Below are positions 1 to 64,000 of a stretch of DNA of 64,000 nt, in pieces. The stretch is from Patulibacter minatonensis DSM 18081 (GTDB lineage Bacteria > Actinomycetota > Thermoleophilia > Solirubrobacterales > Solirubrobacteraceae). Each line of letters starts with the position of its first letter. Positions within the stretch are counted from its first letter, which is position 1. Position numbers and translations under genes: made by a program. The stretch spans positions 1,775,252 through 1,839,251 of the forward strand of contig NZ_KI912613.1 in the NCBI RefSeq assembly GCF_000519325.1, written 5' to 3'. The notes beneath the pieces were generated by a model. It saw nothing but the letters and a program-made list of their open reading frames with translations, was not told where the DNA came from and made no database searches.

Positions 1-309
1 GCTGAGGAACTCCCAGCCGTGCAGCGGGTCGGGGTAGCGCTCGTTGAACGCCCAGCTGCGCTCGTCGCGCACCGGGTCCACGACCGTGAGGCCGATGACG
101 TCCTGAAGGCCCTTCAACGTCCGACCGATCGCGGTCCGGTGCGCCCAGGGGCAGGCCCACGAGACGTACAGGTGGTACCGGCCCGCCTCGGCCGGGAAGG
201 CGGTCGACCCGTCGCTCGAGATCCACTCGCGCAGCGTCGACCGCGGCCGCTCGAACGCGTCCCCGGTCCCGAAGGTGGTCAGCAGGGCGTCGATCTTGTG
301 GTCGGGCAT
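1..309 (-). CDS. Glutathionyl-hydroquinone reductase-like (GST family), 3' end outside window
   Basis: The minus-strand frame opens with ATG at 309 and stays open to base 1, giving the first 103 residues of a longer protein. The segment YHLYVSWACPWAHRT (about residues 45-59) is the thioredoxin-fold active-site region of the ECM4/YqjG-type glutathionyl-hydroquinone reductases, whose nucleophile is the Cys of CPWA. The following VIGLTVVDPVRDE also fits that family. Members reduce glutathionyl- or mycothiol-conjugated hydroquinones in the cytoplasm; the thiol used here is unknown. The C-terminal helical domain lies beyond the window, so length and integrity cannot be judged. Confidence 0.85.
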   Translation of the reverse strand, partial: MPDHKIDALLTTFGTGDAFERPRSTLREWISSDGSTAFPAEAGRYHLYVSWACPWAHRTAIGRTLKGLQDVIGLTVVDPVRDERSWAFNERYPDPLHGWEFLS

Positions 310-403
310 GGGGGCTCTCGTGGTGGCTGGTCGGGTGCGCGGACCGTGGCCGGCGGGCGGTGCGCCGCGCGGGTGCTGCGCGCGCAACCGTCCGCCGGCG
401 ACG

Positions 404-676
404 TCAGGTCCGGTCGCCGCCGGCGGTCTCGCCGTGCTCGGCAGGGTCGAAGATGAGCGCCAGCGACGGGCACAGGCCGACGACCCGCTCGACGTCGGAC
501 GCGGGCGCGTGCTCCGGCTGGATCCACGGCCGCTTCCCGGTGTCGAAGACCTCCGGCAGCCCGCGGACGCACTCGCCCGCGTGGCGGCACCGCGCGGCCT
601 CCCACACGACCGCGCCCTGGTCGCCCTCGGGCAGCGGGTAGCGCCGGACTCCCGGGGTCCCGCCGTCGGCGCTCAC
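404..676 (-). CDS. YjdI-like divergent (4Fe-4S) mono-cluster protein
   Basis: A 90-residue protein starting at GTG 676, with the start overlapping the stop of the upstream acetyltransferase gene (GTGA). It contains CRHAGECVRGLPEVFD (about residues 30-45) followed by VVGLCPSLAL. This is the cysteine pattern of the Fer4_19/YjdI family, small proteins thought to carry one Fe-S cluster; a proline-rich HAPASDVERV linker lies between. Pairing with a small GNAT gene mirrors yjdI-yjdJ of E. coli, so the pair is probably co-translated and works together. The biochemical role of the family is not established. Confidence 0.8.
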   Translation of the reverse strand: MSADGGTPGVRRYPLPEGDQGAVVWEAARCRHAGECVRGLPEVFDTGKRPWIQPEHAPASDVERVVGLCPSLALIFDPAEHGETAGGDRT

Positions 677-975
677 TCGAACGCCTTCCGGATCCGCTCG
701 TCGAGGAACGGCACGAACTCGGTGTGCTTGTGGACGTACTTCGCGACGAACGGGCAGATCGGGACGATCAGCTGCTCGCGGTCGCGGGCGTCCTCCAGCG
801 CCGCCCCGATCAGCGCCGAGCCGAGCCCCTTGCCCTCGAAGGCCGGGTCGATCTCGGTGTGGGTGAAGACGATGCGGTCCCCACGGACCTCCATGTACTC
901 GGCGAAGCCGGCGACGACGCCGTCCTCGACGATCTCGTAGCGGTGGGCCTCGGCGGCGTTGCGGACTTCGGACAT
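673..975 (-). CDS. YjdJ-like small GNAT N-acetyltransferase
   Basis: A 100-residue single-domain protein of the GCN5-related, YidJ/YjdJ type. It shows the acetyl-CoA-binding segment GKGLGSALIGAALEDAR (about residues 49-65) after the strand IVFTHTEIDPAFEG, and the terminal ICPFVAKYVHKH motif typical of this short family. The start is ATG 975, and the stop overlaps the GTG of the YjdI-like gene. The acetyl acceptor is unknown. The gene is divergent from the MarR regulator at 1047 and shares the intergenic region holding a MarR-type palindrome, so it may be controlled by it. Confidence 0.85.
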   Translation of the reverse strand: MSEVRNAAEAHRYEIVEDGVVAGFAEYMEVRGDRIVFTHTEIDPAFEGKGLGSALIGAALEDARDREQLIVPICPFVAKYVHKHTEFVPFLDERIRKAFE

Positions 976-1022
976 CGGGCTCTCGTTCTGTGGCGTCGGA
1001 ACCGGGGGAGGGAGTACGGTAG

Positions 1023-1034
1023 GTGACGTGTCAC
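1023..1034. promoter_or_regulatory. Putative MarR operator, copy 1
   Basis: Inverted repeat GTGAC-GT-GTCAC in front of the MarR gene and in the divergent region with the acetyltransferase. The same core recurs at 1575-1590. The position suggests autoregulation. It also overlaps the longer GTG-started reading frame of the regulator, which argues for the ATG at 1047. Confidence 0.6.
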
Positions 1035-1046
1035 GGACGCTACACG

Positions 1047-1541
1047 ATGGGTGAACGCACCCCGGAGGGCCGGGGACGTCGCCCGACCGCGGCGGAGCTC
1101 GAGGTCTGGCGCGGGTTCATCGAGACCTCGATCGCGGTGAAGGCGCGGATCGACCGCGCGATCCAGGCGGACTCGGGCGTGTCCGCGGGCGACTACGCGG
1201 TCCTGCTCGCGCTCGCCGAGGCCGACGGTCGCCGGATGCGCACGACGGACCTCGCGGACGCGATCTCCTGGGAGCGCAGCCGACTCTCGCACCAGATCAC
1301 CCGCATGGCCGACCGCGCGCTCGTCCGGCGCGAGCGGTCGGACGTCGACCAGCGCGGGACCGAGGTCCACCTGACACCTGAGGGCCTGGACGCGCTGCGC
1401 GAGGCCTCCGGGCCGCACCTCCGGACGGTCCGGCGGGTCTTCGTCGACGCGCTCGACGAGGACCAGCAGGCGGCCGTCGCGTCGGCGATGACCGCGCTCG
1501 CCGCGCACCTCGAGGCGCTCGACATCGAGGACGCGGGCTGA
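1047..1541 (+). CDS. MarR family transcriptional regulator
   Basis: About 164 residues from ATG 1047; an in-frame GTG at 1023 would place the start inside the operator palindrome, so the ATG is preferred. The winged-helix core reads GVSAGDYAVLLALAEADG, then RMRTTDLADAISWERSRLSHQITRM as the recognition helix region, then a wing with VRRERSDVDQRGTEVHLTPEG, all canonical for MarR. The C-terminal helix AAVASAMTALAAHLEALD would form the dimer interface. It probably controls itself and the luciferase-like gene at 1650 through the repeated CGTGACGTGTCACG element. The ligand is unknown. Confidence 0.88.
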   Translation: MGERTPEGRGRRPTAAELEVWRGFIETSIAVKARIDRAIQADSGVSAGDYAVLLALAEADGRRMRTTDLADAISWERSRLSHQITRMADRALVRRERSDVDQRGTEVHLTPEGLDALREASGPHLRTVRRVFVDALDEDQQAAVASAMTALAAHLEALDIEDAG

Positions 1542-1574
1542 CCCCGGACCGACGCCCCGCGGGCTCCGTGAAGA

Positions 1575-1590
1575 GCGTGACGTGTCACGC
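1575..1590. promoter_or_regulatory. Putative MarR operator, copy 2
   Basis: Perfect inverted repeat with seven-base arms, GCGTGAC-GT-GTCACGC, between the MarR gene and the flavin-dependent monooxygenase starting at 1650. It shares the GTGACGTGTCAC core with the copy at 1023. Confidence 0.65.
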
Positions 1591-1649
1591 AAAACGTCGG
1601 AATCGACCGTCCCCGCTGGTCGGCCGCCGTCGGTGTCTACGGTCCAGGT

Positions 1650-2696
1650 ATGCAGATCGGCATCGACAGCTTCGTCTCGACGGTCACGGATCCGGCCACC
1701 GGGATCACCGGCTCACCGACGGAGCGGGTCGCCCAGCTCCTCGAGGAGATCGTCCACGCCGACCGGTCGGGCGTCGACACGTTCGGCATCGGCGAGCACC
1801 ACCGCCGCGACTTCCTCGACTCGGCGCCCTCGATGCTCCTGGCGGCCGCCGCGGCGCGGACGGAGCGGATCCGGCTGAACAGCGCCGTCACGGTCCTCAG
1901 CGCGTCGGACCCCGTGCGGGTGTTCCAGCAGTTCGCGACGCTCGACCTGATCAGCGGGGGGCGCGCGGAGCTCGTCGTCGGCCGCGGGTCGTTCACGGAG
2001 TCGTTCCCGCTCTTCGGGCTGGCGCTCGAGGACTACGACGAGCTCTTCGAGGAGAACCTCGACCTCCTCCTGAAGCTGCGCGAGAGCGAGACCGTCGAGT
2101 GGAGCGGCCGCCACCGCCCGCCGCTGACCGGGCAGGGCGTGTTCCCGCGACCGGTGCAGGACCCGTTCCCGGTCTGGGTCGGGGTCGGCGGGAGCCCGCA
2201 GTCGTTCGTCCGCGCCGGCGCGCTCGGCCTGCCGCTGATGGTCGCGATCATCGGCGGCGAGCCGCACCGCTTCCGGCCGCTGGTCGACCTCTACCGCGAG
2301 GCCGCCCGTCGCGCCGGTCACGCGCAGGAGGACCTGAAGGTCTCCGTCCACGTCCCCGGGATGGTGGCGGAGACGACGAAGGAGGCAGCCGACCTGTTCT
2401 ACCCCGGGTTCGCCCAGATGTTCGGACGGATCGGGCGTGAGCGCGGCTTCCCGGCGCCGACGCGCCAGAGCTACGACGCCCAGCGCGGGCCGACCGGCGC
2501 GCTCTTCCTGGGCGACCCCGACACGATCGCGACGAAGATCCTCGCGATGTCCGAGGCGCTCGGCGGCATCGACCGCGTGACGCTGCAGATGACGAACGAG
2601 CGGCTCTCCCACGAGCATCTGCTCGCGTCGATCGGGCTGCTGGGCACCGAGGTGGGGCCGCTGGTCGCGGAGCGGGTGGCGACGACCGCCGGCTGA
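1650..2696 (+). CDS. LLM-class flavin-dependent oxidoreductase (Atu2307/SP_0267 type)
   Basis: A 348-residue TIM-barrel monooxygenase of the bacterial luciferase superfamily. Diagnostic stretches are FGIGEHHRRDFLDSAP, RIRLNSAVTVLSASDPVRV and VVGRGSFTESFPLFG, which fit the Atu2307/SP_0267 subgroup. Such proteins use reduced flavin supplied by a separate reductase; the substrate is not predictable. The gene lies directly after the MarR gene with a copy of the MarR-type palindrome about 60 bases before its ATG, so it is the likely target of that regulator. No flavin reductase gene is adjacent. Confidence 0.88.
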   Translation: MQIGIDSFVSTVTDPATGITGSPTERVAQLLEEIVHADRSGVDTFGIGEHHRRDFLDSAPSMLLAAAAARTERIRLNSAVTVLSASDPVRVFQQFATLDLISGGRAELVVGRGSFTESFPLFGLALEDYDELFEENLDLLLKLRESETVEWSGRHRPPLTGQGVFPRPVQDPFPVWVGVGGSPQSFVRAGALGLPLMVAIIGGEPHRFRPLVDLYREAARRAGHAQEDLKVSVHVPGMVAETTKEAADLFYPGFAQMFGRIGRERGFPAPTRQSYDAQRGPTGALFLGDPDTIATKILAMSEALGGIDRVTLQMTNERLSHEHLLASIGLLGTEVGPLVAERVATTAG

Positions 2697-2727
2697 CGCG
2701 GAGGGTGGTGCTCCGCGGAGCGGGCCC

Positions 2728-3243
2728 TCAACGTCCGTCCCGTGCGCCGTGCTCGCGGAACGGGCGCGTCGCGTCGGGGGGTTCGACGTGTTCTGCGCGG
2801 AGGGCACGATCCTCGGGCGCCTTGGCGAACTCGTCGTAGAACGTCGCGAGCCGGAACAGGCGGTTGCCGTCCTCGTAGTGCTCGTCCTCCTGCGCACGCG
2901 TGGCGCCGAAGACGAGCCGTCGTGGCGCGGCGTAGTAGAGGGCCCCGAGGCACATGGGGCACGGGTAGGCGGTCACGTAGACGTCGCAGTCCTCGAGGGT
3001 GTCGCGTCCCTCGGCGGCGAGCTCGCGGATGGCCACGATCTCGGCGTGCGCGCTCTTGTCGCCCGTCTGCACGACCTGGTTGCGCGCCTCGGCGAGGACC
3101 TCCCGGCTCTCCGCCTGCACGACCACGCAGCCGAACGGTCGCCCGCCCTCGGCGACGTTCTCCATCGCGAGCTCCCAGGCCCGTTGGACGTGACGGGTGT
3201 CGTCGCGGACGGGCCCGTTCGACGGCTGCTCGTCGCGGGTCAC
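2728..3243 (-). CDS. Nucleoside/guanine deaminase, cytidine deaminase-like fold
   Basis: 171 residues from GTG 3243, which overlaps the stop of the upstream DUF1295 gene (GTGA). An open extension upstream to 3429 is a shadow of that gene. The zinc site is clear: H66-A-E68 and P94-C95-P-M-C98, followed by LGALYYA. This matches the HAE/PCxxC signature, and the CPMCLGA form is close to Bacillus-type guanine deaminases. The reaction would be hydrolytic deamination of a purine base or nucleoside in the cytoplasm. Substrate assignment to guanine is probable rather than certain. Confidence 0.85.
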   Translation of the reverse strand: MTRDEQPSNGPVRDDTRHVQRAWELAMENVAEGGRPFGCVVVQAESREVLAEARNQVVQTGDKSAHAEIVAIRELAAEGRDTLEDCDVYVTAYPCPMCLGALYYAAPRRLVFGATRAQEDEHYEDGNRLFRLATFYDEFAKAPEDRALRAEHVEPPDATRPFREHGARDGR

Positions 3244-4019
3244 GCCGCGCGCGGGGGCAGGAGGACGAAGCGCGAGGTCCGGCGCTCGTAGCGCTCCCGG
3301 GCGGGCGACCCGTCGGAGTCGTCGCCGCTCGCCGTCCCGCGGACCAGGACGATGGTCATCAGCAGCGGTCCGACGGCGGTCCACCACGCACCGTCGACGG
3401 TCGCCGCGACGAGCCAGATCCCCCACCACGCGCAGCAGTCGCCGAACTTGTTGGGATGGCGGCTGTACCGCCAGAGCCCGGTGTCGAGCACGTCGTCGTC
3501 GGAGGACTTCGAGAAGCGGCGCTGCTGCTCGTCGGCCACGCCCTCGACGACGACGCCGAAGGCCCAGACCAGGAGGCCCGCGACCACGGAGGCGTCGATC
3601 GCGTCCCGGGACACCGCGACGACCTGGATCGGCAGCGACACGACGAGCACCGCGAGCGCCTGGGTCCCGAAGATGGCGACCAGGCTGAAGACGGCGAAGT
3701 GCTCGTCGTGGCGCTCGCGGATCTCCTGGTAGCGCGGGTCCTCGTCGTCGTGTCGGAGGAACCGGGCGAGCAGGAACCCACCCAGCCGGAGGCCCCAGAC
3801 CGCGGTCATGCCGAGGAGCACCCAGCGAAGGGCGGAGTCCCCCGACGCCGAGAGCGCGACGGTCGCGGCGACGAGGACGAACGCCGGACCCCAGAAGGCG
3901 TCGACGATCGAGACGTCACCCGCACGCGTGCCGACCGCCCAGACCACCACGAAGAGGAGCACGACGACGCCGGCGGCCCACGCCGTCGGCCATCCGGGGG
4001 CGAGGAACGCGGCGAGCAC
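3240..4019 (-). CDS. DUF1295 / steroid 5-alpha-reductase-like membrane protein
   Basis: About 259 residues. The GTG at 4019 is chosen because a GGAG lies five bases upstream; GTG codons at 4046 and 4052 are alternatives. It contains several hydrophobic helices, the SIVDAFWGPAFVL segment, WGLRLGGFLLAR and the family hallmark GLWRYSRHPNKFGD with a nearby WWGIWL. Members of PF06966 resemble NADPH-dependent steroid or isoprenoid reductases and methyltransferase-like membrane enzymes; the actual reaction is unknown. The gene is translationally coupled to the deaminase gene downstream, but a shared pathway is not obvious. Confidence 0.8.
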   Translation of the reverse strand: MLAAFLAPGWPTAWAAGVVVLLFVVVWAVGTRAGDVSIVDAFWGPAFVLVAATVALSASGDSALRWVLLGMTAVWGLRLGGFLLARFLRHDDEDPRYQEIRERHDEHFAVFSLVAIFGTQALAVLVVSLPIQVVAVSRDAIDASVVAGLLVWAFGVVVEGVADEQQRRFSKSSDDDVLDTGLWRYSRHPNKFGDCCAWWGIWLVAATVDGAWWTAVGPLLMTIVLVRGTASGDDSDGSPARERYERRTSRFVLLPPRAA

Positions 4020-4148
4020 GTCTGCTCCATGCCCGTGCGGGAGCACCGGCACACCCGGGTCGCGGATGCGCAGGGCGCGCGCCGACCGGATGCACCGCGC
4101 TCGCGCGGGTCGGTGGGTGGTGCGGGCCGGGGCGGGTAGCGACGATGC

Positions 4149-4646
4149 ATGCAACGTCGTGCCGCATCGGAGCCCCACCCCGGCGACGAGGACGGGTCCG
4201 GGGGGCCGCTGCTCGACGCGGCGACCGCCGCGGGTGCGGCGCTCGATCTCGCGCAGCTCGCCAGCGACGCCGTCGCGCGCCGGGTGGTGGAGGTGGTCGC
4301 GGCCGGCAACGACGGGCGATCGCTGTCCGACCGTCGACGGATCCGCCGTGCGGCCCGGCGGAGCGACCGGATCGCCCGGAAGGTCTCGAAGGCCACACGG
4401 CGGTACGAGACGATCCGCCGCACGCACCTGGATCTCGCCGGCGTCCTCGCGTCGGCATCGGACAGGAGCGCCGCCGAGGACCTGGCGGACGTCGAGCGGA
4501 GCAGCGGCCGCCTCGAGCAGGAGGCCGCGATGCTGCTGCTGGCCATCGACGCGGCGTTCCCGGCCGGAGCGGACGTCACCGCCGGGGCGCCGCGCGCCCC
4601 GACGACCACGACCGTGACCCTGCGACCGCCCGCGGACGGGACCTAG
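4149..4646 (+). CDS. Hypothetical helical protein
   Basis: An open frame of 165 residues starting at ATG 4149, rich in Ala and Arg. A central, probably coiled, helical region is basic (RRIRRAARRSDRIARKV), then RRYETIRRTHLDL and a second helix (LEQEAAMLLLAIDAAF). The C-terminus is Pro/Thr-rich. There is no signal peptide or membrane segment and I recognise no family. It is divergent from the DUF1295 gene with only a short intergenic stretch. Overlapping antisense frames are less protein-like, so this is the best coding call, but it is not certain. Confidence 0.5.
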   Translation: MQRRAASEPHPGDEDGSGGPLLDAATAAGAALDLAQLASDAVARRVVEVVAAGNDGRSLSDRRRIRRAARRSDRIARKVSKATRRYETIRRTHLDLAGVLASASDRSAAEDLADVERSSGRLEQEAAMLLLAIDAAFPAGADVTAGAPRAPTTTTVTLRPPADGT

Positions 4647-4825
4647 CCCGAGCGTCGGCGCCGCGCGGCGAGGGCAGGGCCCCGACCGCGCGGAGGCCGC
4701 CTCAGCCGGCCTCGGGGACGTCGGCGTCCCCCGAGTCGGTGCCGTCCGTGCCCCTCAGGCGGTCCGCCGGGGAGTCCGCGACCGGCCGCGCGCGTGCGAC
4801 GGCGTCCGGCGGGTACGACACCTCC

Positions 4826-5044
4826 ATGTCGAAGAAGATCAAGAAGGGCGACGAGGTCTCGTGGAAGTTCGGTGGGAACACCACGAAGGGCAAGGTCGTC
4901 GAGCGCTTCACCGAGAAGGTGACGCGCAAGATCAAGGGCAAGAAGATCACGCGCAAGGCGTCGAAGGAGAAGCCCGCCTACCTCGTGAAGTCCACCGACG
5001 GGAAGAAGGCCCTGAAGTCGAAGAAGCAGCTGAAGAAGCGCTGA
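4826..5044 (+). CDS. DUF2945 (HVA1/TUDOR-like) small basic protein
   Basis: A 72-residue, extremely lysine-rich protein starting at ATG 4826. The opening MSKKIKKGDEVSWKFGGNTT, then KGKVVERFTEKVTRK and KPAYLVKSTDGKKAL, match the DUF2945 family (hypervirulence-associated TUDOR-like domain), which forms a small beta barrel. The N-terminal GDEVSWKFG strand is the best conserved part. Some members occur as stress or DNA-associated proteins, but no activity is established. It is a single gene, convergent with the glycosyltransferase cluster. Confidence 0.85.
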   Translation: MSKKIKKGDEVSWKFGGNTTKGKVVERFTEKVTRKIKGKKITRKASKEKPAYLVKSTDGKKALKSKKQLKKR

Positions 5045-5075
5045 CGCGCCGGCGACCCGGCCGCGCGGGACGGCA

Positions 5076-5095
5076 CGCGCCGCAGCCGCGGCGCG
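5076..5095. terminator. GC-rich stem-loop between convergent genes
   Basis: Perfect eight-base arms CGCGCCGC / GCGGCGCG around AGCC, just after the DUF2945 stop and just before the end of the minus-strand glycosyltransferase at 5100. There is no T-run. It is placed where a shared bidirectional terminator would be. Confidence 0.45.
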
Positions 5096-5099
5096 CGCG

Positions 5100-6272
5100 T
5101 CACCGCGCGAACCACGCCTCGAGCTGGAGGCCGTCGGGGAGCGTCGGCACCGGCGGGAGCTCGCTGGTCGGGCGACCGAGGGCCACGTCGCGGGGCGACC
5201 GGGCCTCGAGCTGCGCGTTGCCGGTGGGTGCGGCGTCCTGGAGCGCGGCGATGCGGTCGGCGTCGACGGCGACCGGGGCGAGCACGTCGATCACGAGCTC
5301 GCACCGCCCGAGGGTCCCCGCGCCCGGCAGCCCGCTGCGGACCCGCGGGTCGGACAGCCCGGGAGCCGACGCTCCCCCGATCCACACCCCGACGTCGCCC
5401 CCGGCGAGGAATCCGCTCGCGCACGCCACGAGCTCCGCGGCGGAGCACGCGCCGTCGCGGATCCGCACGACGACCCGCGGGTGGGGCCAGACGAGGCCGC
5501 GGCCGCGGAGCTGAGGGTCGGTCAGCAGCGGAGCGATGAGCACCGTCTCGGCGTTCTTCACGGTCAGTTGGTCCCCCTCACGGAGCGCGAGGTCGGGACC
5601 GTCGTGCCACGCGACGGCGTCGGGTGCGTGGCGCAGGTCGGCGCCGGCCAGCCAGCAACGCCGCGCGAACTCCCAGTCCTCCCCGCCGTAGCCCACGACC
5701 TCCTCCGCGAACCCACCGGTCCGGAGCACCAGCTCGCGCGGACAGGCGAGGGTCGCGCCGATCACGAACCGGTACGACCGGAGGTCCGCGTCCGCGAGGT
5801 CCCGGCTCTCGCGGTAGCCCCGGGCGAGCCATTCGGGCTCGGGCAGGACGGGAGGCCCGCCGGCCCCGCTCCGGAACCACGGAGCGAGGGCGTCGGGGGC
5901 CGTCCCCGAGAGGTCCGCGTGCCGTCGCCGGCCGACGACGAGGTGCCGTCCGTCGCAGGAGCGCTCCATCGCGGCGAGATACCCGGGCTCCGGAACCATG
6001 TCGCCGTCGAGGAACGCGAGCATCGCGCCGTTCGTCGCACGGACCCCGAGGTTCCGCGCCGCCGCGGGCCGGACGCCCAGGTCTGCCTGACGCACCACCC
6101 GGACCGCGTACGGATGCCGGCCGACGTCGGGAGGCGTCGACGAGCCGTCGTCGGCGATCACGACCTCGAACGCCGCAGGTCCCACGGTCTGCAGCTCGAG
6201 GGCCTCGAGCAGGAGGTCGAGTCGACGCTGGTGCTCGAAGTACGGCACGACGACGGAGATCCGGACGGTCAT
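5100..6272 (-). CDS. Glycosyltransferase family 2
   Basis: 390 residues from ATG 6272, overlapping the stop of the upstream glycosyltransferase (ATGA). The N-terminus ISVVVPYFEHQRRLDLLL and the VVIADDGSS motif are the GT-A nucleotide-sugar-binding start. FLDGDMVPEPG holds the metal-binding DGD at residues 89-91, and GYGGEDWEFARRCW is the usual acceptor-side ED motif. This is an inverting transferase using a nucleotide sugar, probably cytoplasmic. It ends a three-gene minus-strand cluster with a GT4-like enzyme and a WcbI-like protein, so the product is likely a surface polysaccharide or glycoconjugate. Confidence 0.88.
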   Translation of the reverse strand: MTVRISVVVPYFEHQRRLDLLLEALELQTVGPAAFEVVIADDGSSTPPDVGRHPYAVRVVRQADLGVRPAAARNLGVRATNGAMLAFLDGDMVPEPGYLAAMERSCDGRHLVVGRRRHADLSGTAPDALAPWFRSGAGGPPVLPEPEWLARGYRESRDLADADLRSYRFVIGATLACPRELVLRTGGFAEEVVGYGGEDWEFARRCWLAGADLRHAPDAVAWHDGPDLALREGDQLTVKNAETVLIAPLLTDPQLRGRGLVWPHPRVVVRIRDGACSAAELVACASGFLAGGDVGVWIGGASAPGLSDPRVRSGLPGAGTLGRCELVIDVLAPVAVDADRIAALQDAAPTGNAQLEARSPRDVALGRPTSELPPVPTLPDGLQLEAWFAR

Positions 6273-7261
6273 GCCTCCACCACCGCGGCGAGGGCCCACG
6301 CGGCGAGCACGTCGTGCTGGGCCTGCGCCGCCCGGTCCGTCGACGGGCCGACCACGAGGCCTGGCGGCAGGAGCGTCGCCGCCGGGTCGTGCAGGGCGCG
6401 TCCGACCGGTGCGCGCAGATCCTCGACGACCTCCAGTGCTCCGGGCAGCCGGGCGGCGAGCTCCCGTTGGTACCCCCCGTCCACCACGATCGGGCGGCGG
6501 CCGGCCGACATCCACGATCCGATCGACCCCGACGCGGACACGTGCCGGTGCGGACACACGGGCACCCGGACGCGCGCCGCCTCGCGGAGGAGCGCGTCGT
6601 CGTCGAGGTAGCCCGTCACCCGGAGCCCGACGCCCAGGACGTCGCACCCGCGTACGAGGGCGGCCGCGTGGTCCTCGTGTCCCGGTGCGACCCCGCCGAT
6701 CGCGACGATGGTGATCGGCGTCCGGAGGGCGGCCAGGGTCACGGCGAGCCGGGCGAGGCCCTTGCCCGGGTGGATCCAGCCGAGCACCCCGACGGTGGGT
6801 TCGTCGCTCGGACGGGGACGGACGCGACGCCCGTCGATCGGCAGCGGCAGGACGTGGTCGACGCCGACCTCGAGCGCCTCGAGCCCCGCTCGTTCGTGCT
6901 CGCTGGAGACCACGACGAGGTCCGCGAGGGACGCGAGCGCCGCGTAGACCGCAGATCGCCGCTGCCATCGGGCGTGGCCCTCGGCGCGTTGCGGGACGTC
7001 GTGGAGCGTGACCGCCGCCCGCCGCCCGTCGGTGATGGCGCGGAACGCGTCGATCGGGTCGGGGCCGAGCAGCCCGTCGGTGAGGTGGAGGTGGAGGACG
7101 GGCGCCGCATCGCGGGCGGGCAGCGCTTCGGCCGCCTCCGCGGCGTCGGCGACGGTCCGGGGTGCCGCGACGAGGGTGCTCGATCGGCCGCGGGTCAGCT
7201 GCAACGCGAGGCGGGAGACGCCGTGCGACTCGTCGCCCACGACGAGGTGATGGACGATCAC
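6269..7261 (-). CDS. GT4-like glycosyltransferase
   Basis: 330 residues from GTG 7261, which overlaps the stop of the WcbI-like gene (GTGA). The N-terminal half has LTDGLLGPDPIDAF and a DLVVVSSEHERAGL segment typical of the acceptor side of GT-B enzymes. The C-terminal half carries VGVLGWIHPGKGL and SASGSIGSWMSAGRRPIVVD, the usual donor-binding region of GT4 proteins. Overlapping start and stop codons on both sides show tight translational coupling in the cluster. The sugar donor is unknown. Confidence 0.8.
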   Translation of the reverse strand: MIVHHLVVGDESHGVSRLALQLTRGRSSTLVAAPRTVADAAEAAEALPARDAAPVLHLHLTDGLLGPDPIDAFRAITDGRRAAVTLHDVPQRAEGHARWQRRSAVYAALASLADLVVVSSEHERAGLEALEVGVDHVLPLPIDGRRVRPRPSDEPTVGVLGWIHPGKGLARLAVTLAALRTPITIVAIGGVAPGHEDHAAALVRGCDVLGVGLRVTGYLDDDALLREAARVRVPVCPHRHVSASGSIGSWMSAGRRPIVVDGGYQRELAARLPGALEVVEDLRAPVGRALHDPAATLLPPGLVVGPSTDRAAQAQHDVLAAWALAAVVEA

Positions 7262-8175
7262 AGGCCGAGCGCCTCGATCTCGCGGGCGTTCCGTGCGATC
7301 GCGGCATCGACTACGGGTCCGCGCCCGGCGTACCACCCGAGCTGCGCCGCGACGATCTCGTCGTCCCCGAGGCGGCGGTCGTCGAGCGCCCAGGTCTCCC
7401 GCGTCGGCCCGTCGCCGAGGCCGAGCGCGTCGAGCACCTCGGGGAGGACCGGCGCCCGCACCGACGGGAGCAGCGTGCGCCCGGGGTCGCGGGGCGGTGA
7501 GGCGATCCCGCAGGCCTCGGTGACCCGGCCCGCGAGCGGGACCAGCACGGCGTTTCCCGGGTGGTTCGGGGTGAGCGTGGCGCGGGCCCCGGCGTCCTCG
7601 ACCAGATCGCTCGCGCGCAGGGTCCCGTGCGCCGTCTCGCGTCCGCGGAGGCCGTCGAGCGAGAGGCGGGCGACGGCGCGGTAGCCGTCCGGGCGCCGGT
7701 GGCCGACGGGCCGCACCGCGCCGCGGGCGACGGTGAGGATCGTGCGGAGGTCGTGGTACGGGACGACGGGTGGGTCCCCCATCCACGGGGTCCGCACGAG
7801 GACCGTCCACGGGTGCAGCCCGGTGTAGCGGACGACGGGGATGCGCACGAGCTGCGCGCGCGGGGCCCGGGCGGCGACCTGGTCCGTGCCGAGCGGCAGG
7901 CCGTGGAAGTCGTCGCGGACGGGCTGGGCGACGAGGACGTCCGCGCGCGCGAGCAGCCGGAGGAGCGGCGGGACGTCGTCCGCGGTCAGTTCGTGGACCG
8001 GCGGGACGCGCACGGCGCGGACCTCGTCGGTCGTCGCCTCGATGACGACGCGCAGCGCCTCCGCCTGGCAGATGCCGTGGACGACGAGGACGGGTCGCGC
8101 ATCGTCGGCGAGCGGTTCCGGGTCGTAGAGTCCGGCGTAGTGGCGACGGCGGGCGGCATCGGCGGGCGGGGACAC
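7258..8175 (-). CDS. WcbI-like polysaccharide biosynthesis protein
   Basis: 305 residues from ATG 8175. The RPVLVVHGICQAEALRVVI segment near the N-terminus, then LARADVLVAQPVRDDFHGL and VVPYHDL, match the WcbI family (putative acetyltransferase of capsule biosynthesis that binds CoA). It is the first gene of the coupled minus-strand cluster followed by two glycosyltransferases, supporting a role in modifying a polysaccharide. Its exact acyl acceptor cannot be seen. It is divergent from another glycosyltransferase at 8231. Confidence 0.75.
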   Translation of the reverse strand: MSPPADAARRRHYAGLYDPEPLADDARPVLVVHGICQAEALRVVIEATTDEVRAVRVPPVHELTADDVPPLLRLLARADVLVAQPVRDDFHGLPLGTDQVAARAPRAQLVRIPVVRYTGLHPWTVLVRTPWMGDPPVVPYHDLRTILTVARGAVRPVGHRRPDGYRAVARLSLDGLRGRETAHGTLRASDLVEDAGARATLTPNHPGNAVLVPLAGRVTEACGIASPPRDPGRTLLPSVRAPVLPEVLDALGLGDGPTRETWALDDRRLGDDEIVAAQLGWYAGRGPVVDAAIARNAREIEALGL

Positions 8176-8230
8176 GGGCTCGCGAATCTACGCACACGGG
8201 TCCGCGGACTCGGTCCCACGGGCGTCCCGG

Positions 8231-9319
8231 GTGGGTGAGCCCGTCGTACGGATCGCCGCGGTCCCCGCGGCCCATCCGTACGTCCGCGCCGTCCGGCCCC
8301 CCGAGCACGTCGTCCTCCCGGACCCTCCGGTCGCGGGCGCGCCACCGGGTCAGTGGTGGCCTCCGGCGGTGCTGACCGCGGCGTGGCTGCGCCGCAACGC
8401 CGCGTCGTTCGACCTCGTCCACGTGCACTTCGGGACCGAGAACACGCCCGTGCAGGAGCTGCGGGACGTCGTCCTGGCCCTCCGCGAGCTCGGCCGACCG
8501 CTGGTCCACACGGTCCACGACCTCGAGCTGCCGCACGCCGCGGACCCCGGGCTCCACCGCGCCCGGACCGCGCTTCTGGTCGACGCGGCGGACGAGCTCC
8601 TCACCCTGACCGAGCGCGCCGCCGACGCGGTGCACCGTCGTCACGGCCGGCGCCCCGTCGTCGTCCCGCACCCGCAGCTCGCGGCGGACGCCCAGGTCGT
8701 GGCCGCCGACCGCGAGCGGGTGCTGCGGCGTCGCCCGGACGGCCCGCGGGTGGGCGTCCACGTCCGCAGCCTGCGGGCGAACGTCCGGGCCGCCGCGTGG
8801 CTCGGCGCGCTCGCGGAGGCGGTGCGCACCCGCGGGGGCACCACGGTGGTGTTCGTCAACGACGACGTGCGCCCCGGGACCGCGGGCGGCGAGGAGCTCG
8901 CGGCCCTGACGGCGATCGCGCGACGGTGCCCCGTCGATCTGGTGCAGCGCCGACGTCCCGACGACGACGCGCTCGTGGCGGAGCTCTCGTCGCTCGACGT
9001 GTCGGTGCTGCCGTACACCCACGGCACCCACTCCGGGTGGCTCGAGCTGTGCTGGGACCTCGGGATCGGGACGCTGGTGCCCCCGTGCGGAGCCTTCGGC
9101 GACCAGCATCCGGGCTCCCCGACGGTGCAGCCGTTCGACCCGGCGCGGCCGAGGACGCTCGGGGACGCGCTGGACCGGCTGCGCGACGCCGGCCCGCCCC
9201 TCGATGCCGACCGGCGGCTCGCCGCGCGCCGGGCGGTCCGCGACGAGAACCACGCCGCCCACCGGGCTGCGTACCGTCGCGCGCTCGCGAGGTCTGCCGG
9301 CCGGGGCTCCGGCGCGTAG
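8231..9319 (+). CDS. Glycosyltransferase, GT-B fold
   Basis: 362 residues from GTG 8231. FDLVHVHFGTENTPVQEL and LVHTVHDLELPHAAD are typical N-terminal segments of GT4-type enzymes, as is DELLTLTERAADAVHRRHG. Later, VGVHVRSLRANVR, VLPYTHGTHSGWLELCWDLG and LVPPCGAFGDQHPG form the donor-side region. It is divergently transcribed from the WcbI/GT cluster and probably contributes to the same glycan. The start lies only about 55 bases from the WcbI-like gene start, so the two promoters must overlap. Confidence 0.78.
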   Translation: MGEPVVRIAAVPAAHPYVRAVRPPEHVVLPDPPVAGAPPGQWWPPAVLTAAWLRRNAASFDLVHVHFGTENTPVQELRDVVLALRELGRPLVHTVHDLELPHAADPGLHRARTALLVDAADELLTLTERAADAVHRRHGRRPVVVPHPQLAADAQVVAADRERVLRRRPDGPRVGVHVRSLRANVRAAAWLGALAEAVRTRGGTTVVFVNDDVRPGTAGGEELAALTAIARRCPVDLVQRRRPDDDALVAELSSLDVSVLPYTHGTHSGWLELCWDLGIGTLVPPCGAFGDQHPGSPTVQPFDPARPRTLGDALDRLRDAGPPLDADRRLAARRAVRDENHAAHRAAYRRALARSAGRGSGA

Positions 9320-9344
9320 CGCTCCGGCCGGGACGTCGAGGCGG

Positions 9345-10169
9345 TCAGCGCGACGCCGCGGACCCGCGGAACGGCACGGCGACCGACAGGGGGCCGCGCG
9401 GCGAGCCGGTCGTCCGGACCGTCATGCGCAGGGTCCCGCCGCGCGACGCCAGGCGGCGCGACACCGCGGACGTCAGGCGCGGGGTGATCGCCGTCGTGCG
9501 CCCGCGGGCGATCGTCGCGCGGACGGGCGCCCCGGCCCGACGGCCGCCGAGCGTCGTGGTCACCGTGACCCGGCAGGCGGTGTCCGAGACGACGGGGCAC
9601 GACACGCTCAGGCGGGCGCTCCGTCCGTCGCGGGCCGGCGTCGCGTCGGCGATCCGCGCGCGCATGACGGTCACCGGGTCGGGCGCGGGCGCGGTCGCGA
9701 GGGGCTTCGGCGGGTCGGCGAGCAGGTTCTGGGTCTGCGTCGGGATCTGGACGCCGCGGTCGACGAGGACGTTGGTGATCGTGCGCAGGACCGTCTGGAC
9801 GGTGACGCCCAGCGGTGCGGGCAGCCCGTCCTTCAGCACCTGCCCGAGCGCGTCGGACAGCTGCGTGAGCTGCGGCGTGGCGATCGTCGTCACGGCCACC
9901 AGCAGGCGGTGGACGGCCGTCCCGTCGACGAGGTCGCCGACCTGGATGCCGGTCAGGCCGGTCAGCAGCTGGCCGAGCGGCCCGGACTGCAGGGTCGCGA
10001 TCAGCGGGTCGAGGTCGACGAGCACGATCGACGCGGGCACCGCCGCCGGTGACGGCGCGGCGGCGGAGGCCACGGCGGCGGCCGGACCCGCGGCCGCGAC
10101 GGCGCCCGCGGAGAGGACGGAGACGGCGAGGAGCCCACGGCGGTGGGTCCGGTGACGACGGGGGGACAT
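9345..10169 (-). CDS. Secreted protein of unknown function
   Basis: 274 residues from ATG 10169; a longer open frame to 10316 looks non-coding. The N-terminus RRHRTHRRGLLAVSVLSAG followed by an Ala-rich stretch ending near AVASAAAPSPA is a signal peptide with an arginine pair, possibly Tat-type. The mature part has a helical segment (LIATLQSGPLGQLLTGLTG, LSDALGQVLKDGLP) and a C-terminal beta-rich, Ig-like region with two cysteines (LSVSCPVVSDTACRVTVTT). I recognise no family. It is probably exported; its role is unknown. Confidence 0.65.
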   Translation of the reverse strand: MSPRRHRTHRRGLLAVSVLSAGAVAAAGPAAAVASAAAPSPAAVPASIVLVDLDPLIATLQSGPLGQLLTGLTGIQVGDLVDGTAVHRLLVAVTTIATPQLTQLSDALGQVLKDGLPAPLGVTVQTVLRTITNVLVDRGVQIPTQTQNLLADPPKPLATAPAPDPVTVMRARIADATPARDGRSARLSVSCPVVSDTACRVTVTTTLGGRRAGAPVRATIARGRTTAITPRLTSAVSRRLASRGGTLRMTVRTTGSPRGPLSVAVPFRGSAASR

Positions 10170-10460
10170 CGGTGCTCCCGGGGGTTGGAGTGCGCGGACG
10201 CGGCGGGGCGGTGGGAGCGCGTTCCCGCGCCCCGGACTCCGACGGGCCGCTGGACGGTATCCGACGCCGGACGTGGGGACCGCGTACACGGACGAATTTC
10301 CGACCCGCGGTAGCAACGGGGTGGGTTCGGCCGTCCCGGAGCGCGGAGGTCCGGTCGTCGCAGGCGGGGCGCGGGATCTTCACCGGCGGATGGCACGCCC
10401 ACGCGGTCCGGAGCGCATAGGCTCGGTCGGGCCTCGTCACCGACCCCGCAGGACGACCCG
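10170..10460. other. Divergent intergenic region, no gene seen
   Basis: About 290 bases between the secreted-protein gene and the enolase-superfamily gene. It should contain both promoters. Short open frames here are GC-driven. I see no clear palindrome, terminator or RNA gene. Confidence 0.4.
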
Positions 10461-11507
10461 ATGACCGACCTCTGGACCGCCGTCAAGGACCTGCCGCTCA
10501 TGATCGAGTCGTCGGCGTACGAGGCCCTCGTCCCGCTCGGGCCGGTCGACATGGACGACCTGTCGACCACCCAGCTGTGCCTGCGTGGCCGCGGCGAGGA
10601 GGGGGTCGGGGAGCAGGTCGGCATGCCGGAGGCACAGGAGGAGCTGCGCACCAGCGCCTTCCCGCTGACCGGCGAGTGGGGGAGCCTCGAGGCGTTCCTC
10701 GACCACCTCGACACGATCGAGATGTGGGCGGAGGAGCCCGAGTTCGCGCTCGCCCGCAACTGGCGCCGGTGGACGTTCGAGTCCGCCGCGCTCGACCTCG
10801 CGCTGCGGCAGGCCGCCACGACCTTGGCGGAGGTCCTCGGACGCACGCCGCGGCCGGCCACGTTCGTGACCTCGTTCGGGCTCGGCGACCCACCGGACAT
10901 CGACAAGGTCGCCGCACGTCGTGCGCGGCACCCGACGGTCGGGTTCAAGCTCGACGTCGCACCGTCGTGGACGCAGGAGATCATGGACCGCGTCGCCGAC
11001 GTGGAGGGTGTCGCGACGATCGACTTCAAGGGCCAGTACGGCATCGAGGTCGAGGACGAGACGGCGCTGGTGGCGATGTACGAGCGCACGCTCGCGACGT
11101 TCCCCGACGCCGTCCTCGAGGACCCCCACGACCTCCCGGCGGTGCTGGAGCTGCTCCGCGGGTCCGAGGGCCGCGTCTCCTACGACGCGCCGATCACGAG
11201 CGTGGAGTCGATCGCCGCGACCGCGATCACCCCCCGGATCGTCAACGTCAAGCCGTGCCGCGTCGGGCGCCTGCCGGAGCTGAGCCGGCTGTACGCCCAC
11301 TGCGAGGCGGAGGGCGTCCGGATGTACAACGGCGGCATGGGCGAGCTCGGCGTCGGACGCGGTCAGGCCCAGCTCCTCGCGGCCCTCTTCCACCCGGACG
11401 AGTGGAACGACATCGCGCCGTCGGACTACAACCTCTCCGACCCGCCGGCCGGGCTGCCGGCGAGCCCGCTGGACCCCGCACCGGGGCCAGGGTTCCGGCG
11501 GGGGTGA
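10461..11507 (+). CDS. Enolase-superfamily enzyme (muconate-cycloisomerase/OSBS-like)
   Basis: 348 residues. The barrel motifs are visible in order: GFKLDVAPSW with the first basic residue, TIDFKGQYG, DAVLEDPHDL and YDAPITS as metal-ligand strands, then VNVKPCRVGRLPEL with the opposite lysine, and MYNGGMGELGVGRGQAQLLA. This pattern fits the MLE/OSBS subgroup, which abstracts a proton alpha to a carboxylate and coordinates Mg2+. The usual KxK is KLD here, so the catalytic acid/base set may differ. There are no menaquinone or aromatic-pathway genes nearby, so the substrate is open. Confidence 0.75.
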   Translation: MTDLWTAVKDLPLMIESSAYEALVPLGPVDMDDLSTTQLCLRGRGEEGVGEQVGMPEAQEELRTSAFPLTGEWGSLEAFLDHLDTIEMWAEEPEFALARNWRRWTFESAALDLALRQAATTLAEVLGRTPRPATFVTSFGLGDPPDIDKVAARRARHPTVGFKLDVAPSWTQEIMDRVADVEGVATIDFKGQYGIEVEDETALVAMYERTLATFPDAVLEDPHDLPAVLELLRGSEGRVSYDAPITSVESIAATAITPRIVNVKPCRVGRLPELSRLYAHCEAEGVRMYNGGMGELGVGRGQAQLLAALFHPDEWNDIAPSDYNLSDPPAGLPASPLDPAPGPGFRRG

Positions 11508-11600
11508 TCAGCGGGCACCCGGTCCCGGGATCCCGACGGGGCGGACGTCGTCGTTCGCGCCGGACGGCGCGAGGAGCGGCGGGACGTGTCGTCGCCGCGA

Positions 11601-12272
11601 TCACACCGAGGCGGTCGCGTACAGCACCCCGAAGACCAGCGCCGCCACCGACACCGTCGGGACGACCAGCGCCCCGTGCAGGCGGGCGAGCACCGGCCGG
11701 CCGAGCACCCAGGTCCAGCCGAGGGTGAGGAGGGCCATCGAGACCATCGTCGCCGGCGCGAACAGGAGGAGCGCCGCCAACGCCTCGCCGCGCGACGGGA
11801 GCAGCGCCAGGAGCAGCAGCGCGACGCCGCCGGTGCCGGCCAGGCCGTGGACGACCCCGACGCCGAAGGCCGTGCGGGGGCGGCGGACGCGACCGCCGTC
11901 GTCGTGGGTGCCGTGGGCGGCGGCCCGCCGCGCCGACGCCCACCGCACGAGCGCGAGGACCGCGAGCACGACGATCATCACCCCGACCGCCCGTTCGAGC
12001 AGGCCGCCGACGCCCTCGGGGACGTCCGCGCGGAGCAGGATCAGCGGGACCCCGGCGAGCAGGAGGACCGACGCGTGCCCCGCGCCCCAGGCGAGACCGA
12101 GGCCGGCGGCGCGGCGGCGGTCGGCCGGGTCCCCCGTCGCCAGCGGCGCCACGGCCGCGAGGTGGTCCGGGTCGGACGCGTGGCGCAGGCCGAGGAGGAG
12201 CGCGACGAGGAGGACGACGGGGAACGCGGCGCCGTCGGCGGCGTCGGTGAGCAGGCGATCGAGAGACTCCAC
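11601..12272 (-). CDS. NicO/UreH-type nickel transporter
   Basis: 223 residues with about six hydrophobic helices. LGLRHASDPDHLAAVAPL holds the HX4DH nickel-binding signature (H31, D36, H37), and HGLAGTGGVALLLLALL fits the second conserved helix of the HoxN/UreH group. A cytoplasmic loop contains HGTHDDGG. It is divergent from the urease operon starting at 12474, which supports a role in importing Ni2+ for urease maturation. It is shorter than HoxN-type permeases and nearer to UreH. Confidence 0.85.
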   Translation of the reverse strand: MESLDRLLTDAADGAAFPVVLLVALLLGLRHASDPDHLAAVAPLATGDPADRRRAAGLGLAWGAGHASVLLLAGVPLILLRADVPEGVGGLLERAVGVMIVVLAVLALVRWASARRAAAHGTHDDGGRVRRPRTAFGVGVVHGLAGTGGVALLLLALLPSRGEALAALLLFAPATMVSMALLTLGWTWVLGRPVLARLHGALVVPTVSVAALVFGVLYATASV

Positions 12273-12473
12273 GGGCGGTCCTCTGTCGGGTGGGCGCGGG
12301 CCGCAGGATCGTACGTCCGGTCCCGCGCCCCGCGTGGTCCCGGACTGTCCAGAACGGACGGCCGATGCCTGTACATCGCGCCACGGCCGCGGCCCGGGCG
12401 GCCGTTAGGGTGAGCCCCGGTCCGGTGTTCCGCCGACCACCCCCCGACTCCCGACCTCCTGCCCTCCGCGCCC

Positions 12474-12776
12474 ATGCGTCTCAGCCCCCGTGAGCAGGAG
12501 AAGCTGCTCGTCCACGTCGCCGCCGACGTCGCCCGACGACGCAGGGAGCGCGGCCTGCGCCTGAACCACCCGGAGGCGATCGCGCTGATCACCGCCGAGC
12601 TCCTCGAGGGCGCCCGCGACGGCCGCACGGTGTCCGAGCTGATGACGCTCGGCAAGCAAGTCCTGACCGCCGCGGAGGTCATGGACGGGGTGCCGGAGAT
12701 GATCCACGAGGTCCAGGTCGAGGCGACCTTCCCCGACGGCACGAAGCTCGTCACCGTCCACGACCCGATCGTCTGA
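12474..12776 (+). CDS. ureA: Urease gamma subunit
   Basis: 100 residues, the normal length of a separate gamma subunit. [34 protein letters not shown] and DGRTVSELM are near-invariant, as is the C-terminal [15 protein letters not shown]. It packs with beta and alpha subunits in the cytoplasmic enzyme that hydrolyses urea to ammonia and carbon dioxide. It is the first gene of ureABCFGD, with nine bases to ureB. No strong Shine-Dalgarno is visible before the ATG. Confidence 0.97.
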
Positions 12777-12785
12777 GGTGCAGCC

Positions 12786-13195
12786 GTGACCGACCTCGTC
12801 CCCGGCGAGATCCTGACCGCGGAGGGCGACGTCCCGCTCCTCCCCGACCGTCCACGGACGACCGTCCGCGTCGTCTCGACGGGCGACCGGCCGATCCAGG
12901 TCGGCAGCCACTTCCACCTCTTCGAGGCCAACCCGGCCCTGCGCTTCGACCGCGGCGCCACGTACGGGACACGCCTCGCGATCCCGGCCGGCACCGCCGT
13001 CCGCTTCGAGCCGGGCGAGGTCCGCGAGGTCGAGGTCGTCCCGTTCGGCGGGGCCCGGGTGGTGCACGGCTTCCACGGGCTCGTCGAGGGGCCGCTCGAC
13101 GCACCGGGTGCGCGCGAGGCGGCGCTCGGGCGCCTGGCGGCCGCGGGCTTCCTGGACGACGGGCCCGCCGGCACCACGACCGGGGACCCCGTCGC

Positions 13196-13199
<4 letters not shown>
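12786..13199 (+). CDS. ureB: Urease beta subunit
   Basis: 137 residues from GTG 12786. [15 protein letters not shown], then [18 protein letters not shown] and [20 protein letters not shown], are the conserved jelly-roll segments of the beta chain. The C-terminal 30 residues ([20 protein letters not shown] and on) extend past the usual core, as in some actinobacteria. The stop overlaps the ureC start (ATGA), so subunits are translationally coupled. Confidence 0.97.
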
Positions 13200-14905
<1,706 letters not shown>

Positions 14906-14937
14906 ATGGACGGTCCCACGATCCCGGCGACGCGCCA

Positions 14938-15618
14938 GTGACCGCGCAGACCCGTCTCCTGCAGCTCGCCGACAGCGCGTTCCCGACGGGGGCGTTCGCG
15001 CACTCGCTGGGCCTCGAGGCCGAGCACGCCGCCGGGGGCCTGCGGGACGAGCACGACCTCGAGCGACTGCTCGTGCGCCAGCTCGGCGGCCTCGCGACCG
15101 GCGACCTCGTGGCCGTGCGGGCGGCGCACGGCCACGCCGCCGTCCCCGACCTCGGCGCGCTGGTCCTGCTCGACCACGAGGTGGACGCCACGCGCCCGAC
15201 GCGGGAGACCCGGGAGGCGTCGCGCGCAACCGGCGAGCGGTTCCTCCTCGCCGCGGCCGGCCTGCTGGACGACGCGGTCCTCTCCGCGCTCGCCGCGGCG
15301 GTCCGCGCCCGCGAGTCGCCGGGCACCCTGCCGGTCGCGTGGGGCGTCGCATGCGCCGGCCTGCTCCTCGACGCCCCGGACGCGGTGCGGTCGCACGCCT
15401 TCACCGCGCTCTCGGCGCTCGCCGCCGCCGGCCAGCGGCTCGTGCCGCTCGGGGGCGTCGCCACGCAGCGCGCCCTCTGGAGCGCCGCCGCCGCGATCGA
15501 CGACGCCGTCCGCACGAGCGGCACGGTCGACCCGTCCGAGCTCTGCTCGTTCGTCCCCGAGCTCGACGTCCGCTCCGCCCAGCACGAGCGCCAACGCGTC
15601 CGCCTCTTCATCTCCTGA
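14938..15618 (+). CDS. ureF: Urease accessory protein UreF
   Basis: 226 residues from GTG 14938. An open frame continues upstream inside ureC but is not coding. [21 protein letters not shown] is the UreF N-terminal signature, followed by [15 protein letters not shown] and [12 protein letters not shown]. The protein is all helical and acts with UreD and UreG as the apo-urease activation complex; UreF gates GTP hydrolysis by UreG. It sits in the ureABCFGD order also used by mycobacteria. Confidence 0.93.
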
Positions 15619-15635
15619 CCCGACCGAGGATCGCC

Positions 15636-16433
15636 ATGCACGACCCGAGCCAGATGCAGTTCGCCGCCTATCCCGTCCGCCGCAACGGGACGACGATGCG
15701 GATCGGCGTGGGCGGTCCCGTCGGCTCCGGCAAGACCGCGCTGGTCACCGAGCTCTGCCGCCGGCTCGCCGGACGCTTCCCGATCTGCGTCGTCACGAAC
15801 GACATCTACACGCGGGAGGACGCCGAGGCGCTGCTGCGCGCCGAGGTGCTCGAGGCCGAGCGGATCGTCGGCGTCGAGACCGGCGGCTGTCCGCACACCG
15901 CGATCCGCGACGACATCTCGATGAACGCCCGCGCGATCGAGGACCTCGAGGACCGCTTCCCCGACACGAAGCTCGTGCTGGTGGAGTCCGGCGGCGACAA
16001 CCTGGCCGCGAACTTCAGTCCCGAGCTCGTCGACTGCGCGATCTACGTCATCGACGTGGCCGGCGGGGACGACGTCCCCCGCAAGGGCGGGCCCGGGCTG
16101 ACGCGGTCGGAGCTCCTCGTGATCAACAAGGTCGACCTGGCGCCGCTGGTCGGCTCCGACGTCCCGATGATGGTCCGCGACGCCGACGCCCTGCGCGCGG
16201 GCGCCCCGACGCTCGCGGTCTCGGTGATGCACGGGGACGGGTTCGACGACGTCGTCGACTGGGTGATCGGCGTCGCCGAGCGCGGCGAGTGGACGGCGGC
16301 GACGTCGACCGCGCGCGAGGACCACCACCACCGGGCGCCGGACGACGGGCCGGCCCCGGCCGCCCACCGCGCGGCCCGGTCCGCGGACCACGCGCACGAC
16401 CACGGACACGGTCATTCGCACGATCACGCCTGA
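15636..16433 (+). CDS. ureG: Urease accessory GTPase UreG with C-terminal His-rich tail
   Basis: 265 residues from ATG 15636. The P-loop GPVGSGKT is at residues 27-34; [44 protein letters not shown] and [11 protein letters not shown] (guanine specificity) are all intact. It delivers Ni2+ using GTP energy. Unusually, about 35 residues after the GTPase core carry a His-rich tail (DHHHRAP, later [15 protein letters not shown]). Many UreG proteins carry such a tract at the N-terminus, while UreE usually supplies nickel storage. No ureE is present here, so the tail may take over that job. Confidence 0.95.
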
Positions 16434-16459
16434 CGACCGGCCCGTCGCCGGGCCGGTCG
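16434..16459. terminator. Stem-loop between ureG and ureD
   Basis: Starts right after the ureG stop: 11-base perfect arms CGACCGGCCCG / CGGGCCGGTCG with loop TCGC. There is no T-run and ureD follows, so it may attenuate rather than end transcription. It lies in the open frame upstream of the first ordinary ureD start. Confidence 0.55.
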
Positions 16460-16581
16460 ACGGTGCGGTCACGGAGCGGCGACGATCGGCGGGGCCGGCG
16501 TCGCCGACCCACCGCCATGGTCGCCTCGCGATCGCGCTGGCCCGGCGCGGCGACCGCACGGTCGTCGCGGACCAGGACGTC

Positions 16582-17379
16582 GTGTTCCCGTCCGGGACGG
16601 TGCGGATCACCGACGTCGACGGCCACGGGGTGGGCGAGCTGCAGCTCACGAACCCGTCGGGCGGGCTCCTCGCCGGGGACCGCATGGAGACCGTGCTCGA
16701 CGCCGGCCCGGGCGTCCGGGCGTCGGTCGTCACCCAGGGCGCGAACCGCGTCTGCGGCACCGCCCCGGGGCTCGCGCCCGAGACGACCGTCCTCGACGGC
16801 GCGCTGACCGTGCGCGAGGGGGCCGCGGTCGAGTGGGCGCCCCACCACCTCGTCCCGTACGCCCGGGCCGACGTCCACCAGCGGACGACGGTCGACGTCG
16901 CGCCCGACGCCGGCCTGCTGCTCTGGGAGGGCCTCGCCTGCGGGCGCAGCGGCCGCGGCGAGCGCTTCGCGTGGGCGCGGGTCGACACCCGCCTGCGGAT
17001 CGTCCGCGACGGCCGGCCGCTGCTGCTCGACGGTGCGGTCCTCGGACCCGGTGGCGAGCCGTTCGACGGCGCCGACCTCGTGGCCACGCTGGTCGTCGTG
17101 CTGCCGGAGGGCGGCGTCGCCACGATCGCACCGCAGCGCACCTGCACGTCCGCTCCGGCACCCGCCACCACGACCGCCCCGGCGCTCGCGGGTGCGGCCC
17201 ACGCGGCGCTGCAGCGCGTCCCGGGGGCCCTGGCCGGCGCCTCCGCGCCCGACGACCACCTCCTCGTCGCCCGGGTCCTGGCCCGCGACGCGGTCGCGCT
17301 CTACGCGGCGCTCGACGCCGTCCGGCGGATCGCCCGCCCCGCGATCGGCCTGGGCCCCGCGGGTCGGGTCGTCACCTGA
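16582..17379 (+). CDS. ureD: Urease accessory protein UreD (start uncertain)
   Basis: 265 residues from GTG 16582. TNPSGGLLAGDRMETVLDAG, VTQGANRVCG and VEWAPHHLVPYARADVHQRT are the conserved core of UreD/UreH scaffold proteins, which bind apo-urease and recruit UreF-UreG. Family-like sequence continues upstream in the same frame (HGRLAIALARRGDRTVVADQ, from about 16516), yet no ATG, GTG or TTG exists in that frame back to the stop at 16264. ATT 16414, ATC 16423 and CTG 16537 are the only near-cognate codons. Either a non-standard start is used, or the N-terminus is shortened, or there is a sequence error. Confidence 0.85.
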   Translation: MFPSGTVRITDVDGHGVGELQLTNPSGGLLAGDRMETVLDAGPGVRASVVTQGANRVCGTAPGLAPETTVLDGALTVREGAAVEWAPHHLVPYARADVHQRTTVDVAPDAGLLLWEGLACGRSGRGERFAWARVDTRLRIVRDGRPLLLDGAVLGPGGEPFDGADLVATLVVVLPEGGVATIAPQRTCTSAPAPATTTAPALAGAAHAALQRVPGALAGASAPDDHLLVARVLARDAVALYAALDAVRRIARPAIGLGPAGRVVT

Positions 17380-17391
17380 CCGGCGCGCCGG
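17380..17391. terminator. Short palindrome after ureD
   Basis: CCGGCGCGCCGG directly follows the ureD stop codon. It is a possible end-of-operon hairpin; it has no T-run and a short stem, so the call is weak. Confidence 0.3.
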
Positions 17392-17395
17392 ACGC

Positions 17396-17638
17396 TCACC
17401 CGACCCTTCGGCCGCAGTTCGGCCGCAGGAGGACGCTGATGCGCTCGGAGAATCGACCCGGCTCCTCGCGCCGGGTCAGCAGCTCGCCCGCCAGGGCCCG
17501 CGCATCGAGACGCGCCTTCCGCGCCGCCGGGAGATCGCCGTGCATCGCGCAACGACGCGCCTTCGCGCGCATCGCCCTGCAGCGCGCCTCGTGCACCGGC
17601 ACGACCCTGGTCCTCGGAGGTGCCAACAGCCCCATCAT
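17396..17638 (-). CDS. Small hypothetical protein
   Basis: An 80-residue frame from ATG 17638 with an AGGA upstream, only 11 bases beyond the stop of the ferredoxin reductase gene. The sequence is basic and helical (HEARCRAMRAKARRCAMHG, then AARKARLDARALAGELLTR) with two Cys-containing MRAKARRC-type segments, ending RPNCGRRVG. I recognise no family. Placement suggests it is the last gene of the nitronate monooxygenase/reductase operon, but coding is not certain. Confidence 0.4.
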   Translation of the reverse strand: MMGLLAPPRTRVVPVHEARCRAMRAKARRCAMHGDLPAARKARLDARALAGELLTRREEPGRFSERISVLLRPNCGRRVG

Positions 17639-17649
17639 CGCGCCGGTCC

Positions 17650-19089
17650 TCAGCTCGTGGCGTCGGCGGTCTGGTGGGCGATCTTGGTCATCTCGTCGGT
17701 GTCGACGAGCTTGACGCGGGGCCGGCCCTGGGGTTCGCCAAGGGCCCGTTCGTGGGCGTCGATGCGCTGCCAGCCCGGGTAGTCGACGTGGTCGGGGACC
17801 CGCTCGGCGATCAGGTCGGCGATGTCGCTCTGGTCGGTGGGGGTCGGGAGCTTGCCGGCCTGGTGGTCGGCGGCGAGTTCGGCGATCGTGTCGTTGGCGC
17901 ACTTCTTGTTCGTGCCGATGATCCCGGAGGGGCCGCGTTTGATCCAGCCGGCGGTGTAGAGGCCGGGGATCGGGTCGCCGGTCTGCAGGTCGATGACGCG
18001 GCCGTCGAGGTTGTTGATCGTGGCGCGCTGCTCGTCGAACGGCACCCCGGGGAGGGGCCGGCCGCGGTAGCCGATGGAGCGCAGGACGAGGCCGGTCTGG
18101 ATCGTCTCGGTCTCGGTGGTGGGGCGGGCGGAGAGCCAGCCGTCGTCGTCGGCGACGAGTTCGTTCTTGACCAGCTCGATGCCCTCCACGCGGTCGGTGC
18201 CGATGAGCTTCACGGGGGAGGCGAGGAAGCGGAGGATCACACGGCGCTTCTTGCCCGTGGGGGTGCGGGTGGAGTATTCGGTGGCGATGTCGACGTTCTT
18301 CTGCTCGCGGGCGTCGGCGCCGTCGCGGTTCAGCCAGTTCTTGGAGCCCTCGTCGAGGTCGACGTCCTCCGGGGACACGATGATGTCGGCGTCCTCGAGC
18401 TCGCCGAGCTCGCGGAGCTCGGGGTTGGTGAACGCTGCTTGCGCGAGACCACGGCGACCGATCACGACGATCTCCTCGATCTCGGATTCCGCGAGTGCCT
18501 GGATGGCGTGGTCGGCGGTGTCGGTCACGGCCAGCTCGCCGGGGGTGAGGGCGAGCATGCGGGCGACGTCGACGGCGACGTTGCCGTTGCCGATCACGAC
18601 CGCGCGCTTCGAACTGAGGTCGAAGGTGAGGTCCTTGGCGTCGGGGTGGCCGTTGTACCAGGCGACGAAGTCGGTGGCCGCGACCGATCCGGGGAGGTCC
18701 TCGCCGGGGATCCCGAGACGTCGGTCGTGCGACGCGCCGGTGGTGTAGATCACGGCGTCGTAGCGGGCAGTGAGCTCGTCGTGCTGGACGTCCTGGCCGA
18801 TCTCGACACCACCGAAGTAGCGGAAGCCGTCCTTGGCCGCGACCTTGTCGTAGACCTTGATGACGGACTTGATCTTCGGGTGGTCCGGCGCGACGCCGAA
18901 CCGCACGAGGCCGTAGGGGGTCGGGAGGCGGTCGAAGAGGTCGACCCGGACCTCACCCTCGATCGCCTTGCCCGACAACAGCTGCGCGGCGGCGTAGAAC
19001 CCCGCCGGACCGGCACCGATCACGGCGAACTTCAAAGGACGGGCGCCCGATCCGTCGGTGCCCCGGTCGACCGAACCCTCCTGGGGCAC
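17650..19089 (-). CDS. FprA-type ferredoxin-NADP+ reductase (copy 1)
   Basis: 479 residues of the adrenodoxin-reductase/FprA family. FAVIGAGPAGFYAAAQLL binds FAD, VVIGNGNVAVDVARMLAL is the NADPH Rossmann motif, IGRRGLAQAAFTNPELREL follows, and GWIKRGPSGIIGTNKKCA closes the FAD site. It moves electrons from NADPH to a ferredoxin. It follows the nitronate monooxygenase gene with four bases between them, so the two are one transcript from the promoter carrying the site at 20122. Copies 2 and 3 are at 34496 and 46233. Confidence 0.92.
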   Translation of the reverse strand: MPQEGSVDRGTDGSGARPLKFAVIGAGPAGFYAAAQLLSGKAIEGEVRVDLFDRLPTPYGLVRFGVAPDHPKIKSVIKVYDKVAAKDGFRYFGGVEIGQDVQHDELTARYDAVIYTTGASHDRRLGIPGEDLPGSVAATDFVAWYNGHPDAKDLTFDLSSKRAVVIGNGNVAVDVARMLALTPGELAVTDTADHAIQALAESEIEEIVVIGRRGLAQAAFTNPELRELGELEDADIIVSPEDVDLDEGSKNWLNRDGADAREQKNVDIATEYSTRTPTGKKRRVILRFLASPVKLIGTDRVEGIELVKNELVADDDGWLSARPTTETETIQTGLVLRSIGYRGRPLPGVPFDEQRATINNLDGRVIDLQTGDPIPGLYTAGWIKRGPSGIIGTNKKCANDTIAELAADHQAGKLPTPTDQSDIADLIAERVPDHVDYPGWQRIDAHERALGEPQGRPRVKLVDTDEMTKIAHQTADATS

Positions 19090-19092
19090 GAC

Positions 19093-20136
<1,044 letters not shown>

Positions 20137-20218
20137 GATCGCGCCACGCTAGCGCACCGATAGCGCCCCATCCAGCAATGCCCGAGACCGAGAAATGCCC
20201 ACCCGGTGCTCCCTCGTA

Positions 20219-20234
20219 GCTAACGTACGGTTCG
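20219..20234 (+). promoter_or_regulatory. TetR-type repeat site 2 (Mo oxidoreductase)
   Basis: GCTAACGTACGGTTCG, matching the consensus GTGAACGNNCGGTTC at most positions. It lies about 90 bases before the Mo-enzyme gene, in the divergent region shared with site 1. Confidence 0.65.
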
Positions 20235-20322
20235 TAGCGTCGCGCGCCCGCGGGTGTGATGGCGTTCCCCGATCCGCGGCGAGCCGGCCCGGATCGACGA
20301 ACCCGCGTCGAGGACGATCGCC

Positions 20323-22554
20323 ATGACGAAGACCGTCAACACCTACTGCCGCATCTGCGTCGCGACCTGTGGCCTGAACGTCACCGTCGACGAGGAGACC
20401 AACGCGGTCCTCGACATCGAACCCGATCGCGAGAACCCGTACACGTGGCGGGACTTCTGCCGGAAGGGCAAGACCGCGAACGAGGTCGCCACGCATCCGC
20501 AGCGGATCACGACCCCGATGCGCCGCGTCGGGGACCGCTACGTGCCGGCCACCTACGAGGAGGCGACGGCGGACATCGCCGCGCGGCTCAACGCGATCAT
20601 CGAACGCGACGGTCCGGACGCGGTCGGGAGCTACAACGGCAACCCGATGGGGTTCACGTTCTCCATCACCGCCTGGTGGACGGGGCTGCTCGACGCGATC
20701 GGCACCGGCAACCGGTTCTGGGTCGGTTCGATCGACCAGAACAACGCGCACGTCGTGGCCGAGCACCTCTACGGCAACGAGCTGGTCTCGCTGGTGCCGG
20801 ACATCGACCACTGCGGGTTCTTCCTCTTCGTCGGGATGGACCCGGCGACCAGCAAGTTCAACTGGATGGAGAACAACCCGTCCGGCTGGAACCGCGTGCT
20901 CGAGAAGCAGCGCGCCGGCGCGACCGTCGTGGTCGTCGACCCCCGACGCTCCGTGAGCGCCGAGACCGCGGACCAGCACCTCGCGGTCCTCCCCGGCGGC
21001 GACTGGGCGCTGCTGCTCTCACTCGTGAAGGTGATCCTCGAGGAGCGGCTCGAGCGCCCGGCCGACAACCTCCCGCTCACGGGCCTGGAGGACGCGCGGC
21101 GCTTCGTCGGGGAGTTCGACGGCGAGCAGCTCGCGACGCTGGCCGGCGTCGAGCGCGAGGTGCTCGCGGACCTCGCTCGCCGGTTCGCCGCCGCGCCCAC
21201 CGCGATGTGCGTGACCCACACGGGCGTCTCGATGAACGAGCACGGCACGATCGGCGAATGGCTCAGCCACACGCTGAACCTCATCACCGGCCGGATCGAC
21301 AACCCCGGCGGCCGCCGCTTCGAGCGTGGCTTCGTCGACATCGCCCTCGTGATGAAGATGTTCGCCCCTGCGGCCGAGCACCACACCCGCCTGCGAGGCA
21401 ACCCGACGATCGCGGGCTTCCACTCGATCGCCGAGCTGCCCGACGAGATCACGACCGCCGGCAAGGGCCAGATCCGCGGGTTCCTGATGGCCTTCGGCAA
21501 CCCCGTCGTCTCGGGGCCCGACGGCCAGGCGCTCGACGACGCGCTCCAGGACCTCGACCTCCTGGTCGCGATCGACCTCGTCCAGCGGGAGAGCCACCGG
21601 CACGCCGACTGGCTGATCCCCGGGACCCACTGGCTCGAGCGCGAGGACCTGCACCCGCTCTTCGCGAACCTGCAGGAACGCCCGTACGTCAACTACGCCG
21701 AGAAGGCGATCGACCCGCCCGCCGGGGTCAAGGAGGAGTGGGAGTTCTTCGCGGACCTCGCGTTGGCGATGGACCGCAACCTCTTCGGCAAGCCCGGCGT
21801 CAACCGCATCATCCGGGCGTCCCGCCGACTCGCGAAGCTCACCGGCCGCCCGAAGCTCGCGATGAACCCCGAGTGGGTCCAGCGCCTCATGGTCCGGATC
21901 GGCCGCCGCATCCGCTGGAAGGACATCAAGGCCCACCCGCACGGCTGGATCTTCGGGGAGCCCGAGTACGGCGACCTCGCCGGCATCCTGGCGACCGACG
22001 ACAAGCGCGTGCAGCTGGCGCCCCGCGCGTTCCTCGACGCGACCCGGGAGGCCGTCGCCGCACCGCCGGTGACCGGCGACGAGTTCCCGTTGCTCCTCAC
22101 CACCAAGCGGATCCGCGAGGCGATGAACTCGTGGCTCAACGAGTCCGACGGGCTCTTCCGGCCGGAGCGCACCAACGTCCTCGAGATGAACGGTTCGGAC
22201 GCGGCGGCGCTGGGCGTCCGCGACGGCGATCTGGTCCGGGTGCGGTCCGCGACCGGGAAGATCGAGCTCCGGGCCAGGCTCAGCGACGTCATGCGCCCTG
22301 GGACGGTCTGCGCACCACACGGATGGGGCAGCCGCATCTTCGATCCCGCGGGCACCGCCCCGCCGCGGAGCTACGGGACGAACCGGAACCTGCTGGTCTC
22401 CAACACGCGGCTCGACCGGTTCTCGCAGACCCCGGCGCTCAACTCGACCGCCGTCTCCGTCGAGCTCGCCACGGATCGCCTCCCCGACCGTCAGGTCGAG
22501 GTCGAGGGTCGGTCGGACGACATCCGATCGTCCGTGAGATCCGTGAACGCTTAG
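20323..22554 (+). CDS. Molybdopterin (bis-PGD) oxidoreductase with N-terminal 4Fe-4S cluster
   Basis: 743 residues of the formate dehydrogenase/nitrate reductase catalytic superfamily. The N-terminus NTYCRICVATCGLNV with a later FCRKGK gives the CxxCxxxC...C motif of a 4Fe-4S cluster. The Mo-cofactor region includes YNGNPMGFTFS, VVVDPRRSVSAETADQHL and NPGGRRFERG, and the C-terminal domain has NVLEMNGSDAAALGVRDGDLVRVRS. No Tat signal is visible, so it is likely cytoplasmic. There is no partner subunit beside it; ferredoxin is a plausible electron partner. The substrate is unknown. Confidence 0.85.
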   Translation: MTKTVNTYCRICVATCGLNVTVDEETNAVLDIEPDRENPYTWRDFCRKGKTANEVATHPQRITTPMRRVGDRYVPATYEEATADIAARLNAIIERDGPDAVGSYNGNPMGFTFSITAWWTGLLDAIGTGNRFWVGSIDQNNAHVVAEHLYGNELVSLVPDIDHCGFFLFVGMDPATSKFNWMENNPSGWNRVLEKQRAGATVVVVDPRRSVSAETADQHLAVLPGGDWALLLSLVKVILEERLERPADNLPLTGLEDARRFVGEFDGEQLATLAGVEREVLADLARRFAAAPTAMCVTHTGVSMNEHGTIGEWLSHTLNLITGRIDNPGGRRFERGFVDIALVMKMFAPAAEHHTRLRGNPTIAGFHSIAELPDEITTAGKGQIRGFLMAFGNPVVSGPDGQALDDALQDLDLLVAIDLVQRESHRHADWLIPGTHWLEREDLHPLFANLQERPYVNYAEKAIDPPAGVKEEWEFFADLALAMDRNLFGKPGVNRIIRASRRLAKLTGRPKLAMNPEWVQRLMVRIGRRIRWKDIKAHPHGWIFGEPEYGDLAGILATDDKRVQLAPRAFLDATREAVAAPPVTGDEFPLLLTTKRIREAMNSWLNESDGLFRPERTNVLEMNGSDAAALGVRDGDLVRVRSATGKIELRARLSDVMRPGTVCAPHGWGSRIFDPAGTAPPRSYGTNRNLLVSNTRLDRFSQTPALNSTAVSVELATDRLPDRQVEVEGRSDDIRSSVRSVNA

Positions 22555-22633
22555 TCCGTAAGCGATCGAAATCGCCCTTTTGAGCGAGGTTTCGGTCGGC
22601 AGAGACGTTGATAACGGCGGGTCACACCCGGTC

Positions 22634-22660
22634 GGGGGTCGCGTACCCCCAGCCAGGGGT
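22634..22660 (+). promoter_or_regulatory. Competing hairpins in the mce leader
   Basis: GGGGGT (22634-22639) can pair with ACCCCC (22645-22650), and ACCCC (22645-22649) can alternatively pair with GGGGT (22656-22660). The two are mutually exclusive and sit 36 bases before the first mce gene. Function is untested. Confidence 0.35.
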
Positions 22661-22695
22661 GGCGCGCAACTCCTCTGGCCGGATAGACCAGTGGT

Positions 22696-23553
22696 ATGGC
22701 ACGAACAGCGCTCCCACCGAGGGAGGAACGGGAGCCAGCTCCCCGCCTCACCGACCAGTTCGTCGGCACGGGGACCTACGAGCGGCTCGAGTCCGCCGGG
22801 CAGATGGGCGCGCTGGGTCTGCGCGTGATCTCCCTCGCCGTCCGCCCGCCGTTCACCTGGTGGCGCGAGGCGGTGCTGCAGGCGTCGATCGCCGTCCGGC
22901 GCTCGATCGTCCCGCTGACGCTGTCGCACATGGCGTTCCTGTTCGGGTTCCTGATCATCCTCTTCGGGGAGATCCTCTCGATCATCGGCGTCTCCGAACG
23001 CGAGGCGACCGCCACCTTCCTCTTCTGGAGCCGCGAGATCGGCACCTGGATCACGTCGATGATCTTCGCCGGCATCGTCGGCGCCGCGATCACCGCCGAC
23101 CTCGGCGCCCGCCGCATCCGCGAGGAGCTGGACGCCCTGGCCGTCCTCGGCGTCGACCAGGTCCGCTCGCTGGTCGTGCCGCGGGTCATCGCGTGCACGG
23201 TCATGACCCCGGTCCTCGTGCTCGTCTCGATCACGATGGTCAACGCCGTCAACTACATCGCCTACCCGCCGATGGTCGGCCCGTCGCCCGGCGTGGTCAA
23301 GGACGTCGTCGCGCAGGCCGTCCTGCCGCTGGACCTGCTGTTCCCCGTCCTCGTCAAGAACCTGCTCATCGGCTTCGTGATGGGCGTCGTCGCCTGCCAC
23401 AAGGGCCTCACCTGCAAGCTCGGCACCGAAGGGGTCGGCCGCGCGGTCAACCAGACGGTCCTGATCTCGTTCTTCGCCTGCTGGATGATCAACAGCTTCT
23501 TCAACCTGACCTACCTGAGCCTCTACCCCGACGCCGCCGCGGTGCGCGGCTAG
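22696..23553 (+). CDS. yrbEA: Mce-operon permease YrbEA (MlaE family)
   Basis: 285 residues with five or six membrane helices. FGFLIILFGEILSIIG, IVGAAITADLGARRIREELDALAVLGVDQVRSL and VIACTVMTPVLVLVS are the MlaE/YrbE hallmarks; the EELDALAVLGVD loop is the EExDAL coupling region that contacts the ATPase. With YrbEB it forms the inner-membrane channel of an Mce lipid importer. It is the first gene of an eight-gene operon ending at 32634. About 50 hydrophilic residues precede the first helix. Confidence 0.95.
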   Translation: MARTALPPREEREPAPRLTDQFVGTGTYERLESAGQMGALGLRVISLAVRPPFTWWREAVLQASIAVRRSIVPLTLSHMAFLFGFLIILFGEILSIIGVSEREATATFLFWSREIGTWITSMIFAGIVGAAITADLGARRIREELDALAVLGVDQVRSLVVPRVIACTVMTPVLVLVSITMVNAVNYIAYPPMVGPSPGVVKDVVAQAVLPLDLLFPVLVKNLLIGFVMGVVACHKGLTCKLGTEGVGRAVNQTVLISFFACWMINSFFNLTYLSLYPDAAAVRG

Positions 23554-23563
23554 GAGCCCGGTC

Positions 23564-24445
23564 ATGGCTGTCGGAACAACACCCACAGGCCGCGGGCTCG
23601 CGGATCGTCAGGGCCCGCAGCCCGGCGAGGACACGCCGCAGGTGGCGCCGCCCTCCGCGCGGAACGACGGCGCCTTCGTCGGCGGGATCCGTGAGCTCGG
23701 CGAGCTCATGATCATGATCGGCCAGGCGCTCCGCGCCCTCGTCTTCACCCCGCGGTACCTGTCCGAGATCCTGCGCTCGGCCTCGTCGATCATCCGCCGG
23801 ACGTCGCTGCTCATGTTCGTCATGAACGGCTTCCTCGGGATGAGCATCGTCAACGCGGCGTACTTCTTCCTCCGCGGTATCGGCGCCAGCGACTTCCTCG
23901 GCACCATCAGCGGCTACGCCGTGCCGCGCATCCTCGCGGTCCTCATGTTCGGCTACGTCTTCACCGCGGCCGTCTGCTGCGCGATCGCGGCCGAGATCGG
24001 CGCGATGAAGATCAACCAGGAGGTCGACGCCTACGAGTCCACCGGCGTCGATCCGCTGCGCTACCTCGTCGGCACGCGGTTCATCGGCGTCCTGATCTTC
24101 CTGCCGCTCGGCGCGCTGCTCGCGCTGCTCGGCGAGCTCGCCGGCACCTACCTCAACTCGGTGATCGTGCTGAAGGGCATCGGTGGCGCGCAGCTCCTGG
24201 ACCTCCACTGGAGCGTCCAGACGGTGAGCGACCAGCTCTACGCCTTCTTCACGATGGCGGCGATCGCGACCACGACCACGTTCGTCGCGTGCTTCTACGG
24301 ACTCCGCACGCGCGGCGGCCCGGCAGCGGTCGGCGAGGCGGTCGCGCGCTCGCTCCTCGTGAACCTCGTGATCGTCCACGTCGTCGCCGCCGCGTTCGCC
24401 GTCCTCTACTACAGCGGCAATCTCGCCCTGCCGATCGGAGGCTGA
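23564..24445 (+). CDS. yrbEB: Mce-operon permease YrbEB (MlaE family)
   Basis: 293 residues, ten bases after yrbEA. It shows VLMFGYVFTAAVCCAIAAEIGAMKINQEVDAYESTGVDPLRYL, whose NQEVDAYESTGVD part is the permease coupling loop, then VGTRFIGVLIFLPLGALLALL. A long hydrophilic N-terminus (about 45 residues) precedes the membrane part. It pairs with YrbEA as the heteromeric permease core. Downstream MCE proteins would form the periplasmic or cell-wall tunnel. Confidence 0.95.
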   Translation: MAVGTTPTGRGLADRQGPQPGEDTPQVAPPSARNDGAFVGGIRELGELMIMIGQALRALVFTPRYLSEILRSASSIIRRTSLLMFVMNGFLGMSIVNAAYFFLRGIGASDFLGTISGYAVPRILAVLMFGYVFTAAVCCAIAAEIGAMKINQEVDAYESTGVDPLRYLVGTRFIGVLIFLPLGALLALLGELAGTYLNSVIVLKGIGGAQLLDLHWSVQTVSDQLYAFFTMAAIATTTTFVACFYGLRTRGGPAAVGEAVARSLLVNLVIVHVVAAAFAVLYYSGNLALPIGG

Positions 24446-24450
24446 CCTCG

Positions 24451-25779
24451 ATGTCACCCCGCATTCGACGTCGCCTGACCGGCGGCCTGGTCCTCCTCGT
24501 CCTGGTGGCCCTCGTCCTCGTGACCCGCTCGGGCGATTCCGACGGCCAGAAGGACAACGTCCTGGTCGCCACCGTCAAGGACGCCACGAACGTCGTGCCC
24601 GGCCAGTACATCCGCGCCGCCGGCCAGATCGTCGGCGAGGTCGGGACGATCACCCCGACCGAGAAGGGCCGCTCCGTCAAGGTCGAGCTCCGGTTCAAGA
24701 ACGAGGTCTGGCCCGTCCGGCGCGGCGCCAAGCTCCAGCTCCGCTGGGGCGGCACCGTCTCCTACAACAACCGCTACCTGGCCTACACGCCGGGACCCGC
24801 AGGCGGCGCGGAGCTCCAGGCCGACGCGGGCTTCCCCGCGAAGGACATCACCGTCCCGGTCGAGTTCGACCAGCTCCTGGCGACCTTCGACAAGAAGACC
24901 CGCAAGAACGTCACGACCTTCGTGACGAACGCCGGCGGCGCGCTCAAGCCCGCGAGCGAGCCACTCCACGAGGCGCTGGAGGACACGCCGGCCGCGCTCG
25001 AGCAGACGAGCGCGCTGCTCCGCGACGTCGAGGGCAACCGTGCGCAGCTCGCGCAGCTGATCGACTCGGCCGACCGCGTCGTGGGCGCCGCCCGCGAGGC
25101 CAACCCCGACCTCCGCGCCCTCGTCACCGGCGGCGCACAGACCGTGAACCTGATCCGCGGCGACGCGAAGCAGGTCCAGGCGACCCTCGACAAGGTCCCG
25201 GGCACGCTCGACAAGATCCGCACGACGCTGCCGAAGGCGGACACGACGCTCGCCAAGGCCGACGACGTGACGCGCCGCCTGGATCCCGGCATCACCGAGC
25301 TCCGCGGGATCGCCAAGCCCCTGGACCGCACCCTCGGCACGCTCGCGGACGTCGCCCCGAAGGCCCGGCGCACGCTCGCGACGGTGGCCAAGGCGACCCC
25401 GGACGTCAACACGCTGCTCGCCAAGGCCACGTCCCTGGCCCCGACCATCACCGGCATCGGGCGGCAGGGCAACCCGCAGCTGAACTGCATCCGCCCCTAC
25501 ACGCCGGAGATCGTGTCCTTCCCATCGAACTGGGCGGACGTCTTCTCCTGGACGGACCACAAGGACAAGTACATCCGGGCCAACGTCCAGAACATCTTCC
25601 CGGCGGCGATCAACGCGTCGTCCTCGAGCTCGGGTGACCTGACGAAGCTGTTCCCGGGCCTGAAGTACGCCTTCCCGTTCCCGCCCGGCTACCTGGCCGA
25701 CCAGCCCTGGTACCTGCCGGAGTGCCACATCACGAAGGACTCCTTCGACGCGTCCAAGGATCCGGAGGCAGGCCGATGA
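24451..25779 (+). CDS. mceA: MCE protein A
   Basis: 442 residues from ATG 24451. There is one N-terminal membrane anchor (LTGGLVLLVLVALVLVTRS), then an MCE/MlaD domain at about residues 35-120 with VVPGQYIRAAGQIVGEVGTI and VELRFKNEVWPVRRGAKLQL. A long helical region with Leu/Ala heptads follows and the C-terminus contains QLNCIRPYTPEIVSF, common in this family. It belongs to the six-protein hexameric barrel that carries hydrophobic substrates through the cell envelope. The stop overlaps the next start (ATGA). Confidence 0.93.
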   Translation: MSPRIRRRLTGGLVLLVLVALVLVTRSGDSDGQKDNVLVATVKDATNVVPGQYIRAAGQIVGEVGTITPTEKGRSVKVELRFKNEVWPVRRGAKLQLRWGGTVSYNNRYLAYTPGPAGGAELQADAGFPAKDITVPVEFDQLLATFDKKTRKNVTTFVTNAGGALKPASEPLHEALEDTPAALEQTSALLRDVEGNRAQLAQLIDSADRVVGAAREANPDLRALVTGGAQTVNLIRGDAKQVQATLDKVPGTLDKIRTTLPKADTTLAKADDVTRRLDPGITELRGIAKPLDRTLGTLADVAPKARRTLATVAKATPDVNTLLAKATSLAPTITGIGRQGNPQLNCIRPYTPEIVSFPSNWADVFSWTDHKDKYIRANVQNIFPAAINASSSSSGDLTKLFPGLKYAFPFPPGYLADQPWYLPECHITKDSFDASKDPEAGR

Positions 25780-27245
25780 GGTCCACCAACACGCTCCGCT
25801 ACGGCCTGATGGCGATCGCCGTCTGCGCCGTCGGCATGTTCCTCGTCACCCGCGGCGGCGACGACTCCTACGACCTGAAGATCAAGCTGGCCGACGCCAA
25901 CGGCCTCCGGAACGGATCGCAGGTCGCGATCGGCGGCCTCGAGGCCGGCAAGGTCGAGCTCTCGGTCACCAAGGACCGCAAGAACGTCATCGCCGACGTC
26001 AAGCTCGACAGGAAGTACGGGCCGGTCGGCAAGGACGTCCGCGCGTCGATCGCCTCCGTCAACCTGCTCGGCCAGAAGCGCGTCGAACTCGACGTGGGCA
26101 ACCGCAACGACCCGGCGCCCGACGGCTACGAGATCCCCGCCGGTCGCACCGAGGTCGCCACCGATCTCGACCAGGTCCTCGGGGTGCTCGACCCCGACAC
26201 GCGCACCCGGCTGAAGGTCCTGATCAACGAGACCGGCGCCGCGTTCGCGGGCCGGAAGGCCGACGTCGACAACTTCGTCTTCGAGCTGCCCGAGTCGTTC
26301 GCCGCCGGCCGCAAGCTCGTCACCGCCCTCGCGAACGACAACCACACGCTCGCAGACCTCATCAAGAACTCCGACGGGTTCGTCGGCGAACTCGCCACCC
26401 AGCGCGAGAAGCTCGGCGACCTCGTCGACACCGCCGGCAAGACGGGCACCACGCTCGTGTCGCGGCGGGCACAACTGCGAGCGGGCCTCGCCAAGACGCC
26501 GGGAACGCTCGCGGAGCTGCGGACGTTCCTGGCGCGACTGGAGACCACCAGCGGGACCCTCGCGCCGGCCGCGAGGAAGATCACGGCGACCGCGCCGTCG
26601 CTCGTCGACACCCTCGGCCAGATCGAGCCCTTCCGCAAGGCCGCCCAGCCGACGTTCGCCCGCGCCGAGAAGGCCTCGCCGCCCCTGACGAAGCTCGCCA
26701 CCCAGGTCACCCCGGTCGTCCGCCAGGCCACCCCGGTGCTCGGCCAGCTCTCGACCACGGCGACCGCGCTGAAGCCCGTCACCCGCACGCTGGACAAGAG
26801 CGCCAGCAACATCATCGGCACCGTCTACAACTGGGCGCACGCCGTCCAGTTCGGGGACGCCGCGTCGAAGATCTTCCGCGGCGAAGCGGCGATCTCGCCG
26901 GACATCCTCAACACGATCATCCGCCGCGCCGAGGGCACGGGTCCGAACGTGTCGGATCCGAACGACAACACCCCGCGGGCGCGCAGCAAGACCACGCCCA
27001 CCAACCGGAGAGCCGCTCCGACGACCGCCCCGAGCGGTGGCGGCCGCGGCACGTCCGGGGGCGCCGGATCCGCGTCGCCGTCCACGCCGACGACGCCCGC
27101 GCCCCAGGATGGGCTGCTCGGCGGGCTCGTCGGCGGCCTGAACGGACTCCTCGGCGGGTCGCCCGCCGGGGGCAGGTCGCCCGACCCCGCGGACAAGGGC
27201 ACCGTGCCCGGACTCCTCAACTCCCTGCTCGGAGGTCCCCGATGA
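25776..27245 (+). CDS. mceB: MCE protein B
   Basis: 489 residues from ATG 25776. The anchor YGLMAIAVCAVGMFLVT is followed by the MCE domain (DANGLRNGSQVAIGGLEAGKVELSV and VRASIASVNLLGQKRVELDVG). Helical coiled segments occupy residues 150-370. The last 100 residues are low-complexity: Pro/Thr/Ser-rich, then Gly-Leu repeats such as GGLVGGLNGLLGG. This tail is longer than in the neighbours and may interact with the envelope. It is coupled to mceC by an ATGA overlap. Confidence 0.92.
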   Translation: MRSTNTLRYGLMAIAVCAVGMFLVTRGGDDSYDLKIKLADANGLRNGSQVAIGGLEAGKVELSVTKDRKNVIADVKLDRKYGPVGKDVRASIASVNLLGQKRVELDVGNRNDPAPDGYEIPAGRTEVATDLDQVLGVLDPDTRTRLKVLINETGAAFAGRKADVDNFVFELPESFAAGRKLVTALANDNHTLADLIKNSDGFVGELATQREKLGDLVDTAGKTGTTLVSRRAQLRAGLAKTPGTLAELRTFLARLETTSGTLAPAARKITATAPSLVDTLGQIEPFRKAAQPTFARAEKASPPLTKLATQVTPVVRQATPVLGQLSTTATALKPVTRTLDKSASNIIGTVYNWAHAVQFGDAASKIFRGEAAISPDILNTIIRRAEGTGPNVSDPNDNTPRARSKTTPTNRRAAPTTAPSGGGRGTSGGAGSASPSTPTTPAPQDGLLGGLVGGLNGLLGGSPAGGRSPDPADKGTVPGLLNSLLGGPR

Positions 27246-28591
27246 CGCGTCGATCCCTCGGTCGCCCGACACGTCGGCGCCGTCGTCGGCGCGAGCGCAT
27301 CAGCCCGCAGCGCGCGATGCTGCAGGCGGGCCTCGTCCTCGGCCTGATCGCGCTCGTGATCGCCTTCGCCGTCACGGCCTACAACGGCGTGCCCGGCAAG
27401 ACGTACCGGACCGCGTACGCGATCGTCCCGGCCACCGGCAACCTGATCAAGCACGACCAGGTGCGCATCGCCGGCGTCCGCGTCGGGCAGGTGACCGCGT
27501 CGACCATCGACCCCGACGGCCGCGCCCGTCTGAAGCTCCAGCTGAGCGGCGACACGAAGCTGCCCGAGGGCACCTCCGTCCTGGTCCGCGCCAACGGCCT
27601 GCTCGGTGCGCGCTTCGTCCAGCTCAACCCGGGCCGATCCAGCCGGATGCTGCCCGACGGCGCCGAGATCAAGGGCTCCGCGAACGCCCTCACCTACGGC
27701 GTGCCCGAGGCCATCGACACCTTCGACAAGCAGACGCGTGGCGCCATGGGGACGTCCGTCCGTGAGCTCGGCGCCGGGATGGTCGGCAACGGCAAGCGGC
27801 TGAACGAGACGATCGAGCGAGCCTCGGACATCAGCCAGCCGTTCCAGACGCTGGTGGCGACCGTCCTCGCTCCGCCCGGGGCGGCCGAGCGTCTCGTCCC
27901 CGCCCTCAACCGGCTGATGATCCCGTTCAACGCGTCCCGCGAGGGCTACACCGCGATGGTGCCCCCGGCGGACAAGACGCTCCAACCGTTCGTCGACCAA
28001 CGCGCTGCCGTCCACGCGACGCTCGACGGCACCGCGCCCACGCTGGACGCCGTCAAGCAGGCGTCCTCCACGGGCCAGCGGCTCCTCGCATCGGTCGACC
28101 GCCTGTCGGGCGCCGCCAACCGCACGCTGCCCCGCGCACCGGGCGCGCTCCGCGCCACCACCGCGTTCTTCGAGGAGGCCCCGACGCCGCTGAACAAGAC
28201 GTCGGACCTCCTCGAGCGGGTGCCCTCCGCGGTACCGGCCACCACGAAGATCACCGACAGCGTCAGGACCCTGCTCGACCCCCTCGACGAGGGCCTGAAG
28301 ACCCTCGTCCCGATCTCGAACACGCTCGGCGACTACGGGTGCGACATCGAGAACTTCGGCGTCACGCTGCGCAGCATGACCGGGTACGGCGGAGACTCGA
28401 TCGCCGTCGGAAAGGGCGAGCTCGGTGAGCCGGCCGGCGCGTTCCGGGTCCACGTCGTCGTGCCGTCCCCGACCGAGCTGCTGCAGATCAAGAACAACGA
28501 ACCGGTCGGTCGTCGCGACGGCTACCCCGCGCCGTGCAAGTACGTCAGCACCGAATACCCCACGTTCCTCCCGCAGGACGGTACCCCCTGA
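27242..28591 (+). CDS. mceC: MCE protein C
   Basis: 449 residues. A very basic N-terminus (RRRRRRRERISPQRAM) precedes the anchor AGLVLGLIALVIAFAV. The MCE domain carries LIKHDQVRIAGVRVGQVTAS and GTSVLVRANGLLGARFVQLNPG. The helical middle part and a C-terminal YGCDIENFGVTLRSM segment are typical. It has no lipobox. The last base of the stop is the first base of the next ATG (TGATG). Confidence 0.92.
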   Translation: MTRRSLGRPTRRRRRRRERISPQRAMLQAGLVLGLIALVIAFAVTAYNGVPGKTYRTAYAIVPATGNLIKHDQVRIAGVRVGQVTASTIDPDGRARLKLQLSGDTKLPEGTSVLVRANGLLGARFVQLNPGRSSRMLPDGAEIKGSANALTYGVPEAIDTFDKQTRGAMGTSVRELGAGMVGNGKRLNETIERASDISQPFQTLVATVLAPPGAAERLVPALNRLMIPFNASREGYTAMVPPADKTLQPFVDQRAAVHATLDGTAPTLDAVKQASSTGQRLLASVDRLSGAANRTLPRAPGALRATTAFFEEAPTPLNKTSDLLERVPSAVPATTKITDSVRTLLDPLDEGLKTLVPISNTLGDYGCDIENFGVTLRSMTGYGGDSIAVGKGELGEPAGAFRVHVVVPSPTELLQIKNNEPVGRRDGYPAPCKYVSTEYPTFLPQDGTP

Positions 28592-29940
28592 TGCGCAAGC
28601 TCCTCGAGCGGTACGACAAGCCCTTCATCGTCGGCGCGGTGACGCTCATCGCCGTCCTCCTGATCATCGGCGTCGCCTTCAGCGGGGCGCACAAGAAGCT
28701 GTTCCGTGCCAGCGGCCACGAGATCACCGCGATCTTCGAGAACGCGCAGCAGCTCCGCGCCGGCGATCCGGTGCGGGTCAACGGCGTCGACTCGGGAGAG
28801 GTCGCGCACATCAAGCTCCGCGACGACGCGCGCAGCGCCGTCGTCACGATGCGCGTGGAGGACAAGGCCGGCGAGGTCTACGCCAACGCTCGCGCGGACA
28901 TCCAGTTCCGCTCCCTGCTCGGCGGATCCATGTACGTCTCCCTGAACCGCGGCACGGCGGACGCCGGCGAACTCGGCGCGAAGAGCATCGACCTCAAGCG
29001 CACGACGGCCCAGGTCGAGCTCGATGACGTCAGCACGATCGTGAAGGGCAGGACCAAGCGTGGACTCCGGAGCCTTCCGACGGAGCTCGGCAAGGCCTTC
29101 TCGGACCCGCGGGATCCGGCCCGCGGGATCCAGGAGCTCGCGAAGGTCGCTCCCGACGTCCGGCGGGGCGCACGCGCCCTCCGCGGCGTGGCCGAGGGCA
29201 CGGACCTCCAGCGCCTGATCCGCAACACCGCCCGGACCGTCCGGGCGCTGGACACGAAGGACCAGGGCGTGCAGAACCTGATCTCGGGCACCGCAGCGAC
29301 GCTGCAGACGATCGGGAACCGCAGCGCGGACCTCCGAGCGCTGTTCCGCGACACGCCGGCCGTCGCAGCGCGCGTCGATCAGACCATGGACCGCATCGTG
29401 CCGACGCTCGCGGGCGCCGACACCCTGCTCGACAAGCTCCACGACCCTGCGGTCGATGTCGCTCCGACGGTCCAGCACCTCCGACCCGCGGTGGTCAGTG
29501 CCGACACGACGCTGAACGCCGCCCGCCCCCTGCTGCGGTCCCTCCCGAGGGCGACCACCGCGCTCGCCGCCGCTGCGAAGGACGGCAAGCCGCTGCTGGA
29601 CGAGCTCACGCCCAGCCTCGAGAGGCTCGACCAGAAGATCCTCCCCAACTTCGACAAGAAGGATCCGCAGACCGGCTACACGGTCGCCGAGATGTTCGGC
29701 GCCGGCGCCGGAGGACTCGCCGGAACCACGGCGCAACGCGACGCCAACGGGCACTTCATCCGCTTCGCCGCGTCGGTCGGCAGCAATCCGCTCTACGGAC
29801 CCTGCCAGCTGTACTTCGGCGAACCGGAGCACAAGAGCGAGCTGCTGCAGTGCCAGGACCTGAGCAAGACCGTCAGCGACGTGCTCGGCCCCCTCGGGCT
29901 GACCGGCCCGAAGTCCGCGGCGAAGGGCAGGAACCGATGA
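28591..29940 (+). CDS. mceD: MCE protein D
   Basis: 449 residues from ATG 28591. The anchor FIVGAVTLIAVLLIIGVAFSG is followed by the MCE domain (QQLRAGDPVRVNGVDSGEVAHI, ADIQFRSLLGGSMYVSLNRG). Residues about 130-370 form helices with regular hydrophobic spacing. The C-terminal segment NPLYGPCQLYFGEPEHKSELLQCQDL has two cysteines that could form a disulphide outside the membrane. It overlaps mceE by ATGA. Confidence 0.92.
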   Translation: MRKLLERYDKPFIVGAVTLIAVLLIIGVAFSGAHKKLFRASGHEITAIFENAQQLRAGDPVRVNGVDSGEVAHIKLRDDARSAVVTMRVEDKAGEVYANARADIQFRSLLGGSMYVSLNRGTADAGELGAKSIDLKRTTAQVELDDVSTIVKGRTKRGLRSLPTELGKAFSDPRDPARGIQELAKVAPDVRRGARALRGVAEGTDLQRLIRNTARTVRALDTKDQGVQNLISGTAATLQTIGNRSADLRALFRDTPAVAARVDQTMDRIVPTLAGADTLLDKLHDPAVDVAPTVQHLRPAVVSADTTLNAARPLLRSLPRATTALAAAAKDGKPLLDELTPSLERLDQKILPNFDKKDPQTGYTVAEMFGAGAGGLAGTTAQRDANGHFIRFAASVGSNPLYGPCQLYFGEPEHKSELLQCQDLSKTVSDVLGPLGLTGPKSAAKGRNR

Positions 29941-31250
29941 TCAATCCGCGCGAGCACCGCTCCGAACGCGTCAACCTCGCCCGCTTCAAGCTCGAGGCCA
30001 AGCGCGGGATCGGCCCGGGCATCACGGTCCTGATCGCCCTGCTGGCGACCGTCCTCATGGGCGCGTTCGTCATCTCCAAGGTCTCACGGACCCTCTTCAA
30101 GCCGACGCAGGAGATCCGGTTCGAGGTCAAGGACGCCACCGCCCTCGTTCCCGGCATCCACGAGGTCCGCTTCCGTGGGATCCCGGCCGGCACGGTGACG
30201 AAGGTCGAGAACGGCAAGACCCCGATCATCACGGTCAAGCTCCAGAAGAAGTACGGCGAGGTGTACCGCGACGCCAAGGCCGAGCTCCGGCCGATCACCG
30301 CGCTGCAGGACCTCAACCTGGACATCGTCGACCCCGGCCGGCCGGCCGCGGGCAAGGCGACGTACGACGAGCCGCTGCCGACCTCGCAGACCTCGACCGC
30401 AGTCCGCGTCGACCAGGTCCTGAACGCCTTCCGGCCCGACACGCGTGCGCAGCTGCGAAGCCTGATCGACAACCTCGGCAACGGGCTGGCCGACAACGGC
30501 ACCCGCCTGCAGGAGGCCTTCGTCGAGCTCGCGCCGCTCCTCCGCGTCGCCGGCAACGCGACGGAGCAGTTGAGCCGCCGCGAAGACCTCACCAAGGGTC
30601 TCGTCCGCAACACCGCGCTGGTCACCGACGAGCTCGGCCGCCGCGACGGTCAACTGCGCACCCTGGTCAAGGACCTCGGGAGCACGGTCGCCTCGCTCCG
30701 CGACGGATCGGGCGACCTCGACGCCACGCTGCGCAGCCTGCCGCCGACGGTCACCTCCGTCGACTCGAGCTTCGCCGCCCTCCGCGCCGCGCTCGACGAC
30801 GTCGACGGCGCCGTGAAGAGCCTGAACCCGGTCGCGGACGAGCTGCCCTCGTCGCTCTCCGACCTCAAGCGGGTGAGCGACTCCGCGCGCCCGGCCCTCG
30901 ACGCCCTGAAGACCCCGGTGAGGAAGCTCGTACCGCTGACCGGCGTCCTGCCGAAGGCCAGCACGGACCTGCAGACCGCGGTGTCGCTGCTGCGCCCGCA
31001 GCTGCCGCCGGTCCTCGACAAGATCACGACCGACCTCGTCAACTGCGAGAAGGGCATCAACGGCTTCTTCCAGTGGGACGCGTCGATGACGAAGTTCGGC
31101 GACATCCACGGCCTGAGTCCCCGAGGCAACCTCTCGGTCGGCGCCTCCTCCAGCGGCCTGATCAAGGGCCCCGGGTACGGCCCGAACCCGAGCTGCGTGC
31201 CCGGCGGCCCCATCGGCGGTCGTCCCGTCCGCGAATCCGACAAGCGGTGA
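29937..31250 (+). CDS. mceE: MCE protein E
   Basis: 437 residues from ATG 29937. About 30 polar residues come before the anchor GITVLIALLATVLMGAFVIS. The MCE domain contains ATALVPGIHEVRFRGIPAGTVTKV and ITALQDLNLDIVDPG. In several actinobacteria the fifth Mce protein is a lipoprotein; here no lipobox cysteine is visible, so attachment is by the transmembrane helix alone. The C-terminus has VNCEKGINGFFQWD and NPSCVPGGPIGG. Confidence 0.92.
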   Translation: MINPREHRSERVNLARFKLEAKRGIGPGITVLIALLATVLMGAFVISKVSRTLFKPTQEIRFEVKDATALVPGIHEVRFRGIPAGTVTKVENGKTPIITVKLQKKYGEVYRDAKAELRPITALQDLNLDIVDPGRPAAGKATYDEPLPTSQTSTAVRVDQVLNAFRPDTRAQLRSLIDNLGNGLADNGTRLQEAFVELAPLLRVAGNATEQLSRREDLTKGLVRNTALVTDELGRRDGQLRTLVKDLGSTVASLRDGSGDLDATLRSLPPTVTSVDSSFAALRAALDDVDGAVKSLNPVADELPSSLSDLKRVSDSARPALDALKTPVRKLVPLTGVLPKASTDLQTAVSLLRPQLPPVLDKITTDLVNCEKGINGFFQWDASMTKFGDIHGLSPRGNLSVGASSSGLIKGPGYGPNPSCVPGGPIGGRPVRESDKR

Positions 31251-31257
31251 GCTGACC

Positions 31258-32634
31258 ATGAAGAGCAACGCGAAGTACCCCGTCCAGCTCATGATCGTGC
31301 TCGCCGCGATCGTGGTCGCCGTCGGCGGCTCCGTCGGCTTCCTCTCGCTCGGCGGGGCGCTGCACACCGGCAAGAGCCAGACGATCCGAGCCCTCGTCCC
31401 GAGCGCCGCACTGCTCGCCCCCGGCGCGCGCGTCACGATGGCCGGCGCCGAGGTCGGCTCCGTGAAGGCCGTGGAGCGTCGGGGTTCCGCGGCGCTGGTC
31501 ACGATGAACGTGACCGACGACCGGGTGCTCCCGGTCGCCGAGGACGCCCAGGTCGCGGTGCGCCAGCGCACTCCGATCGGCGAGAACTACATGGACCTCG
31601 TCCCCGGCCGGTCGCGCACGACGCTGAAGTCCAGTGCGGTGCTCCCGGTCGCCAGCGCCTCCGAGTACGTCGATGCCGACCAGGTCCTCTCGATGCTCCA
31701 GGGCAAGGCCAAGGAGCGCACGAGGAAGCTGTTCCAGGGCGTCGGCAGCGCCGTCGACGGCCGGGGCAAGCAGCTCAACGAGACGGTCTCGGGCGTGAGC
31801 GACACCTTCATCCCGACCACCAAGGTCGTCAAGACGCTCTACGACCAGCGCGCGACGCTCGCACGTCTCGTCGACCGACTCGGCTCCCTCAGCTCGCTGA
31901 CCGCAGAGCGCGGCGCGAGCATCGAGCAGCTCGGCCGCGACGGCGCCGCCGCCTTCCAGGCCGTCGCGGACCGGGACGACCGGATCCGCGAGCTCGTGCA
32001 GACGTTGCCCGGGACCCTCGCCGCTGCGAAGCGGACCAGCGGCATCCTCGACACGACCAGCGAGAACGCGACCCCGCGGGTGAACAACCTCGCCGCGGCG
32101 GTCGACGAGGTCCGGCCGGCCGTCGATGCCCTGCGTCCGGCGACGCAGAACGGGCGGAGCCTGCTGCGTGAGCTGACGCCGACCGCACCGAAGCTCTCGC
32201 AGACGCTCGACCAGGTCAAGGCCGCCTCGACCCCGGTGACCGACGCGATCCCGGGCGTGCGGAAGCTCGTCTGTCAGATCAATCCGATGTTGAAGTACAC
32301 GCAGCCGTACACGAAGGACTTCGCCGCGTTCATCATCGGGTTCGGCTCGTCGACCAACAGCTACGACAACGTCGCCCACGCGATCCGTCTGGCGCCGGTC
32401 TTCAGCGAGAACACGCTCGTGGGGCTCCCGCGAGAGACCGTCGAGTCGTTCCACAAGCTGCTGCGCTCGGGCGTGCTCAGCCAGACCGTCGGACCGATCG
32501 ACTTCGACCCGTTCCCGAAGCCCAACCAGGTCGGCGCGAACACCTCGTACGACCGGGGCCAGAACACGATCCTCGGCCCGAAGGAGCTCCGCGAGAGCGG
32601 CTTCAAGTACCCGCGGATCACGCCGAGCTGCTGA
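31258..32634 (+). CDS. mceF: MCE protein F
   Basis: 458 residues from ATG 31258, eight bases after mceE. The anchor QLMIVLAAIVVAVGGSVGFLSL is followed by an MCE domain with ALLAPGARVTMAGAEVGSVKAV and VRQRTPIGENYMDLVPG. Extended helices run to residue 330, then LVCQINPMLKYTQPYTKDFAAFI, the usual C-terminal signature. It is the last gene of the operon, which is closed by the strong hairpin at 32676-32712. Confidence 0.93.
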   Translation: MKSNAKYPVQLMIVLAAIVVAVGGSVGFLSLGGALHTGKSQTIRALVPSAALLAPGARVTMAGAEVGSVKAVERRGSAALVTMNVTDDRVLPVAEDAQVAVRQRTPIGENYMDLVPGRSRTTLKSSAVLPVASASEYVDADQVLSMLQGKAKERTRKLFQGVGSAVDGRGKQLNETVSGVSDTFIPTTKVVKTLYDQRATLARLVDRLGSLSSLTAERGASIEQLGRDGAAAFQAVADRDDRIRELVQTLPGTLAAAKRTSGILDTTSENATPRVNNLAAAVDEVRPAVDALRPATQNGRSLLRELTPTAPKLSQTLDQVKAASTPVTDAIPGVRKLVCQINPMLKYTQPYTKDFAAFIIGFGSSTNSYDNVAHAIRLAPVFSENTLVGLPRETVESFHKLLRSGVLSQTVGPIDFDPFPKPNQVGANTSYDRGQNTILGPKELRESGFKYPRITPSC

Positions 32635-32675
32635 GGGACCCGCGCCGGGGCCGGCGCCCGGTCGAGGACGAGCGG

Positions 32676-32712
32676 ACGACGAGGGCCCGGTCGATGACCG
32701 GGCCCTCGTCGT
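32676..32712. terminator. Strong bidirectional hairpin between mceF and the mce ATPase
   Basis: Perfect 17-base arms (32676-32692 and 32696-32712) around a GAT loop; the inner arm reads GACGAGGGCCCGGTC. It lies between two convergent genes, so it can stop transcription from both sides. It has no long T-run. Confidence 0.8.
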
Positions 32713-32745
32713 TCCTGCGCACGTGCCGGCCTCTCGGGCTCCGGT

Positions 32746-33933
32746 TCAGTCCATCCCGAGCGGACCCTCGGGCGCGCCGGAGAGGAACTGCTTGAGGAAC
32801 GGCTTGTCGGACGCGTAGATCTGGTCTGCCGGGCCGGACTCGAGGATCGTGCCGTCGTAGAGCACCGAGATGTGCTCGCTGACCTCCTTGATGAGCGGGA
32901 GGTTGTGCGTGATGACGACCATCGTCCCGCCGGTCAGCGCGTGCTGCTCGACGAGCAGCTCGGCCAGCAGCTTCGTGCGCACCGGGTCGAGGCCGGAGTC
33001 GGGCTCGTCGCAGAGGATGATCCGCGGATCGAGCACCATCGCGCGAGCCAGGCCGGCGCGCTTGCGCATGCCGCCCGAGAGCTCGTTCGGGTACCGCTTC
33101 GACGCGCTCTCGAGGCCGACGCTCTGCAGCCGGTCCATGACCAGCTCCTTGATCTGCGACTCGCTGAGGTCGGTGTGCTGCCGGAGCGGGAACGCGACGT
33201 TGTTGTAGACGTCCATGATGCTGAAGAGCGCACCGTCCTGGAACATCACGCCGATGTCCGTGCGCAGCGCGAGGAGCTCGGAGCGGCTCATGTTGCGCAG
33301 CGGCTTGCCGTGGATCACGACCTCGCCGGCGTCGGGGGCCAGGAGCCCGATGATGTGCTGGAGCAGCACGCTCTTGCCGGTGCCGGAGGGACCGAGGACC
33401 GTCGCGATGACGCCCTCGGGGATCTGGAGGTCGACCCCGCGGAGGATCGACGCGCGGCCGAAGGACTTGTGGACCCCCCGCGCCTCGATCGCCGCGATGT
33501 CGTTGTCGATCGCCGCGATCGAACGGCCGTCCGTCGTGGTCGATGCCCGCGGGGCACCCGACTGGTCGGTGAGCAGGCGCCGAAGCACCGGGTCGACCTC
33601 GAGGTACTGGCGGATCGGCCCGGAGAACGTCGCGAGGCCGGCCGAGAGGATCGTCGGCATGTGGAGCTCGCCGCGGGCGAACAGGCGCCCCTGCTCGGGG
33701 GTCAGCCCGATCTCGATGTCAGCGGGTCGACCGCCGTCACCGATCGAAGGATCGCCGTCGAGGTCGAGGAAGACGCGACCGTCCTCCCCGGCGACCCGGA
33801 TCTCGACCGTCGCCCGGGCGTACCCGAGCCGGGGCACGACGGGCGAACCCGAGTCCATGACGCCACGGAGCGCCCGCTCGATGGTGGGGATGGCGGTCAC
33901 GTCGATCTCTTCTGGCGCATGCCTGACGTCCAC
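32746..33933 (-). CDS. Mce-type ABC ATPase with N-terminal SCP2-like domain
   Basis: 395 residues from GTG 33933, chosen because GAGGAG lies nine bases upstream; the frame is open further up through the promoter region. Residues 1-125 resemble an SCP2 sterol-carrier domain (RATVEIRVAGEDGRVFLDL, ADIEIGLTPEQGRLFARGEL, TFSGPIRQYLEVDPVLRRLL). The ATPase follows with Walker A GPSGTGKS at 181-188, a Q-loop in VMFQDGALF, signature LSGGMRKR at 285-292, Walker B RIILCDEPDSGLDP and VVITHN. It should energise YrbEA/YrbEB. MceG ATPases normally lack the SCP2-like part, and are usually encoded away from mce operons. Confidence 0.9.
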   Translation of the reverse strand: MDVRHAPEEIDVTAIPTIERALRGVMDSGSPVVPRLGYARATVEIRVAGEDGRVFLDLDGDPSIGDGGRPADIEIGLTPEQGRLFARGELHMPTILSAGLATFSGPIRQYLEVDPVLRRLLTDQSGAPRASTTTDGRSIAAIDNDIAAIEARGVHKSFGRASILRGVDLQIPEGVIATVLGPSGTGKSVLLQHIIGLLAPDAGEVVIHGKPLRNMSRSELLALRTDIGVMFQDGALFSIMDVYNNVAFPLRQHTDLSESQIKELVMDRLQSVGLESASKRYPNELSGGMRKRAGLARAMVLDPRIILCDEPDSGLDPVRTKLLAELLVEQHALTGGTMVVITHNLPLIKEVSEHISVLYDGTILESGPADQIYASDKPFLKQFLSGAPEGPLGMD

Positions 33934-34055
33934 GGGTGGCGACTCCTCGCTCGCTGGACACGACTCGGGCGGCCCACCGGCCCGCGCCACGTCTCGTCCC
34001 GATCCGTGGCGTCGGTCACAGTGACCGCACAGTGGTCGCAGACTACACCATTCAT

Positions 34056-34074
34056 AAAACCGAGCGTTAACTAA
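34056..34074 (-). promoter_or_regulatory. TetR-type repeat site 3 (mce ATPase)
   Basis: In gene orientation TTAGTTAACGCTCGGTTTT; matches the consensus core TTAACGNTCGGTT. It lies about 125 bases before the ATPase start. Confidence 0.65.
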
Positions 34075-34155
34075 TGGATGGGAGTCGTCGTGGGCCCTCT
34101 TCGCAGGCGTTGGCCGGTTTCCAGCAACGCGAGTCTCCACGGTCGGAACATTTTG

Positions 34156-34173
34156 CGAACGTGCGTTTCTTAG
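34156..34173 (+). promoter_or_regulatory. TetR-type repeat site 4 (ferredoxin 1 operon)
   Basis: CGAACGTGCGTTTCTTAG; the complementary strand reads CTAAGAAACGCACGTTCG and aligns with the family, with more mismatches than most. It is about 63 bases before the ferredoxin start. Confidence 0.5.
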
Positions 34174-34235
34174 GTGCTAGGTTCGATCAGGAGTTCGCGC
34201 CCGCGCGCGGGCGTCGTCCCCGAGCACGGAACCGC

Positions 34236-34499
34236 ATGAGCTACGTCATCACCCAGTCCTGCTGCAACGACGCGATCTGCGTCGCCGTCTGCCCGGTGGA
34301 CTGCATCCACCCGACCCCCGACGAGCCGGGGTACGCGACGACCGACCAGCTCTACATCGACCCCACCCTCTGCGTCGACTGCAACGCCTGCGCCGAGGTC
34401 TGTCCCGTCTCCGCGATCCGACGCGAGCAGGAGCTCCCCGACGCGCTGCGGCCGTACGCCGGCATCAACGCCGGGTACTTCGCGGCGGCCCGGGCGTGA
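34236..34499 (+). CDS. 7Fe-type ferredoxin (copy 1)
   Basis: 87 residues from ATG 34236. Cysteines at 9, 15, 19 and 23 ([15 protein letters not shown]) and at 46, 49, 52 and 56 ([13 protein letters not shown]) form a 3Fe-4S/4Fe-4S pair as in FdxA-like ferredoxins. There is an extra C10. It is a soluble electron carrier. The stop overlaps the start of an FprA-type reductase (GTGA), so reductase and ferredoxin are co-produced, probably to feed the P450 or Rieske oxygenase encoded at 53-56 kb. Confidence 0.92.
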
Positions 34500-35887
34500 G
34501 CGCCGCGCTCCGGGTGGCCGTGGTCGGGGCGGGCCCCGCCGGCGCCTACGCCGCCGAGCGACTGGTCGAACGTCCGGGCGTCGAGGTCGAGCTGTTCGAA
34601 CGGCTCCCCACACCCTGGGGGCTCGTCCGCGCGGGCGTCGCACCGGACCATCCCGAGACGAAGGACGTGACGCAGGCCTTCCAGTGGACCGCGTCGGACC
34701 GCGCCGTGCGCATGCACCTGAACGTCGAGGTCGGCCGGGACGTCTCCGCGGAGGACCTCGCCGCCCACCATCACGCGGTGATCTACACGGTCGGCGCGCC
34801 CACCGATCGCCGGCTCGGCATCCCGGGCGAGGACCTCCCGGGCAGCCACGCGTCGACGGCGCTGGTCGCCTGGTACAACGGCCACCCGGGGGCGCGCGAC
34901 CTGGGCATCGACCTCTCGGGAACGCGCGCGGTCGTCGTCGGCAACGGCAACGTGGCGCTCGACGTCGCGCGGATCCTCACGCTCCCCGTCGAGGTCCTGC
35001 GCCGCACCGACATCGCCGACCACGCCCTCGACGTCCTCGGCGACAGCGCGGTCGAGGAGGTCGTCGTGCTCGGCCGTCGCGGGGCGGCGCAGGCCGCCTT
35101 CACCACCCCCGAGCTCCTGGCGCTGAGCCACCTGCCCGGCGTCGACGTCCGGGTCGACGCCGAACCCTCGGAGCTCGACGACGGGTCGCGGGCCACGACG
35201 CCCGGGCGGCCGCCGGACTACGCGGTGGGGCTGAAGCTCGACCTCCTCCGGGCGCTGTCGGTCCGCGAGCCCACCGGCGCGCCGCGGCGGATCGTGCTCC
35301 GGTTCCTGGCGTCCCCGGTCGAACTCGTCGGCGACACCGCCGTCGAGCGGCTCCGGATCGCGCGCAACGAGCTCGTGCAGGACGAGGACGGACGGGTCGG
35401 CGCGCAGCCCACGGACCGGATCGACGAGCTCGAGGCCGGCCTGGTGCTGCGCTCCATCGGCTACCGAGGCGAGGCCCTGCCGGGCGTCCCGTTCGATCCC
35501 ACCGCCGGCCGGATCCCGAACGACCGCGGTGCCGTCGTCGACCCGGCGACCGGCAAGACGGTCCCGGGGCTCTTCACCGCGGGGTGGATCAAGCGCGGGC
35601 CGACCGGCGTCATCGGCACGAACAAGGTCTGCGCGCGGGAGACCGTCGATCGCCTGCTGGCGGACCACGCGGCCGGTCGACTGCCGGCTCCGCGCGGGGG
35701 CCGGCGGGAGCTCGACGAGCTGCTGCGCCGCCAGGTGCCCGAGGCCCTCGGACTGGACCACTGGCGCCGCCTCGACGAGCACGAGCGGCGGACCGGCGCA
35801 CCGCAGGGCCGCCCGCGGGTGAAGGTCACCGAGGTCGACGAGATGCTCCGCGTGGCGCACGCCCCCGAGTCGGCGGCGTCCCGGTGA
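34496..35887 (+). CDS. FprA-type ferredoxin-NADP+ reductase (copy 2)
   Basis: 463 residues from GTG 34496. [18 protein letters not shown] (FAD), [18 protein letters not shown] (NADPH), [19 protein letters not shown] and [18 protein letters not shown] are all intact. It is co-translated with ferredoxin 1 upstream and with the racemase downstream (GTGA at both ends). The three reductase copies in the window share the same motifs but differ in their middle part. Confidence 0.92.
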
Positions 35888-37023
35888 GCACCGCCACGCC
35901 GCCCATCGGCGACGCCGTCGGCGGGCCGCTCCACGGCGTTCGGATCCTGGAGGTCGGCGGGATCGGCCCGAACCCCTTCGCGGGCATGATGTTCGCCGAC
36001 ATGGGTGCCGACGTCCTGCGGCTGGACCGCCCGGGCGCGGAGGGTGCCCCCGGGCGCCGTTTCGACGTCCCGACGCGGGGGAGGGCCACCGTCGGCATCG
36101 ACCTGCGCGATCCGGAGGGGCAGGACACTGTCCTCGGGTTGGCGGCGGAGGCCGACGCCCTGATCGAGGGATTCCGGCCGGGGGTCATGGAGCGGCTCGG
36201 TCTCGGCCCCGACGCGGTCCGGGAACGCAACCCCCGTCTGGTCTACGGCCGGATGACGGGCTACGGGCAGGACGGTCCACTCGCCCGCACGGCGGGACAC
36301 GACATCAACTACATCTCGCTGACCGGGGCGCTCGGCTCCTTCGCACGCGAGGGCGAGCGACCCCTCGCGCCGATGAACGTCGTCGGCGACTACGGGGGCG
36401 GGGCGATGATGCTCGCGTTCGGTGTCGTCTGCGGCATCCTCGAGGCCCGCACGTCGGGCCACGGGCAGGTCGTCGACGCCGCGATGGTCGACGGCTCCGC
36501 GCTCCTGACCGCGATGATGCACGGCTTCCGCGCCGACGGCTCGTGGCACGACCGCGCCGGGACGAACCTCCTGGACTCCGGTGCGCACTTCTACGAGACC
36601 TACGAGACCGCGGACGGCCGCCACGTCGCCGTCGGCCCGCTCGAGCCGCAGTTCTACGTCCGGCTGCTCGAGGTCCTGGGCATCGACCCCGCCGACGCAC
36701 CCCAGGACGACCGCTCCCGGTGGCCCGAGCTGAAGGCGCGCTTCGCCGCGGTCTTCCGCACGAGGACCCGGGACGAGTGGGTCGCACTGCTCGAGGGCGA
36801 GGACGCCTGCGCGACGGGCGTCCTGACGATGGCCGAAGCGCCGGGGCACCCACACCTGGAGTCCCGAGGAGTGTTCGTCGAGGTCGACGGCGTCCTGCAG
36901 CCCCAGGCCGCGCCCCGCTTCAGCCGGACGCCGGGGGCGGCCCGCCCCCGCCCACGAGACCTCGGTGCCGCACTCGCGGCCTGGGGCTCGGCGGGTGAAC
37001 GGCTCCGTCGACCGCGGAGCTGA
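35884..37023 (+). CDS. mcr: Alpha-methylacyl-CoA racemase
   Basis: 379 residues from GTG 35884, CaiB/BaiF fold. Residues equivalent to the mycobacterial MCR catalytic set are present: H-D in [14 protein letters not shown] in [13 protein letters not shown], and E in [15 protein letters not shown]. The C-terminal [22 protein letters not shown] and PRFSRTPGA also follow MCR closely. It interconverts 2R- and 2S-methylacyl-CoA thioesters, needed before beta-oxidation of branched lipids such as sterol side chains or isoprenoids. It is third in the ferredoxin/reductase operon. Confidence 0.88.
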
Positions 37024-37060
37024 ACCCCCGCGGAAGCGGATCGAGCGCTCCGCGACATAA

Positions 37061-37080
37061 CGAACCGGTCGGTCACTAAA
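37061..37080 (-). promoter_or_regulatory. TetR-type repeat site 5 (membrane protein / oxidase-like operon)
   Basis: The complementary strand reads TTTAGTGACCGACCGGTTCG, a near-consensus copy. It lies about 108 bases before the ATG at 37188, downstream of the racemase stop. Confidence 0.65.
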
Positions 37081-37187
37081 AGTCCTCCGATCGGCCCATA
37101 TCTGATCTACTGTGGGCACGAGGGCGCTGTCGATCGTCGACGGCGAAGGCGGAACGACCGCTCACTTTGGTGGACAGGAGACGCGCG

Positions 37188-37934
37188 ATGAACGTGACGA
37201 TGCAACGACTTGCGGCCTGGTGTGGGCCGGTCGCGATGATCGGGTTCCTCATCGGCTGGGGAGCCCTCTGCGGCTTCATCCCGATGCCCTCCTCGAGCGA
37301 GTCCGCGCTCGAGGTCCAGCGGATGTACCTCGATCGCCAGACGCTGATCCAGGTCGGGCTGGTCGTGACGATGCTCGCCTCGGCCCTGATCGCCCCGCTG
37401 ATCGCCGGCGTGTTCGTCCACCTGCGCCGCATCGAGGGCCAGAACGCGGTCCTCGCCTACACGCAGCTCGGGCTCGGCATGCTGCTGCCGATCCTCTTCA
37501 TCATCCCGTGCTTCCTCCTGCAGGTCGCAGCGTTCCGCCCGGAGCGCGACGCGGACCTCGTGCAGGCGTTCAACGATGCGGGGATGCTCCCGTTCGTCGG
37601 CGGGTTCTACGCCACGCTGCTCCAGGTGATCGTCGTGGGCATCGCGATCCTGCGCGACCGCGAGCAGCAGATCTTCCCCCGGTGGGTCGGCTGGTTCAAC
37701 CTCTGGGTCGCGCTGGCGATGATGCCCGACGTCCTCATCTTCTTCTTCAAGACGGGGCCGTTCTCGTGGCGCGGGATCGCGCCCTTCTACATCATCGTCG
37801 TGGCCTTCTGCGCCTGGTTCTTCATCATGGGCTGGGCCGTCCATCGCGCTGCCACCCGGCAGGCCGAAGAGGCCGCTCGCGCGGTCGCCCCGGACCGCGA
37901 GCACCAGCCCGAGCCCGAGCCCGTCCTCGCGTGA
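37188..37934 (+). CDS. Multi-pass membrane protein, unknown
   Basis: 248 residues from ATG 37188 with AGGAG seven bases upstream. It has six likely membrane helices (for example GPVAMIGFLIGWGALCGFI, GLGMLLPILFIIPCFLL, MMPDVLIFFFKT and FYIIVVAFCAWFFIMGW) and a polar, Glu-rich C-terminus. I recognise no family. It starts a three-gene set with cytochrome oxidase subunit III- and IV-like proteins, so it may belong to a respiratory or electron-transfer membrane assembly. A copy of the repeated palindrome lies in its promoter region. Confidence 0.8.
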   Translation: MNVTMQRLAAWCGPVAMIGFLIGWGALCGFIPMPSSSESALEVQRMYLDRQTLIQVGLVVTMLASALIAPLIAGVFVHLRRIEGQNAVLAYTQLGLGMLLPILFIIPCFLLQVAAFRPERDADLVQAFNDAGMLPFVGGFYATLLQVIVVGIAILRDREQQIFPRWVGWFNLWVALAMMPDVLIFFFKTGPFSWRGIAPFYIIVVAFCAWFFIMGWAVHRAATRQAEEAARAVAPDREHQPEPEPVLA

Positions 37935-37972
37935 GCGCCCCTCCCGCTCGAGCCTCCAGAAAGCCTGATCGC

Positions 37973-38587
37973 ATGTCGACGACGATCGATGAACGCCCCG
38001 CGGCCACCGCGCCCCCGGTGGTGCCCGACGCCCGCACCCACGTCCCCGGCGAGATCGGGATCTGGGTCTTCATCCTGCTCGACCTGGCGACGTTCGCCGC
38101 GCTCTTCGCGGCGTTCCTCCACGATCGCGGGGGTGACGCCGAGCTGTACGCGGCGTCGCAGGCGAAGCTCTCCCAGGACTTCGGCGCACTGAACACCCTG
38201 ATCCTGCTGACGAGCTCCCTGCTCGTCGTCGCCGGCGTGCGGGGGATCAGGGCCGGTCGGCTGCGGGAGGCCCGGCTCGCGCTCTACGGCGCCGTCGCGT
38301 GCGCGCTGGCGTTCTGCGTCGTCAAGGTCTTCGAGTGGGGCGGCAAGTTCGCCGACGACATCACCCCCACGACGAACGGGTTCTGGGAGTACTACTTCGG
38401 ACTCACCGGGATCCACCTCTTCCACCTGTTGATCGGCCTCGGCGTGCTCACGTTCATGCTGCGCCGGACCCGGAAGGCGCAGCTCACCGGAGCCGACGTC
38501 GCGAACGTCGAGACCGGGGCGTCGTTCTGGCACATGGTCGATCTGATCTGGATCGTCATCTTCCCCCTCCTCTACCTGGCGCACTGA
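37973..38587 (+). CDS. Cytochrome c oxidase subunit III-like protein
   Basis: 204 residues from ATG 37973. VPGEIGIWVFILLDLATFAALFAAFL, GLTGIHLFHLLIGLGVLTFML and GASFWHMVDLIWIVIFPLLYL are the conserved helices of the heme-copper oxidase subunit III/NorE family. It has five predicted helices, fewer than canonical subunit III. No catalytic subunit I or II is in the window, so it is an orphan subunit, like NorE-type accessory proteins. The stop overlaps the next start (TGATG). Confidence 0.88.
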   Translation: MSTTIDERPAATAPPVVPDARTHVPGEIGIWVFILLDLATFAALFAAFLHDRGGDAELYAASQAKLSQDFGALNTLILLTSSLLVVAGVRGIRAGRLREARLALYGAVACALAFCVVKVFEWGGKFADDITPTTNGFWEYYFGLTGIHLFHLLIGLGVLTFMLRRTRKAQLTGADVANVETGASFWHMVDLIWIVIFPLLYLAH

Positions 38588-38880
38588 TGCACAGCTCCGA
38601 CACGAAGCTCCTCACCCCGCGGATCCTGGTGGTCTGGGGCGTCCTCGTCCTGGCCACCGTGGTCTCCTGGTACCTCGGCACCGACCACGGGTTCTCCTCC
38701 AAGGACGGCCAGTCCGTCGCCACGAGCATCGTGCTCGTCGTCGCCTTCGTGAAGATCCGCTTCATCGGATCGGACTTCATGGAGCTCCGGCACGCACCGG
38801 CAGGCCTGCGCCGGGCGTTCGACGCGTGGGTCGTCGTCGTCTGCCTCACGCTCGTCGGCTTCTACCTCGGCGGGCAGTAG
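38587..38880 (+). CDS. Prokaryotic cytochrome c oxidase subunit IV-like protein
   Basis: 97 residues with three membrane helices (ILVVWGVLVLATVVSWYLG, VATSIVLVVAFVKIRFIG, AWVVVVCLTLVGFYLGG). VAFVKIRFIGSDFMELRHAP is the hallmark of the small COX4_pro proteins, which sit beside subunit III-like proteins. It is translationally coupled to the subunit III-like gene. It probably helps assemble or stabilise that membrane protein rather than catalyse. Confidence 0.88.
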   Translation: MHSSDTKLLTPRILVVWGVLVLATVVSWYLGTDHGFSSKDGQSVATSIVLVVAFVKIRFIGSDFMELRHAPAGLRRAFDAWVVVVCLTLVGFYLGGQ

Positions 38881-38957
38881 CTCGACCGCCGCGGTCGCCT
38901 CGCCGAGGTCGACCGCGCCGGTGCGCGCCCCATCCGGTCGCGCGCACCCCGACACCC

Positions 38958-40532
38958 ATGACCACGAAGCACGCGCCCGAACAGGGGGCTCCTCCACGCG
39001 CGGGAACGGCCACGCTGCCGCGGTACCCGCGCGCGATGGTCGCGACCTCCTGCGCCCTGATCGGCATGATCATGGGCCTCACCGCCGGCGCGATCGCGCT
39101 CGTCCCGGACCTCGGCCGGGACCTCCGGGCGAGCCAGAGCGACGTCCAGTGGGTCACCGACGCCTTCCCGCTCCTCGTCGCCGCGCTGCTGCTGCCCGCC
39201 GGCGCGTTCCTCGACCGCCACGGGCGCCGGCGCGGCATGGTCATCGGCCTCGTGGTCCTGATCGTCGCGCTCGCGGGGACGAGCGTCGCGACCTCGGTCG
39301 ACGGCGTGATCGCGTGCCGGGCGCTCGCGGGCGTCGGAGGCGCGCTGATCTTCCCCGGGACCCTCGCGACGATCACCGTCGCGCTCCCACCGGAACGGCG
39401 CACCACGGCCATCGGGTTCTGGGCCGCGAGCACGGTCGTCGGCGGCACGGTCGGCCTCGTCGTCTGCGCCGTCGGGGTCGAGCTCGTCTCGTGGCGCGCG
39501 CCGTTCGCGGTCTTCTGCGGCATCGCGATCCTGCTGCTCCTGCTGACGCTCGCGACGGTCCCCGAGTCCCGGGCGGACGAGGACGTACCGGCCGACCGGG
39601 TCGGGGCGTGGACGTCGATCGTCGCGGTCGGCGGGCTCGTCCTGGCGGTCACCGAGGGCCCGGTGCACGGCTGGCTCTCGGCGACCACGGTCGTCCCGGC
39701 CCTGATCGGCGCGACGATGCTCGTCGTCTTCGTGGCGTGGGAGCTCCGGGTCTCCCACCCGCTGCTGGACGTCCGGTTGTTCGCCGAGGGGCGCTTCGGG
39801 GCGGCGACCACCGCCCTGTTCGTCCTGTTCTTCGCGCACTTCGCGCTGTTCTTCCTGGCGTTCCAGTACCAGGGGTACGTCCTGGGCCGCTCGACGCTCG
39901 AGTGCACCCTCGGAGCGCTTCCGCCGCTGGGGGCCTTCGCCTTCACCCCGCTGGGGCCGGTCCTCGCCGCCCGCTTCGGGCGACGACGGCTGGTGACCGG
40001 TGCGATGGCGATCAGCGTCGCCGGCGCGGTCCTCGCCGCGGGCATGGGTGCCGCGGGCACCGCGACCTACTGGACGTTCGCCGCCGGAGCGGCGCTCGTC
40101 TGGCTCGGCATGGCCCTGGCGATGTCGACGCCCACCGAGATGATCATCGAGGCGGTGCCGCCGGAGAAGCACGGCGTGGCCAGCGCGGTCAACGACCTGG
40201 CTCGCGAACTCGCCGCAGCGGTCGGCATCGCGGTCGCGGGCTCGGCCTTCAACACCGGCTACCGCAGCTCCGTCGACGACCATGTGGCAGAGGTCCCCGG
40301 GGGCCTCGGGCGGACGGTCCTCGAGTCGCCGGCCGCCGCGCTGGCGGCCCTCGAGCGGCGTCCCGACGGCGCGGCCTCCGTCGCGGTGGTCCACGACGGC
40401 GTGCTCGCGGGCTGGACGTGGTCGCTGGTGATCATGGCCGGCGTGCTCTTGGTCGGTGTCGTGGTGGTCCGGGCCCGGTGCCCGGCGGGCGGCACGACGG
40501 CGCTTCCGCGGGACCTGGTCGACGCCCGATGA
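38958..40532 (+). CDS. MFS transporter, DHA2 (EmrB/QacA) type
   Basis: 524 residues from ATG 38958, consistent with a 14-helix drug:proton antiporter. The N-terminal half carries LRASQSDVQWVTDAFPLLVAALLLPAG and the motif A loop FLDRHGRRRGMVIG; RALAGVGGALIFPGTLATI and AIGFWAASTVVGG are the motif B/C regions. Its substrate is unknown. It follows the oxidase-like genes by about 77 bases and could be cotranscribed. It is convergent with the thioesterase gene. Confidence 0.88.
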   Translation: MTTKHAPEQGAPPRAGTATLPRYPRAMVATSCALIGMIMGLTAGAIALVPDLGRDLRASQSDVQWVTDAFPLLVAALLLPAGAFLDRHGRRRGMVIGLVVLIVALAGTSVATSVDGVIACRALAGVGGALIFPGTLATITVALPPERRTTAIGFWAASTVVGGTVGLVVCAVGVELVSWRAPFAVFCGIAILLLLLTLATVPESRADEDVPADRVGAWTSIVAVGGLVLAVTEGPVHGWLSATTVVPALIGATMLVVFVAWELRVSHPLLDVRLFAEGRFGAATTALFVLFFAHFALFFLAFQYQGYVLGRSTLECTLGALPPLGAFAFTPLGPVLAARFGRRRLVTGAMAISVAGAVLAAGMGAAGTATYWTFAAGAALVWLGMALAMSTPTEMIIEAVPPEKHGVASAVNDLARELAAAVGIAVAGSAFNTGYRSSVDDHVAEVPGGLGRTVLESPAAALAALERRPDGAASVAVVHDGVLAGWTWSLVIMAGVLLVGVVVVRARCPAGGTTALPRDLVDAR

Positions 40533-40590
40533 ACGCGATGCGTCGGCGAACGGGGTCCACCCGGTCGCCCTCGGGAGCGAGGCACGCAGG

Positions 40591-41064
40591 TCAGCGCTGC
40601 GCCCGAGATCCGTGGGCGACCGAGCGGGACGAGCCGTCGGTCGACCAGGTGCCCGAGCACCGGGCGCAGACACGTCCGTCGGCGCTCAGGATCTCCGCCT
40701 CGATGAACGCCAGCTGGCGGCCGCGCCTGGAGACCTCGGCCGAGCAGCGCAACGGCGGGAACGCCGGGCGGTGGTAGTTGATCGTGAGCGTGGCGGTCGC
40801 GGGCAGGGCATCCGGCGTCGAGCTCGACATCGCGGTCAGCCCCATGACGTGATCGGCGATCGCCCCGACCAGCCCACCGTGCAGCGCCCCGTTCGGGTTC
40901 GTCGCCCACGGCGAGCGCTCCATCACGAGTTCGACCCGGCCGGGCAGGAACGAGGTGCATCGGGCGTGCAGCGCGTGGGACGTCGTCAGCGCGTTCGCCC
41001 ACTCCAACCACTCCTCCTCGCTCCCGCCGAACGGTGCTGCGGCCTGCGGTGTGCGATCCGTCAT
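40591..41064 (-). CDS. PaaI-like hotdog thioesterase
   Basis: 157 residues. NPNGALHGGLVGAIADHVMGL is the active-site helix region of PaaI-type hotdog thioesterases, and TATLTINYHRPAFPP is the following conserved strand. It would hydrolyse an acyl- or aryl-CoA thioester, possibly relieving trapped CoA during catabolism. Its promoter, shared with the divergent aldehyde dehydrogenase operon, has a copy of the repeated palindrome about 57 bases upstream. Confidence 0.85.
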   Translation of the reverse strand: MTDRTPQAAAPFGGSEEEWLEWANALTTSHALHARCTSFLPGRVELVMERSPWATNPNGALHGGLVGAIADHVMGLTAMSSSTPDALPATATLTINYHRPAFPPLRCSAEVSRRGRQLAFIEAEILSADGRVCARCSGTWSTDGSSRSVAHGSRAQR

Positions 41065-41120
41065 CTGGGCTCCTGGGGCATCGGGGGGTGGGCGCCGCCC
41101 CGCGGCGTGCCCGTAGGAAT

Positions 41121-41139
41121 AGCAAACGTCCGTTCACGA
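41121..41139 (-). promoter_or_regulatory. TetR-type repeat site 6 (thioesterase)
   Basis: In gene orientation CGTGAACGGACGTTTGCT. It overlaps a second inverted repeat, TCACG-AA-CGTGA at 41134-41145. It faces the thioesterase. Confidence 0.65.
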
Positions 41140-41252
41140 ACGTGAGTCCGGCTTCACCGGCGCGGCCGTGACACGGCGGCTGTTCCTCGCTTCGGTAGGG
41201 GGAAGTGGGAGACTGCTGCTCGGTGGTCACACGGTGCCGGTGCGCGACGCTA

Positions 41253-41271
41253 TTGTGAACGTACGGTTCTT
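41253..41271 (+). promoter_or_regulatory. TetR-type repeat site 7 (aldehyde dehydrogenase operon)
   Basis: TTGTGAACGTACGGTTCTT, one of the closest copies to the consensus, 48 bases before the ATG at 41320. Confidence 0.75.
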
Positions 41272-41319
41272 CCGTGCGGGGCGGTGTGCCTTTCGCGGGA
41301 GCGGTCACGAGGAGCGAGC

Positions 41320-42885
41320 ATGGCGACGACGGCGAAGACGACGACGGGTCCTGGGGGCGACGCGGAGGACCGCATCGTGGTGCGCTGTCCCGCCGACGGC
41401 CACCTCGTCGGCGAGGTCCCCGTGCAGACGACCGACGAGGTCCGTGCGATCGCCGACCGGCTGCGCGCCGCGCAGCCCGCGTGGGAGGCCCTCGGGTTCG
41501 CGGGCCGGGCTCGCTGGCTCGGGCTGTGGCGCGACTGGTTCCTCGACAACGGCGAGCGCCTTGCGGGGATCGTGCAGGAGGAGACCGGCAAGTCGTGGAA
41601 CGACGCGGGCGTCGAGGCTCCTACGGCGGTCGAGGTCATCAACTACTACGCCGAGCACGGCGAGGCGTTCCTGCGCACCGAGCACCCGAAGCCGCACACG
41701 AAGGCGATGGCGATCAAGCAGCTGTCGCTCGAGTACAGCCCGCACCGCCTCGTCGGGGTGATCTCCCCGTGGAACGCCCCCGTGGGCGTCCCGGCGTTCG
41801 ACGTCCCCGGCGCGCTGATGGCCGGGTCCGCCGTGCTCACGAAGTCGTCCGAGTGGACGCCCCTCGCCTGGGAGGAGGTCGTCCGCGGGTGGAACGAGGA
41901 CCTCGGCGCACCGGCGGTCCTCGGCTCGGTGACCGGCGCCGGGGAGACCGGCGCGGCGGTCGTGGACGTCGTGGACTTCCTCCAGTTCACCGGCTCGGCC
42001 CACACCGGCCGCCGGATCGCGGCGCGGTGCGGCGAGCGCCTGATCCCCTGCAGCCTGGAGCTCGGCGGCAAGGACGCGATGATCGTCCTCGCCGACGCGG
42101 ACCTCGAGCGCGCCGCCAGCGGTGCGGTCTGGGGAGGCTTCTTCAACGCCGGCCAGATCTGCGTGTCGGTCGAGCGCCTCTACGTCGAGGACGCCGTGCA
42201 CGACGCGTTCGTCGCCCTCGTGACCGAGAAGGTCGCCGCCCTGCGCGTCGGCATGGAGACGGGGCAGGACATCGCGTACGACTACGGGGCGATGGCCAAC
42301 GAGGCGCAGATCGACATCGTCGACCGGCACGTCGCCGACGCGCGGGACAAGGGCGCCCGCGTCCTCGCCGGTGGAGCGCGACGTCCCGGCCAGGGGCTCT
42401 TCTACGAGCCGACGGTGCTCGTCGACGTCGACCACGGGATGGACTGCATGCGCGAGGAGACGTTCGGGCCGACGCTGCCGATCATGCGCGTCGCCGACGA
42501 GGCCGAGGCGATCGCCCGGGCCAACGACTCGGAGTACGGCCTCTCGGCGTCGGTGTGGACGACGGACCGCGCACGCGGCGAACGCGTCGCCTCCGCACTG
42601 AACGCCGGCGGGGTCAACATCAACGACATGTACATCAACATGTTCCAGATGCCTCTCCCGCAGGGCGGCTGGGGCGCCTCGGGCATCGGGGGCCGACTCG
42701 GTGGTGCGGCGGGGATCCGCAAGTTCTGCCGCGAGCGCGCCGTCGTCCGCGCCCGCGTCGCACCGAAGACCGAGATCCAGTGGTACCCCGCCTCGAACCG
42801 CAGCGCCGGGATCCAAGGTCGCGCGACCCGCTTCCTCGGCGCCCGGGACTGGCGCCGGAAGCTCGGCCTGAAGCCGCGCCCGTGA
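41320..42885 (+). CDS. Aldehyde dehydrogenase (NAD(P)+), copy 1
   Basis: 521 residues from ATG 41320 with GAGGAG six bases upstream. GVISPWNAPVGVPAFDVPGAL is the substrate/NAD region, FTGSAHTGRRIAARCG the nucleotide loop, LELGGKDAMIVLADADLERA holds the general-base Glu, FFNAGQICVSVERLYV the catalytic Cys, and EETFGPTLPIMRV the second Glu. It oxidises an aldehyde to an acid. It is the first gene of an operon with a CoA transferase and an AtuA-like protein, overlapping the next gene by GTGA. Confidence 0.93.
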   Translation: MATTAKTTTGPGGDAEDRIVVRCPADGHLVGEVPVQTTDEVRAIADRLRAAQPAWEALGFAGRARWLGLWRDWFLDNGERLAGIVQEETGKSWNDAGVEAPTAVEVINYYAEHGEAFLRTEHPKPHTKAMAIKQLSLEYSPHRLVGVISPWNAPVGVPAFDVPGALMAGSAVLTKSSEWTPLAWEEVVRGWNEDLGAPAVLGSVTGAGETGAAVVDVVDFLQFTGSAHTGRRIAARCGERLIPCSLELGGKDAMIVLADADLERAASGAVWGGFFNAGQICVSVERLYVEDAVHDAFVALVTEKVAALRVGMETGQDIAYDYGAMANEAQIDIVDRHVADARDKGARVLAGGARRPGQGLFYEPTVLVDVDHGMDCMREETFGPTLPIMRVADEAEAIARANDSEYGLSASVWTTDRARGERVASALNAGGVNINDMYINMFQMPLPQGGWGASGIGGRLGGAAGIRKFCRERAVVRARVAPKTEIQWYPASNRSAGIQGRATRFLGARDWRRKLGLKPRP

Positions 42886-44399
42886 GCGTCACCGAGAGCA
42901 CGCTCGCGCGGACGATCCGCGACCGTGTCGCGACCCCGCTGCAGGACGACCGATCGATCGACCTGCACGCCGAGCTCGACCGCGTCCTCGCGGACGTCGG
43001 GTTCGCCGCCGCGGACGCCGGCGGAGCGGTCGAGTTCACCGGCCGCGACCCGATCGCCGCCAGCCGGCTCGCCCTGGCGTCGGCCGCCGGGCTGGGCCTC
43101 GTCGCGAAGTCCGTCGCGGTCGCCCGGCTGTGGCGCACGCGCGGCGGCGACGGGCAGGACCTCGCGATCGACCTGCGCTCCGCGCCCCGCAGGCTCTGCC
43201 CCTTCTACGAGGGCAGGTGGGAACGGATGAACGGCTACCCGGCCGGCTCCGACTTCGACCTCGCCACCGCGCTGCACTTCACCTCGCTCTATCGCTGCGC
43301 CGACGGCGGATGGGTCCTGCCGCAGGCGCAGTACCCGAAGCTCCGCCGCCGCGCGCTGAAGCTCCTCGGCGTCCCCGACGACCGCGACGCCGTCGCCGGC
43401 GCGATCGGGCGCTGGAACGCCGCCGACCTCGAGCGGGCCGGGGCAGAGGCGGGCGTCGTCATGCCGCTCGTCCGCAGTCCCGAGGCGTTCCTCGCGGAGG
43501 AGCAGTTCACCGGCCACCTCGCCGACCTGCCGTTGATCGAGCTGGAGCGCACCGGCGACGCCGACCCGGTCCCCCTGCCGTCCGGCCCCGAGCAGCCGTT
43601 CTCGGGGATCCGGGCGCTCGGCATGGGCCACGTGATCGCCGGCGGCGGCATCGGCCGGACGCTCGCGCTGCACGGCGCCGACGTGCTGAACGTCTGGCGC
43701 CCGCTGGAGTACGAGAGCCCCGGCGCGTACCACTCGGCCCAGTTCGGGGTGCGGTCGACGACGCTCTCCACGAAGCACGACACGGGCCGCGACGCCCTGG
43801 AGCGCCTCGCGTCGCGCGCCGACGTCTTCTACGCCAACCGTCGACCCGCGATGCTCGAGAAGGTCGGGTTCACCGCCGAGCAGCTCGCGGAGCGGCACCC
43901 CGGGATCGTCCACGCGAGCGTCAGCGTCCACGGGCGCACGGGCCCATGGGCCGACCGCCCGGGGTTCGACCAGACCGCCGGGGCCGTCTCCGGCATCTTC
44001 GACGTCGAGGGCCGGGACGGCGTCCCCGCGATCCCGCTGATCACGGTCGTCAACGACTGGATCGTGCCGTGGTTGGCGACGGTGGGCATCGTCTCCGCGC
44101 TCGAGCGCCGCGCCGTCGAGGGAGGGTCGTGGCGGGTCCACGTCTCGCTCACGCGCGTCGCGCTCTGGATCCTCGGCCTGGGCGTCTTCGACCGCGACTA
44201 CGTGGCCGAGACCGCCGGCGTCGGCGACGAGCACGCCTACCTCCCACCCGAGCTCCTGCACCACGACGGGCCGATGGGCCGGTACCAGGGCGTGACCGAC
44301 CAGGTCCGCATGTCCCGCACCCCCGGCCACCACCGCCACGGCCTGCTGCCGATGGGCTCGGCCCCGCCGCGCTGGCTCGACGACCCGGAGTCCCCATGA
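42882..44399 (+). CDS. CaiB/BaiF family CoA transferase, two-part
   Basis: 505 residues from GTG 42882, longer than the usual 400. The first 150 residues include DGQDLAIDLRSAPRRLCPFYEGRWER, resembling a degenerate N-terminal lobe. The second part carries FSGIRALGMGHVIAGGGIGRTLALHGADVLNV and GIVHASVSVHGRTGPWADRPGFDQTAGAVSG, typical of CaiB-type type III CoA transferases, with the D-Q-T-A region near the family catalytic Asp. It probably moves CoA between acids, activating the product of the aldehyde dehydrogenase. It overlaps the AtuA gene by ATGA. Confidence 0.8.
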   Translation: MSVTESTLARTIRDRVATPLQDDRSIDLHAELDRVLADVGFAAADAGGAVEFTGRDPIAASRLALASAAGLGLVAKSVAVARLWRTRGGDGQDLAIDLRSAPRRLCPFYEGRWERMNGYPAGSDFDLATALHFTSLYRCADGGWVLPQAQYPKLRRRALKLLGVPDDRDAVAGAIGRWNAADLERAGAEAGVVMPLVRSPEAFLAEEQFTGHLADLPLIELERTGDADPVPLPSGPEQPFSGIRALGMGHVIAGGGIGRTLALHGADVLNVWRPLEYESPGAYHSAQFGVRSTTLSTKHDTGRDALERLASRADVFYANRRPAMLEKVGFTAEQLAERHPGIVHASVSVHGRTGPWADRPGFDQTAGAVSGIFDVEGRDGVPAIPLITVVNDWIVPWLATVGIVSALERRAVEGGSWRVHVSLTRVALWILGLGVFDRDYVAETAGVGDEHAYLPPELLHHDGPMGRYQGVTDQVRMSRTPGHHRHGLLPMGSAPPRWLDDPESP

Positions 44400-46201
44400 G
44401 CACCCGCCCGATCATCATCGCCAACTGCTCCGGCTACTCCGGCGACCGGCGCTCCGCCCTCCGCGAGGCACTCGACGGCGGTCCCGTCGACGTCATCGTC
44501 GGCGACTACCTCGCGGAGATCACGCTCGCGGGGATGGCGGCGCGTCGCGTGCGCGGCCGCGGCGAGGGGTACAGCACGGAGCTGCTCGAGCAGCTGACCG
44601 GGTGCCTCGACGAGCTCGTCGAGCGCGGGGTCAAGCTCGTCGTCAACGCGGGCGGCTTCGACCCGGCAGGGCTGGCCGAACGACTGCGCGAGCTCCATTC
44701 GGGCGCCCGCCCGCTGCGGGTCGCGCACCTCGAGGGCGACGACCTCACCGGCCGGCTCGACGACCTGCAGGCCCGCGGTCACGAGCTGCCGAGCATGGAC
44801 ACGGGGCGGCCGTTCTCGTCCTGGGGCCACGACGCCCTGAGCGCCAACGCGTACCTCGGTGCGTGGGGGATAGCCGACGCACTGGCCGGCGGCGCGGACG
44901 TCGTGATCTGCCCGCGGGTGACCGACGCGTCCCTGGTCGCCGGGCCCGCCGCCTGGTGGCACGACTGGGCGACGGAGGACTGGGATCGCCTCGCGGGAGC
45001 GATCGTGGCCGGCCACGTCATCGAGTGCGGGCCGCAGGCCTGCGGCGGCAACTTCTCCGGGTTCACGCACGTCCCGGGGATGGTCCACCCGGGGTTCCCG
45101 ATCGCCGAGATCGAGGCCGACGGCACCGCGGTCATCACGAAGCACCCGGGCACCGGCGGCGCGGTGACCACCGACACCGTGAGCGCACAGCTGCTCTACG
45201 AGATCCAGGGCCCGATCTACCTGAACCCCGACGTCACGGTCGACCTCCGCGACGTCGAGCTGACGACGGTCGGCGCCGACCGCGTCCGCGTCGCGGGGGC
45301 GCGGGGCACGCCGCCGCCGGCGACCACGAAGGTCGCGATCACGGCGATCATCGGCTGGGAGAACGCGTTCTCCGGCTACCTCTGCGGCCTCGACATCGAC
45401 GCGAAGGCGGCGCTCGTCGAGGCCCAGGCCCGCGACGTCCTGGCCGGCAGCCCGGTCGAGCTCGCGCGGGTCGACCGGATCGGCTCGGCGGAGGAGGATC
45501 CGTCGTCGATCGAGGCCGCGACCGTCGGCCTGCGCTTCGTCGGCCGCGCCGCGACCGCCGATCCGCTCAAGCCAGGAGCGTTCTTCCACCGGGTCCACGG
45601 CACGATCCTGTCGAGCATCCCCGGCTTCCACGCCGACGGCTCGTCAGGCCGGGCGACCAGGCCGAGCCCGCTGATCGAGTACTGGCCGGCGCTCGTCCCG
45701 GTCGCCGAGCTCGAGCCCGTCGTGGTCCACGACGGCGGGGAGCGCATGCCGGTGCGGACCGTCCCGACCGCGACGCCCCCGGTCGTCGCCGACGACGAGG
45801 GGCCTGCCGCCGACGCGGCCGATCCGGGACCGCTGACGCGCGTACCGCTCGGCGCGCTCGTGCACGCCCGGGCGGGGGACAAGGGCGGCAACTCGAACCT
45901 CGGCTTCTGGACCGGCCCCGAGGCGTGGGAGTGGCTGCGCGGTTTCCTCACCGCGGACCGACTCCGCGAGCTCTACCCCGAGGCCGCCGGCCTGCTGCTG
46001 ACCCGCCACGAGCTCCCGCACCTGCGCGCGGTGCACTTCGTCGTCCACGGGAACCTCGGGACGGGGTGCTCCAGCAACGGCCGCCTCGACGCCCTCGGGA
46101 AGTCCGTGGCGGAGTACGTGCGAGCCCGGCACGTCGACGCGCCGGAGGCCCTGATCGGCTCGCACCTCCGCGGAGCCGAGGTCGCGGGCCCGGCGATCTG
46201 A
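44396..46201 (+). CDS. AtuA-like protein (acyclic terpene utilisation)
   Basis: 601 residues from ATG 44396. IIIANCSGYSGDRRSALRE and VDVIVGDYLAEITLAGMAARR open the AtuA/DUF1446 domain, with VKLVVNAGGFDPAGLAERL, DVVICPRVTDASLVAGPA and ECGPQACGGNFSGF. The C-terminal 110 residues (VPLGALVHARAGDKGGNSNLG and GNLGTGCSSNGRLDALGKS) form the separate ferredoxin-like domain often fused to it. AtuA is needed for growth on citronellol-like terpenes in Pseudomonas, though its reaction is uncertain. The other atu genes (carboxylase AtuC/F) are not here, so another branched substrate is possible. Confidence 0.85.
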   Translation: MSTRPIIIANCSGYSGDRRSALREALDGGPVDVIVGDYLAEITLAGMAARRVRGRGEGYSTELLEQLTGCLDELVERGVKLVVNAGGFDPAGLAERLRELHSGARPLRVAHLEGDDLTGRLDDLQARGHELPSMDTGRPFSSWGHDALSANAYLGAWGIADALAGGADVVICPRVTDASLVAGPAAWWHDWATEDWDRLAGAIVAGHVIECGPQACGGNFSGFTHVPGMVHPGFPIAEIEADGTAVITKHPGTGGAVTTDTVSAQLLYEIQGPIYLNPDVTVDLRDVELTTVGADRVRVAGARGTPPPATTKVAITAIIGWENAFSGYLCGLDIDAKAALVEAQARDVLAGSPVELARVDRIGSAEEDPSSIEAATVGLRFVGRAATADPLKPGAFFHRVHGTILSSIPGFHADGSSGRATRPSPLIEYWPALVPVAELEPVVVHDGGERMPVRTVPTATPPVVADDEGPAADAADPGPLTRVPLGALVHARAGDKGGNSNLGFWTGPEAWEWLRGFLTADRLRELYPEAAGLLLTRHELPHLRAVHFVVHGNLGTGCSSNGRLDALGKSVAEYVRARHVDAPEALIGSHLRGAEVAGPAI

Positions 46202-46232
46202 CGGCGGTCGGGCCGGGACGGACCGGGGCCGC

Positions 46233-47594
46233 TCAGGCCCCGGCGGCCGCGAGCAGCTCGTCGCGGTCGGTGAGCTTCCGGCGCGGTCGACCCTCGTCCG
46301 CGCCCGCCCGGGTCTCCGCGGCGTCGATCGCGCGCCAGCCGCCGGTGTCGACGATCCGTGCACCCCCCTGCTCGAGCCGCTCGCGGACCGCGTCGGCGTC
46401 GAGCACACCCTCGTGGTCGAGCTGCCCGGCGAGCGCATCCTCGATCACGAGCGTCGCCGTGTCGTAGGCGCAGAGCTTGTTCGTGCCGATCACCCCACTC
46501 GGCCCGCGCTTGATCCAGCCGCTGACGTACGTGCGGGCTGCGGCCTCCGGATCCCCGGTCACGCGCCCGGCCATGTTCGGGATCAGCGAGCGTCGCTCGT
46601 CGAACGGCACGCCCGGCACGGGACGTCCGCGGAAGCCGATCGCGCTCATCACCAGCGAGGCGTCGAGCTCCTCCGTCGCGTCCGTCGGTCGGGCGAGGAT
46701 CGCCCGGTGCTTCCCGCGGTGGAGCTCGTTCCGCGCCAGGCGCAGCCCGCGGACACGACCGTCCTCGCCGAGGATCTCCACGGGGGAGACGAGGAAGCGC
46801 AGCACGATCCGCCGCTCGGCCTCGGTCGGCGCCGCGCGGGCCACGCCGCGAAGCACCTTCATGTTGCGCACGGCGCGATGCCCTGGCTGCGTCGTGTTGA
46901 ACGATGGGTCGATCGCGAGCTCGTCCCGCGGCATCGTCACCCCGAAGCGGCTCGTGAGCGCCTTGAGCTCCGGAGTCGTGAAGGCGGCGTGCTCCGCGCC
47001 CCGCCGGCCGAGCACCACGACCTCGCGGATCCGGCTCTCCGACAGCGCCTCGAGGGCGTGGTCGGCGATGTCGGTGCCGGAGAGCTCGTCGGGCGGCAGG
47101 AGCAGCATCCGCGCGCAGTCGAGCGCGACGTTGCCGTTGCCGACGATCACGGCGCGATCCCCCGAGAGGTCGAAGGTGCGGTCGCGGAACGCGGGGTCGC
47201 CGTTGTACCAGGAGACGAAGTCGGTGGCCGGGTGGCAGCCGGCGAGATTCTCGCCGGGGAGGCCGAGGCTGCGAGCGTCGGGGCATCCGGTGGCGTAGAC
47301 CACGGCGTGGTACCAGCGCTGGAGGTCGGCGTGCTCGACGTCGCGGCCGACCTCGACGCCCCCGAGGAACCGGCAGCGCCCGGAATCCAGCACCGCCTCG
47401 AACCGCCGCGCGACGGTCTTGATCCGCGGGTGGTCCGGTGCGACGCCGCCGCGGACGAGACCCCACGGCGTCGCCTGGCGGTCGATGAGGTCGACGTCGA
47501 ACGACGCGGCCTCCTCGTCCAGGAGCCGTGCGGCGAGGAAGGCGCCGGAAGGGCCGGAGCCCACGATTGCCACGCGACGTCGTCCCGCATCCAT
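46233..47594 (-). CDS. FprA-type ferredoxin-NADP+ reductase (copy 3)
   Basis: 453 residues. VAIVGSGPSGAFLAARLL (FAD), [18 protein letters not shown] (NADPH), [19 protein letters not shown] and GWIKRGPSGVIGTNKLCA are intact. It is monocistronic and divergent from ferredoxin 2 (47787); the intergenic region has two palindrome copies. Site 8 ends only 18 bases before its ATG, and TAGACT lies between, so the transcript may be nearly leaderless. Confidence 0.92.
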   Translation of the reverse strand: MDAGRRRVAIVGSGPSGAFLAARLLDEEAASFDVDLIDRQATPWGLVRGGVAPDHPRIKTVARRFEAVLDSGRCRFLGGVEVGRDVEHADLQRWYHAVVYATGCPDARSLGLPGENLAGCHPATDFVSWYNGDPAFRDRTFDLSGDRAVIVGNGNVALDCARMLLLPPDELSGTDIADHALEALSESRIREVVVLGRRGAEHAAFTTPELKALTSRFGVTMPRDELAIDPSFNTTQPGHRAVRNMKVLRGVARAAPTEAERRIVLRFLVSPVEILGEDGRVRGLRLARNELHRGKHRAILARPTDATEELDASLVMSAIGFRGRPVPGVPFDERRSLIPNMAGRVTGDPEAAARTYVSGWIKRGPSGVIGTNKLCAYDTATLVIEDALAGQLDHEGVLDADAVRERLEQGGARIVDTGGWRAIDAAETRAGADEGRPRRKLTDRDELLAAAGA

Positions 47595-47611
47595 GCGTGC
47601 AGTCTACATCG

Positions 47612-47631
47612 ACGAACCGATCGGTAACTAT
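47612..47631 (-). promoter_or_regulatory. TetR-type repeat site 8 (ferredoxin reductase 3)
   Basis: In gene orientation ATAGTTACCGATCGGTTCGT; near-consensus, immediately upstream of a probable minus-10 element and the start codon. Confidence 0.7.
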
Positions 47632-47719
47632 TTTGCCGTGATGAGGAGCGATGTCGCCGTCAATTGCCTGTTTTGAAAGGAGAACGTCCTGACACGGCGG
47701 GCCGTCATGGCGATACTCT

Positions 47720-47738
47720 GAAGTGAACGATCGTGAAG
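47720..47738 (+). promoter_or_regulatory. TetR-type repeat site 9 (ferredoxin 2)
   Basis: GAAGTGAACGATCGTGAAG; the GTGAACGATCG half is perfect and the right side diverges. It ends 48 bases before the ferredoxin 2 ATG. Confidence 0.65.
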
Positions 47739-47786
47739 CAAGAGTGTGCTTCCGGCCCGCATCACGACCCCGGAGGAGCCCGCGGC

Positions 47787-48122
47787 ATGTCCTACGTCAT
47801 CACCGCACCGTGCATCAACACGCGCGACGCGTCGTGTGTCGAGGTGTGTCCCGTCGACTGCATCCATCCGGCTCCGGGTGAGCCGGGACACGAGACCGCC
47901 GAGCAGCTCTTCATCGATCCGGAGGAGTGCATCGGCTGCGACGCGTGCGTCGAGGTCTGTCCCGTCGGGGCGCCGTGGCCGATCGAGGACGTCCCGGCCG
48001 AGCACCGGGACTTCGTGGGGATCGCCGAGGCGTACTACGCCGCCGCCGCAGCGGACGGCGGTGCGGGAGTCTCCGCGGCGGGGGTGGCGGCGAGTCCCGC
48101 CAGCACGAAGCGGGCGACGTAG
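47787..48122 (+). CDS. 7Fe-type ferredoxin (copy 2) with Ala-rich tail
   Basis: 111 residues from ATG 47787 with GGAGGA upstream. Cysteines at 9, 17, 21 and 25 ([13 protein letters not shown]) and a CIGCDACVEVCP set give the two-cluster pattern. Compared with copy 1 it has a 25-residue low-complexity C-terminal tail (AAAAADGGAGVSAAGVAA). The last 88 bases overlap, on the opposite strand, the end of the TetR gene at 48035, so the tail may have arisen by read-through into that gene. It is divergent from reductase copy 3. Confidence 0.9.
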   Translation: MSYVITAPCINTRDASCVEVCPVDCIHPAPGEPGHETAEQLFIDPEECIGCDACVEVCPVGAPWPIEDVPAEHRDFVGIAEAYYAAAAADGGAGVSAAGVAASPASTKRAT

Positions 48123-48625
48123 TCGGGCAGGTCCTGCACGCCGACGGACTCCCGCGGCCAGTGCGCGAACGAGTTCAGCAGACCGAGTGCCGCGTGGGCC
48201 GCTGCGCGATGCTCGGCGCCGCCACACGTCGGCAGGACGTCGGCGATGGCCCGGGTCCAGCGCTCGAGGTACGCCTCCGTGCGCCGGAGGATGCGCCGGC
48301 GGGTGTCCGGATCGAGCGAGTGGTCCTCGCGGGTCCAGATGCTGGTGAGCTCCCGCTCGGCGAGCACGAACGTCGCGTGGGCGCGGACCATCCCGGCGAG
48401 TCGCGACTGGGCGTCGGGGCCCGATGTGACGGTCGCTGCGAGCAGGCCGTCCAGTGCCTCGTCGAACAGTGTGGCGAGGATCTCGTCCTTGCCCGCGAAG
48501 TGCCGGTAGATCGCGGGGCCGGTCACGCCCGCCCGTGTTCCGATGTCGTCCACGCGCACCGTGGAGAAGCCACGGGCATGGAAGAGCTCGGCGGCGGCCC
48601 GGAGGATTGCGCGGTCGGTCTCCAC
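48035..48625 (-). CDS. TetR family regulator (paralogue 1)
   Basis: 196 residues from GTG 48625 (AGGA eight bases upstream); longer frames would run through its own operator. The HTH is AILRAAAELFHARGFSTVRVDDIGTRAGVTGPAIYRHFAGKDEIL. The C-terminal domain (LTSIWTREDHSLDPDTRRR, YLERWTRAIADVL) resembles that of the second TetR at 58070. Its promoter carries palindrome site 10, so it is the best local candidate for autoregulation and control of the whole set of sites. The ligand, by family habit, would be a CoA thioester or lipid; this is inference. Confidence 0.88.
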   Translation of the reverse strand: METDRAILRAAAELFHARGFSTVRVDDIGTRAGVTGPAIYRHFAGKDEILATLFDEALDGLLAATVTSGPDAQSRLAGMVRAHATFVLAERELTSIWTREDHSLDPDTRRRILRRTEAYLERWTRAIADVLPTCGGAEHRAAAHAALGLLNSFAHWPRESVGVQDLPDYVARFVLAGLAATPAAETPAPPSAAAAA

Positions 48626-48660
48626 GACGCCGATCCTACTCGCTCCGGCGACGTCGTCGG

Positions 48661-48677
48661 GACGATCGTTCACTATT
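48661..48677 (-). promoter_or_regulatory. TetR-type repeat site 10 (TetR autoregulation)
   Basis: In gene orientation AATAGTGAACGATCGTC, 36 bases before the TetR start codon. Confidence 0.7.
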
Positions 48678-48725
48678 CGTTGCCTTGATTTTGCTCCTGC
48701 CGAAAGCATCTTCCGCGTCGAAGCA

Positions 48726-48743
48726 GACCGATCGTTCACTCTT
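48726..48743 (-). promoter_or_regulatory. TetR-type repeat site 11 (enoyl-CoA hydratase 1)
   Basis: The complementary strand reads AAGAGTGAACGATCGGTC. It lies 73 bases before the hydratase ATG at 48817, in the divergent region shared with site 10. Confidence 0.7.
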
Positions 48744-48816
48744 GATAGGTTCGCGGCACCTGCCGGGCGTACCCGGCCGACCAGCGCCGTCCCGGCGCGA
48801 CGACGGAGGAGTGGCG

Positions 48817-49593
48817 ATGAGGACGAAGCGGGTGGTCGTGGAGCGGCCGGCGGACGGGGTCGCGTCGGTGGTCCTCGACCGCCCCGACCGCCTGAACGCG
48901 TTGGACCAGGACGGGTTCGACGACCTGACCGAGGCGTTCGCGACCGTCGGTGCGGATCCGTCCGTGCGCGCGGTCGTGGTGACCGGTACGGGCCGCGCGT
49001 TCTGCGCCGGCGCGGACATCTCGGGTGCCGGGGGACTCGCCGACGAGGACGCCGCCCGGCGATGGATGGAGCGCACGCACCGTGGACCGTTGGCGTTGCA
49101 CCACCTGCCGCAACCGACGATCGCCGCGGTGGTCGGCCCCGCCGCCGGCGCCGGCCTCGGCCTGGCGCTCCTGTGCGACATCCGCCTCGGAGACCCCACC
49201 GCGTCGTTCTCGGCGCCGTTCGGTCGGATGGGCCTCGTTCCGGACTTCGGCGTCTCGACGACGCTGCCCGCCGTCGTCGGCTCGTCCCTGGCGACCGAGG
49301 CGCTGCTCACCGGCAGGAAGATCGGCGCCGAGGAGGCCGTCGCGGCCGGGATCCTCTCGCGGATCACCGACGACGTCCGCGCGGAGGCCGAGACCATCGC
49401 GGCCAGGATCGCCGCGCTCCCGGGCGACACCGCCGCGGTCACCAAGCGGCACCTCCGCGACTGCGCCGCCCACCCCGTCGACCACGTCCTGCGCCGGCTG
49501 GAGCCCGACGCGCAGGCGCGCGCCCTCGCGCACCCCGAGTTCGCCGCACGGGCCAGGGCCTGGTTCGCGGCGAAGGGCGGGGCGAAGCGGTGA
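48817..49593 (+). CDS. Enoyl-CoA hydratase/isomerase family protein (copy 1)
   Basis: 258 residues from ATG 48817 with GGAGGA six bases upstream. ASVVLDRPDRLNALDQ, VVVTGTGRAFCAGADISG (first oxyanion-hole segment) and TIAAVVGPAAGAGLGLALLCDIRLG (second) define the crotonase fold, with FSAPFGRMGLVPDFG near the active site. The usual Glu pair is not fully conserved, so hydration is likely but not certain. Its stop overlaps the start of a decayed phosphotransferase gene. Confidence 0.9.
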   Translation: MRTKRVVVERPADGVASVVLDRPDRLNALDQDGFDDLTEAFATVGADPSVRAVVVTGTGRAFCAGADISGAGGLADEDAARRWMERTHRGPLALHHLPQPTIAAVVGPAAGAGLGLALLCDIRLGDPTASFSAPFGRMGLVPDFGVSTTLPAVVGSSLATEALLTGRKIGAEEAVAAGILSRITDDVRAEAETIAARIAALPGDTAAVTKRHLRDCAAHPVDHVLRRLEPDAQARALAHPEFAARARAWFAAKGGAKR

Positions 49594-50179
49594 CCGCCCT
49601 CGAGGACGAGCGCCGGACGGGGAGCCCGTCGGCCGCTCCGCCCGGCGGACGTCGTCGCGACGGACGTCGCCGGAGCGGCGCTGGCGCCGGACGTCCGGTG
49701 TCGTGTCGGGACGTCGATCGCCGAGACCCTCGCGGCCCTGCACGCCGTCGACGTCGACGCGGTGGGTCTCGGGGAGCTCGGGCGCCGCGACGGGTACGCC
49801 ACCCGGCAGCTTCGCCGCTGGCAGCGTCAGTGGGAGGACTCGCGGACGCGGGAGGTCCCCGCCCTGGACCGCACCCACGACCGTCTGGTGCGGCACACGC
49901 CGGAGCAGCGCTCCGTGGCGATCGTCCACGGCGACTACAAGCTCGAGAACGTGCTGCTCGATGCCACCGGCGGCATCACCGCGGGCCTCGGGCCGTGACC
50001 TCGACGACCTGCCGTTCTTCCGGGCGCTCTCGGCGTGGAAGCTGGCGGTCATCTACGCCGGGGTCGTGGCCCGGTTCCGGGCGGGGCCGGAGGACGCCAA
50101 CGCCGACCCCGACCTCTTCGAGCCCGTGATCGACGCGCTGGCGGCCGAGGCCGACGAGCTCTCCGCGTCGCTCGCATGA
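49590..50179 (+). pseudogene. Decayed aminoglycoside-phosphotransferase-like (APH, ACAD10-type) gene
   Basis: A GTG at 49590 overlaps the hydratase stop and looks like an original start, but after about ten codons the frame is lost. The second frame, from about 49624, reads PLRPADVVATDVAGAALAP, then TSIAETLAALHAVDVDAVGLG and RSVAIVHGDYKLENVLLDA, the APH catalytic loop HGDYxxxN. It stops at 49998, while the third frame resumes with DLDDLPFFRALSAWKLAVIY to 50179. The N-terminal lobe and the DWE metal region are missing. So at least two out-of-frame deletions have occurred. Confidence 0.8.
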
Positions 50180-50198
50180 CCGCCGGGAGCAGCGCCCG

Positions 50199-50957
50199 TC
50201 AGCGGACGGTGAGCCCGCCGTCGACCACGAGCGTCGCGCCGGTGACGTAGGAGGCGGCGTCGCTCGCGAGGAACACGACTGCACCCGCGAGCTCGTCGGG
50301 ATCGCCGAGCCGGCCCGCGAGCGAGCGGTCCGCCTGGGCCTGCAGGTACGCGCTCGGCAGACCGTCGGTCATCTCGGTGAGGAAGTAGCCCGGCGCGATC
50401 GTGTTGACGCGGATCCCGCGCCGCGGCGTCCACTGCTGGGCCAGGTCGCGGGTGAGTCCCGTCAGCGCGGACTTGCTCGCCGTGTACGCGGCCTGGGGGA
50501 GGCCGGCGGTCGTCAGCGCCAGGACGCTCGCGACGTTGATGATGCTGGAGCCCGGCTCCATCGACGCCGCGGCCGCCTGCGCCGCGAAGAACGCCCCGTC
50601 GACGTTGACGGACATCACCCTGCGGAACTCCTCGGGTCGTTCTCGGAGGGCGGGGACGGCCGAGCCGATCCCCGCGTTGTTCACGAGCACGTCGACGCGT
50701 CCGAGACCCTGGACGGCCCGGTCGACCATGCGGTCGCACGCATCGGGGTCGGTGACGTCCGTCTCGACCGCGAGCACGCGACGTCCGCGTCGCTCGATGT
50801 CCGCGCGGACGCCGTCGAGGAGGGCGACGCGCCGGGCGGCCAGGACGACGTCCGCACCGGCTCCCGCCAGCGCGTGGGCGATGGCGACCCCGAGCCCGGA
50901 GGAGGCCCCGGTGACGATGGCGACCTTGCCGGCGAGGGAGAAGCGCTCGGTGCTCAT
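50199..50957 (-). CDS. Short-chain dehydrogenase/reductase
   Basis: 252 residues from ATG 50957, overlapping the stop of the acyl-CoA dehydrogenase gene (ATGA). VAIVTGASSGLGVAIAHAL (cofactor glycine motif), VLVNNAGIGSAVP, IINVASVLAL with the Ser, and AAYTASKSALTGL with catalytic Tyr-x3-Lys are complete, as is the C-terminal ASYVTGATLVVDGG. The Arg pair after the second strand (AARR) suggests NADP(H). It probably acts as 3-hydroxyacyl-CoA or hydroxysteroid dehydrogenase, given its partner; this is inferred. Confidence 0.9.
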   Translation of the reverse strand: MSTERFSLAGKVAIVTGASSGLGVAIAHALAGAGADVVLAARRVALLDGVRADIERRGRRVLAVETDVTDPDACDRMVDRAVQGLGRVDVLVNNAGIGSAVPALRERPEEFRRVMSVNVDGAFFAAQAAAASMEPGSSIINVASVLALTTAGLPQAAYTASKSALTGLTRDLAQQWTPRRGIRVNTIAPGYFLTEMTDGLPSAYLQAQADRSLAGRLGDPDELAGAVVFLASDAASYVTGATLVVDGGLTVR

Positions 50958-52162
50958 GCCGGGGACGCCGCGCGGCGGCGGGTCTCGGTCGCCTCGCGCT
51001 CGCGCTGCCGCGCGCGGACGGCGCGCCGGGCGATCGACCAGCGGTGGGTCTCGTTGCTCCCGTCGTAGATCCGGAAGGGCCGGACCTCGTCGATGAGGCG
51101 TCCCAGCGGATCGACGAGAATCCCTTCGCTGCCACTGAGCTGGACCGCGGAGTCGACGATGCGGTTCACGGCCTCGGAGACGTGGACCTTCGCGACCGAC
51201 GACGCGCGCTGCCCGTCTCGGTCGCCGGCGTCCAGGATCGCGGCGGTCCGAGCGATCGTCGCCCGGCTCGTCTCGATGTCGATCACGGCGTCGGCGATCA
51301 GGCGCTGTGCGAGCCCCAGATCGGCGAGCCGGCTGCCGAAGACCTCCCGGGTCTCGGCGCGGTCCAGGGCGATCTCGAGCGCGCGGCGTGCGCACCCGAG
51401 CCACCGCATGCAGTGCGTGAGCCGGGCCGGCGCCAGCCGGACCTGTGCGTACTTGAACCCCTCGTGCGGCGCACCGAGCACCTGGTCGGCCGGGACGTGC
51501 ACGCCATCGAGGCGGATCCGGGCGTGGCCGCCCGGCGAGATCCGGTCGATCGTGTCGAGGGCCCCGACCGTCTCGTAGCCGGGGGTGTCGGCGTCGACGA
51601 GGAACATCGTCGCGCCGTGGGTCGTCTTCGCCATCACGATCGCGAACGCCGCGCCGGCGCCGCCCGTGATGAACCACTTCTCGCCGTCGATCCGCCAGCC
51701 GTCGCCGTCGGGCTCCGCGACCGTCGTGAGCATCGACGGATCGGACCCGGCGCCGGGAGCGCGCTCGGTCATCGCGAAGCACGATCGGACGTCCCCGGCC
51801 GCGAGCGGGGCGAGGAACCGGTCGGCCTGCTCCGGCGTGGCGATCCGCTCGAGCATCGCCATGTTGCCCTCGTCGGGGGCGGCGCAGTTCATCGCGAGCG
51901 GCCCGAGCAGGCTGCGCCCCGCCTCCTCGAGAACGACGGACTGGCCACGGACGTCGAGCCCGAGACCACCGAACTCCTCGGCGACGTGCGGGGCGAAGAG
52001 GCCCGCGGCGCGCGCCGCGTCCTGCAGGTCGGCGCGCAGGCCGTCGTCCGGCCCGTGGCCGCGCACCCGGTCGCGGGCCTCCATCGGGATGACGACGTCG
52101 TCGATGAACGCGCGAGTGCGGTCGCGGAGGTCGAGGAGCTGATCGGAGAGCGTGAAGTCCAT
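50954..52162 (-). CDS. Acyl-CoA dehydrogenase family protein (copy 1)
   Basis: 402 residues from ATG 52162. FAMTERAPGAGSDPSMLTT and WRIDGEKWFITGGAGAAF are the FAD-contact middle strands, and VFGSRLADLGLAQRLIAD, VQLSGSEGILVDPLGRLIDEVRPFRIYDGSNETHRW the C-terminal helices. The end motif YDGSNETHRWSIAR lacks the usual Glu position of short-chain enzymes, as in the ACAD10/11 group. An ACAD10-like phosphotransferase remnant lies close by, which fits that group. It is the second part of a minus-strand run after P450 and LuxR. Confidence 0.88.
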   Translation of the reverse strand: MDFTLSDQLLDLRDRTRAFIDDVVIPMEARDRVRGHGPDDGLRADLQDAARAAGLFAPHVAEEFGGLGLDVRGQSVVLEEAGRSLLGPLAMNCAAPDEGNMAMLERIATPEQADRFLAPLAAGDVRSCFAMTERAPGAGSDPSMLTTVAEPDGDGWRIDGEKWFITGGAGAAFAIVMAKTTHGATMFLVDADTPGYETVGALDTIDRISPGGHARIRLDGVHVPADQVLGAPHEGFKYAQVRLAPARLTHCMRWLGCARRALEIALDRAETREVFGSRLADLGLAQRLIADAVIDIETSRATIARTAAILDAGDRDGQRASSVAKVHVSEAVNRIVDSAVQLSGSEGILVDPLGRLIDEVRPFRIYDGSNETHRWSIARRAVRARQREREATETRRRAASPA

Positions 52163-52240
52163 GGGGCGATCGGGGTCGGGGACGGAGAGTGGGTGACGCA
52201 GCACGCGGTGCGTCCCGCGGGGAGCGCCGGGTGACGACCG

Positions 52241-52264
52241 GCGTCCGGGCGTCCGGGCGTCCGG
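52241..52264. repeat. Three tandem copies of GCGTCCGG
   Basis: Perfect 8-base unit repeated three times in the 109-base gap between the LuxR-type gene (ending 52272) and the acyl-CoA dehydrogenase start (52162). It could be a slippage-prone tract or closely spaced binding sites. Confidence 0.6.
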
Positions 52265-52271
52265 TGTCGCG

Positions 52272-53201
52272 TCAGGCGACGTCGCGGTACATCGCGACGA
52301 AGCGCGCGACGGCCTCGACGCGGTTGCTCGCGCCGAGCTTCCGCACGAGACGACCGACGTGGTCCTTCACCGTGTCGGTCGACATGAACAGCTCCTGCCC
52401 GATCTCGGGGTTGGAGCGTCCGGCGGACATCAGGATCGCGATCTCGCGCTCGCGGTCGGTCAGGAAGTCGGTGGCCGAGCGCGATGCGTCACCGTGGCCG
52501 ACGTCGACGAAGAGGGCGACGCGTCCCGGGGTGCTGAGGGCCGTGATCGGTGCGCCGGTGGCCTCGTGCATGAGGGCGTTGGCCGATGCAGTCAGGTGCT
52601 GGAGCTCGCGCGAGAGGTCGGAGAGCCGCGTCCGCAGCACGATGTGCTCGAGCGCGCTGGTCAGGACATGGGTGAACAGCGCGATCGTCGCCCGCTCGTC
52701 CTCTCCGACCTCTCCCTCGGCCCGGTCGACGACGAGGAGGGCCACGACCCGGGACTCCGGGAGGATCGGCATGACGACGAACTCGTCGAGCAGCAGGAGT
52801 CGTCGCAGATCGCTGCCCTTCGACTGCCGGACCGCCCGGTCGGCCTCGGCCGCGCGGATCAGCTCGGCCTCGGCGCTCTCGGGGCCGAGGCGGATCTGCC
52901 GGTCGGTCGCCGGACCCATGAGGTCACGCGCCGTCGCGTCGACGAGCCGCAGCACGGCGGGGTCGACCGACAGCAGCCCACGTTCGACGCAGAGCACGGC
53001 CGCACGGTCGAAGCCACACGAGGACGCGGCCTCCTGGACGGCCAGGGCGAAGAGCTCCGGCACGGTCCGCACGGAGTGCAGGCGCCGGCGGAGGGCCCGG
53101 AGCTCCCGCTCGTCCCAGGTGGGTGCCGAGCGGCCGCGTGCGGCCGACGGCGTGCCGACCGCGACGGCGGCCAGCGGGACGACGGGTTCGGATCCGGGCA
53201 T
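52272..53201 (-). CDS. GAF-like sensor with C-terminal LuxR HTH
   Basis: 309 residues from ATG 53201, nine bases downstream of the P450 stop. The N-terminal 220 residues contain a GAF-like sensor (LFALAVQEAASSCGFDRAAVL, LLLDEFVVMPILPESRVVALLVVDRAEG). The C-terminal LTDREREIAILMSAGRSNPEIGQELFMSTDTVKDHV is a NarL/LuxR-type HTH. It has no receiver Asp, so it is not a two-component regulator. Being in the P450 operon, it likely senses a metabolite of that pathway or redox state. Confidence 0.85.
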   Translation of the reverse strand: MPGSEPVVPLAAVAVGTPSAARGRSAPTWDERELRALRRRLHSVRTVPELFALAVQEAASSCGFDRAAVLCVERGLLSVDPAVLRLVDATARDLMGPATDRQIRLGPESAEAELIRAAEADRAVRQSKGSDLRRLLLLDEFVVMPILPESRVVALLVVDRAEGEVGEDERATIALFTHVLTSALEHIVLRTRLSDLSRELQHLTASANALMHEATGAPITALSTPGRVALFVDVGHGDASRSATDFLTDREREIAILMSAGRSNPEIGQELFMSTDTVKDHVGRLVRKLGASNRVEAVARFVAMYRDVA

Positions 53202-53209
53202 CGTCGGCC

Positions 53210-54388
53210 TCAGGCCAGCTTCAGGGGGAGGTTGCGCAGACCGCGCGCCTCGCCCCCCAGCCACTTGAGCTGCGTCTCGTCGGCGAGCTCGAACGACGGG
53301 ATGCGGGCCAGGAACTCCTCGATCGTGACCTTCAGCATGAGCTTGCCGAAGTGCACGCCGACGCACCTGTGGGGACCCATGCCGAAGCCGAGGTGCTTGT
53401 TCGGCTTGCGCTCGAGGTCCACGTCGTCCGGGGCCGAGAACTGCGCGTCGTCGCGGTTTCCCGACGCCCAGTGCAGGAGCACGCGGTCGCCCTTGCTGAG
53501 CGGGCACCCGCCGAGCTCGGTGTCCTGCGTGACGGTGCGGCCGAGACCCTGCAGGGGGCTGCTCCAGCGGATGAGCTCCTCCAGGGCGAGGTTCGGGACC
53601 TCGCCGGCCTTCCGGAGCTGCTCCTGGTCCTCGGGGTGCGTCGCGAGGTAGTAGAGGGCCCCGTTGATCGCGCTCGCGGTGGTGTCGACAGCACCGAACA
53701 GGAGCACCATGAGGTTCATGACGATCTCCTGGTCGGCGAGCTTCCGGCCCTGGAACTCGCCCTCGATCAGGAGCCGCAGCAGGTCGTCCTCGTCGGAGGA
53801 GTCGGAGGCCTGCTCGCGGCGGGCCATCACGAGCTTCGTGGCGGTCTGGAACATCTCCATGCCCGCTTCCGCCACGCGCGGCGTCTCGGTCCCGCGGAGC
53901 CTCGTGACGTCGTCGGTCGCCTTGATCATCAGCTCGTGGTCCTCCTCCGGGAAGCCCACGAAGCTCAGGGTGGCCTTCGGCGCCATGACCGTGGCCACGG
54001 TCGACGAGACCTCGAACTCCTGCTGGCCGACGAGCGGGTCGATCAGCTCGACCGCGAGGGCACGGATGCGGTCCTCGTGCTTCCGGGCGGCGTTGACGGT
54101 GAGCGCCGGGTTGATGATCGCCCGGTAGTCGCGGTGCGCGGGAGGGTCGATGTCGATCGGGATCATGCCCACCATCGGGAGCGGCGGGATGCCGTCCCCG
54201 TCGGCCGACGAGAAGCGCTCCGTGTCCTGGGCCGCCTCGACGATGTCCGCGTACCGGGAGACGACGTGGAAACCGCCGTACTTGTCGCTCCTGGCGACGG
54301 GCTCCTCCTCGCGCAGCCGCTTCCAGAACGCGTACGGATCGTCCACGTACTCGGCCGCGAAGTGGTCGTAATCCTTGGCAAGACCCAT
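53210..54388 (-). CDS. Cytochrome P450
   Basis: 392 residues from ATG 54388, with AGGAG upstream. The I-helix reads MVLLFGAVDTTASAINGAL, the ExxR is in ALEELIRWSSP, and the heme-binding loop FGMGPHRCVGVHFG places the ligand at C342. IPIDIDPPAHRDYRAIINPAL is typical of soluble bacterial P450s. It needs a ferredoxin and reductase, which the window supplies twice. It is not clearly CYP125 or CYP142; terpene- or fatty-acid-type hydroxylases are equally possible. It shares a promoter region with enoyl-CoA hydratase 2. Confidence 0.93.
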   Translation of the reverse strand: MGLAKDYDHFAAEYVDDPYAFWKRLREEEPVARSDKYGGFHVVSRYADIVEAAQDTERFSSADGDGIPPLPMVGMIPIDIDPPAHRDYRAIINPALTVNAARKHEDRIRALAVELIDPLVGQQEFEVSSTVATVMAPKATLSFVGFPEEDHELMIKATDDVTRLRGTETPRVAEAGMEMFQTATKLVMARREQASDSSDEDDLLRLLIEGEFQGRKLADQEIVMNLMVLLFGAVDTTASAINGALYYLATHPEDQEQLRKAGEVPNLALEELIRWSSPLQGLGRTVTQDTELGGCPLSKGDRVLLHWASGNRDDAQFSAPDDVDLERKPNKHLGFGMGPHRCVGVHFGKLMLKVTIEEFLARIPSFELADETQLKWLGGEARGLRNLPLKLA

Positions 54389-54457
54389 GGCCTTCTCCTC
54401 CTGTCGACTGATCGGGGCGAGTCTAAGCAGCGGACGAACCGCTTGGCAAGAAACTTT

Positions 54458-54476
54458 GAACCGAACGTTCACTAAG
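54458..54476 (-). promoter_or_regulatory. TetR-type repeat site 12 (P450 / enoyl-CoA hydratase 2)
   Basis: In P450 orientation CTTAGTGAACGTTCGGTTC, nearly perfect. It is 69 bases before the P450 start and 27 before the divergent hydratase start, so one bound protein could control both. Confidence 0.75.
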
Positions 54477-54503
54477 ACCCCGCGACGATGGTAGCTTGTC
54501 CGC

Positions 54504-55292
54504 GTGGGACAGACGACGAACGACCTGCTGCTGGATCGCCTCGACGACGGGGTCGTTCTCTTGACGCTCAACAGGCCCGACAGCCTGAACGCGATCACGA
54601 TGGCGATGCAGTCGGATCTCGACGAGGCGATCGGTGAGCTCGAGACGGAGGACGACGTCCGTGCCGTCGTCATCACGGGCGCCGGTGAGCGGGCGTTCAG
54701 CGCGGGGTACGACCTCCACGAGATGGCGGACTGGTCGGCCGACGAGCTGCTCCTGTGCCTGATCAAGCGCGAGCGCTGGCTCTGGCACCTCGTCGAGACG
54801 CGCCTGCCGATCGTGGCGGCCCTCAACGGCCTCTCGTTCGGCGCCGGGGCGATCATCTCGGCCGGCGTCGACCTCCGTGTCGGGTGCCCGGAGACGAAGG
54901 TGCGGTTCACTGCCGCCTCCTACGGCGGGGCGAACGCGACGTGGTGCCTGCCGCCGCTGGTCGGGAGCGGTCGGGCCGCGGAGCTCCTGCTCACCGCCCG
55001 GGTCCTCGAGGCCGTGGAGGCCGAGCAGATCGGGTTCCTGAACGCCCTCGTCGCGCAGAAGGACGTCGTGTCGTGCGCCGTGCGGATGGCCAGTGCCGTA
55101 GCGGCGAATCCGCCCGAGGGCACCCAGGCGATCAAGCGCCTCATGCGGGAGCACCGGGGGCGCGACACGCAGGATCGCTTCGAGGCGGAGAACCTCGTCA
55201 TGCGCACCGATCTGCGCCCGCGGCCGATCTCCGAGGTGTACGAGAGCAACGCCTCGTCTCCGTTCCGTCCGCGGAACGGCAAGAGAAGTTAA
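54504..55292 (+). CDS. Enoyl-CoA hydratase/isomerase family protein (copy 2)
   Basis: 262 residues from GTG 54504. VVLLTLNRPDSLNAITMAM, VVITGAGERAFSAGYDLHEM and IVAALNGLSFGAGAIISAGVDLRVG define the crotonase fold. The second segment WCLPPLVGSGRAAELLLTARVLEAVEAEQIGFLN follows the family pattern. The canonical catalytic glutamates are partly replaced (Asn/Ala after SYGG), so it may be an isomerase or hydrolase. Its stop codon TAA lies inside palindrome site 13. Confidence 0.88.
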   Translation: MGQTTNDLLLDRLDDGVVLLTLNRPDSLNAITMAMQSDLDEAIGELETEDDVRAVVITGAGERAFSAGYDLHEMADWSADELLLCLIKRERWLWHLVETRLPIVAALNGLSFGAGAIISAGVDLRVGCPETKVRFTAASYGGANATWCLPPLVGSGRAAELLLTARVLEAVEAEQIGFLNALVAQKDVVSCAVRMASAVAANPPEGTQAIKRLMREHRGRDTQDRFEAENLVMRTDLRPRPISEVYESNASSPFRPRNGKRS

Positions 55293-55307
55293 CGATCGGT
55301 TCGTAAG
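55286..55307 (+). promoter_or_regulatory. TetR-type repeat site 13 (Rieske oxygenase)
   Basis: The core GTTAACGATCGGTTCGTAAG closely fits the consensus and overlaps the hydratase stop codon. It ends 18 bases before the Rieske gene start, giving the downstream genes their own promoter. Confidence 0.75.
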
Positions 55308-55325
55308 GCTGTTAGGGTTCGGTTC

Positions 55326-56558
55326 ATGCAGCGACACGTCCAGACCGAGTTGGCGGCGCGGTTCCTCGAATACATCAACGGCCACACGACGGACTACGCC
55401 GAGGCCGAGATGGAGATCCCGGCGAAGACGTACTTCGACCGCGAGTACAACGACGCCGAGCGCGAGAAGGTCTTCCGCACCCGCCCGATCGTCATCGCGC
55501 ACAGCTCGGAGCTCCCGAACGCGGACGACTTCATCACCCGCGACCTCATCGGCACGAGCGTGCTGCTCGTCCGGCAGCGCGACGGCCGGCTCAAGGCGTT
55601 CTCGAACGTCTGCCGCCACCGCGGCGCGAAGCTCGCGCTCGAGGAGAAGGGCTGCGCCCATCGCTTCAAGTGCCCGTACCACGCGTGGTCCTACAACGCC
55701 GACGGCACGCTGCGGTCGATCCCGTTCGGCGAGGGCTTCGGCGGCATCGACCGCTCCGAGTACGGACTGATCGAGCTCCCGGTCGACGAGCGCCACGGGA
55801 TGATCTGGGTCGTCCTCACGCCCGGCGCGCCGCTGGACATCGCCGACCAGATCGGTGAGGACATGGACGCCGAGCTTGCGTCGTTCGAGCTCGACCAGTA
55901 CACGCTGGTCCGCGAGGCGACCTACGACGAGCCGATGAACTGGAAGGTCGTGGCCGACGGGTTCATGGACCCGTACCACCTCCAGTTCGTGCACCCCAAG
56001 ACCGTCGGACCGTTCTTCAACACGAACGTCTACGCGCTCGACGTGCTCGGGCCCAACGCGGCCCGCCTCGTCGTCTCCCGCCGCAGCATGCACACGATCA
56101 AGGGGGAGGACCCCGCGACCGTCGACCTGATGCCCCACATCATCAGCAACTACATCCTGCTGCCGAACACGTTCGTCGCGGTCGAGCCGAACCACTTCGA
56201 GATCTGGACGATCTCGCCGCACGCCACCGACCCGGCCCGCTCGACGACGACGCTGCGCTTCCTGCTCCGCGAGCCGCCGAAGGACGAGAAGGAGGAGCAG
56301 TACCTGGAGAAGAACTGGAAGCTGCTCGTCCACACGGTGGTCGACGAGGACTGGGGCGTCGGACGTGCGCTGCAGCAGGGCCTGCCGCTGAGCAACATCG
56401 AGAAGACGCTCAGCGGTCGCAACGAGGCGCCGATCCAGTTCCTGCACGGCAAGCTGGCGGCGCTCGTCAGCGACGACGGCGACCTGGAGATGGCGCCGCC
56501 GGAAACGCCGTACCCCCGTCGCTACGGGAACCTCGTCGGCTCCGGCACCGAGGGATGA
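55326..56558 (+). CDS. Rieske non-heme iron oxygenase, alpha subunit
   Basis: 410 residues. The Rieske cluster is C96-R-H98 ... C116-P-Y-H119 (CRHRGAKL and CPYHAWSY). The mononuclear iron site is in NWKVVADGFMDPYHLQFVH with H218 and H223, and a third ligand Asp probably from the C-terminal DEDWGVGRA region. It would hydroxylate an organic substrate with O2. No beta subunit gene is next to it, and it does not look like KshA, so it is probably a monooxygenase or an alpha-only enzyme. Electrons likely come from a ferredoxin/FprA pair. Confidence 0.92.
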   Translation: MQRHVQTELAARFLEYINGHTTDYAEAEMEIPAKTYFDREYNDAEREKVFRTRPIVIAHSSELPNADDFITRDLIGTSVLLVRQRDGRLKAFSNVCRHRGAKLALEEKGCAHRFKCPYHAWSYNADGTLRSIPFGEGFGGIDRSEYGLIELPVDERHGMIWVVLTPGAPLDIADQIGEDMDAELASFELDQYTLVREATYDEPMNWKVVADGFMDPYHLQFVHPKTVGPFFNTNVYALDVLGPNAARLVVSRRSMHTIKGEDPATVDLMPHIISNYILLPNTFVAVEPNHFEIWTISPHATDPARSTTTLRFLLREPPKDEKEEQYLEKNWKLLVHTVVDEDWGVGRALQQGLPLSNIEKTLSGRNEAPIQFLHGKLAALVSDDGDLEMAPPETPYPRRYGNLVGSGTEG

Positions 56559-56586
56559 CGACCATGACCACGAGTGGAGAGCACGG

Positions 56587-58095
56587 ATGAACGTCGCCGA
56601 ACGGTGTGACTACTGGGCCCGCTGGATCCCGGAGCACGTCGCGATCCGCGAAGGATCCGAGGACCTGACCTGGGCCGCCATGGGCGACCGCGTCGCCCGC
56701 GTCGCCGGCGGGCTCGAGGCCCGGGGCGTCGAGCCCGGTGACCGCGTCGGCATCCTGGCCTCCAACAGCACCGCGTGGTGCGTGCTGGCCATCGCCGTCA
56801 TGCATCGCGGCGGCGTCGTGGTGCCGCTGAACATCCGCCTCGCACCGCCCGAGCTGCGCATGATCCTCGAGCACTCGGGATGCAGCGTCGTCGCGTACGA
56901 CGAGACGTTCGCCGGTCTCTACGAGGCCGCGAACGGGGACGACACGCACCGGACCACGGTCTCGCTCGACGACCGCGCCCCCGCCGGCGTCACGGTCTCG
57001 GAGCTCGCGACCGCCGACCCGTCACTGGCCGTCGACCGCGACCGCGACGACGCCGCCGTCCTCGGGTACACCTCCGGCACGACGGGACTGCCCAAGGGCG
57101 TCGTCCTCACGCACGCCAACATCGTGGCGTGCGCGCTGCAGACCGCCCACGCGGAGAGCTCGATGTTCGAGCGACGCACCCTGCTCTGCATCCCGCTCGC
57201 CTTCACGGGCGGCATCGTCAACAACTTCCTGTCCACGTACGTCGTCGGCGGGCTCCTGGTCCTCGAGCCGACGTTCGTCCCCGACCGCGTCGTCGAGCTG
57301 ATCGCCTCCGAGCGGATCACCACCTGGTTCGCCGTCCCGGTCATGTGGCAGGCCCTCGTCGGGACCGAGGCCTTCGCGGACGCCGATCTCTCGAGCCTGA
57401 CCACCGCGATCTGCGGCGGGGCGCCCGTCCCGGGCGCGCTGCTCGAGGCGTTCCACGCCAAGGGCGTCTCCGTACGACAGGCCTACGGGATCACCGAGGC
57501 CACCGGCAGCGCCTGCCTGCTGCCGGCCGCGTTCGCGCACCGCACCGCAGCTGCCGGCTTCCCGAACATCGACACCCAGATCCGGCTGCTCGACGACGAA
57601 GGCGTCGAGGTCCCGACCGGCGACGTCGGCGAGATCGTCATCAAGGGCCCGCAGGTCATGCGCGAGTACTGGAACGACCCGGCCGCCACGGAGGCCGCGC
57701 TGCCCGACGGCTGGCTCCGCACCGGAGACCTCGCGCGGTTCGACGAGGAGGGTCTCGTCTACGTCGTGGACCGCAAGAAGAGCATGTTCATCTCCGGCGG
57801 ACTCAACGTCTATCCCGCGGAGATCGAGCGGATCGTCGACAATCTCCCCGACGTGGCGGAGTGTGCGGCATTCGGACTGCAGCACGAGCGATGGGGCGAG
57901 GCCTGCGCCATCGTCGTGCGCGGCGCGTCCGGGGCGGTCGACGAGGACGCGCTGCTCGCCCACTGTCGCGAGCAGCTCGCGGACTACAAGGTCCCGCGGA
58001 CCGTCTTCCACACCGACGCCCCGCTCCCGCGTGGCATGTCCGGAAAGATCCTGAGGAACGAGATCCAAGATGCCTACGGCGAAGTCTCCGTCTGA
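56587..58095 (+). CDS. Acyl-CoA synthetase (AMP-forming ligase)
   Basis: 502 residues from ATG 56587. LGYTSGTTGLPKGVVLTHAN is the ATP-binding P-loop (A3), QAYGITEATG the A5 motif, DGWLRTGDLARFDEEG the A7 region and PLPRGMSGKILRNE holds the catalytic lysine (A10). It is of FadD type and would convert a fatty, steroidal or aromatic acid to its CoA thioester. The gene lies between the Rieske oxygenase and a TetR regulator, with the stop overlapping the TetR start by 26 bases. Confidence 0.92.
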   Translation: MNVAERCDYWARWIPEHVAIREGSEDLTWAAMGDRVARVAGGLEARGVEPGDRVGILASNSTAWCVLAIAVMHRGGVVVPLNIRLAPPELRMILEHSGCSVVAYDETFAGLYEAANGDDTHRTTVSLDDRAPAGVTVSELATADPSLAVDRDRDDAAVLGYTSGTTGLPKGVVLTHANIVACALQTAHAESSMFERRTLLCIPLAFTGGIVNNFLSTYVVGGLLVLEPTFVPDRVVELIASERITTWFAVPVMWQALVGTEAFADADLSSLTTAICGGAPVPGALLEAFHAKGVSVRQAYGITEATGSACLLPAAFAHRTAAAGFPNIDTQIRLLDDEGVEVPTGDVGEIVIKGPQVMREYWNDPAATEAALPDGWLRTGDLARFDEEGLVYVVDRKKSMFISGGLNVYPAEIERIVDNLPDVAECAAFGLQHERWGEACAIVVRGASGAVDEDALLAHCREQLADYKVPRTVFHTDAPLPRGMSGKILRNEIQDAYGEVSV

Positions 58096-58735
58096 CACCA
58101 CGACGGGCGACGCGCCCGCGGAGGAGAAGTCCGAGGCCCGCCCGGCGACCCGGCGGACGCGCGATCCCCAGCGCGGCCCGCGGATCCTGCAGGCCGCCAC
58201 CGAGCTCTTCTACGAGCGCGGCTACCACGCCGTGTCGGTCGACGAGATCGGTGAGGCCGCCGGCGCCACCGGCGCCGCGATCTACCGCCACTTCTCGGGC
58301 AAGGACGAGATCCTGGCGACGTTGTTCGACGACGCGCAGGATCGCTACCTGATCGCCGTCCCGGACCCGACCGAGGACCCGTTCACGGACCTCGCGGTGC
58401 TGATCTCCCGCAGCCTCGAGCTGACGCTCGCGCAGCGGGAGCTCGCGAGCATCTGGGCCCATGAGCACCGGGCGCTCTCGGCGCCGCAGCAGCGCCGGCT
58501 CTGGCGCCGCTCGCGGCAGTACCTCGAGCGCTGGGTCGTGATCCTGCGGCGGTGCTTCCCGGAGCGCAGCGACAAGGACCTGATCGCCGCCGCGCGATCG
58601 GCCCTCGGGATCCTGACGTCCCTGGCGTCGATCCCGGGCCGGACGGTCAGCGAGGGCGAGGCGAAGATCGCGCAGCAGATGGCCATGGCCGGCCTCAGGA
58701 GCCTCGGCGAGCCCGAGGCACCGCCGCAGCAGTGA
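58070..58735 (+). CDS. TetR family regulator (paralogue 2)
   Basis: 221 residues from ATG 58070, overlapping the ligase end. The HTH, ILQAATELFYERGYHAVSVDEIGEAAGATGAAIYRHFSGKDEILATLF, is very close to paralogue 1 in its recognition helix (TGxAIYRHF), so the two may bind the same palindrome. The effector domains also align (LASIWAHEHRALSAPQQRR, YLERWVVIL). About 40 extra polar residues sit at the N-terminus (APAEEKSEARPATRRTR). The gene is directly followed by a perfect 24-base palindrome. Confidence 0.88.
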   Translation: MPTAKSPSDTTTGDAPAEEKSEARPATRRTRDPQRGPRILQAATELFYERGYHAVSVDEIGEAAGATGAAIYRHFSGKDEILATLFDDAQDRYLIAVPDPTEDPFTDLAVLISRSLELTLAQRELASIWAHEHRALSAPQQRRLWRRSRQYLERWVVILRRCFPERSDKDLIAAARSALGILTSLASIPGRTVSEGEAKIAQQMAMAGLRSLGEPEAPPQQ

Positions 58736-58759
58736 GGTCGCGGCCCGCGGGCCGCGACC
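58736..58759. terminator. Perfect 24-base palindrome after TetR 2
   Basis: Twelve-base arms GGTCGCGGCCCG / CGGGCCGCGACC with no spacer, starting at the first base after the TetR stop codon. It may be a terminator stem or a regulatory site; there is no T-run. Confidence 0.5.
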
Positions 58760-58786
58760 GACCAGCACCCAAGAGGAGGATTCGAC

Positions 58787-58858
58787 ATGGCAGAGCCGTG
58801 CGAAGGACCGTGCCCGAGGCGCGGAGACACCCCACGCCGTCGTCCGGCCCGGGGCTGA
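58787..58858 (+). CDS. Tiny 23-residue ORF with strong ribosome-binding site
   Basis: ATG 58787 follows AGAGGAGGA by about six bases, one of the best Shine-Dalgarno matches in the window. The frame encodes MAEPCEGPCPRRGDTPRRR and ends RPARG, 23 residues with two cysteines. Its TGA is followed one base later by the GTG start of the alpha/beta hydrolase, so it could be a leader peptide that couples translation. It could also mark the true start of a hydrolase whose N-terminus has suffered a frameshift. Confidence 0.35.
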   Translation: MAEPCEGPCPRRGDTPRRRPARG

Positions 58859-58859
58859 C

Positions 58860-59780
58860 GTGGCCGCCCGCGAGCAGCGGACGGTGCCGACCGGACCGTC
58901 GGACCACGACGGCGTCGAGCACTGGACGACCATCGACTGGTCCCGCCACACGCGGGACACCGTCATCGACGGCCGCCGGATCCGGTACGTCGACTACGGC
59001 TCCGGCACGCCGATCGTCCTGATCCACGGGCTCGGCGGCTCGTGGCAGACGTGGCTGGAGAACCTGCCCGCACTCGGCCGCGAGCACCGCGTCGTCGCCG
59101 TCGACCTCGGCGGTTTCGGGCTCTCGGAGCCGCTGCCTGCCCCGGCCGCGATGGCGACGCAGTCCGAGCGCATCGTCACCCTCATGCGCCAGCTCGACCT
59201 CGGGCCGGCGACGATCGTCGGGCACTCGATGGGCGGCATCGTGGCCCTCGGGATCGTCGCCGCAGAGCCGGACGTCGTCGGCCGGCTGGTGCTCGCGAAC
59301 GCCGGCGGGATCCCGTTGTCCCCCGGCCGCGTGAGGATCATCGTCACGGGCTTCAAGCTCTTCAACCTCGTCTTCGGCCGTCCCGGCGTCATGCGCGCCG
59401 TCGCCCGGCGCTCGCGCCTGCGCAACGCGCTGTTCGCCGGCTTCATCGGCGATCCGCGCACGATGACCGCCGCGCTGGCCGCGCACGTCGTGCCGGCGAT
59501 CGCCGCCCCCGGCTTCGTCGCCGCGGTGATCGCGGCGTCCGAGGTCGTCCGCACGCTCAACGCCGAGGAGGTCGAGTGCCCGATCCTGCTGATCTGGGGG
59601 GCCGCCGACCGCATCCTCCCGCTGGCCGGGGCCGAGCTGCTCGTCACGCAGCTGCACGACGGCGAGCTCGTCGTGCTCGACGGCGTCGGGCACTGCCCGA
59701 TGTTCGAGGCGCCCGAGCGCTTCAACCGCGCGCTCCTGGACTTCACCCGGACGCCCGACACCGCAGGAGCATCGACATGA
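58860..59780 (+). CDS. Alpha/beta hydrolase
   Basis: 306 residues from GTG 58860. The oxyanion motif is VLIHGLGGSWQTWLENL; GHSMGGIVALG carries the nucleophile Ser, ADRILPL the Asp, and DGVGHCPMFEAP the His. It looks like an esterase, lipase or ring-opening C-C hydrolase of soluble type. It is coupled to the acyltransferase gene by an ATGA overlap. The real start is uncertain because the strong ribosome-binding site belongs to the small ORF just before it. Confidence 0.88.
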   Translation: MAAREQRTVPTGPSDHDGVEHWTTIDWSRHTRDTVIDGRRIRYVDYGSGTPIVLIHGLGGSWQTWLENLPALGREHRVVAVDLGGFGLSEPLPAPAAMATQSERIVTLMRQLDLGPATIVGHSMGGIVALGIVAAEPDVVGRLVLANAGGIPLSPGRVRIIVTGFKLFNLVFGRPGVMRAVARRSRLRNALFAGFIGDPRTMTAALAAHVVPAIAAPGFVAAVIAASEVVRTLNAEEVECPILLIWGAADRILPLAGAELLVTQLHDGELVVLDGVGHCPMFEAPERFNRALLDFTRTPDTAGAST

Positions 59781-61172
59781 ACACCGGGGACGCCGCGGAG
59801 TTCTTCCGCACCTGGGGATCCGCGACGGAGATGAACGAGCTCGAGTCGGCGATGTGGCGCGGCGAGCGCCACCCGGCGAACTCGTCGAGCGGCGTCTTCG
59901 TCGAGATCCTCAGCAGCACGCCGGACCGCGAGCGCGTGATCGGCGCGCACGAGAAGATCGTCGGACTGCTGCCGCGGTTCGGGCAGCGCGTCGTCGACCC
60001 GCCCTTCTCGTCCCGACCGCCCCGCTGGGTCACGGACGACCAGTTCGACCTGGGCTACCACCTCCGCCACGTGCGCCTGCCGGCCCCGGGGGATCTGAAG
60101 ACCCTGATGGAGTTCGCGCAGGCGCGTGGCGTCACGCCGTTCGACCGGACACGCCCGCCGTGGGTCGCTCGACCTCGTCGAGGGACTCGAGGACGGGAAG
60201 GCCGCGTACGTCCTCGTCGTGCACCACTGCCTGATGGACGGCGGCGCCGCGCAGCAGCTGCTCGCGTTCGTCCAGAACCGCGACCCCGACGTGCGGCTGC
60301 CCTGGCCGGACGCCGGCGCACGACCCGGCGCGGACCCGCCGCGGCCGCTCCCTGGCGTGTTCTCGGGCGCGGTGGCGACGGCCGGCCTCGCGCGACGCTC
60401 GGTGTCCCTCGCGACGAAGGCCGCACGGGTGCGGCCGCGCGCGGCGCTCGGCTACGCGGCGTCGATGGCCCGCGTGCTGGCGCCGCCGCCCGCCACGCCG
60501 TCGCCGCTGATGAATCGCGGCCGGCGTGTCGCGTGGCGGTTCGGGACGGCCGAGTGCGAGCTCGCCGATCTCAAGGCCGCCGGCAAGGCCGCGGGCGGGA
60601 CGATCAACGACGCCTACGTCGCCGGGATCCTCGGCGGCATCCGGCGCTACCACCTCCGCGCCGACGCACCACTGGGCGACATCCCGATGTCGATGCCGGT
60701 CTCCATGCGCATCGAAGGCGACCAGTCCGGCGGCAACCGCTTCGCTGCCGCGTTCTTCGCCGGACCCACGAGCGTCGACGACCCGGTGAAACGCATCCAG
60801 CTGCTGCGGAAGACCGTCTCGCGGATGCAGACCGAGCCCGCCCTGGACTTCTTCAGCGTCCTGCTCCCCGTCGCCAACCGCGTCCCGCAGGCGTTGACCG
60901 CCGGAGCGTTCATCGCGATGCAGGCCCGCGCCGACCTGACCGTCAGCAACGTCCCGGGCGTGCCGTGGGGGATCCACATGGCCGGCAGCCGCGTCGAGCG
61001 GATGCTCTGCTTCGGCGCCCTCCCCGGCTCGGCGCTGACGACCGTCCTCTGCTCCTACGACGGCCACTGCTCGATCGGCATCAACTGCGACGGCGGCTCC
61101 TTCGCCGAGCCGGACCTCCTGTTCTCCGACCTCCAGGAGGGCCTCGACGAGGTCCTCGCCCTGGGGTCGTGA
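59777..61172 (+). pseudogene. WS/DGAT wax ester synthase/acyltransferase, frameshifted
   Basis: ATG 59777 opens a WS/DGAT reading frame (LGYHLRHVRLPAPGDLKTL, TPFDRTRPPWV) that breaks near 60167. The rest follows in another frame: LDLVEGLEDGKAAYVLVVHHCLMDGGAAQQ, with catalytic HHxxxDG, to LTVSNVPGVPWGIHMAGSRV and the end at 61172. Dropping one base in 60164-60167 (such as the G at 60167) restores RPPWV-LDLVEGL, the expected family join. All key motifs are intact on both sides. It would make wax esters or triacylglycerol from acyl-CoA. This is either a recent mutation or a sequencing error. Confidence 0.85.
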
Positions 61173-61209
61173 CGCCCGCATCCCCGTCCCTCCACGAGGT
61201 CACCCAACC

Positions 61210-62361
61210 ATGAAGCGCACCGTCTTCGACGACGAGCACCTGATGTACCGCGACACCGTCCGGCGGTTCATCGACGCCGAGATCGCCCCGAACCACGAAC
61301 GGTGGGAGACCGACGGCGCCGTCGACCGCGACCTCTTCCGCCGGGCCGCCGAGCAAGGGCTGCTGGGGCTTCAGGTCCCGGAGGAGTTCGGCGGTCCGGG
61401 GATCGACGACTTCCGGTTCAACCAGATCATCAACGAGGAGGTCGGGTACGCCGCCGTCATCGGGAGCGGCACCGGCCTGACGCTCCACAACGACGTCGCA
61501 CTCCCGTACTTCCTCGACCTCTGCAACGACGAGCAGCGCGCCCGCTGGCTCCCCGGCATCGCCGACGGCACGCTGATCGCCGCGCTCGCGCTGACCGAGC
61601 CCGGCATGGGGTCCGACCTCGCCTCGATGTCGACCTCCGCGGCGAAGACGGACCACGGCTACGTCGTCAACGGCTCGAAGACGTTCATCACCAACGGCAT
61701 CAACGCCGACCTCGTCGTCACGGCCGTGAAGACCGATCCGTCGCAGAAGCACCGCGGTATCTCGCTCGTCGTCCTCGAGCGCGGGATGGACGGCTTCGAG
61801 CGTGGCCGCAACCTCGAGAAGCTCGGCATGCACGCGCAGGACACCGCCGAGCTGTTCTTCCGCGACGTCGAGGTGCCGGCCGAGAACCTGCTCGGCGAGG
61901 AGGGCCGCGGGTTCACGTACATGACCGCGAACCTCGCGCAGGAGCGGATCGGCATCGCGCTGGCGGCGATCGGCGTCGCGCGCGGTGCGCTGGACCGGAC
62001 GCTCGAGTACGTCCGCGAACGCCAGGCGTTCGGCCAGTCGATCGGGCAGTTCCAGGCCTCGCGCTTCACGCTCGCCGAGCTCGCCACCGACGTCGAGCTG
62101 GGCACGGTCTTCTGCGACCGGGCGGTCCTCGCACTGAACGACGGCGACCTGACGCCCGAGGACGCCGCCATGGCCAAGTGGTGGTGCACCGAGATGCAAG
62201 GCCGTGTCGTCGACCGCTGCCTGCAGCTGCACGGCGGGTACGGCTACATGCTCGAGTACCCGATCGCCCGCTGGTACGCGGACTCCCGCATCTCCCGGAT
62301 CTACGGAGGGACGACCGAGATCATGAAGGAGATCATCGGTCGCTCCGTCGTGGGTCGCTGA
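61210..62361 (+). CDS. Acyl-CoA dehydrogenase (copy 2)
   Basis: 383 residues. LALTEPGMGSDLASM and VVNGSKTFITNGINADLVV are the FAD-binding middle domain; ERIGIALAAIGVARGALDRTLEYVRERQAFGQSI and QLHGGYGYMLEYPIARWYADSRISRIYGGTTEIMKEI are the C-terminal helices. The Glu in YGGTTEIMKE is the catalytic base of short/medium-chain type. It introduces the alpha-beta double bond in beta-oxidation. It is upstream of a thiolase gene with about 30 bases between. Confidence 0.93.
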   Translation: MKRTVFDDEHLMYRDTVRRFIDAEIAPNHERWETDGAVDRDLFRRAAEQGLLGLQVPEEFGGPGIDDFRFNQIINEEVGYAAVIGSGTGLTLHNDVALPYFLDLCNDEQRARWLPGIADGTLIAALALTEPGMGSDLASMSTSAAKTDHGYVVNGSKTFITNGINADLVVTAVKTDPSQKHRGISLVVLERGMDGFERGRNLEKLGMHAQDTAELFFRDVEVPAENLLGEEGRGFTYMTANLAQERIGIALAAIGVARGALDRTLEYVRERQAFGQSIGQFQASRFTLAELATDVELGTVFCDRAVLALNDGDLTPEDAAMAKWWCTEMQGRVVDRCLQLHGGYGYMLEYPIARWYADSRISRIYGGTTEIMKEIIGRSVVGR

Positions 62362-62390
62362 GCCCGTCCTCCCGAAGAAGCGAGAACACG

Positions 62391-63560
62391 ATGAGTCAGA
62401 ACGGACGCGACGTCGTCGTCGTCGAGGCGACACGCACCGCGATCGGCCGCGGGCACCGCGAGAAGGGCGTCTTCCGGGACGTCCATCCCGCGGACCTCCT
62501 GAGCACGGTCTATCGCGGCGTGATCGAGCGCTCCGGCGTTCCCGCCGAGCGGGTGGAGAACGTCATCGCCGGCTGCGTCCAGCAGTTCGGCGAGCAGGGC
62601 GTGAACATCGCCCGTACGGCGTGGCTCCAGGAGGGCCTGCCGATCGGCGCGTCGGCGCAGACGATCGACCTGCAGTGCGGATCGGCGCAGCAGGCCGTCG
62701 GCTTCGCCGCCAGCCAGATCGCCGGCGGCGTGCACGACGTCGTGATCGCGGCGGGCGTCGAGCACATGGGACGGATCACGTTCGCCGACACGGCGGCGAC
62801 GCAGGAGCGCTTCGGACGGGCGTTCACCGAGCGGCTGCTGGACCGGCACCAGATCGTGAACCAGGGCCTGGCCGCCGAGATGATCACGGAGCGGTGGGGG
62901 TTCTCCCGGACCGACCTCGACGACCTCGCCGTCCGTTCCCACGCGCTTGCGCACGCGGCCACCGAGTCCGGCGCGTTCCAGCGCGAGATCGTCGCGGTCG
63001 AGACACCCGACGGGCCCGTGCGCCGCGACCAGGGCATCCGGCCGGGCACCAGCCTCGAGACGCTGGGTGCGCTGAAGCCGGCCTTCAAGGACGGCGGCGC
63101 GATCACCGCCGGGAACGCGTCGCAGATCTCCGACGGGGCGGCGGCGGTGCTCCTGATGGCCCGCGAGACGGCCGACGAGCTGGGCCTCCGGCCGCGCGCG
63201 CTGATCGTGGACCAGACCTCGGTCGGCTGCGATCCCGTGACCATGCTCGAGGGCCCGATCCCCGCGACCGCCGCGATGCTGCGCCGGGGCGGGATCGCGA
63301 TCGAGGACATCGACCGGTTCGAGGTCAACGAGGCGTTCGCACCCGTCGTCGCGGCCTGGGCGCACGAGCACCGCCCGGACATGGACCGCGTGAACGTGCG
63401 CGGCGGCGCGATGGCACTCGGTCACCCGCTCGGCTCCAGCGGTGCGCGCCTGATCACGACCCTGCTGCACGTCCTCGAGGACGAGGACCGCGAGCTCGGC
63501 CTCGTGACCATGTGCTGCGCCGGCGGCCTGGGCACGGCGACGCTGCTCCAGCGGCTCTAG
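62391..63560 (+). CDS. Acetyl-CoA acetyltransferase (thiolase)
   Basis: 389 residues from ATG 62391. The acyl-accepting Cys is C96 in DLQCGSAQQAVGFAA; EVNEAFAPVVAAWA, GGAMALGHPLGSSGAR with the catalytic His, and MCCAGGLGTATLLQRL with the second Cys complete the thiolase active site. It cleaves 3-ketoacyl-CoA to acetyl- or propionyl-CoA in the last step of beta-oxidation. It fits directly after the acyl-CoA dehydrogenase. Confidence 0.93.
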   Translation: MSQNGRDVVVVEATRTAIGRGHREKGVFRDVHPADLLSTVYRGVIERSGVPAERVENVIAGCVQQFGEQGVNIARTAWLQEGLPIGASAQTIDLQCGSAQQAVGFAASQIAGGVHDVVIAAGVEHMGRITFADTAATQERFGRAFTERLLDRHQIVNQGLAAEMITERWGFSRTDLDDLAVRSHALAHAATESGAFQREIVAVETPDGPVRRDQGIRPGTSLETLGALKPAFKDGGAITAGNASQISDGAAAVLLMARETADELGLRPRALIVDQTSVGCDPVTMLEGPIPATAAMLRRGGIAIEDIDRFEVNEAFAPVVAAWAHEHRPDMDRVNVRGGAMALGHPLGSSGARLITTLLHVLEDEDRELGLVTMCCAGGLGTATLLQRL

Positions 63561-63586
63561 ACGACGAGACGGACGAAGGACGACCG

Positions 63587-64000
63587 ATGAGCACCACCGA
63601 CCTCACCACCCCGGACCTCCTGATCGACGGCGCGGCCGTCGGCACCGACGACCGACTCGACGTCCTCAACCCGGCGACCGGCGCGGTCGTCGGGACGTCC
63701 CCCGTCTGCACGCGCGGGCAGCTCGACGACGCCTTCGCCGCAGCCGAACGAGCCGCGCCGCCCTGGCGCGGGTCGCTCGACGAACGCCGCGCCGCACTGG
63801 GGGCGGCCGCCGCCGCGCTCGCCGGCGCGGTCGACGAGATCGCGCCGCTGCTCGTCGCCGAGCAGGGCAAGCCGATGCGTGAGGCCCGCCTCGAGGTCAA
63901 GGCCGCCGCCTACTGGCTCGGGTACTACGCCGGGACGGACCTGGCTCGCGAGACCCTCCGCGACGACGCGAAGGCGTTCGTCGAGGTCCGTCGCCGGCCC
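63587..64000 (+). CDS. Aldehyde dehydrogenase (copy 2), 3' end outside window
   Basis: The frame from ATG 63587 (AAGGA upstream) is open for 138 codons to the end of the window. LLIDGAAVGTDDRLDVLNPATGAVVG is the standard N-terminus of the aldehyde dehydrogenase superfamily, followed by VAEQGKPMREARLEVKAAAYWLGYYAG. The catalytic Cys and Glu lie beyond the window, so activity cannot be judged. It is the last visible gene of the plus-strand catabolic run. Confidence 0.85.
   Translation, partial: MSTTDLTTPDLLIDGAAVGTDDRLDVLNPATGAVVGTSPVCTRGQLDDAFAAAERAAPPWRGSLDERRAALGAAAAALAGAVDEIAPLLVAEQGKPMREARLEVKAAAYWLGYYAGTDLARETLRDDAKAFVEVRRRP

What the first reader, a model, noticed from the sequence alone, without database searches (positions are those of the whole stretch)
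32746..33933. Mce ATPase fused to an SCP2-like sterol-carrier domain
The first 125 residues before the ABC ATPase resemble an SCP2 sterol-binding fold, with the ADIEIGLTPEQGRLF strand/helix and the terminal amphipathic helix. MceG/MlaF proteins normally consist of the ATPase only. A lipid-binding part on the cytoplasmic energiser would hand imported substrate directly to the cell interior or sense it. The gene is also placed next to its mce operon, unlike the usual unlinked mceG.
Basis: partly seen in the sequence, partly recalled or inferred. Interest (0 to 1): 0.78.

Follow-up and report, generated by a model that had tools for sequence, protein, structure and literature searches.

The report
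Lipid-carrier domain fused to Mce ATPase
In this soil actinobacterium (probably a Patulibacter) the engine subunit of an Mce-type lipid importer carries its own sterol-carrier (SCP2) domain, a recurrent arrangement in its family that suggests imported lipid is handed to a tethered carrier as it arrives in the cell.

Summary
The gene lies on the minus strand (33933..32746, GTG start, 395 aa). Residues ~11-125 form an SCP2 domain and 147-395 a complete MceG/MlaF-type ATPase. The window's own N-domain hits no Pfam family. Its SCP2 identity rests on homologues that hit PF02036 (two fused ones above the curated cut-off), on a profile match to solved SCP2s, and on an AlphaFold model (pLDDT 89) whose best PDB matches are all SCP2 (Z about 12). 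No in-frame start lies between residues 116 and 189, so no downstream start gives SCP2-free ATPase. The arrangement is not a one-off. Fusions occur in 9 genomes of 4 genera, all in the window's family. Other mceG genes there have a separate SCP2 gene directly upstream or downstream. The own genome has one such pair overlapping by ATGA. The tree suggests fusion arose more than once. No fusion was found among MceGs outside that family. The claim that mceG is usually unlinked holds for mycobacteria, not for other actinobacteria. Most likely mechanism, inferred only: the SCP2 domain accepts or senses the hydrophobic substrate at the cytoplasmic mouth of the transporter. I found no publication describing it. 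Verdict: real, a new variant of a known kind.

The parts
32746..33933 (-). SCP2-MceG fusion gene, 395 aa, GTG start at 33933
   Evidence: translation; SD GAGGAG, GC3 and start-codon survey
33559..33903 (-). SCP2 (sterol carrier protein 2) domain, residues ~11-125
   Evidence: AF2 pLDDT 88.7; Foldseek/VIA all-SCP2 top hits, Z ~12; profile vs PDB; PF02036 on homologues
33496..33558 (-). linker, residues ~126-146, partly low-confidence
   Evidence: pLDDT under 50 at residues 131-138; poorly conserved and of varying length in alignment A1
32749..33495 (-). MceG/MlaF-type ABC ATPase domain, residues 147-395
   Evidence: PF00005 99.7 bits; best PDB sequence match MceG of M. smegmatis 8fed; best fold match 8fed
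33370..33393 (-). Walker A GPSGTGKS (residues 181-188)
   Evidence: sequence; invariant in A1
33067..33081 (-). ABC signature LSGGM (residues 285-289)
   Evidence: sequence; invariant in A1
33943..33948 (-). Shine-Dalgarno-like GAGGAG, 9 nt before the GTG start
32676..32712 (.). 17-bp perfect inverted repeat with 3-nt loop between the convergent last mce gene and the ATPase gene; likely shared two-way terminator
   Evidence: no T-run terminator was called there
22696..23553 (+). permease 1 (YrbE/MlaE)
   Evidence: PF02405 139.3 bits
23564..24445 (+). permease 2 (YrbE/MlaE)
   Evidence: PF02405 136.3 bits
24289..32634 (+). six Mce proteins (ORFs 24289-25779, 25722-27245, 27242-28591, 28534-29940, 29850-31250, 31258-32634; listed starts are the longest possible)
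   Evidence: PF02470 MlaD in all six

Best explanation
The gene encodes the ATPase of an actinobacterial Mce-type ABC lipid importer with an SCP2 domain attached to its N-terminus. As in other MCE systems, two copies would sit on the cytoplasmic side of the two permeases (22696-24445), below the ring and tube of the six Mce proteins (24289-32634). Two SCP2 domains would then lie at the cytoplasmic face. I propose that they accept the hydrophobic substrate as it leaves the permease cavity or the inner leaflet and hold it in the SCP2 tunnel, for hand-off to the acyl-CoA ligases, oxygenases and CoA-transferases encoded around it. Shown here: fold, fusion, intact ATPase motifs, cognate mce operon, recurrent linkage. 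Inferred from known MCE systems: homodimer, position, import direction. Proposed only: lipid binding and hand-off.
For: SCP2 fold. ATPase closest to MceG 8fed and MlaF in sequence and fold, with Walker A, LSGGM signature and DEPDSGLDP intact. All fusion loci with enough flank carry an mce operon or permease gene of the same subfamily: L023, L031, L034, L043, L077-L080 and L140. SCP2 and mceG also occur as adjacent separate genes: upstream with an ATGA stop/start overlap in the same genome, upstream in L029, L041, L044 and L068 with 150-240 bp between the domains, downstream in L022/L142 of genome G008. In the own genome 2 of 5 mceG have an SCP2 within 300 bp, 0.011 expected by random placement, P 1.5e-5. 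On the ATPase tree the fused label needs 4 changes and cannot be put on one branch: a main clade of 10 (94/87) plus L025, L046 and the degenerate pair L033/L045 apart from it. SCP2 is a soluble lipid-binding fold (1pz4, among the closest matches, holds a C16 fatty acid). Surroundings: AtuA, P450, Rieske oxygenase, AMP ligase, acyl-CoA dehydrogenases, wax-ester synthase, CoA-transferases and aldehyde dehydrogenase.
Against: No binding, transport or expression data. The window's SCP2 is a divergent member with no direct Pfam hit. Cavity lining and entrance could not be inspected (no coordinates or PAE returned). The relative placement of SCP2 and ATPase is unknown; the linker is low-confidence. 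Most sampled MceGs of the order work without a nearby SCP2, so the domain is not required for MCE transport in general. Import rather than export is inferred from other Mce systems.
Confidence: 0.5

Rival explanations
1. Regulatory sensor: the SCP2 domain binds the imported lipid or its CoA thioester and turns ATP hydrolysis up or down (feedback), as the STAS protein MlaB is reported to regulate the MlaF ATPase, rather than carrying cargo.
For: MlaB, a cytoplasmic STAS protein bound to each MlaF, is reported as a regulator of MlaFEDB (PMC7790496). The own genome has only two STAS hits, neither near an mce locus, so an MlaB equivalent is missing and SCP2 could take that role. SCP2 is covalently fixed to the ATPase in several lineages.
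Against: No homology between SCP2 and STAS was tested or claimed. Most sampled mceG in the order have no nearby SCP2. SCP2 also occurs as a separate gene, which fits either role.
Confidence: 0.27
2. Structural role: the N-terminal domain stabilises the ATPase dimer or its contact with the permeases, replacing the C-terminal extension of mycobacterial MceG; lipid binding is vestigial.
For: M. smegmatis MceG has a ~120-aa C-terminal extension important for function (PMC9882608). The window protein ends where the match to 8fed ends (residue 394 with chain residue 250), so it lacks that extension. The domain is divergent and lost its Pfam signal.
Against: The other four MceGs of this genome also end at GPLGM(D/E/N) and none of them has a fused SCP2, so lack of the extension does not call for an SCP2. 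Separate SCP2 genes next to mceG suit an interacting partner better than a mere dimer clamp.
Confidence: 0.15
3. Artefact: start too far upstream, or a sequencing error joining two genes.
For: Pfam is blank for this N-domain.
Against: Ten homologues with the same in-frame fusion, two above the Pfam SCP2 cut-off; coding-like GC3 and SD site at the GTG; no in-frame start between residues 116 and 189.
Confidence: 0.02

Closest known systems
MceG (Mkl) of the Mycobacterium smegmatis Mce1 transporter, PDB 8fed
   Same: ATPase domain aligned over residues 149-394, E 1.7e-77 by sequence, best fold match; works with two YrbE permeases and six Mce proteins
   Different: 8fed MceG has a C-terminal extension (PMC9882608) and no reported SCP2; mycobacterial mceG is not linked to mce operons, here it adjoins one
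MlaF of the MlaFEDB phospholipid transporter (PDB 6xbd, 6xgy)
   Same: homologous ATPase (E 2.8e-58), second-best fold match
   Different: MlaF has a separate STAS partner MlaB; here an SCP2 domain is fused and no STAS gene lies near the mce loci
SCP2 family: SCP2 (1c44, 2c0l_B), SCP2-like domain of MFE-2 (1ikt), mosquito SCP2 (1pz4), yeast SCP2 (4jgx)
   Same: fold over nearly the whole domain, Z ~12; profile E 3.7e-6 to 4jgx
   Different: 9-15% identity in the VIA alignments; fused to an ABC ATPase rather than to an enzyme or standing alone
YrbE (DUF140) fused to an ABC ATPase in Rhodopirellula baltica (RB3287)
   Same: precedent of a domain fusion within an MCE-type transporter (PMC1810536)
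   Different: there the permease is fused; here a lipid-carrier domain

Membership tests
MceG/MlaF-type ABC ATPase | closest to MceG/MlaF among solved ABC ATPases | tested here: met
   8fed E 1.7e-77, then MlaF entries, ahead of other ABC ATPases; Foldseek ranks 1-18 are MceG/MlaF; MlaF is also the best NCBIfam hit, 211 bits, but under that E. coli-type equivalog's cut-off of 441
MceG/MlaF-type ABC ATPase | intact Walker A, signature, Walker B/D-loop and H-loop | tested here: met
   GPSGTGKS, LSGGM, DEPDSGLDP, T342-H343 invariant in A1
MceG/MlaF-type ABC ATPase | works with two YrbE/MlaE permeases and Mce proteins | tested here: met
   two PF02405 and six PF02470 ORFs adjacent; genetic linkage only, no interaction tested
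SCP2 family | SCP2 fold | tested here: met
SCP2 family | sequence match to PF02036 by the window protein itself | tested here: not met
   no hit for P0002 or its N-domain; genome-wide PF02036 search at E<=1 misses it
SCP2 family | homologues match PF02036 above the curated cut-off | tested here: met
   L013:12370-12810 29.7 bits; fused L034 21.6 and L046 21.9 vs 21.3
SCP2 family | binds a lipid in an internal tunnel | not testable with these tools
   needs coordinates with cavity analysis or an assay
Mycobacterial MceG | long C-terminal extension after the ABC domain | tested here: not met
   protein ends at GPLGMD, residue 395; match to 8fed ends at residue 394; extension described in PMC9882608

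The most novel reading that the evidence does not exclude
A branch of MCE importers in Solirubrobacterales has built a cytoplasmic lipid acceptor into the motor: SCP2 domains on the ATPase dimer take the substrate from the permease and deliver it to metabolism, a cytosolic counterpart of the periplasmic carrier MlaC, with SCP2-mceG pairing arising repeatedly and each fusion dedicated to its own mce operon.
Probability: 0.45. Interest if true: 0.8.

Novelty: new variant of a known kind. Interest (0 to 1): 0.62.

Why it matters
How a lipid leaves an MCE transporter on the cytoplasmic side is, to my knowledge, open: the Mce1 structure paper says ATP hydrolysis likely drives substrate 'into the cytoplasm or IM' (PMC9882608). 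A transporter whose ATPase is covalently joined to a soluble lipid carrier, with the same pair also occurring as adjacent genes, points to a cytosolic acceptor and gives a tractable protein for testing it. It also shows a lipid-binding-type domain on an ABC ATPase that standard Pfam annotation misses.

Tried and rejected
Pfam, NCBIfam and PDB sequence searches with the window's N-domain alone gave nothing; only profiles from homologues and the fold search resolved it. The fold search with the full-length model listed only ABC ATPases, so the domain was modelled alone. Genome contigs returned only five loci. One Pfam call failed on a wrong ORF frame and was redone. Literature searches for an SCP2-Mce ATPase link found nothing relevant; one further hit on sterol carrier protein with Mce4 was not read. 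Rejected: a start-site or sequencing artefact (conserved in-frame fusions); 'linkage to the mce operon is unusual' (PMC1810536); SCP2 as a general MCE component (absent within about 1.5 kb of most sampled MceGs).

Full report
WHAT IS THERE. The gene runs on the minus strand from 33933 (GTG) to 32746 and encodes 395 residues. A GAGGAG ends 9 nt upstream of the GTG; GC at third positions is 0.90 in the N-terminal part and 0.98 in the ATPase, against 0.59 upstream of the GTG. After residue 116 the next in-frame start codon is at residue 189, inside the ATPase. So the domain cannot be removed by choosing a later start.

THE ATPASE. Residues 147-395 are an ABC ATPase (PF00005) closest to MceG of M. 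smegmatis (8fed, E 1.7e-77) and MlaF; a fold search gives the same ranking. Walker A GPSGTGKS, signature LSGGM, DEPDSGLDP and H343 are present and invariant among ten fused homologues. The protein ends where the match to 8fed ends, so the ~120-residue C-terminal extension of mycobacterial MceG (PMC9882608) is absent.

THE N-TERMINAL DOMAIN. Alone it hits nothing in Pfam, NCBIfam or PDB sequences. Homologues resolve it. A standalone relative in the same genome (G000:C1:822402-822740) hits PF02036 with 29.7 bits, cut-off 21.3. Two fused relatives pass the cut-off (21.6 and 21.9 bits). 16 of 20 relatives hit it at E<=1. The 20-sequence profile finds yeast SCP2 4jgx (E 3.7e-6), then alkylsulfatase SCP2-like domains and other SCP2s. 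The AlphaFold2 model of residues 1-130 (pLDDT 88.7, pTM 0.81) matches SCP2 structures in all top Foldseek rows, with VIA Z ~12 to 2c0l_B, 1c44, 1pz4 and 1ikt.

WHERE IT OCCURS. P. medicamentivorans contig NZ_AGUD01000191.1 (L080) has the length, 30,792, of contig C163 of G123 and the same match, and G123 is in the window's genus. The window is therefore probably Patulibacter (Thermoleophilia, Solirubrobacterales). In-frame SCP2-MceG fusions were found in nine genomes (G000, G008, G055, G114, G116, G118, G120, G123, G127) of four genera, all in the window's family; the G116 copy is cut by a contig end. Outside that family no fusion was seen in a class-wide (399 genomes) or a phylum-wide (396 genomes) draw, which overlap. 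Those searches use a cut-off and a profile made from the fusions, so very divergent SCP2 parts could be missed. A local profile scan of the loci around MceG matches (about 1.5 kb on each side) found no SCP2 in the sampled MceGs from other classes (L090, L092-L107).

FUSED, OVERLAPPING OR ADJACENT. In the own genome a second mceG (761241) has an SCP2 gene directly upstream; stop and start overlap as ATGA and a GAGGAG lies just before the ATG. It is followed by two permeases and six mce genes. Similar upstream SCP2 genes occur in L029, L041 and L044 (same genus) and in L068 (another family of the order). In G008 the SCP2 gene follows mceG. On a tree of 72 MceG ATPase domains plus two outgroups, ten fusions form a clade (94/87, just under the starred level), while L025, L046 and the long-branched L033/L045 fall elsewhere; the fused label needs four changes. 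Repeated fusion is the simplest reading, but repeated fission is not excluded. In the own genome two of five mceG have SCP2 within 300 bp; 0.011 expected, P 1.5e-5.

THE OPERON. Two MlaE/YrbE permeases and six Mce proteins lie at 22696-32634 on the plus strand, convergent with the ATPase gene; a 17-bp perfect inverted repeat with a 3-nt loop (32676-32712) sits in the 111-bp gap, probably a shared terminator. Fusion loci elsewhere adjoin mce genes of the same subfamily, in various orientations. The island around it encodes AtuA (acyclic terpene utilisation), P450, Rieske oxygenase, AMP ligase, acyl-CoA dehydrogenases and wax-ester synthase, plus nitronate monooxygenase, aldehyde dehydrogenase and two CoA-transferases. 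Other fusion loci sit among different oxidative genes: P450, extradiol-type dioxygenases and FAA hydrolase in L078, an aromatic-ring hydroxylase in L079, AMP ligase and a short-chain dehydrogenase in L080. That suggests each system serves a different hydrophobic substrate.

MECHANISM. Shown: fold, fusion, intact motor, cognate operon, recurrent association. Inferred from MCE biology: homodimer on the cytoplasmic side, import. Proposed: SCP2 takes or senses the lipid at the cytoplasmic mouth. A regulatory role like that reported for MlaB on MlaF (PMC7790496) is the main rival; the genome has no STAS gene near its mce loci. I put hand-off at about 0.5, regulation 0.27, structure 0.15.

NOVELTY. 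I found no paper in the open library describing an SCP2-MceG fusion or linkage (one hit was not read). The library lacks most subscription papers and protein architecture databases were not available, so prior notice cannot be excluded. I class it as a new variant of a known kind.

Noticed in passing
L138:4371-6158 (G123) and L141:3316-4833 (G127): SCP2 fused to ABC ATPases with a degenerate signature (LSNW instead of LSGG) and TRD in place of the H-loop THD/THN; one also has a degenerate Walker A (GPPTTGRS). Neither has mce genes within about 12 kb or the contig seen; possible pseudo-ATPase lipid sensors.
   Followed up: partly
L140:3968-5266 (-) and 18966-20000 (+), genome G120: One mce operon flanked by two SCP2-MceG fusion genes, which could form a heterodimeric motor.
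   Followed up: partly
window 34496-62361: Catabolic island: AtuA terpene-utilisation protein, CoA-transferases, aldehyde dehydrogenase, P450, Rieske oxygenase, AMP ligase, acyl-CoA dehydrogenases, wax-ester synthase; could hint at the substrate.
   Followed up: partly
window 17650-19089 (-), 34496-35887 (+), 46233-47594 (-): Three similar pyridine-nucleotide-disulphide (ferredoxin-NADP reductase-like) oxidoreductases within 30 kb, the middle one next to the fusion gene.
   Followed up: no
G000:C1:822402-832050 (L147): Three standalone SCP2-like genes around a carboxyltransferase, AMP ligase and acyl-CoA dehydrogenase, about 6 kb from an mceG without an mce operon nearby.
   Followed up: partly
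own genome 725648-727165 and 4649558-4651075: Permease pairs with identical scores at two distant places (and one more at 5519935), suggesting a recent duplication of part of an mce operon.
   Followed up: no
window 13346-13634 (-): Rfam match to the 5' ureB sRNA family (75.5 bits), antisense to a urease alpha-subunit gene at 13196-14905; probably similarity of the coding sequence rather than a real sRNA.
   Followed up: no

Follow-up and report, generated by a model that had tools for sequence, protein, structure and literature searches.

The usual reading of AtuA-family proteins makes them terpene enzymes that depend on carboxylation, and the question raised here is what such a protein may be doing in an operon that carries no carboxylase. 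The operon lies in a stretch of 64,000 nucleotides of Patulibacter minatonensis DSM 18081 (contig NZ_KI912613.1, positions 1,775,252 to 1,839,251), hereafter the window, and consists of genes for an aldehyde dehydrogenase (ALDH), a class III CoA-transferase-fold protein (CoAT) and AtuA itself. An earlier note, made from the sequence alone, had described the three as overlapping genes under a common operator, had remarked on the missing carboxylase and had suggested an alternative route for branched aldehydes or acids that uses CoA transfer instead of a ligase.

The operon and its operators

The three overlapping genes are real (Table 1): their frames are open, lie on the same strand and carry a strong codon-position signal, and the overlaps are GTGA at 42882-42885 (ALDH/CoAT) and ATGA at 44396-44399 (CoAT/AtuA). 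ALDH has the motifs ELGGK and GQICVS, at residues 247 and 278 respectively, and its best NCBIfam model is succinic semialdehyde dehydrogenase, with a score below that model's cut-off. AtuA scores 531 bits with PF07287 (gathering threshold 22.8) and 48 bits with PF23544.

The proposed common operator also stands, as an operator region with two sites before ALDH. Operators were derived by reading the intergenic stretches and by a matrix scan, which gives 14 operator-like sites of at least 16.0 bits in the window and a next score of 9.7, the highest score in 10 single-base shuffles being 15.6 bits; nine of the 14 were seeds of the matrix, and their leave-one-out scores are 15.9-25.5. A weighted palindrome scan was also tried as operator finder and set aside, its output being mostly coding-region palindromes. 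One of the two sites before ALDH may belong to the divergent thioesterase gene rather than to ALDH.

The TetR-family protein of Table 1 is likely the regulon's own regulator, a choice that we infer. Besides a Rieske oxygenase, the island contains P450, beta-oxidation and Mce import genes, the Mce label of the genes at 24-32 kb coming from sequence starts and an MlaF-like ATPase and not from a domain scan. The Rieske oxygenase gene bears the strongest operator site and is followed after 28 bp by the gene of the FadD-type ligase (56587-58095). Among candidates for the Atu-type citronellol/citronellal and citronellyl-CoA dehydrogenases, general ACAD and SDR genes were the only ones seen. In one relative (L122), the trio of membrane protein, COX3-like and COX4_pro proteins comes after AtuA.

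Table 1. Features of the operon and of its surroundings (positions in the window)
Feature	Position	Strand	Remarks
Ferredoxin, ferredoxin reductase-like flavoprotein, ordinary class III CoA transferase (35884-37023)	34236..37023	+	preceded by operator-like sites 34053 and 34152
Membrane protein, COX3-like and COX4_pro proteins	37236..38880	+	behind sites 37058 and 37147
Hotdog thioesterase (4HBT)	40591..41064	-	divergent from ALDH, operator region in common
Operator-like site	41119..41140		23.2 bits, between thioesterase (-) and ALDH (+)
Operator-like site	41252..41273		21.4 bits, 46 bp before ALDH start
ALDH	41320..42885	+	open frame, Pfam PF00171, 409 bits
CoAT, class III CoA-transferase-fold protein	42882..44399	+	GTG start, 505 aa, PF02515
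AtuA (PF07287) with fused AtuA ferredoxin-like domain (PF23544)	44396..46201	+	relative of citramalate lyase subunit A
TetR-family regulator	48035..48739	-	two operator-like sites before gene, 48655 and 48721
Rieske oxygenase and FadD-type acyl-CoA ligase	55326..58095	+	behind site 55285

AtuA and the carboxylase question

Of the three proteins, AtuA is the one best understood. Among PDB sequences, a profile of 21 AtuA proteins matches only 9erq/9evf (E 1.4e-8), whose entry name reads 'AtuA family protein' and 'Citramalate lyase, subunit A (cmlA)'; single-sequence and 3-row AtuA searches of the same sequences found no relative. The predicted model of AtuA is of low confidence (pLDDT 55.0, pTM 0.52), and in a fold search with this low-confidence model 9evf_A alone falls under 1e-3 (E 5.6e-11; Z 20.1 for 370 residues, rmsd 9.7 A, the next Z being 9.0). 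We accept this fold match solely because the 21-protein profile search found the same chain, and we ignored the matches below rank 1, which are mostly to one common sub-domain. AtuA is a relative of the solved lyase CmlA, and C-C lyase activity is predicted for it.

This kinship raises the question of whether the substrate of AtuA could be a free hydroxy acid, like that of citramalate lyase, in which case the operon might serve a pathway for citramalate- or citrate-like acids and not for isoprenoids or rings. That the closest solved relative is subunit A of a citramalate lyase would fit, as would some plasmid AtuA genes that adjoin a citrate:proton symporter, and a Shinella CoAT that adjoins tricarballylate and aconitate genes. 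However, the plasmid AtuAs are of a separate, two-gene kind, with 37 and 34% identity to the window AtuA, the Shinella CoAT is distant (about 32% identical), and the Mce import, Rieske oxygenase, P450 and beta-oxidation genes of the island point to a larger hydrophobic substrate, which makes a free-acid pathway quite improbable in our judgement. As for sterols, the genome's best score for the marker hydrolase HsaD is 88 bits against a cut-off of 400, so that the HsaABCD sterol-ring route is unsupported by that marker.

AtuA-family proteins are common among actinobacteria, occurring in 70 of 396 sampled genomes, and in the tree the AtuAs of the window, L028 and L029 fall into a clade of their own (100/99), separate from 28 carboxylase-labelled sequences. 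Carboxylase is present in 27 of the 40 AtuA neighbourhoods examined; the other 13 are without both carboxylase genes, and seven of these fall in one clade. Ten of the 13 were read (L087, L095 and L098, near contig ends, were left out) and have no common CoAT-like partner. In L074, a partial canonical class III match (about 30%) lies upstream. In the window, the remarked absence is borne out among the annotated genes (part of the genes being annotated), and all six Carboxyl_trans genes of the genome lie outside it.

A carboxylase could act in trans, in an ordinary route of the Atu/Liu type in which, for example, a set linked to another AtuA makes the substrate of this one. One of the sets represented by the six Carboxyl_trans genes does directly adjoin a second, distant AtuA (AtuA2) in the same genome, with a biotin carboxylase of 489 aa, a carrier-like protein of 168 aa and a CT of 533 aa, and with the window matrix the site that lies 26 bp in front of the AtuA2 start reaches 15.4 bits, near the weakest window site at 16.0. 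Yet this site scores far higher (24.8 bits) with a different motif, one with five intergenic sites in the AtuA2 region, built from three of them, for which the window's best score is 14.2; the other fetched carboxylase stretches reach at most 10.1 with the window operator matrix, AtuA2 is already paired with its own carboxylase, and no carboxylase lies beside the CoAT-AtuA pair in L028 and L029, on contigs of just 3.8 and 7.5 kb. Supply in trans seems unlikely to us. The earlier note had held that a co-regulated carboxylase elsewhere would tell against its idea: such a set exists beside AtuA2, and since its operon appears to be under a different operator, that case does not seem, from the sequence, to apply here.

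The CoA-transferase-fold protein

CoAT is a rare protein adjoining one distinct AtuA clade. Of four genomes with a close CoAT, three have it next to AtuA (window, L028 and L029). In G301, the fourth, the contig ends within the CoAT gene, and the start of another contig falls inside an AtuA with 62% identity. In G301, too, the CoAT gene shares 4 bp with an ALDH gene that two operator-like sites precede; this ALDH has 37% identity with that of the window and is a separate paralogue, the 63% one lying just upstream. No ALDH adjoins the pair in L029. The full three-gene order that the earlier note had proposed to look for across genomes was seen in the window alone; its halves recur, ALDH-CoAT in two genomes and CoAT-AtuA in three. 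The CoATs of rhizobia (44-46% identical) and Paraburkholderia (41-42%) have no AtuA within about 12 kb. A Streptomyces match (H14, 54.9% over 47% of CoAT) was dropped as part of a 772-aa mixed frame.

The canonical class III domain order is reversed in CoAT: a C-terminal-type module comes first (about 48-230) and an N-terminal-type one second (about 231-430), residues 48-178 matching canonical 151-280 and 231-393 matching canonical 7-170. The nucleophile positions are S100 and R425 in the window CoAT, with Asp at neither; the canonical paralogue (35884-37023) has Asp there, as does Rv3272. In the CoATs of the window, L028 and L029, the first-module position is Ser/Val/Thr and the second Arg/His/Arg, and as the family nucleophile is missing, a CoA-moving role becomes doubtful. 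The family was probably catalytic once, since the first-module position is still Asp in the distantly related L025 and L026, and Glu in the Shinella L119. A structure prediction of CoAT from three sequences (mean pLDDT 36.8) was discarded, and a limited literature search gave no fitting paper on class III transferases that are permuted or have lost the aspartate.

All the same, CoAT might function as a CoA transferase and serve to activate a branched or dicarboxylic acid, its nucleophile coming from another residue or from a partner. The PF02515 match (156 bits, partial, in two stretches) and the acidic residues kept in L025, L026 and L119 are consistent with this, and Mct, in the part of the source available, offers a precedent for intramolecular CoA movement, as class III enzymes can shift CoA within one dicarboxylate (PMC9813914). 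Against it stand the substitutions at both nucleophile positions and the canonical CoA transferase and ligase already in the regulon, and we would not expect this reading to hold. The same facts (the regulon's FadD-type ligase and ordinary CoA transferase, and a CoAT without the nucleophilic Asp) go against the earlier idea of CoA transfer instead of a ligase, so that a replacement of this kind is weakly supported.

Discussion

Our preferred reading, held tentatively and at somewhat less than even chances, is that of an AtuA lyase module without carboxylase, set in one TetR-controlled catabolic island, with oxidation supplying the second carboxylate. ALDH would oxidise an aldehyde, most likely a semialdehyde, and so put a second carboxylate on an intermediate, from which the island's acyl-CoA dehydrogenases and enoyl-CoA hydratase could form, by dehydrogenation and hydration, a tertiary beta-hydroxy dicarboxylic mono-CoA ester. 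AtuA may then cut the C-C bond adjacent to the tertiary hydroxyl to yield a 3-oxoacyl-CoA, and CoAT, possibly in physical contact with AtuA, would be its dedicated partner, either putting CoA on the right carboxylate or holding the ester for AtuA. On the model of ring opening in the anaerobic degradation of naphthalene, a biotin carboxylase would be unnecessary because oxidation, not carboxylation, gives the second carboxylate. A CoA ester as the substrate of AtuA is not certain, because citramalate lyase acts on the free acid. Rather doubtful in our eyes is the further step of seeing here a new two-protein lyase, in which the Asp-less, module-reversed CoAT binds or rearranges the CoA ester as dedicated partner of the distinct AtuA clade, and tertiary-alcohol CoA esters are cleaved with no biotin carboxylase.

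The existence of a rare actinobacterial operon of AtuA, CoAT and ALDH without carboxylase suggests a variant cutting of branched carbon skeletons. The locus would be evidence that the AtuA family acts more generally as a tertiary-alcohol lyase, able to receive its substrate without carboxylation, and CoAT is a testable case of a CoA-transferase fold without its nucleophile and yet tied to one lyase clade.

Among known systems, the atu operon of Pseudomonas, whose AtuA family we take to be PF07287, resembles the window's in having beta-oxidation-type genes under a transcriptional repressor, whereas the window operon is without carboxylase and has CoAT and ALDH instead; the window AtuA clade is a separate one within the sampled actinobacteria, a set that excludes the Pseudomonas AtuA sequence. 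The class III CoA transferases and alpha-methylacyl-CoA racemases Frc, SUGCT, Rv3272 and MCR align with CoAT 231-430 through their N-terminal half; unlike them, CoAT has its modules reversed and the nucleophile Asp replaced, and is about 100 residues longer.

The thn operon of anaerobic naphthalene degraders has, as described in the available part of its source, a CoA transferase (ThnP) next to two 'AtuA-like lyases' (ThnQ/ThnS) as well as acyl-CoA dehydrogenases, much like the window, and the examined part of its gene table holds no carboxylase (PMC12016498). On the strength of unpublished data mentioned there, these lyases are stated to cut a tertiary-hydroxy carboxy-CoA ester to 3-oxoazeloyl-CoA (PMC12016498). 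The likeness is one of description, and differences are plain: ThnP has demonstrated activity and belongs to family I, not class III, according to the part available of its own report (PMC11659651), the lyase is spread over two genes, and the hosts are anaerobic sulfate reducers.

For CmlA (PDB 9erq, 9evf), a limited literature search gave no fitting paper in connection with citramalate lyase or AtuA. It is both the significant profile match and the best fold match of the window AtuA, and in the alignment the two have RxxD and LEC stretches in common. The sequence match is partial, however, CmlA is named for citramalate, and it presumably works with a separate small subunit, where the window AtuA has a fused domain.

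Results

The genome is a single contig of 5.52 Mb, in which the window is G000:C1:1775252-1839251. ALDH, the CoA transferase (CoAT) and AtuA lie on the forward strand where the earlier note had placed them, and the overlaps it described amount to four shared bases at both the ALDH/CoAT and CoAT/AtuA junctions. In Pfam, ALDH has its domain at 409 bits, CoAT a class III CoA transferase domain at 156 bits (the best stretch covering part of the model only), and AtuA scores 531 bits and carries a ferredoxin-like domain (48 bits) in the same protein. ALDH retains the ELGGK and GQICVS stretches, which we take to be those expected in an active enzyme, and its top NCBIfam model is succinic semialdehyde dehydrogenase, at 455 bits, which is below the cut-off of 521.

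We derived a 22-base operator matrix from nine sites; with it, 14 positions in the window score at least 16.0 bits, the next best reaching no more than 9.7, and ten single-base shuffles of the window gave maxima of 10.2 to 15.6 bits. Nine of the 14 served as seeds of the matrix and score 15.9 to 25.5 when each is left out in turn, and 13 are intergenic by our gene calls. We infer that the TetR gene encodes the regulator binding them. Since such sites precede ligase- and transferase-bearing gene sets alike, the island holds a CoA ligase as well as an ordinary CoA transferase, and the two sites ahead of the Mce-like genes suggest that import may share the operon's regulon. Mce-like genes, Rieske oxygenase and P450 together point to a hydrophobic substrate; HsaD, marker of the classical sterol route, gave no match over the cut-off. 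Elsewhere in the window, a 5' ureB sRNA match (Rfam, 75.5 bits; 13346-13634, reverse strand) lies opposite a urease-like frame (13196-14905) and probably reflects conservation of the coding sequence rather than a genuine sRNA.

Operator-like sites and associated genes in the window
Feature	Position	Operator-like sites
Nitronate monooxygenase-like gene and molybdopterin oxidoreductase, ahead of Mce-like genes		20116 and 20216, between the two genes
Ferredoxin-reductase-CoA transferase genes	34 kb	site(s) before
Membrane protein-COX3-COX4 trio	37 kb	site(s) before
ALDH	41320-42885 (+)	two before
CoAT	42882-44399 (+)	
AtuA	44396-46201 (+)	
Reductase and ferredoxin	47.6 kb	site(s) before
TetR gene	48035-48739	
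TetR gene and enoyl-CoA hydratase	48.7 kb	site(s) before
P450 frame (probably over-long)		54454, inside the 5' part, before P450 homology starts
Rieske oxygenase, then FadD-type ligase 28 bp on	55.3 kb	site(s) before

Among 396 genomes sampled from the phylum, 70 contain AtuA relatives, the best being 44-50% identical. Of the 72 loci in genomes other than that of the window, we took 40 neighbourhoods, namely the 38 best matches and two lower ones; several are cut by contig ends, 27 hold both carboxyltransferase and biotin carboxylase no farther than about 8 kb away, and none holds an operon-type CoAT. The genome of the window itself encodes AtuA twice and Carboxyl_trans six times. Its second AtuA is 36% identical to the first over residues 8-586, and directly behind it come a biotin carboxylase in split form, a carrier-like protein of 168 aa, a carboxyltransferase and a gene resembling enoyl-CoA hydratase. 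The site before the second AtuA scores 15.4 bits with the window's matrix, which by itself would be compatible with co-regulation. A matrix from three sites of that region, however, finds five intergenic sites there at 18.7 to 25.9 bits, 24.8 at this AtuA, and at most 14.2 bits in the window. Judging by their sequences, we read these operators as belonging to two related but probably distinct regulons; on this reading the carboxylase set beside the second AtuA would not be the co-regulated pair that the earlier note named as a refutation. The five sites represent another operator family of TetR type, GGTACCAAACGNNTGGTAGC-like, and their region (L009/L010, 4175165-4204650) also holds acyl-CoA synthetase-like and hydantoinase/acetone-carboxylase-like genes, labelled by sequence starts only.

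Close relatives of CoAT are rare. There are no others among 296 phylum genomes (two 35-38% matches besides the own) or 399 class genomes (two distant ones), one among 40 relatives (genome G301, 66%, plus three at 32-42%), and two loci among 84,980 species genomes, L028 (71%) and L029 (58%), by a pattern-based search limited to close relatives. The gene order is CoAT-AtuA-ferredoxin in L028 and AtuA-CoAT in L029, where the genes overlap, and no carboxylase is seen on either contig, both short. One contig of G301 carries, in this order, an Mce-type protein, an ALDH 63% identical to that of the window, two operator-like sites, and a further ALDH that shares 4 bases with CoAT, at which the contig ends; a second starts within an AtuA 62% identical to that of the window, followed by the membrane protein-COX3-COX4 trio, which in the window stands just upstream of the operon. 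In a tree of 47 AtuA proteins, whose bootstrap had not settled and which leaves out the G301 fragment, the window, L028 and L029 proteins group together (100/99, stem length 0.53), separate from the carboxylase-linked rows. The best-supported reading is that one AtuA clade and CoAT were inherited together, without a neighbouring carboxylase.

COX3/COX4_pro-type genes recur near CoAT or AtuA (window 37236-38880; L122, the G301 AtuA contig, 1222-2883), no COX1 being seen with the trio. Full-length CoAT relatives (41-46%) on rhizobial and Paraburkholderia plasmids mostly adjoin 3-hydroxyacyl-CoA dehydrogenase and terminal oxidase genes (oxidase sets at L114 13567-17433, and at 15.6-20.7 kb in L111 and L113), with no AtuA; that of Rhizobium Q54 has neither beside it. 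In Shinella, a distant CoAT (32%; L119 6688-9239) lies within a tricarballylate/aconitate cluster, where it overlaps a gene with a PrpF domain.

Discussion

Aligned to the canonical paralogue of the window (35884-37023), CoAT shows two blocks in reversed order: residues 48-178 match canonical 151-280, more weakly (E 2e-4, pairwise search), and residues 231-393 match canonical 7-170, confirmed by profile comparison and 34 distinct PDB sequences. The known class III mechanism rests on a nucleophile residue (PMC9813914). At its second-block position the window, L028 and L029 have Arg, His and Arg (Asp in Rv3272), and at the first-block position Ser, Val and Thr, so the AtuA-linked clade has lost this residue; the latter position is Asp in the distant L025 and L026, Glu in L119, and Lys in the rhizobial and Paraburkholderia proteins. 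Given the lost aspartate, and a ligase and canonical transferase in the same regulon, plain CoA transfer in place of a ligase, as the earlier note proposed, seems less likely.

Searches of PDB sequences gave no relative, whether the query was the single AtuA or three rows. With E values up to 1 allowed, a profile of 21 AtuA proteins matched a single distinct chain, 9erq_A (also 9evf; E 1.4e-8), titled 'Acyclic terpene utilization AtuA family protein | Citramalate lyase, subunit A (cmlA)'. Independently of that profile, the AlphaFold model, although weak (pLDDT 55.0), had 9evf_A as its sole Foldseek match below 1e-3 (5.6e-11), and VIA-align gave Z 20.1 over 370 residues at 9.7 A rmsd, the next row having Z 9.0. 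Membership of a C-C lyase family is thus the best-supported reading of AtuA, from profile and predicted fold. An older name of the family is DUF1446. A DUF1446 gene stands in the methylaspartate gene cluster, its function then unassigned and the fate of citramalate unclear (PMC4682846). In plasmid loci of Azospirillum and Mycetohabitans (L123, L128), a two-gene AtuA (about 445 aa and about 105 aa) adjoins a citrate:proton symporter, in keeping with a citramalate- or citrate-lyase-like role.

Taking as a model the thn operon of anaerobic naphthalene degraders, whose CoA transferase ThnP is an intramolecular family I transferase (PMC11659651), we infer by analogy a route of oxidation followed by AtuA cleavage: ALDH would supply a second carboxylate, and AtuA would cut a tertiary-hydroxy mono-CoA dicarboxylate. 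Other loci, too, have a CoA transferase next to AtuA. In Azospirillum a 3-oxoacid CoA transferase pair adjoins a two-gene AtuA, with no carboxylase in the stretch, and in Achromobacter a CaiB-type CoA transferase adjoins an AtuA-carboxylase set.
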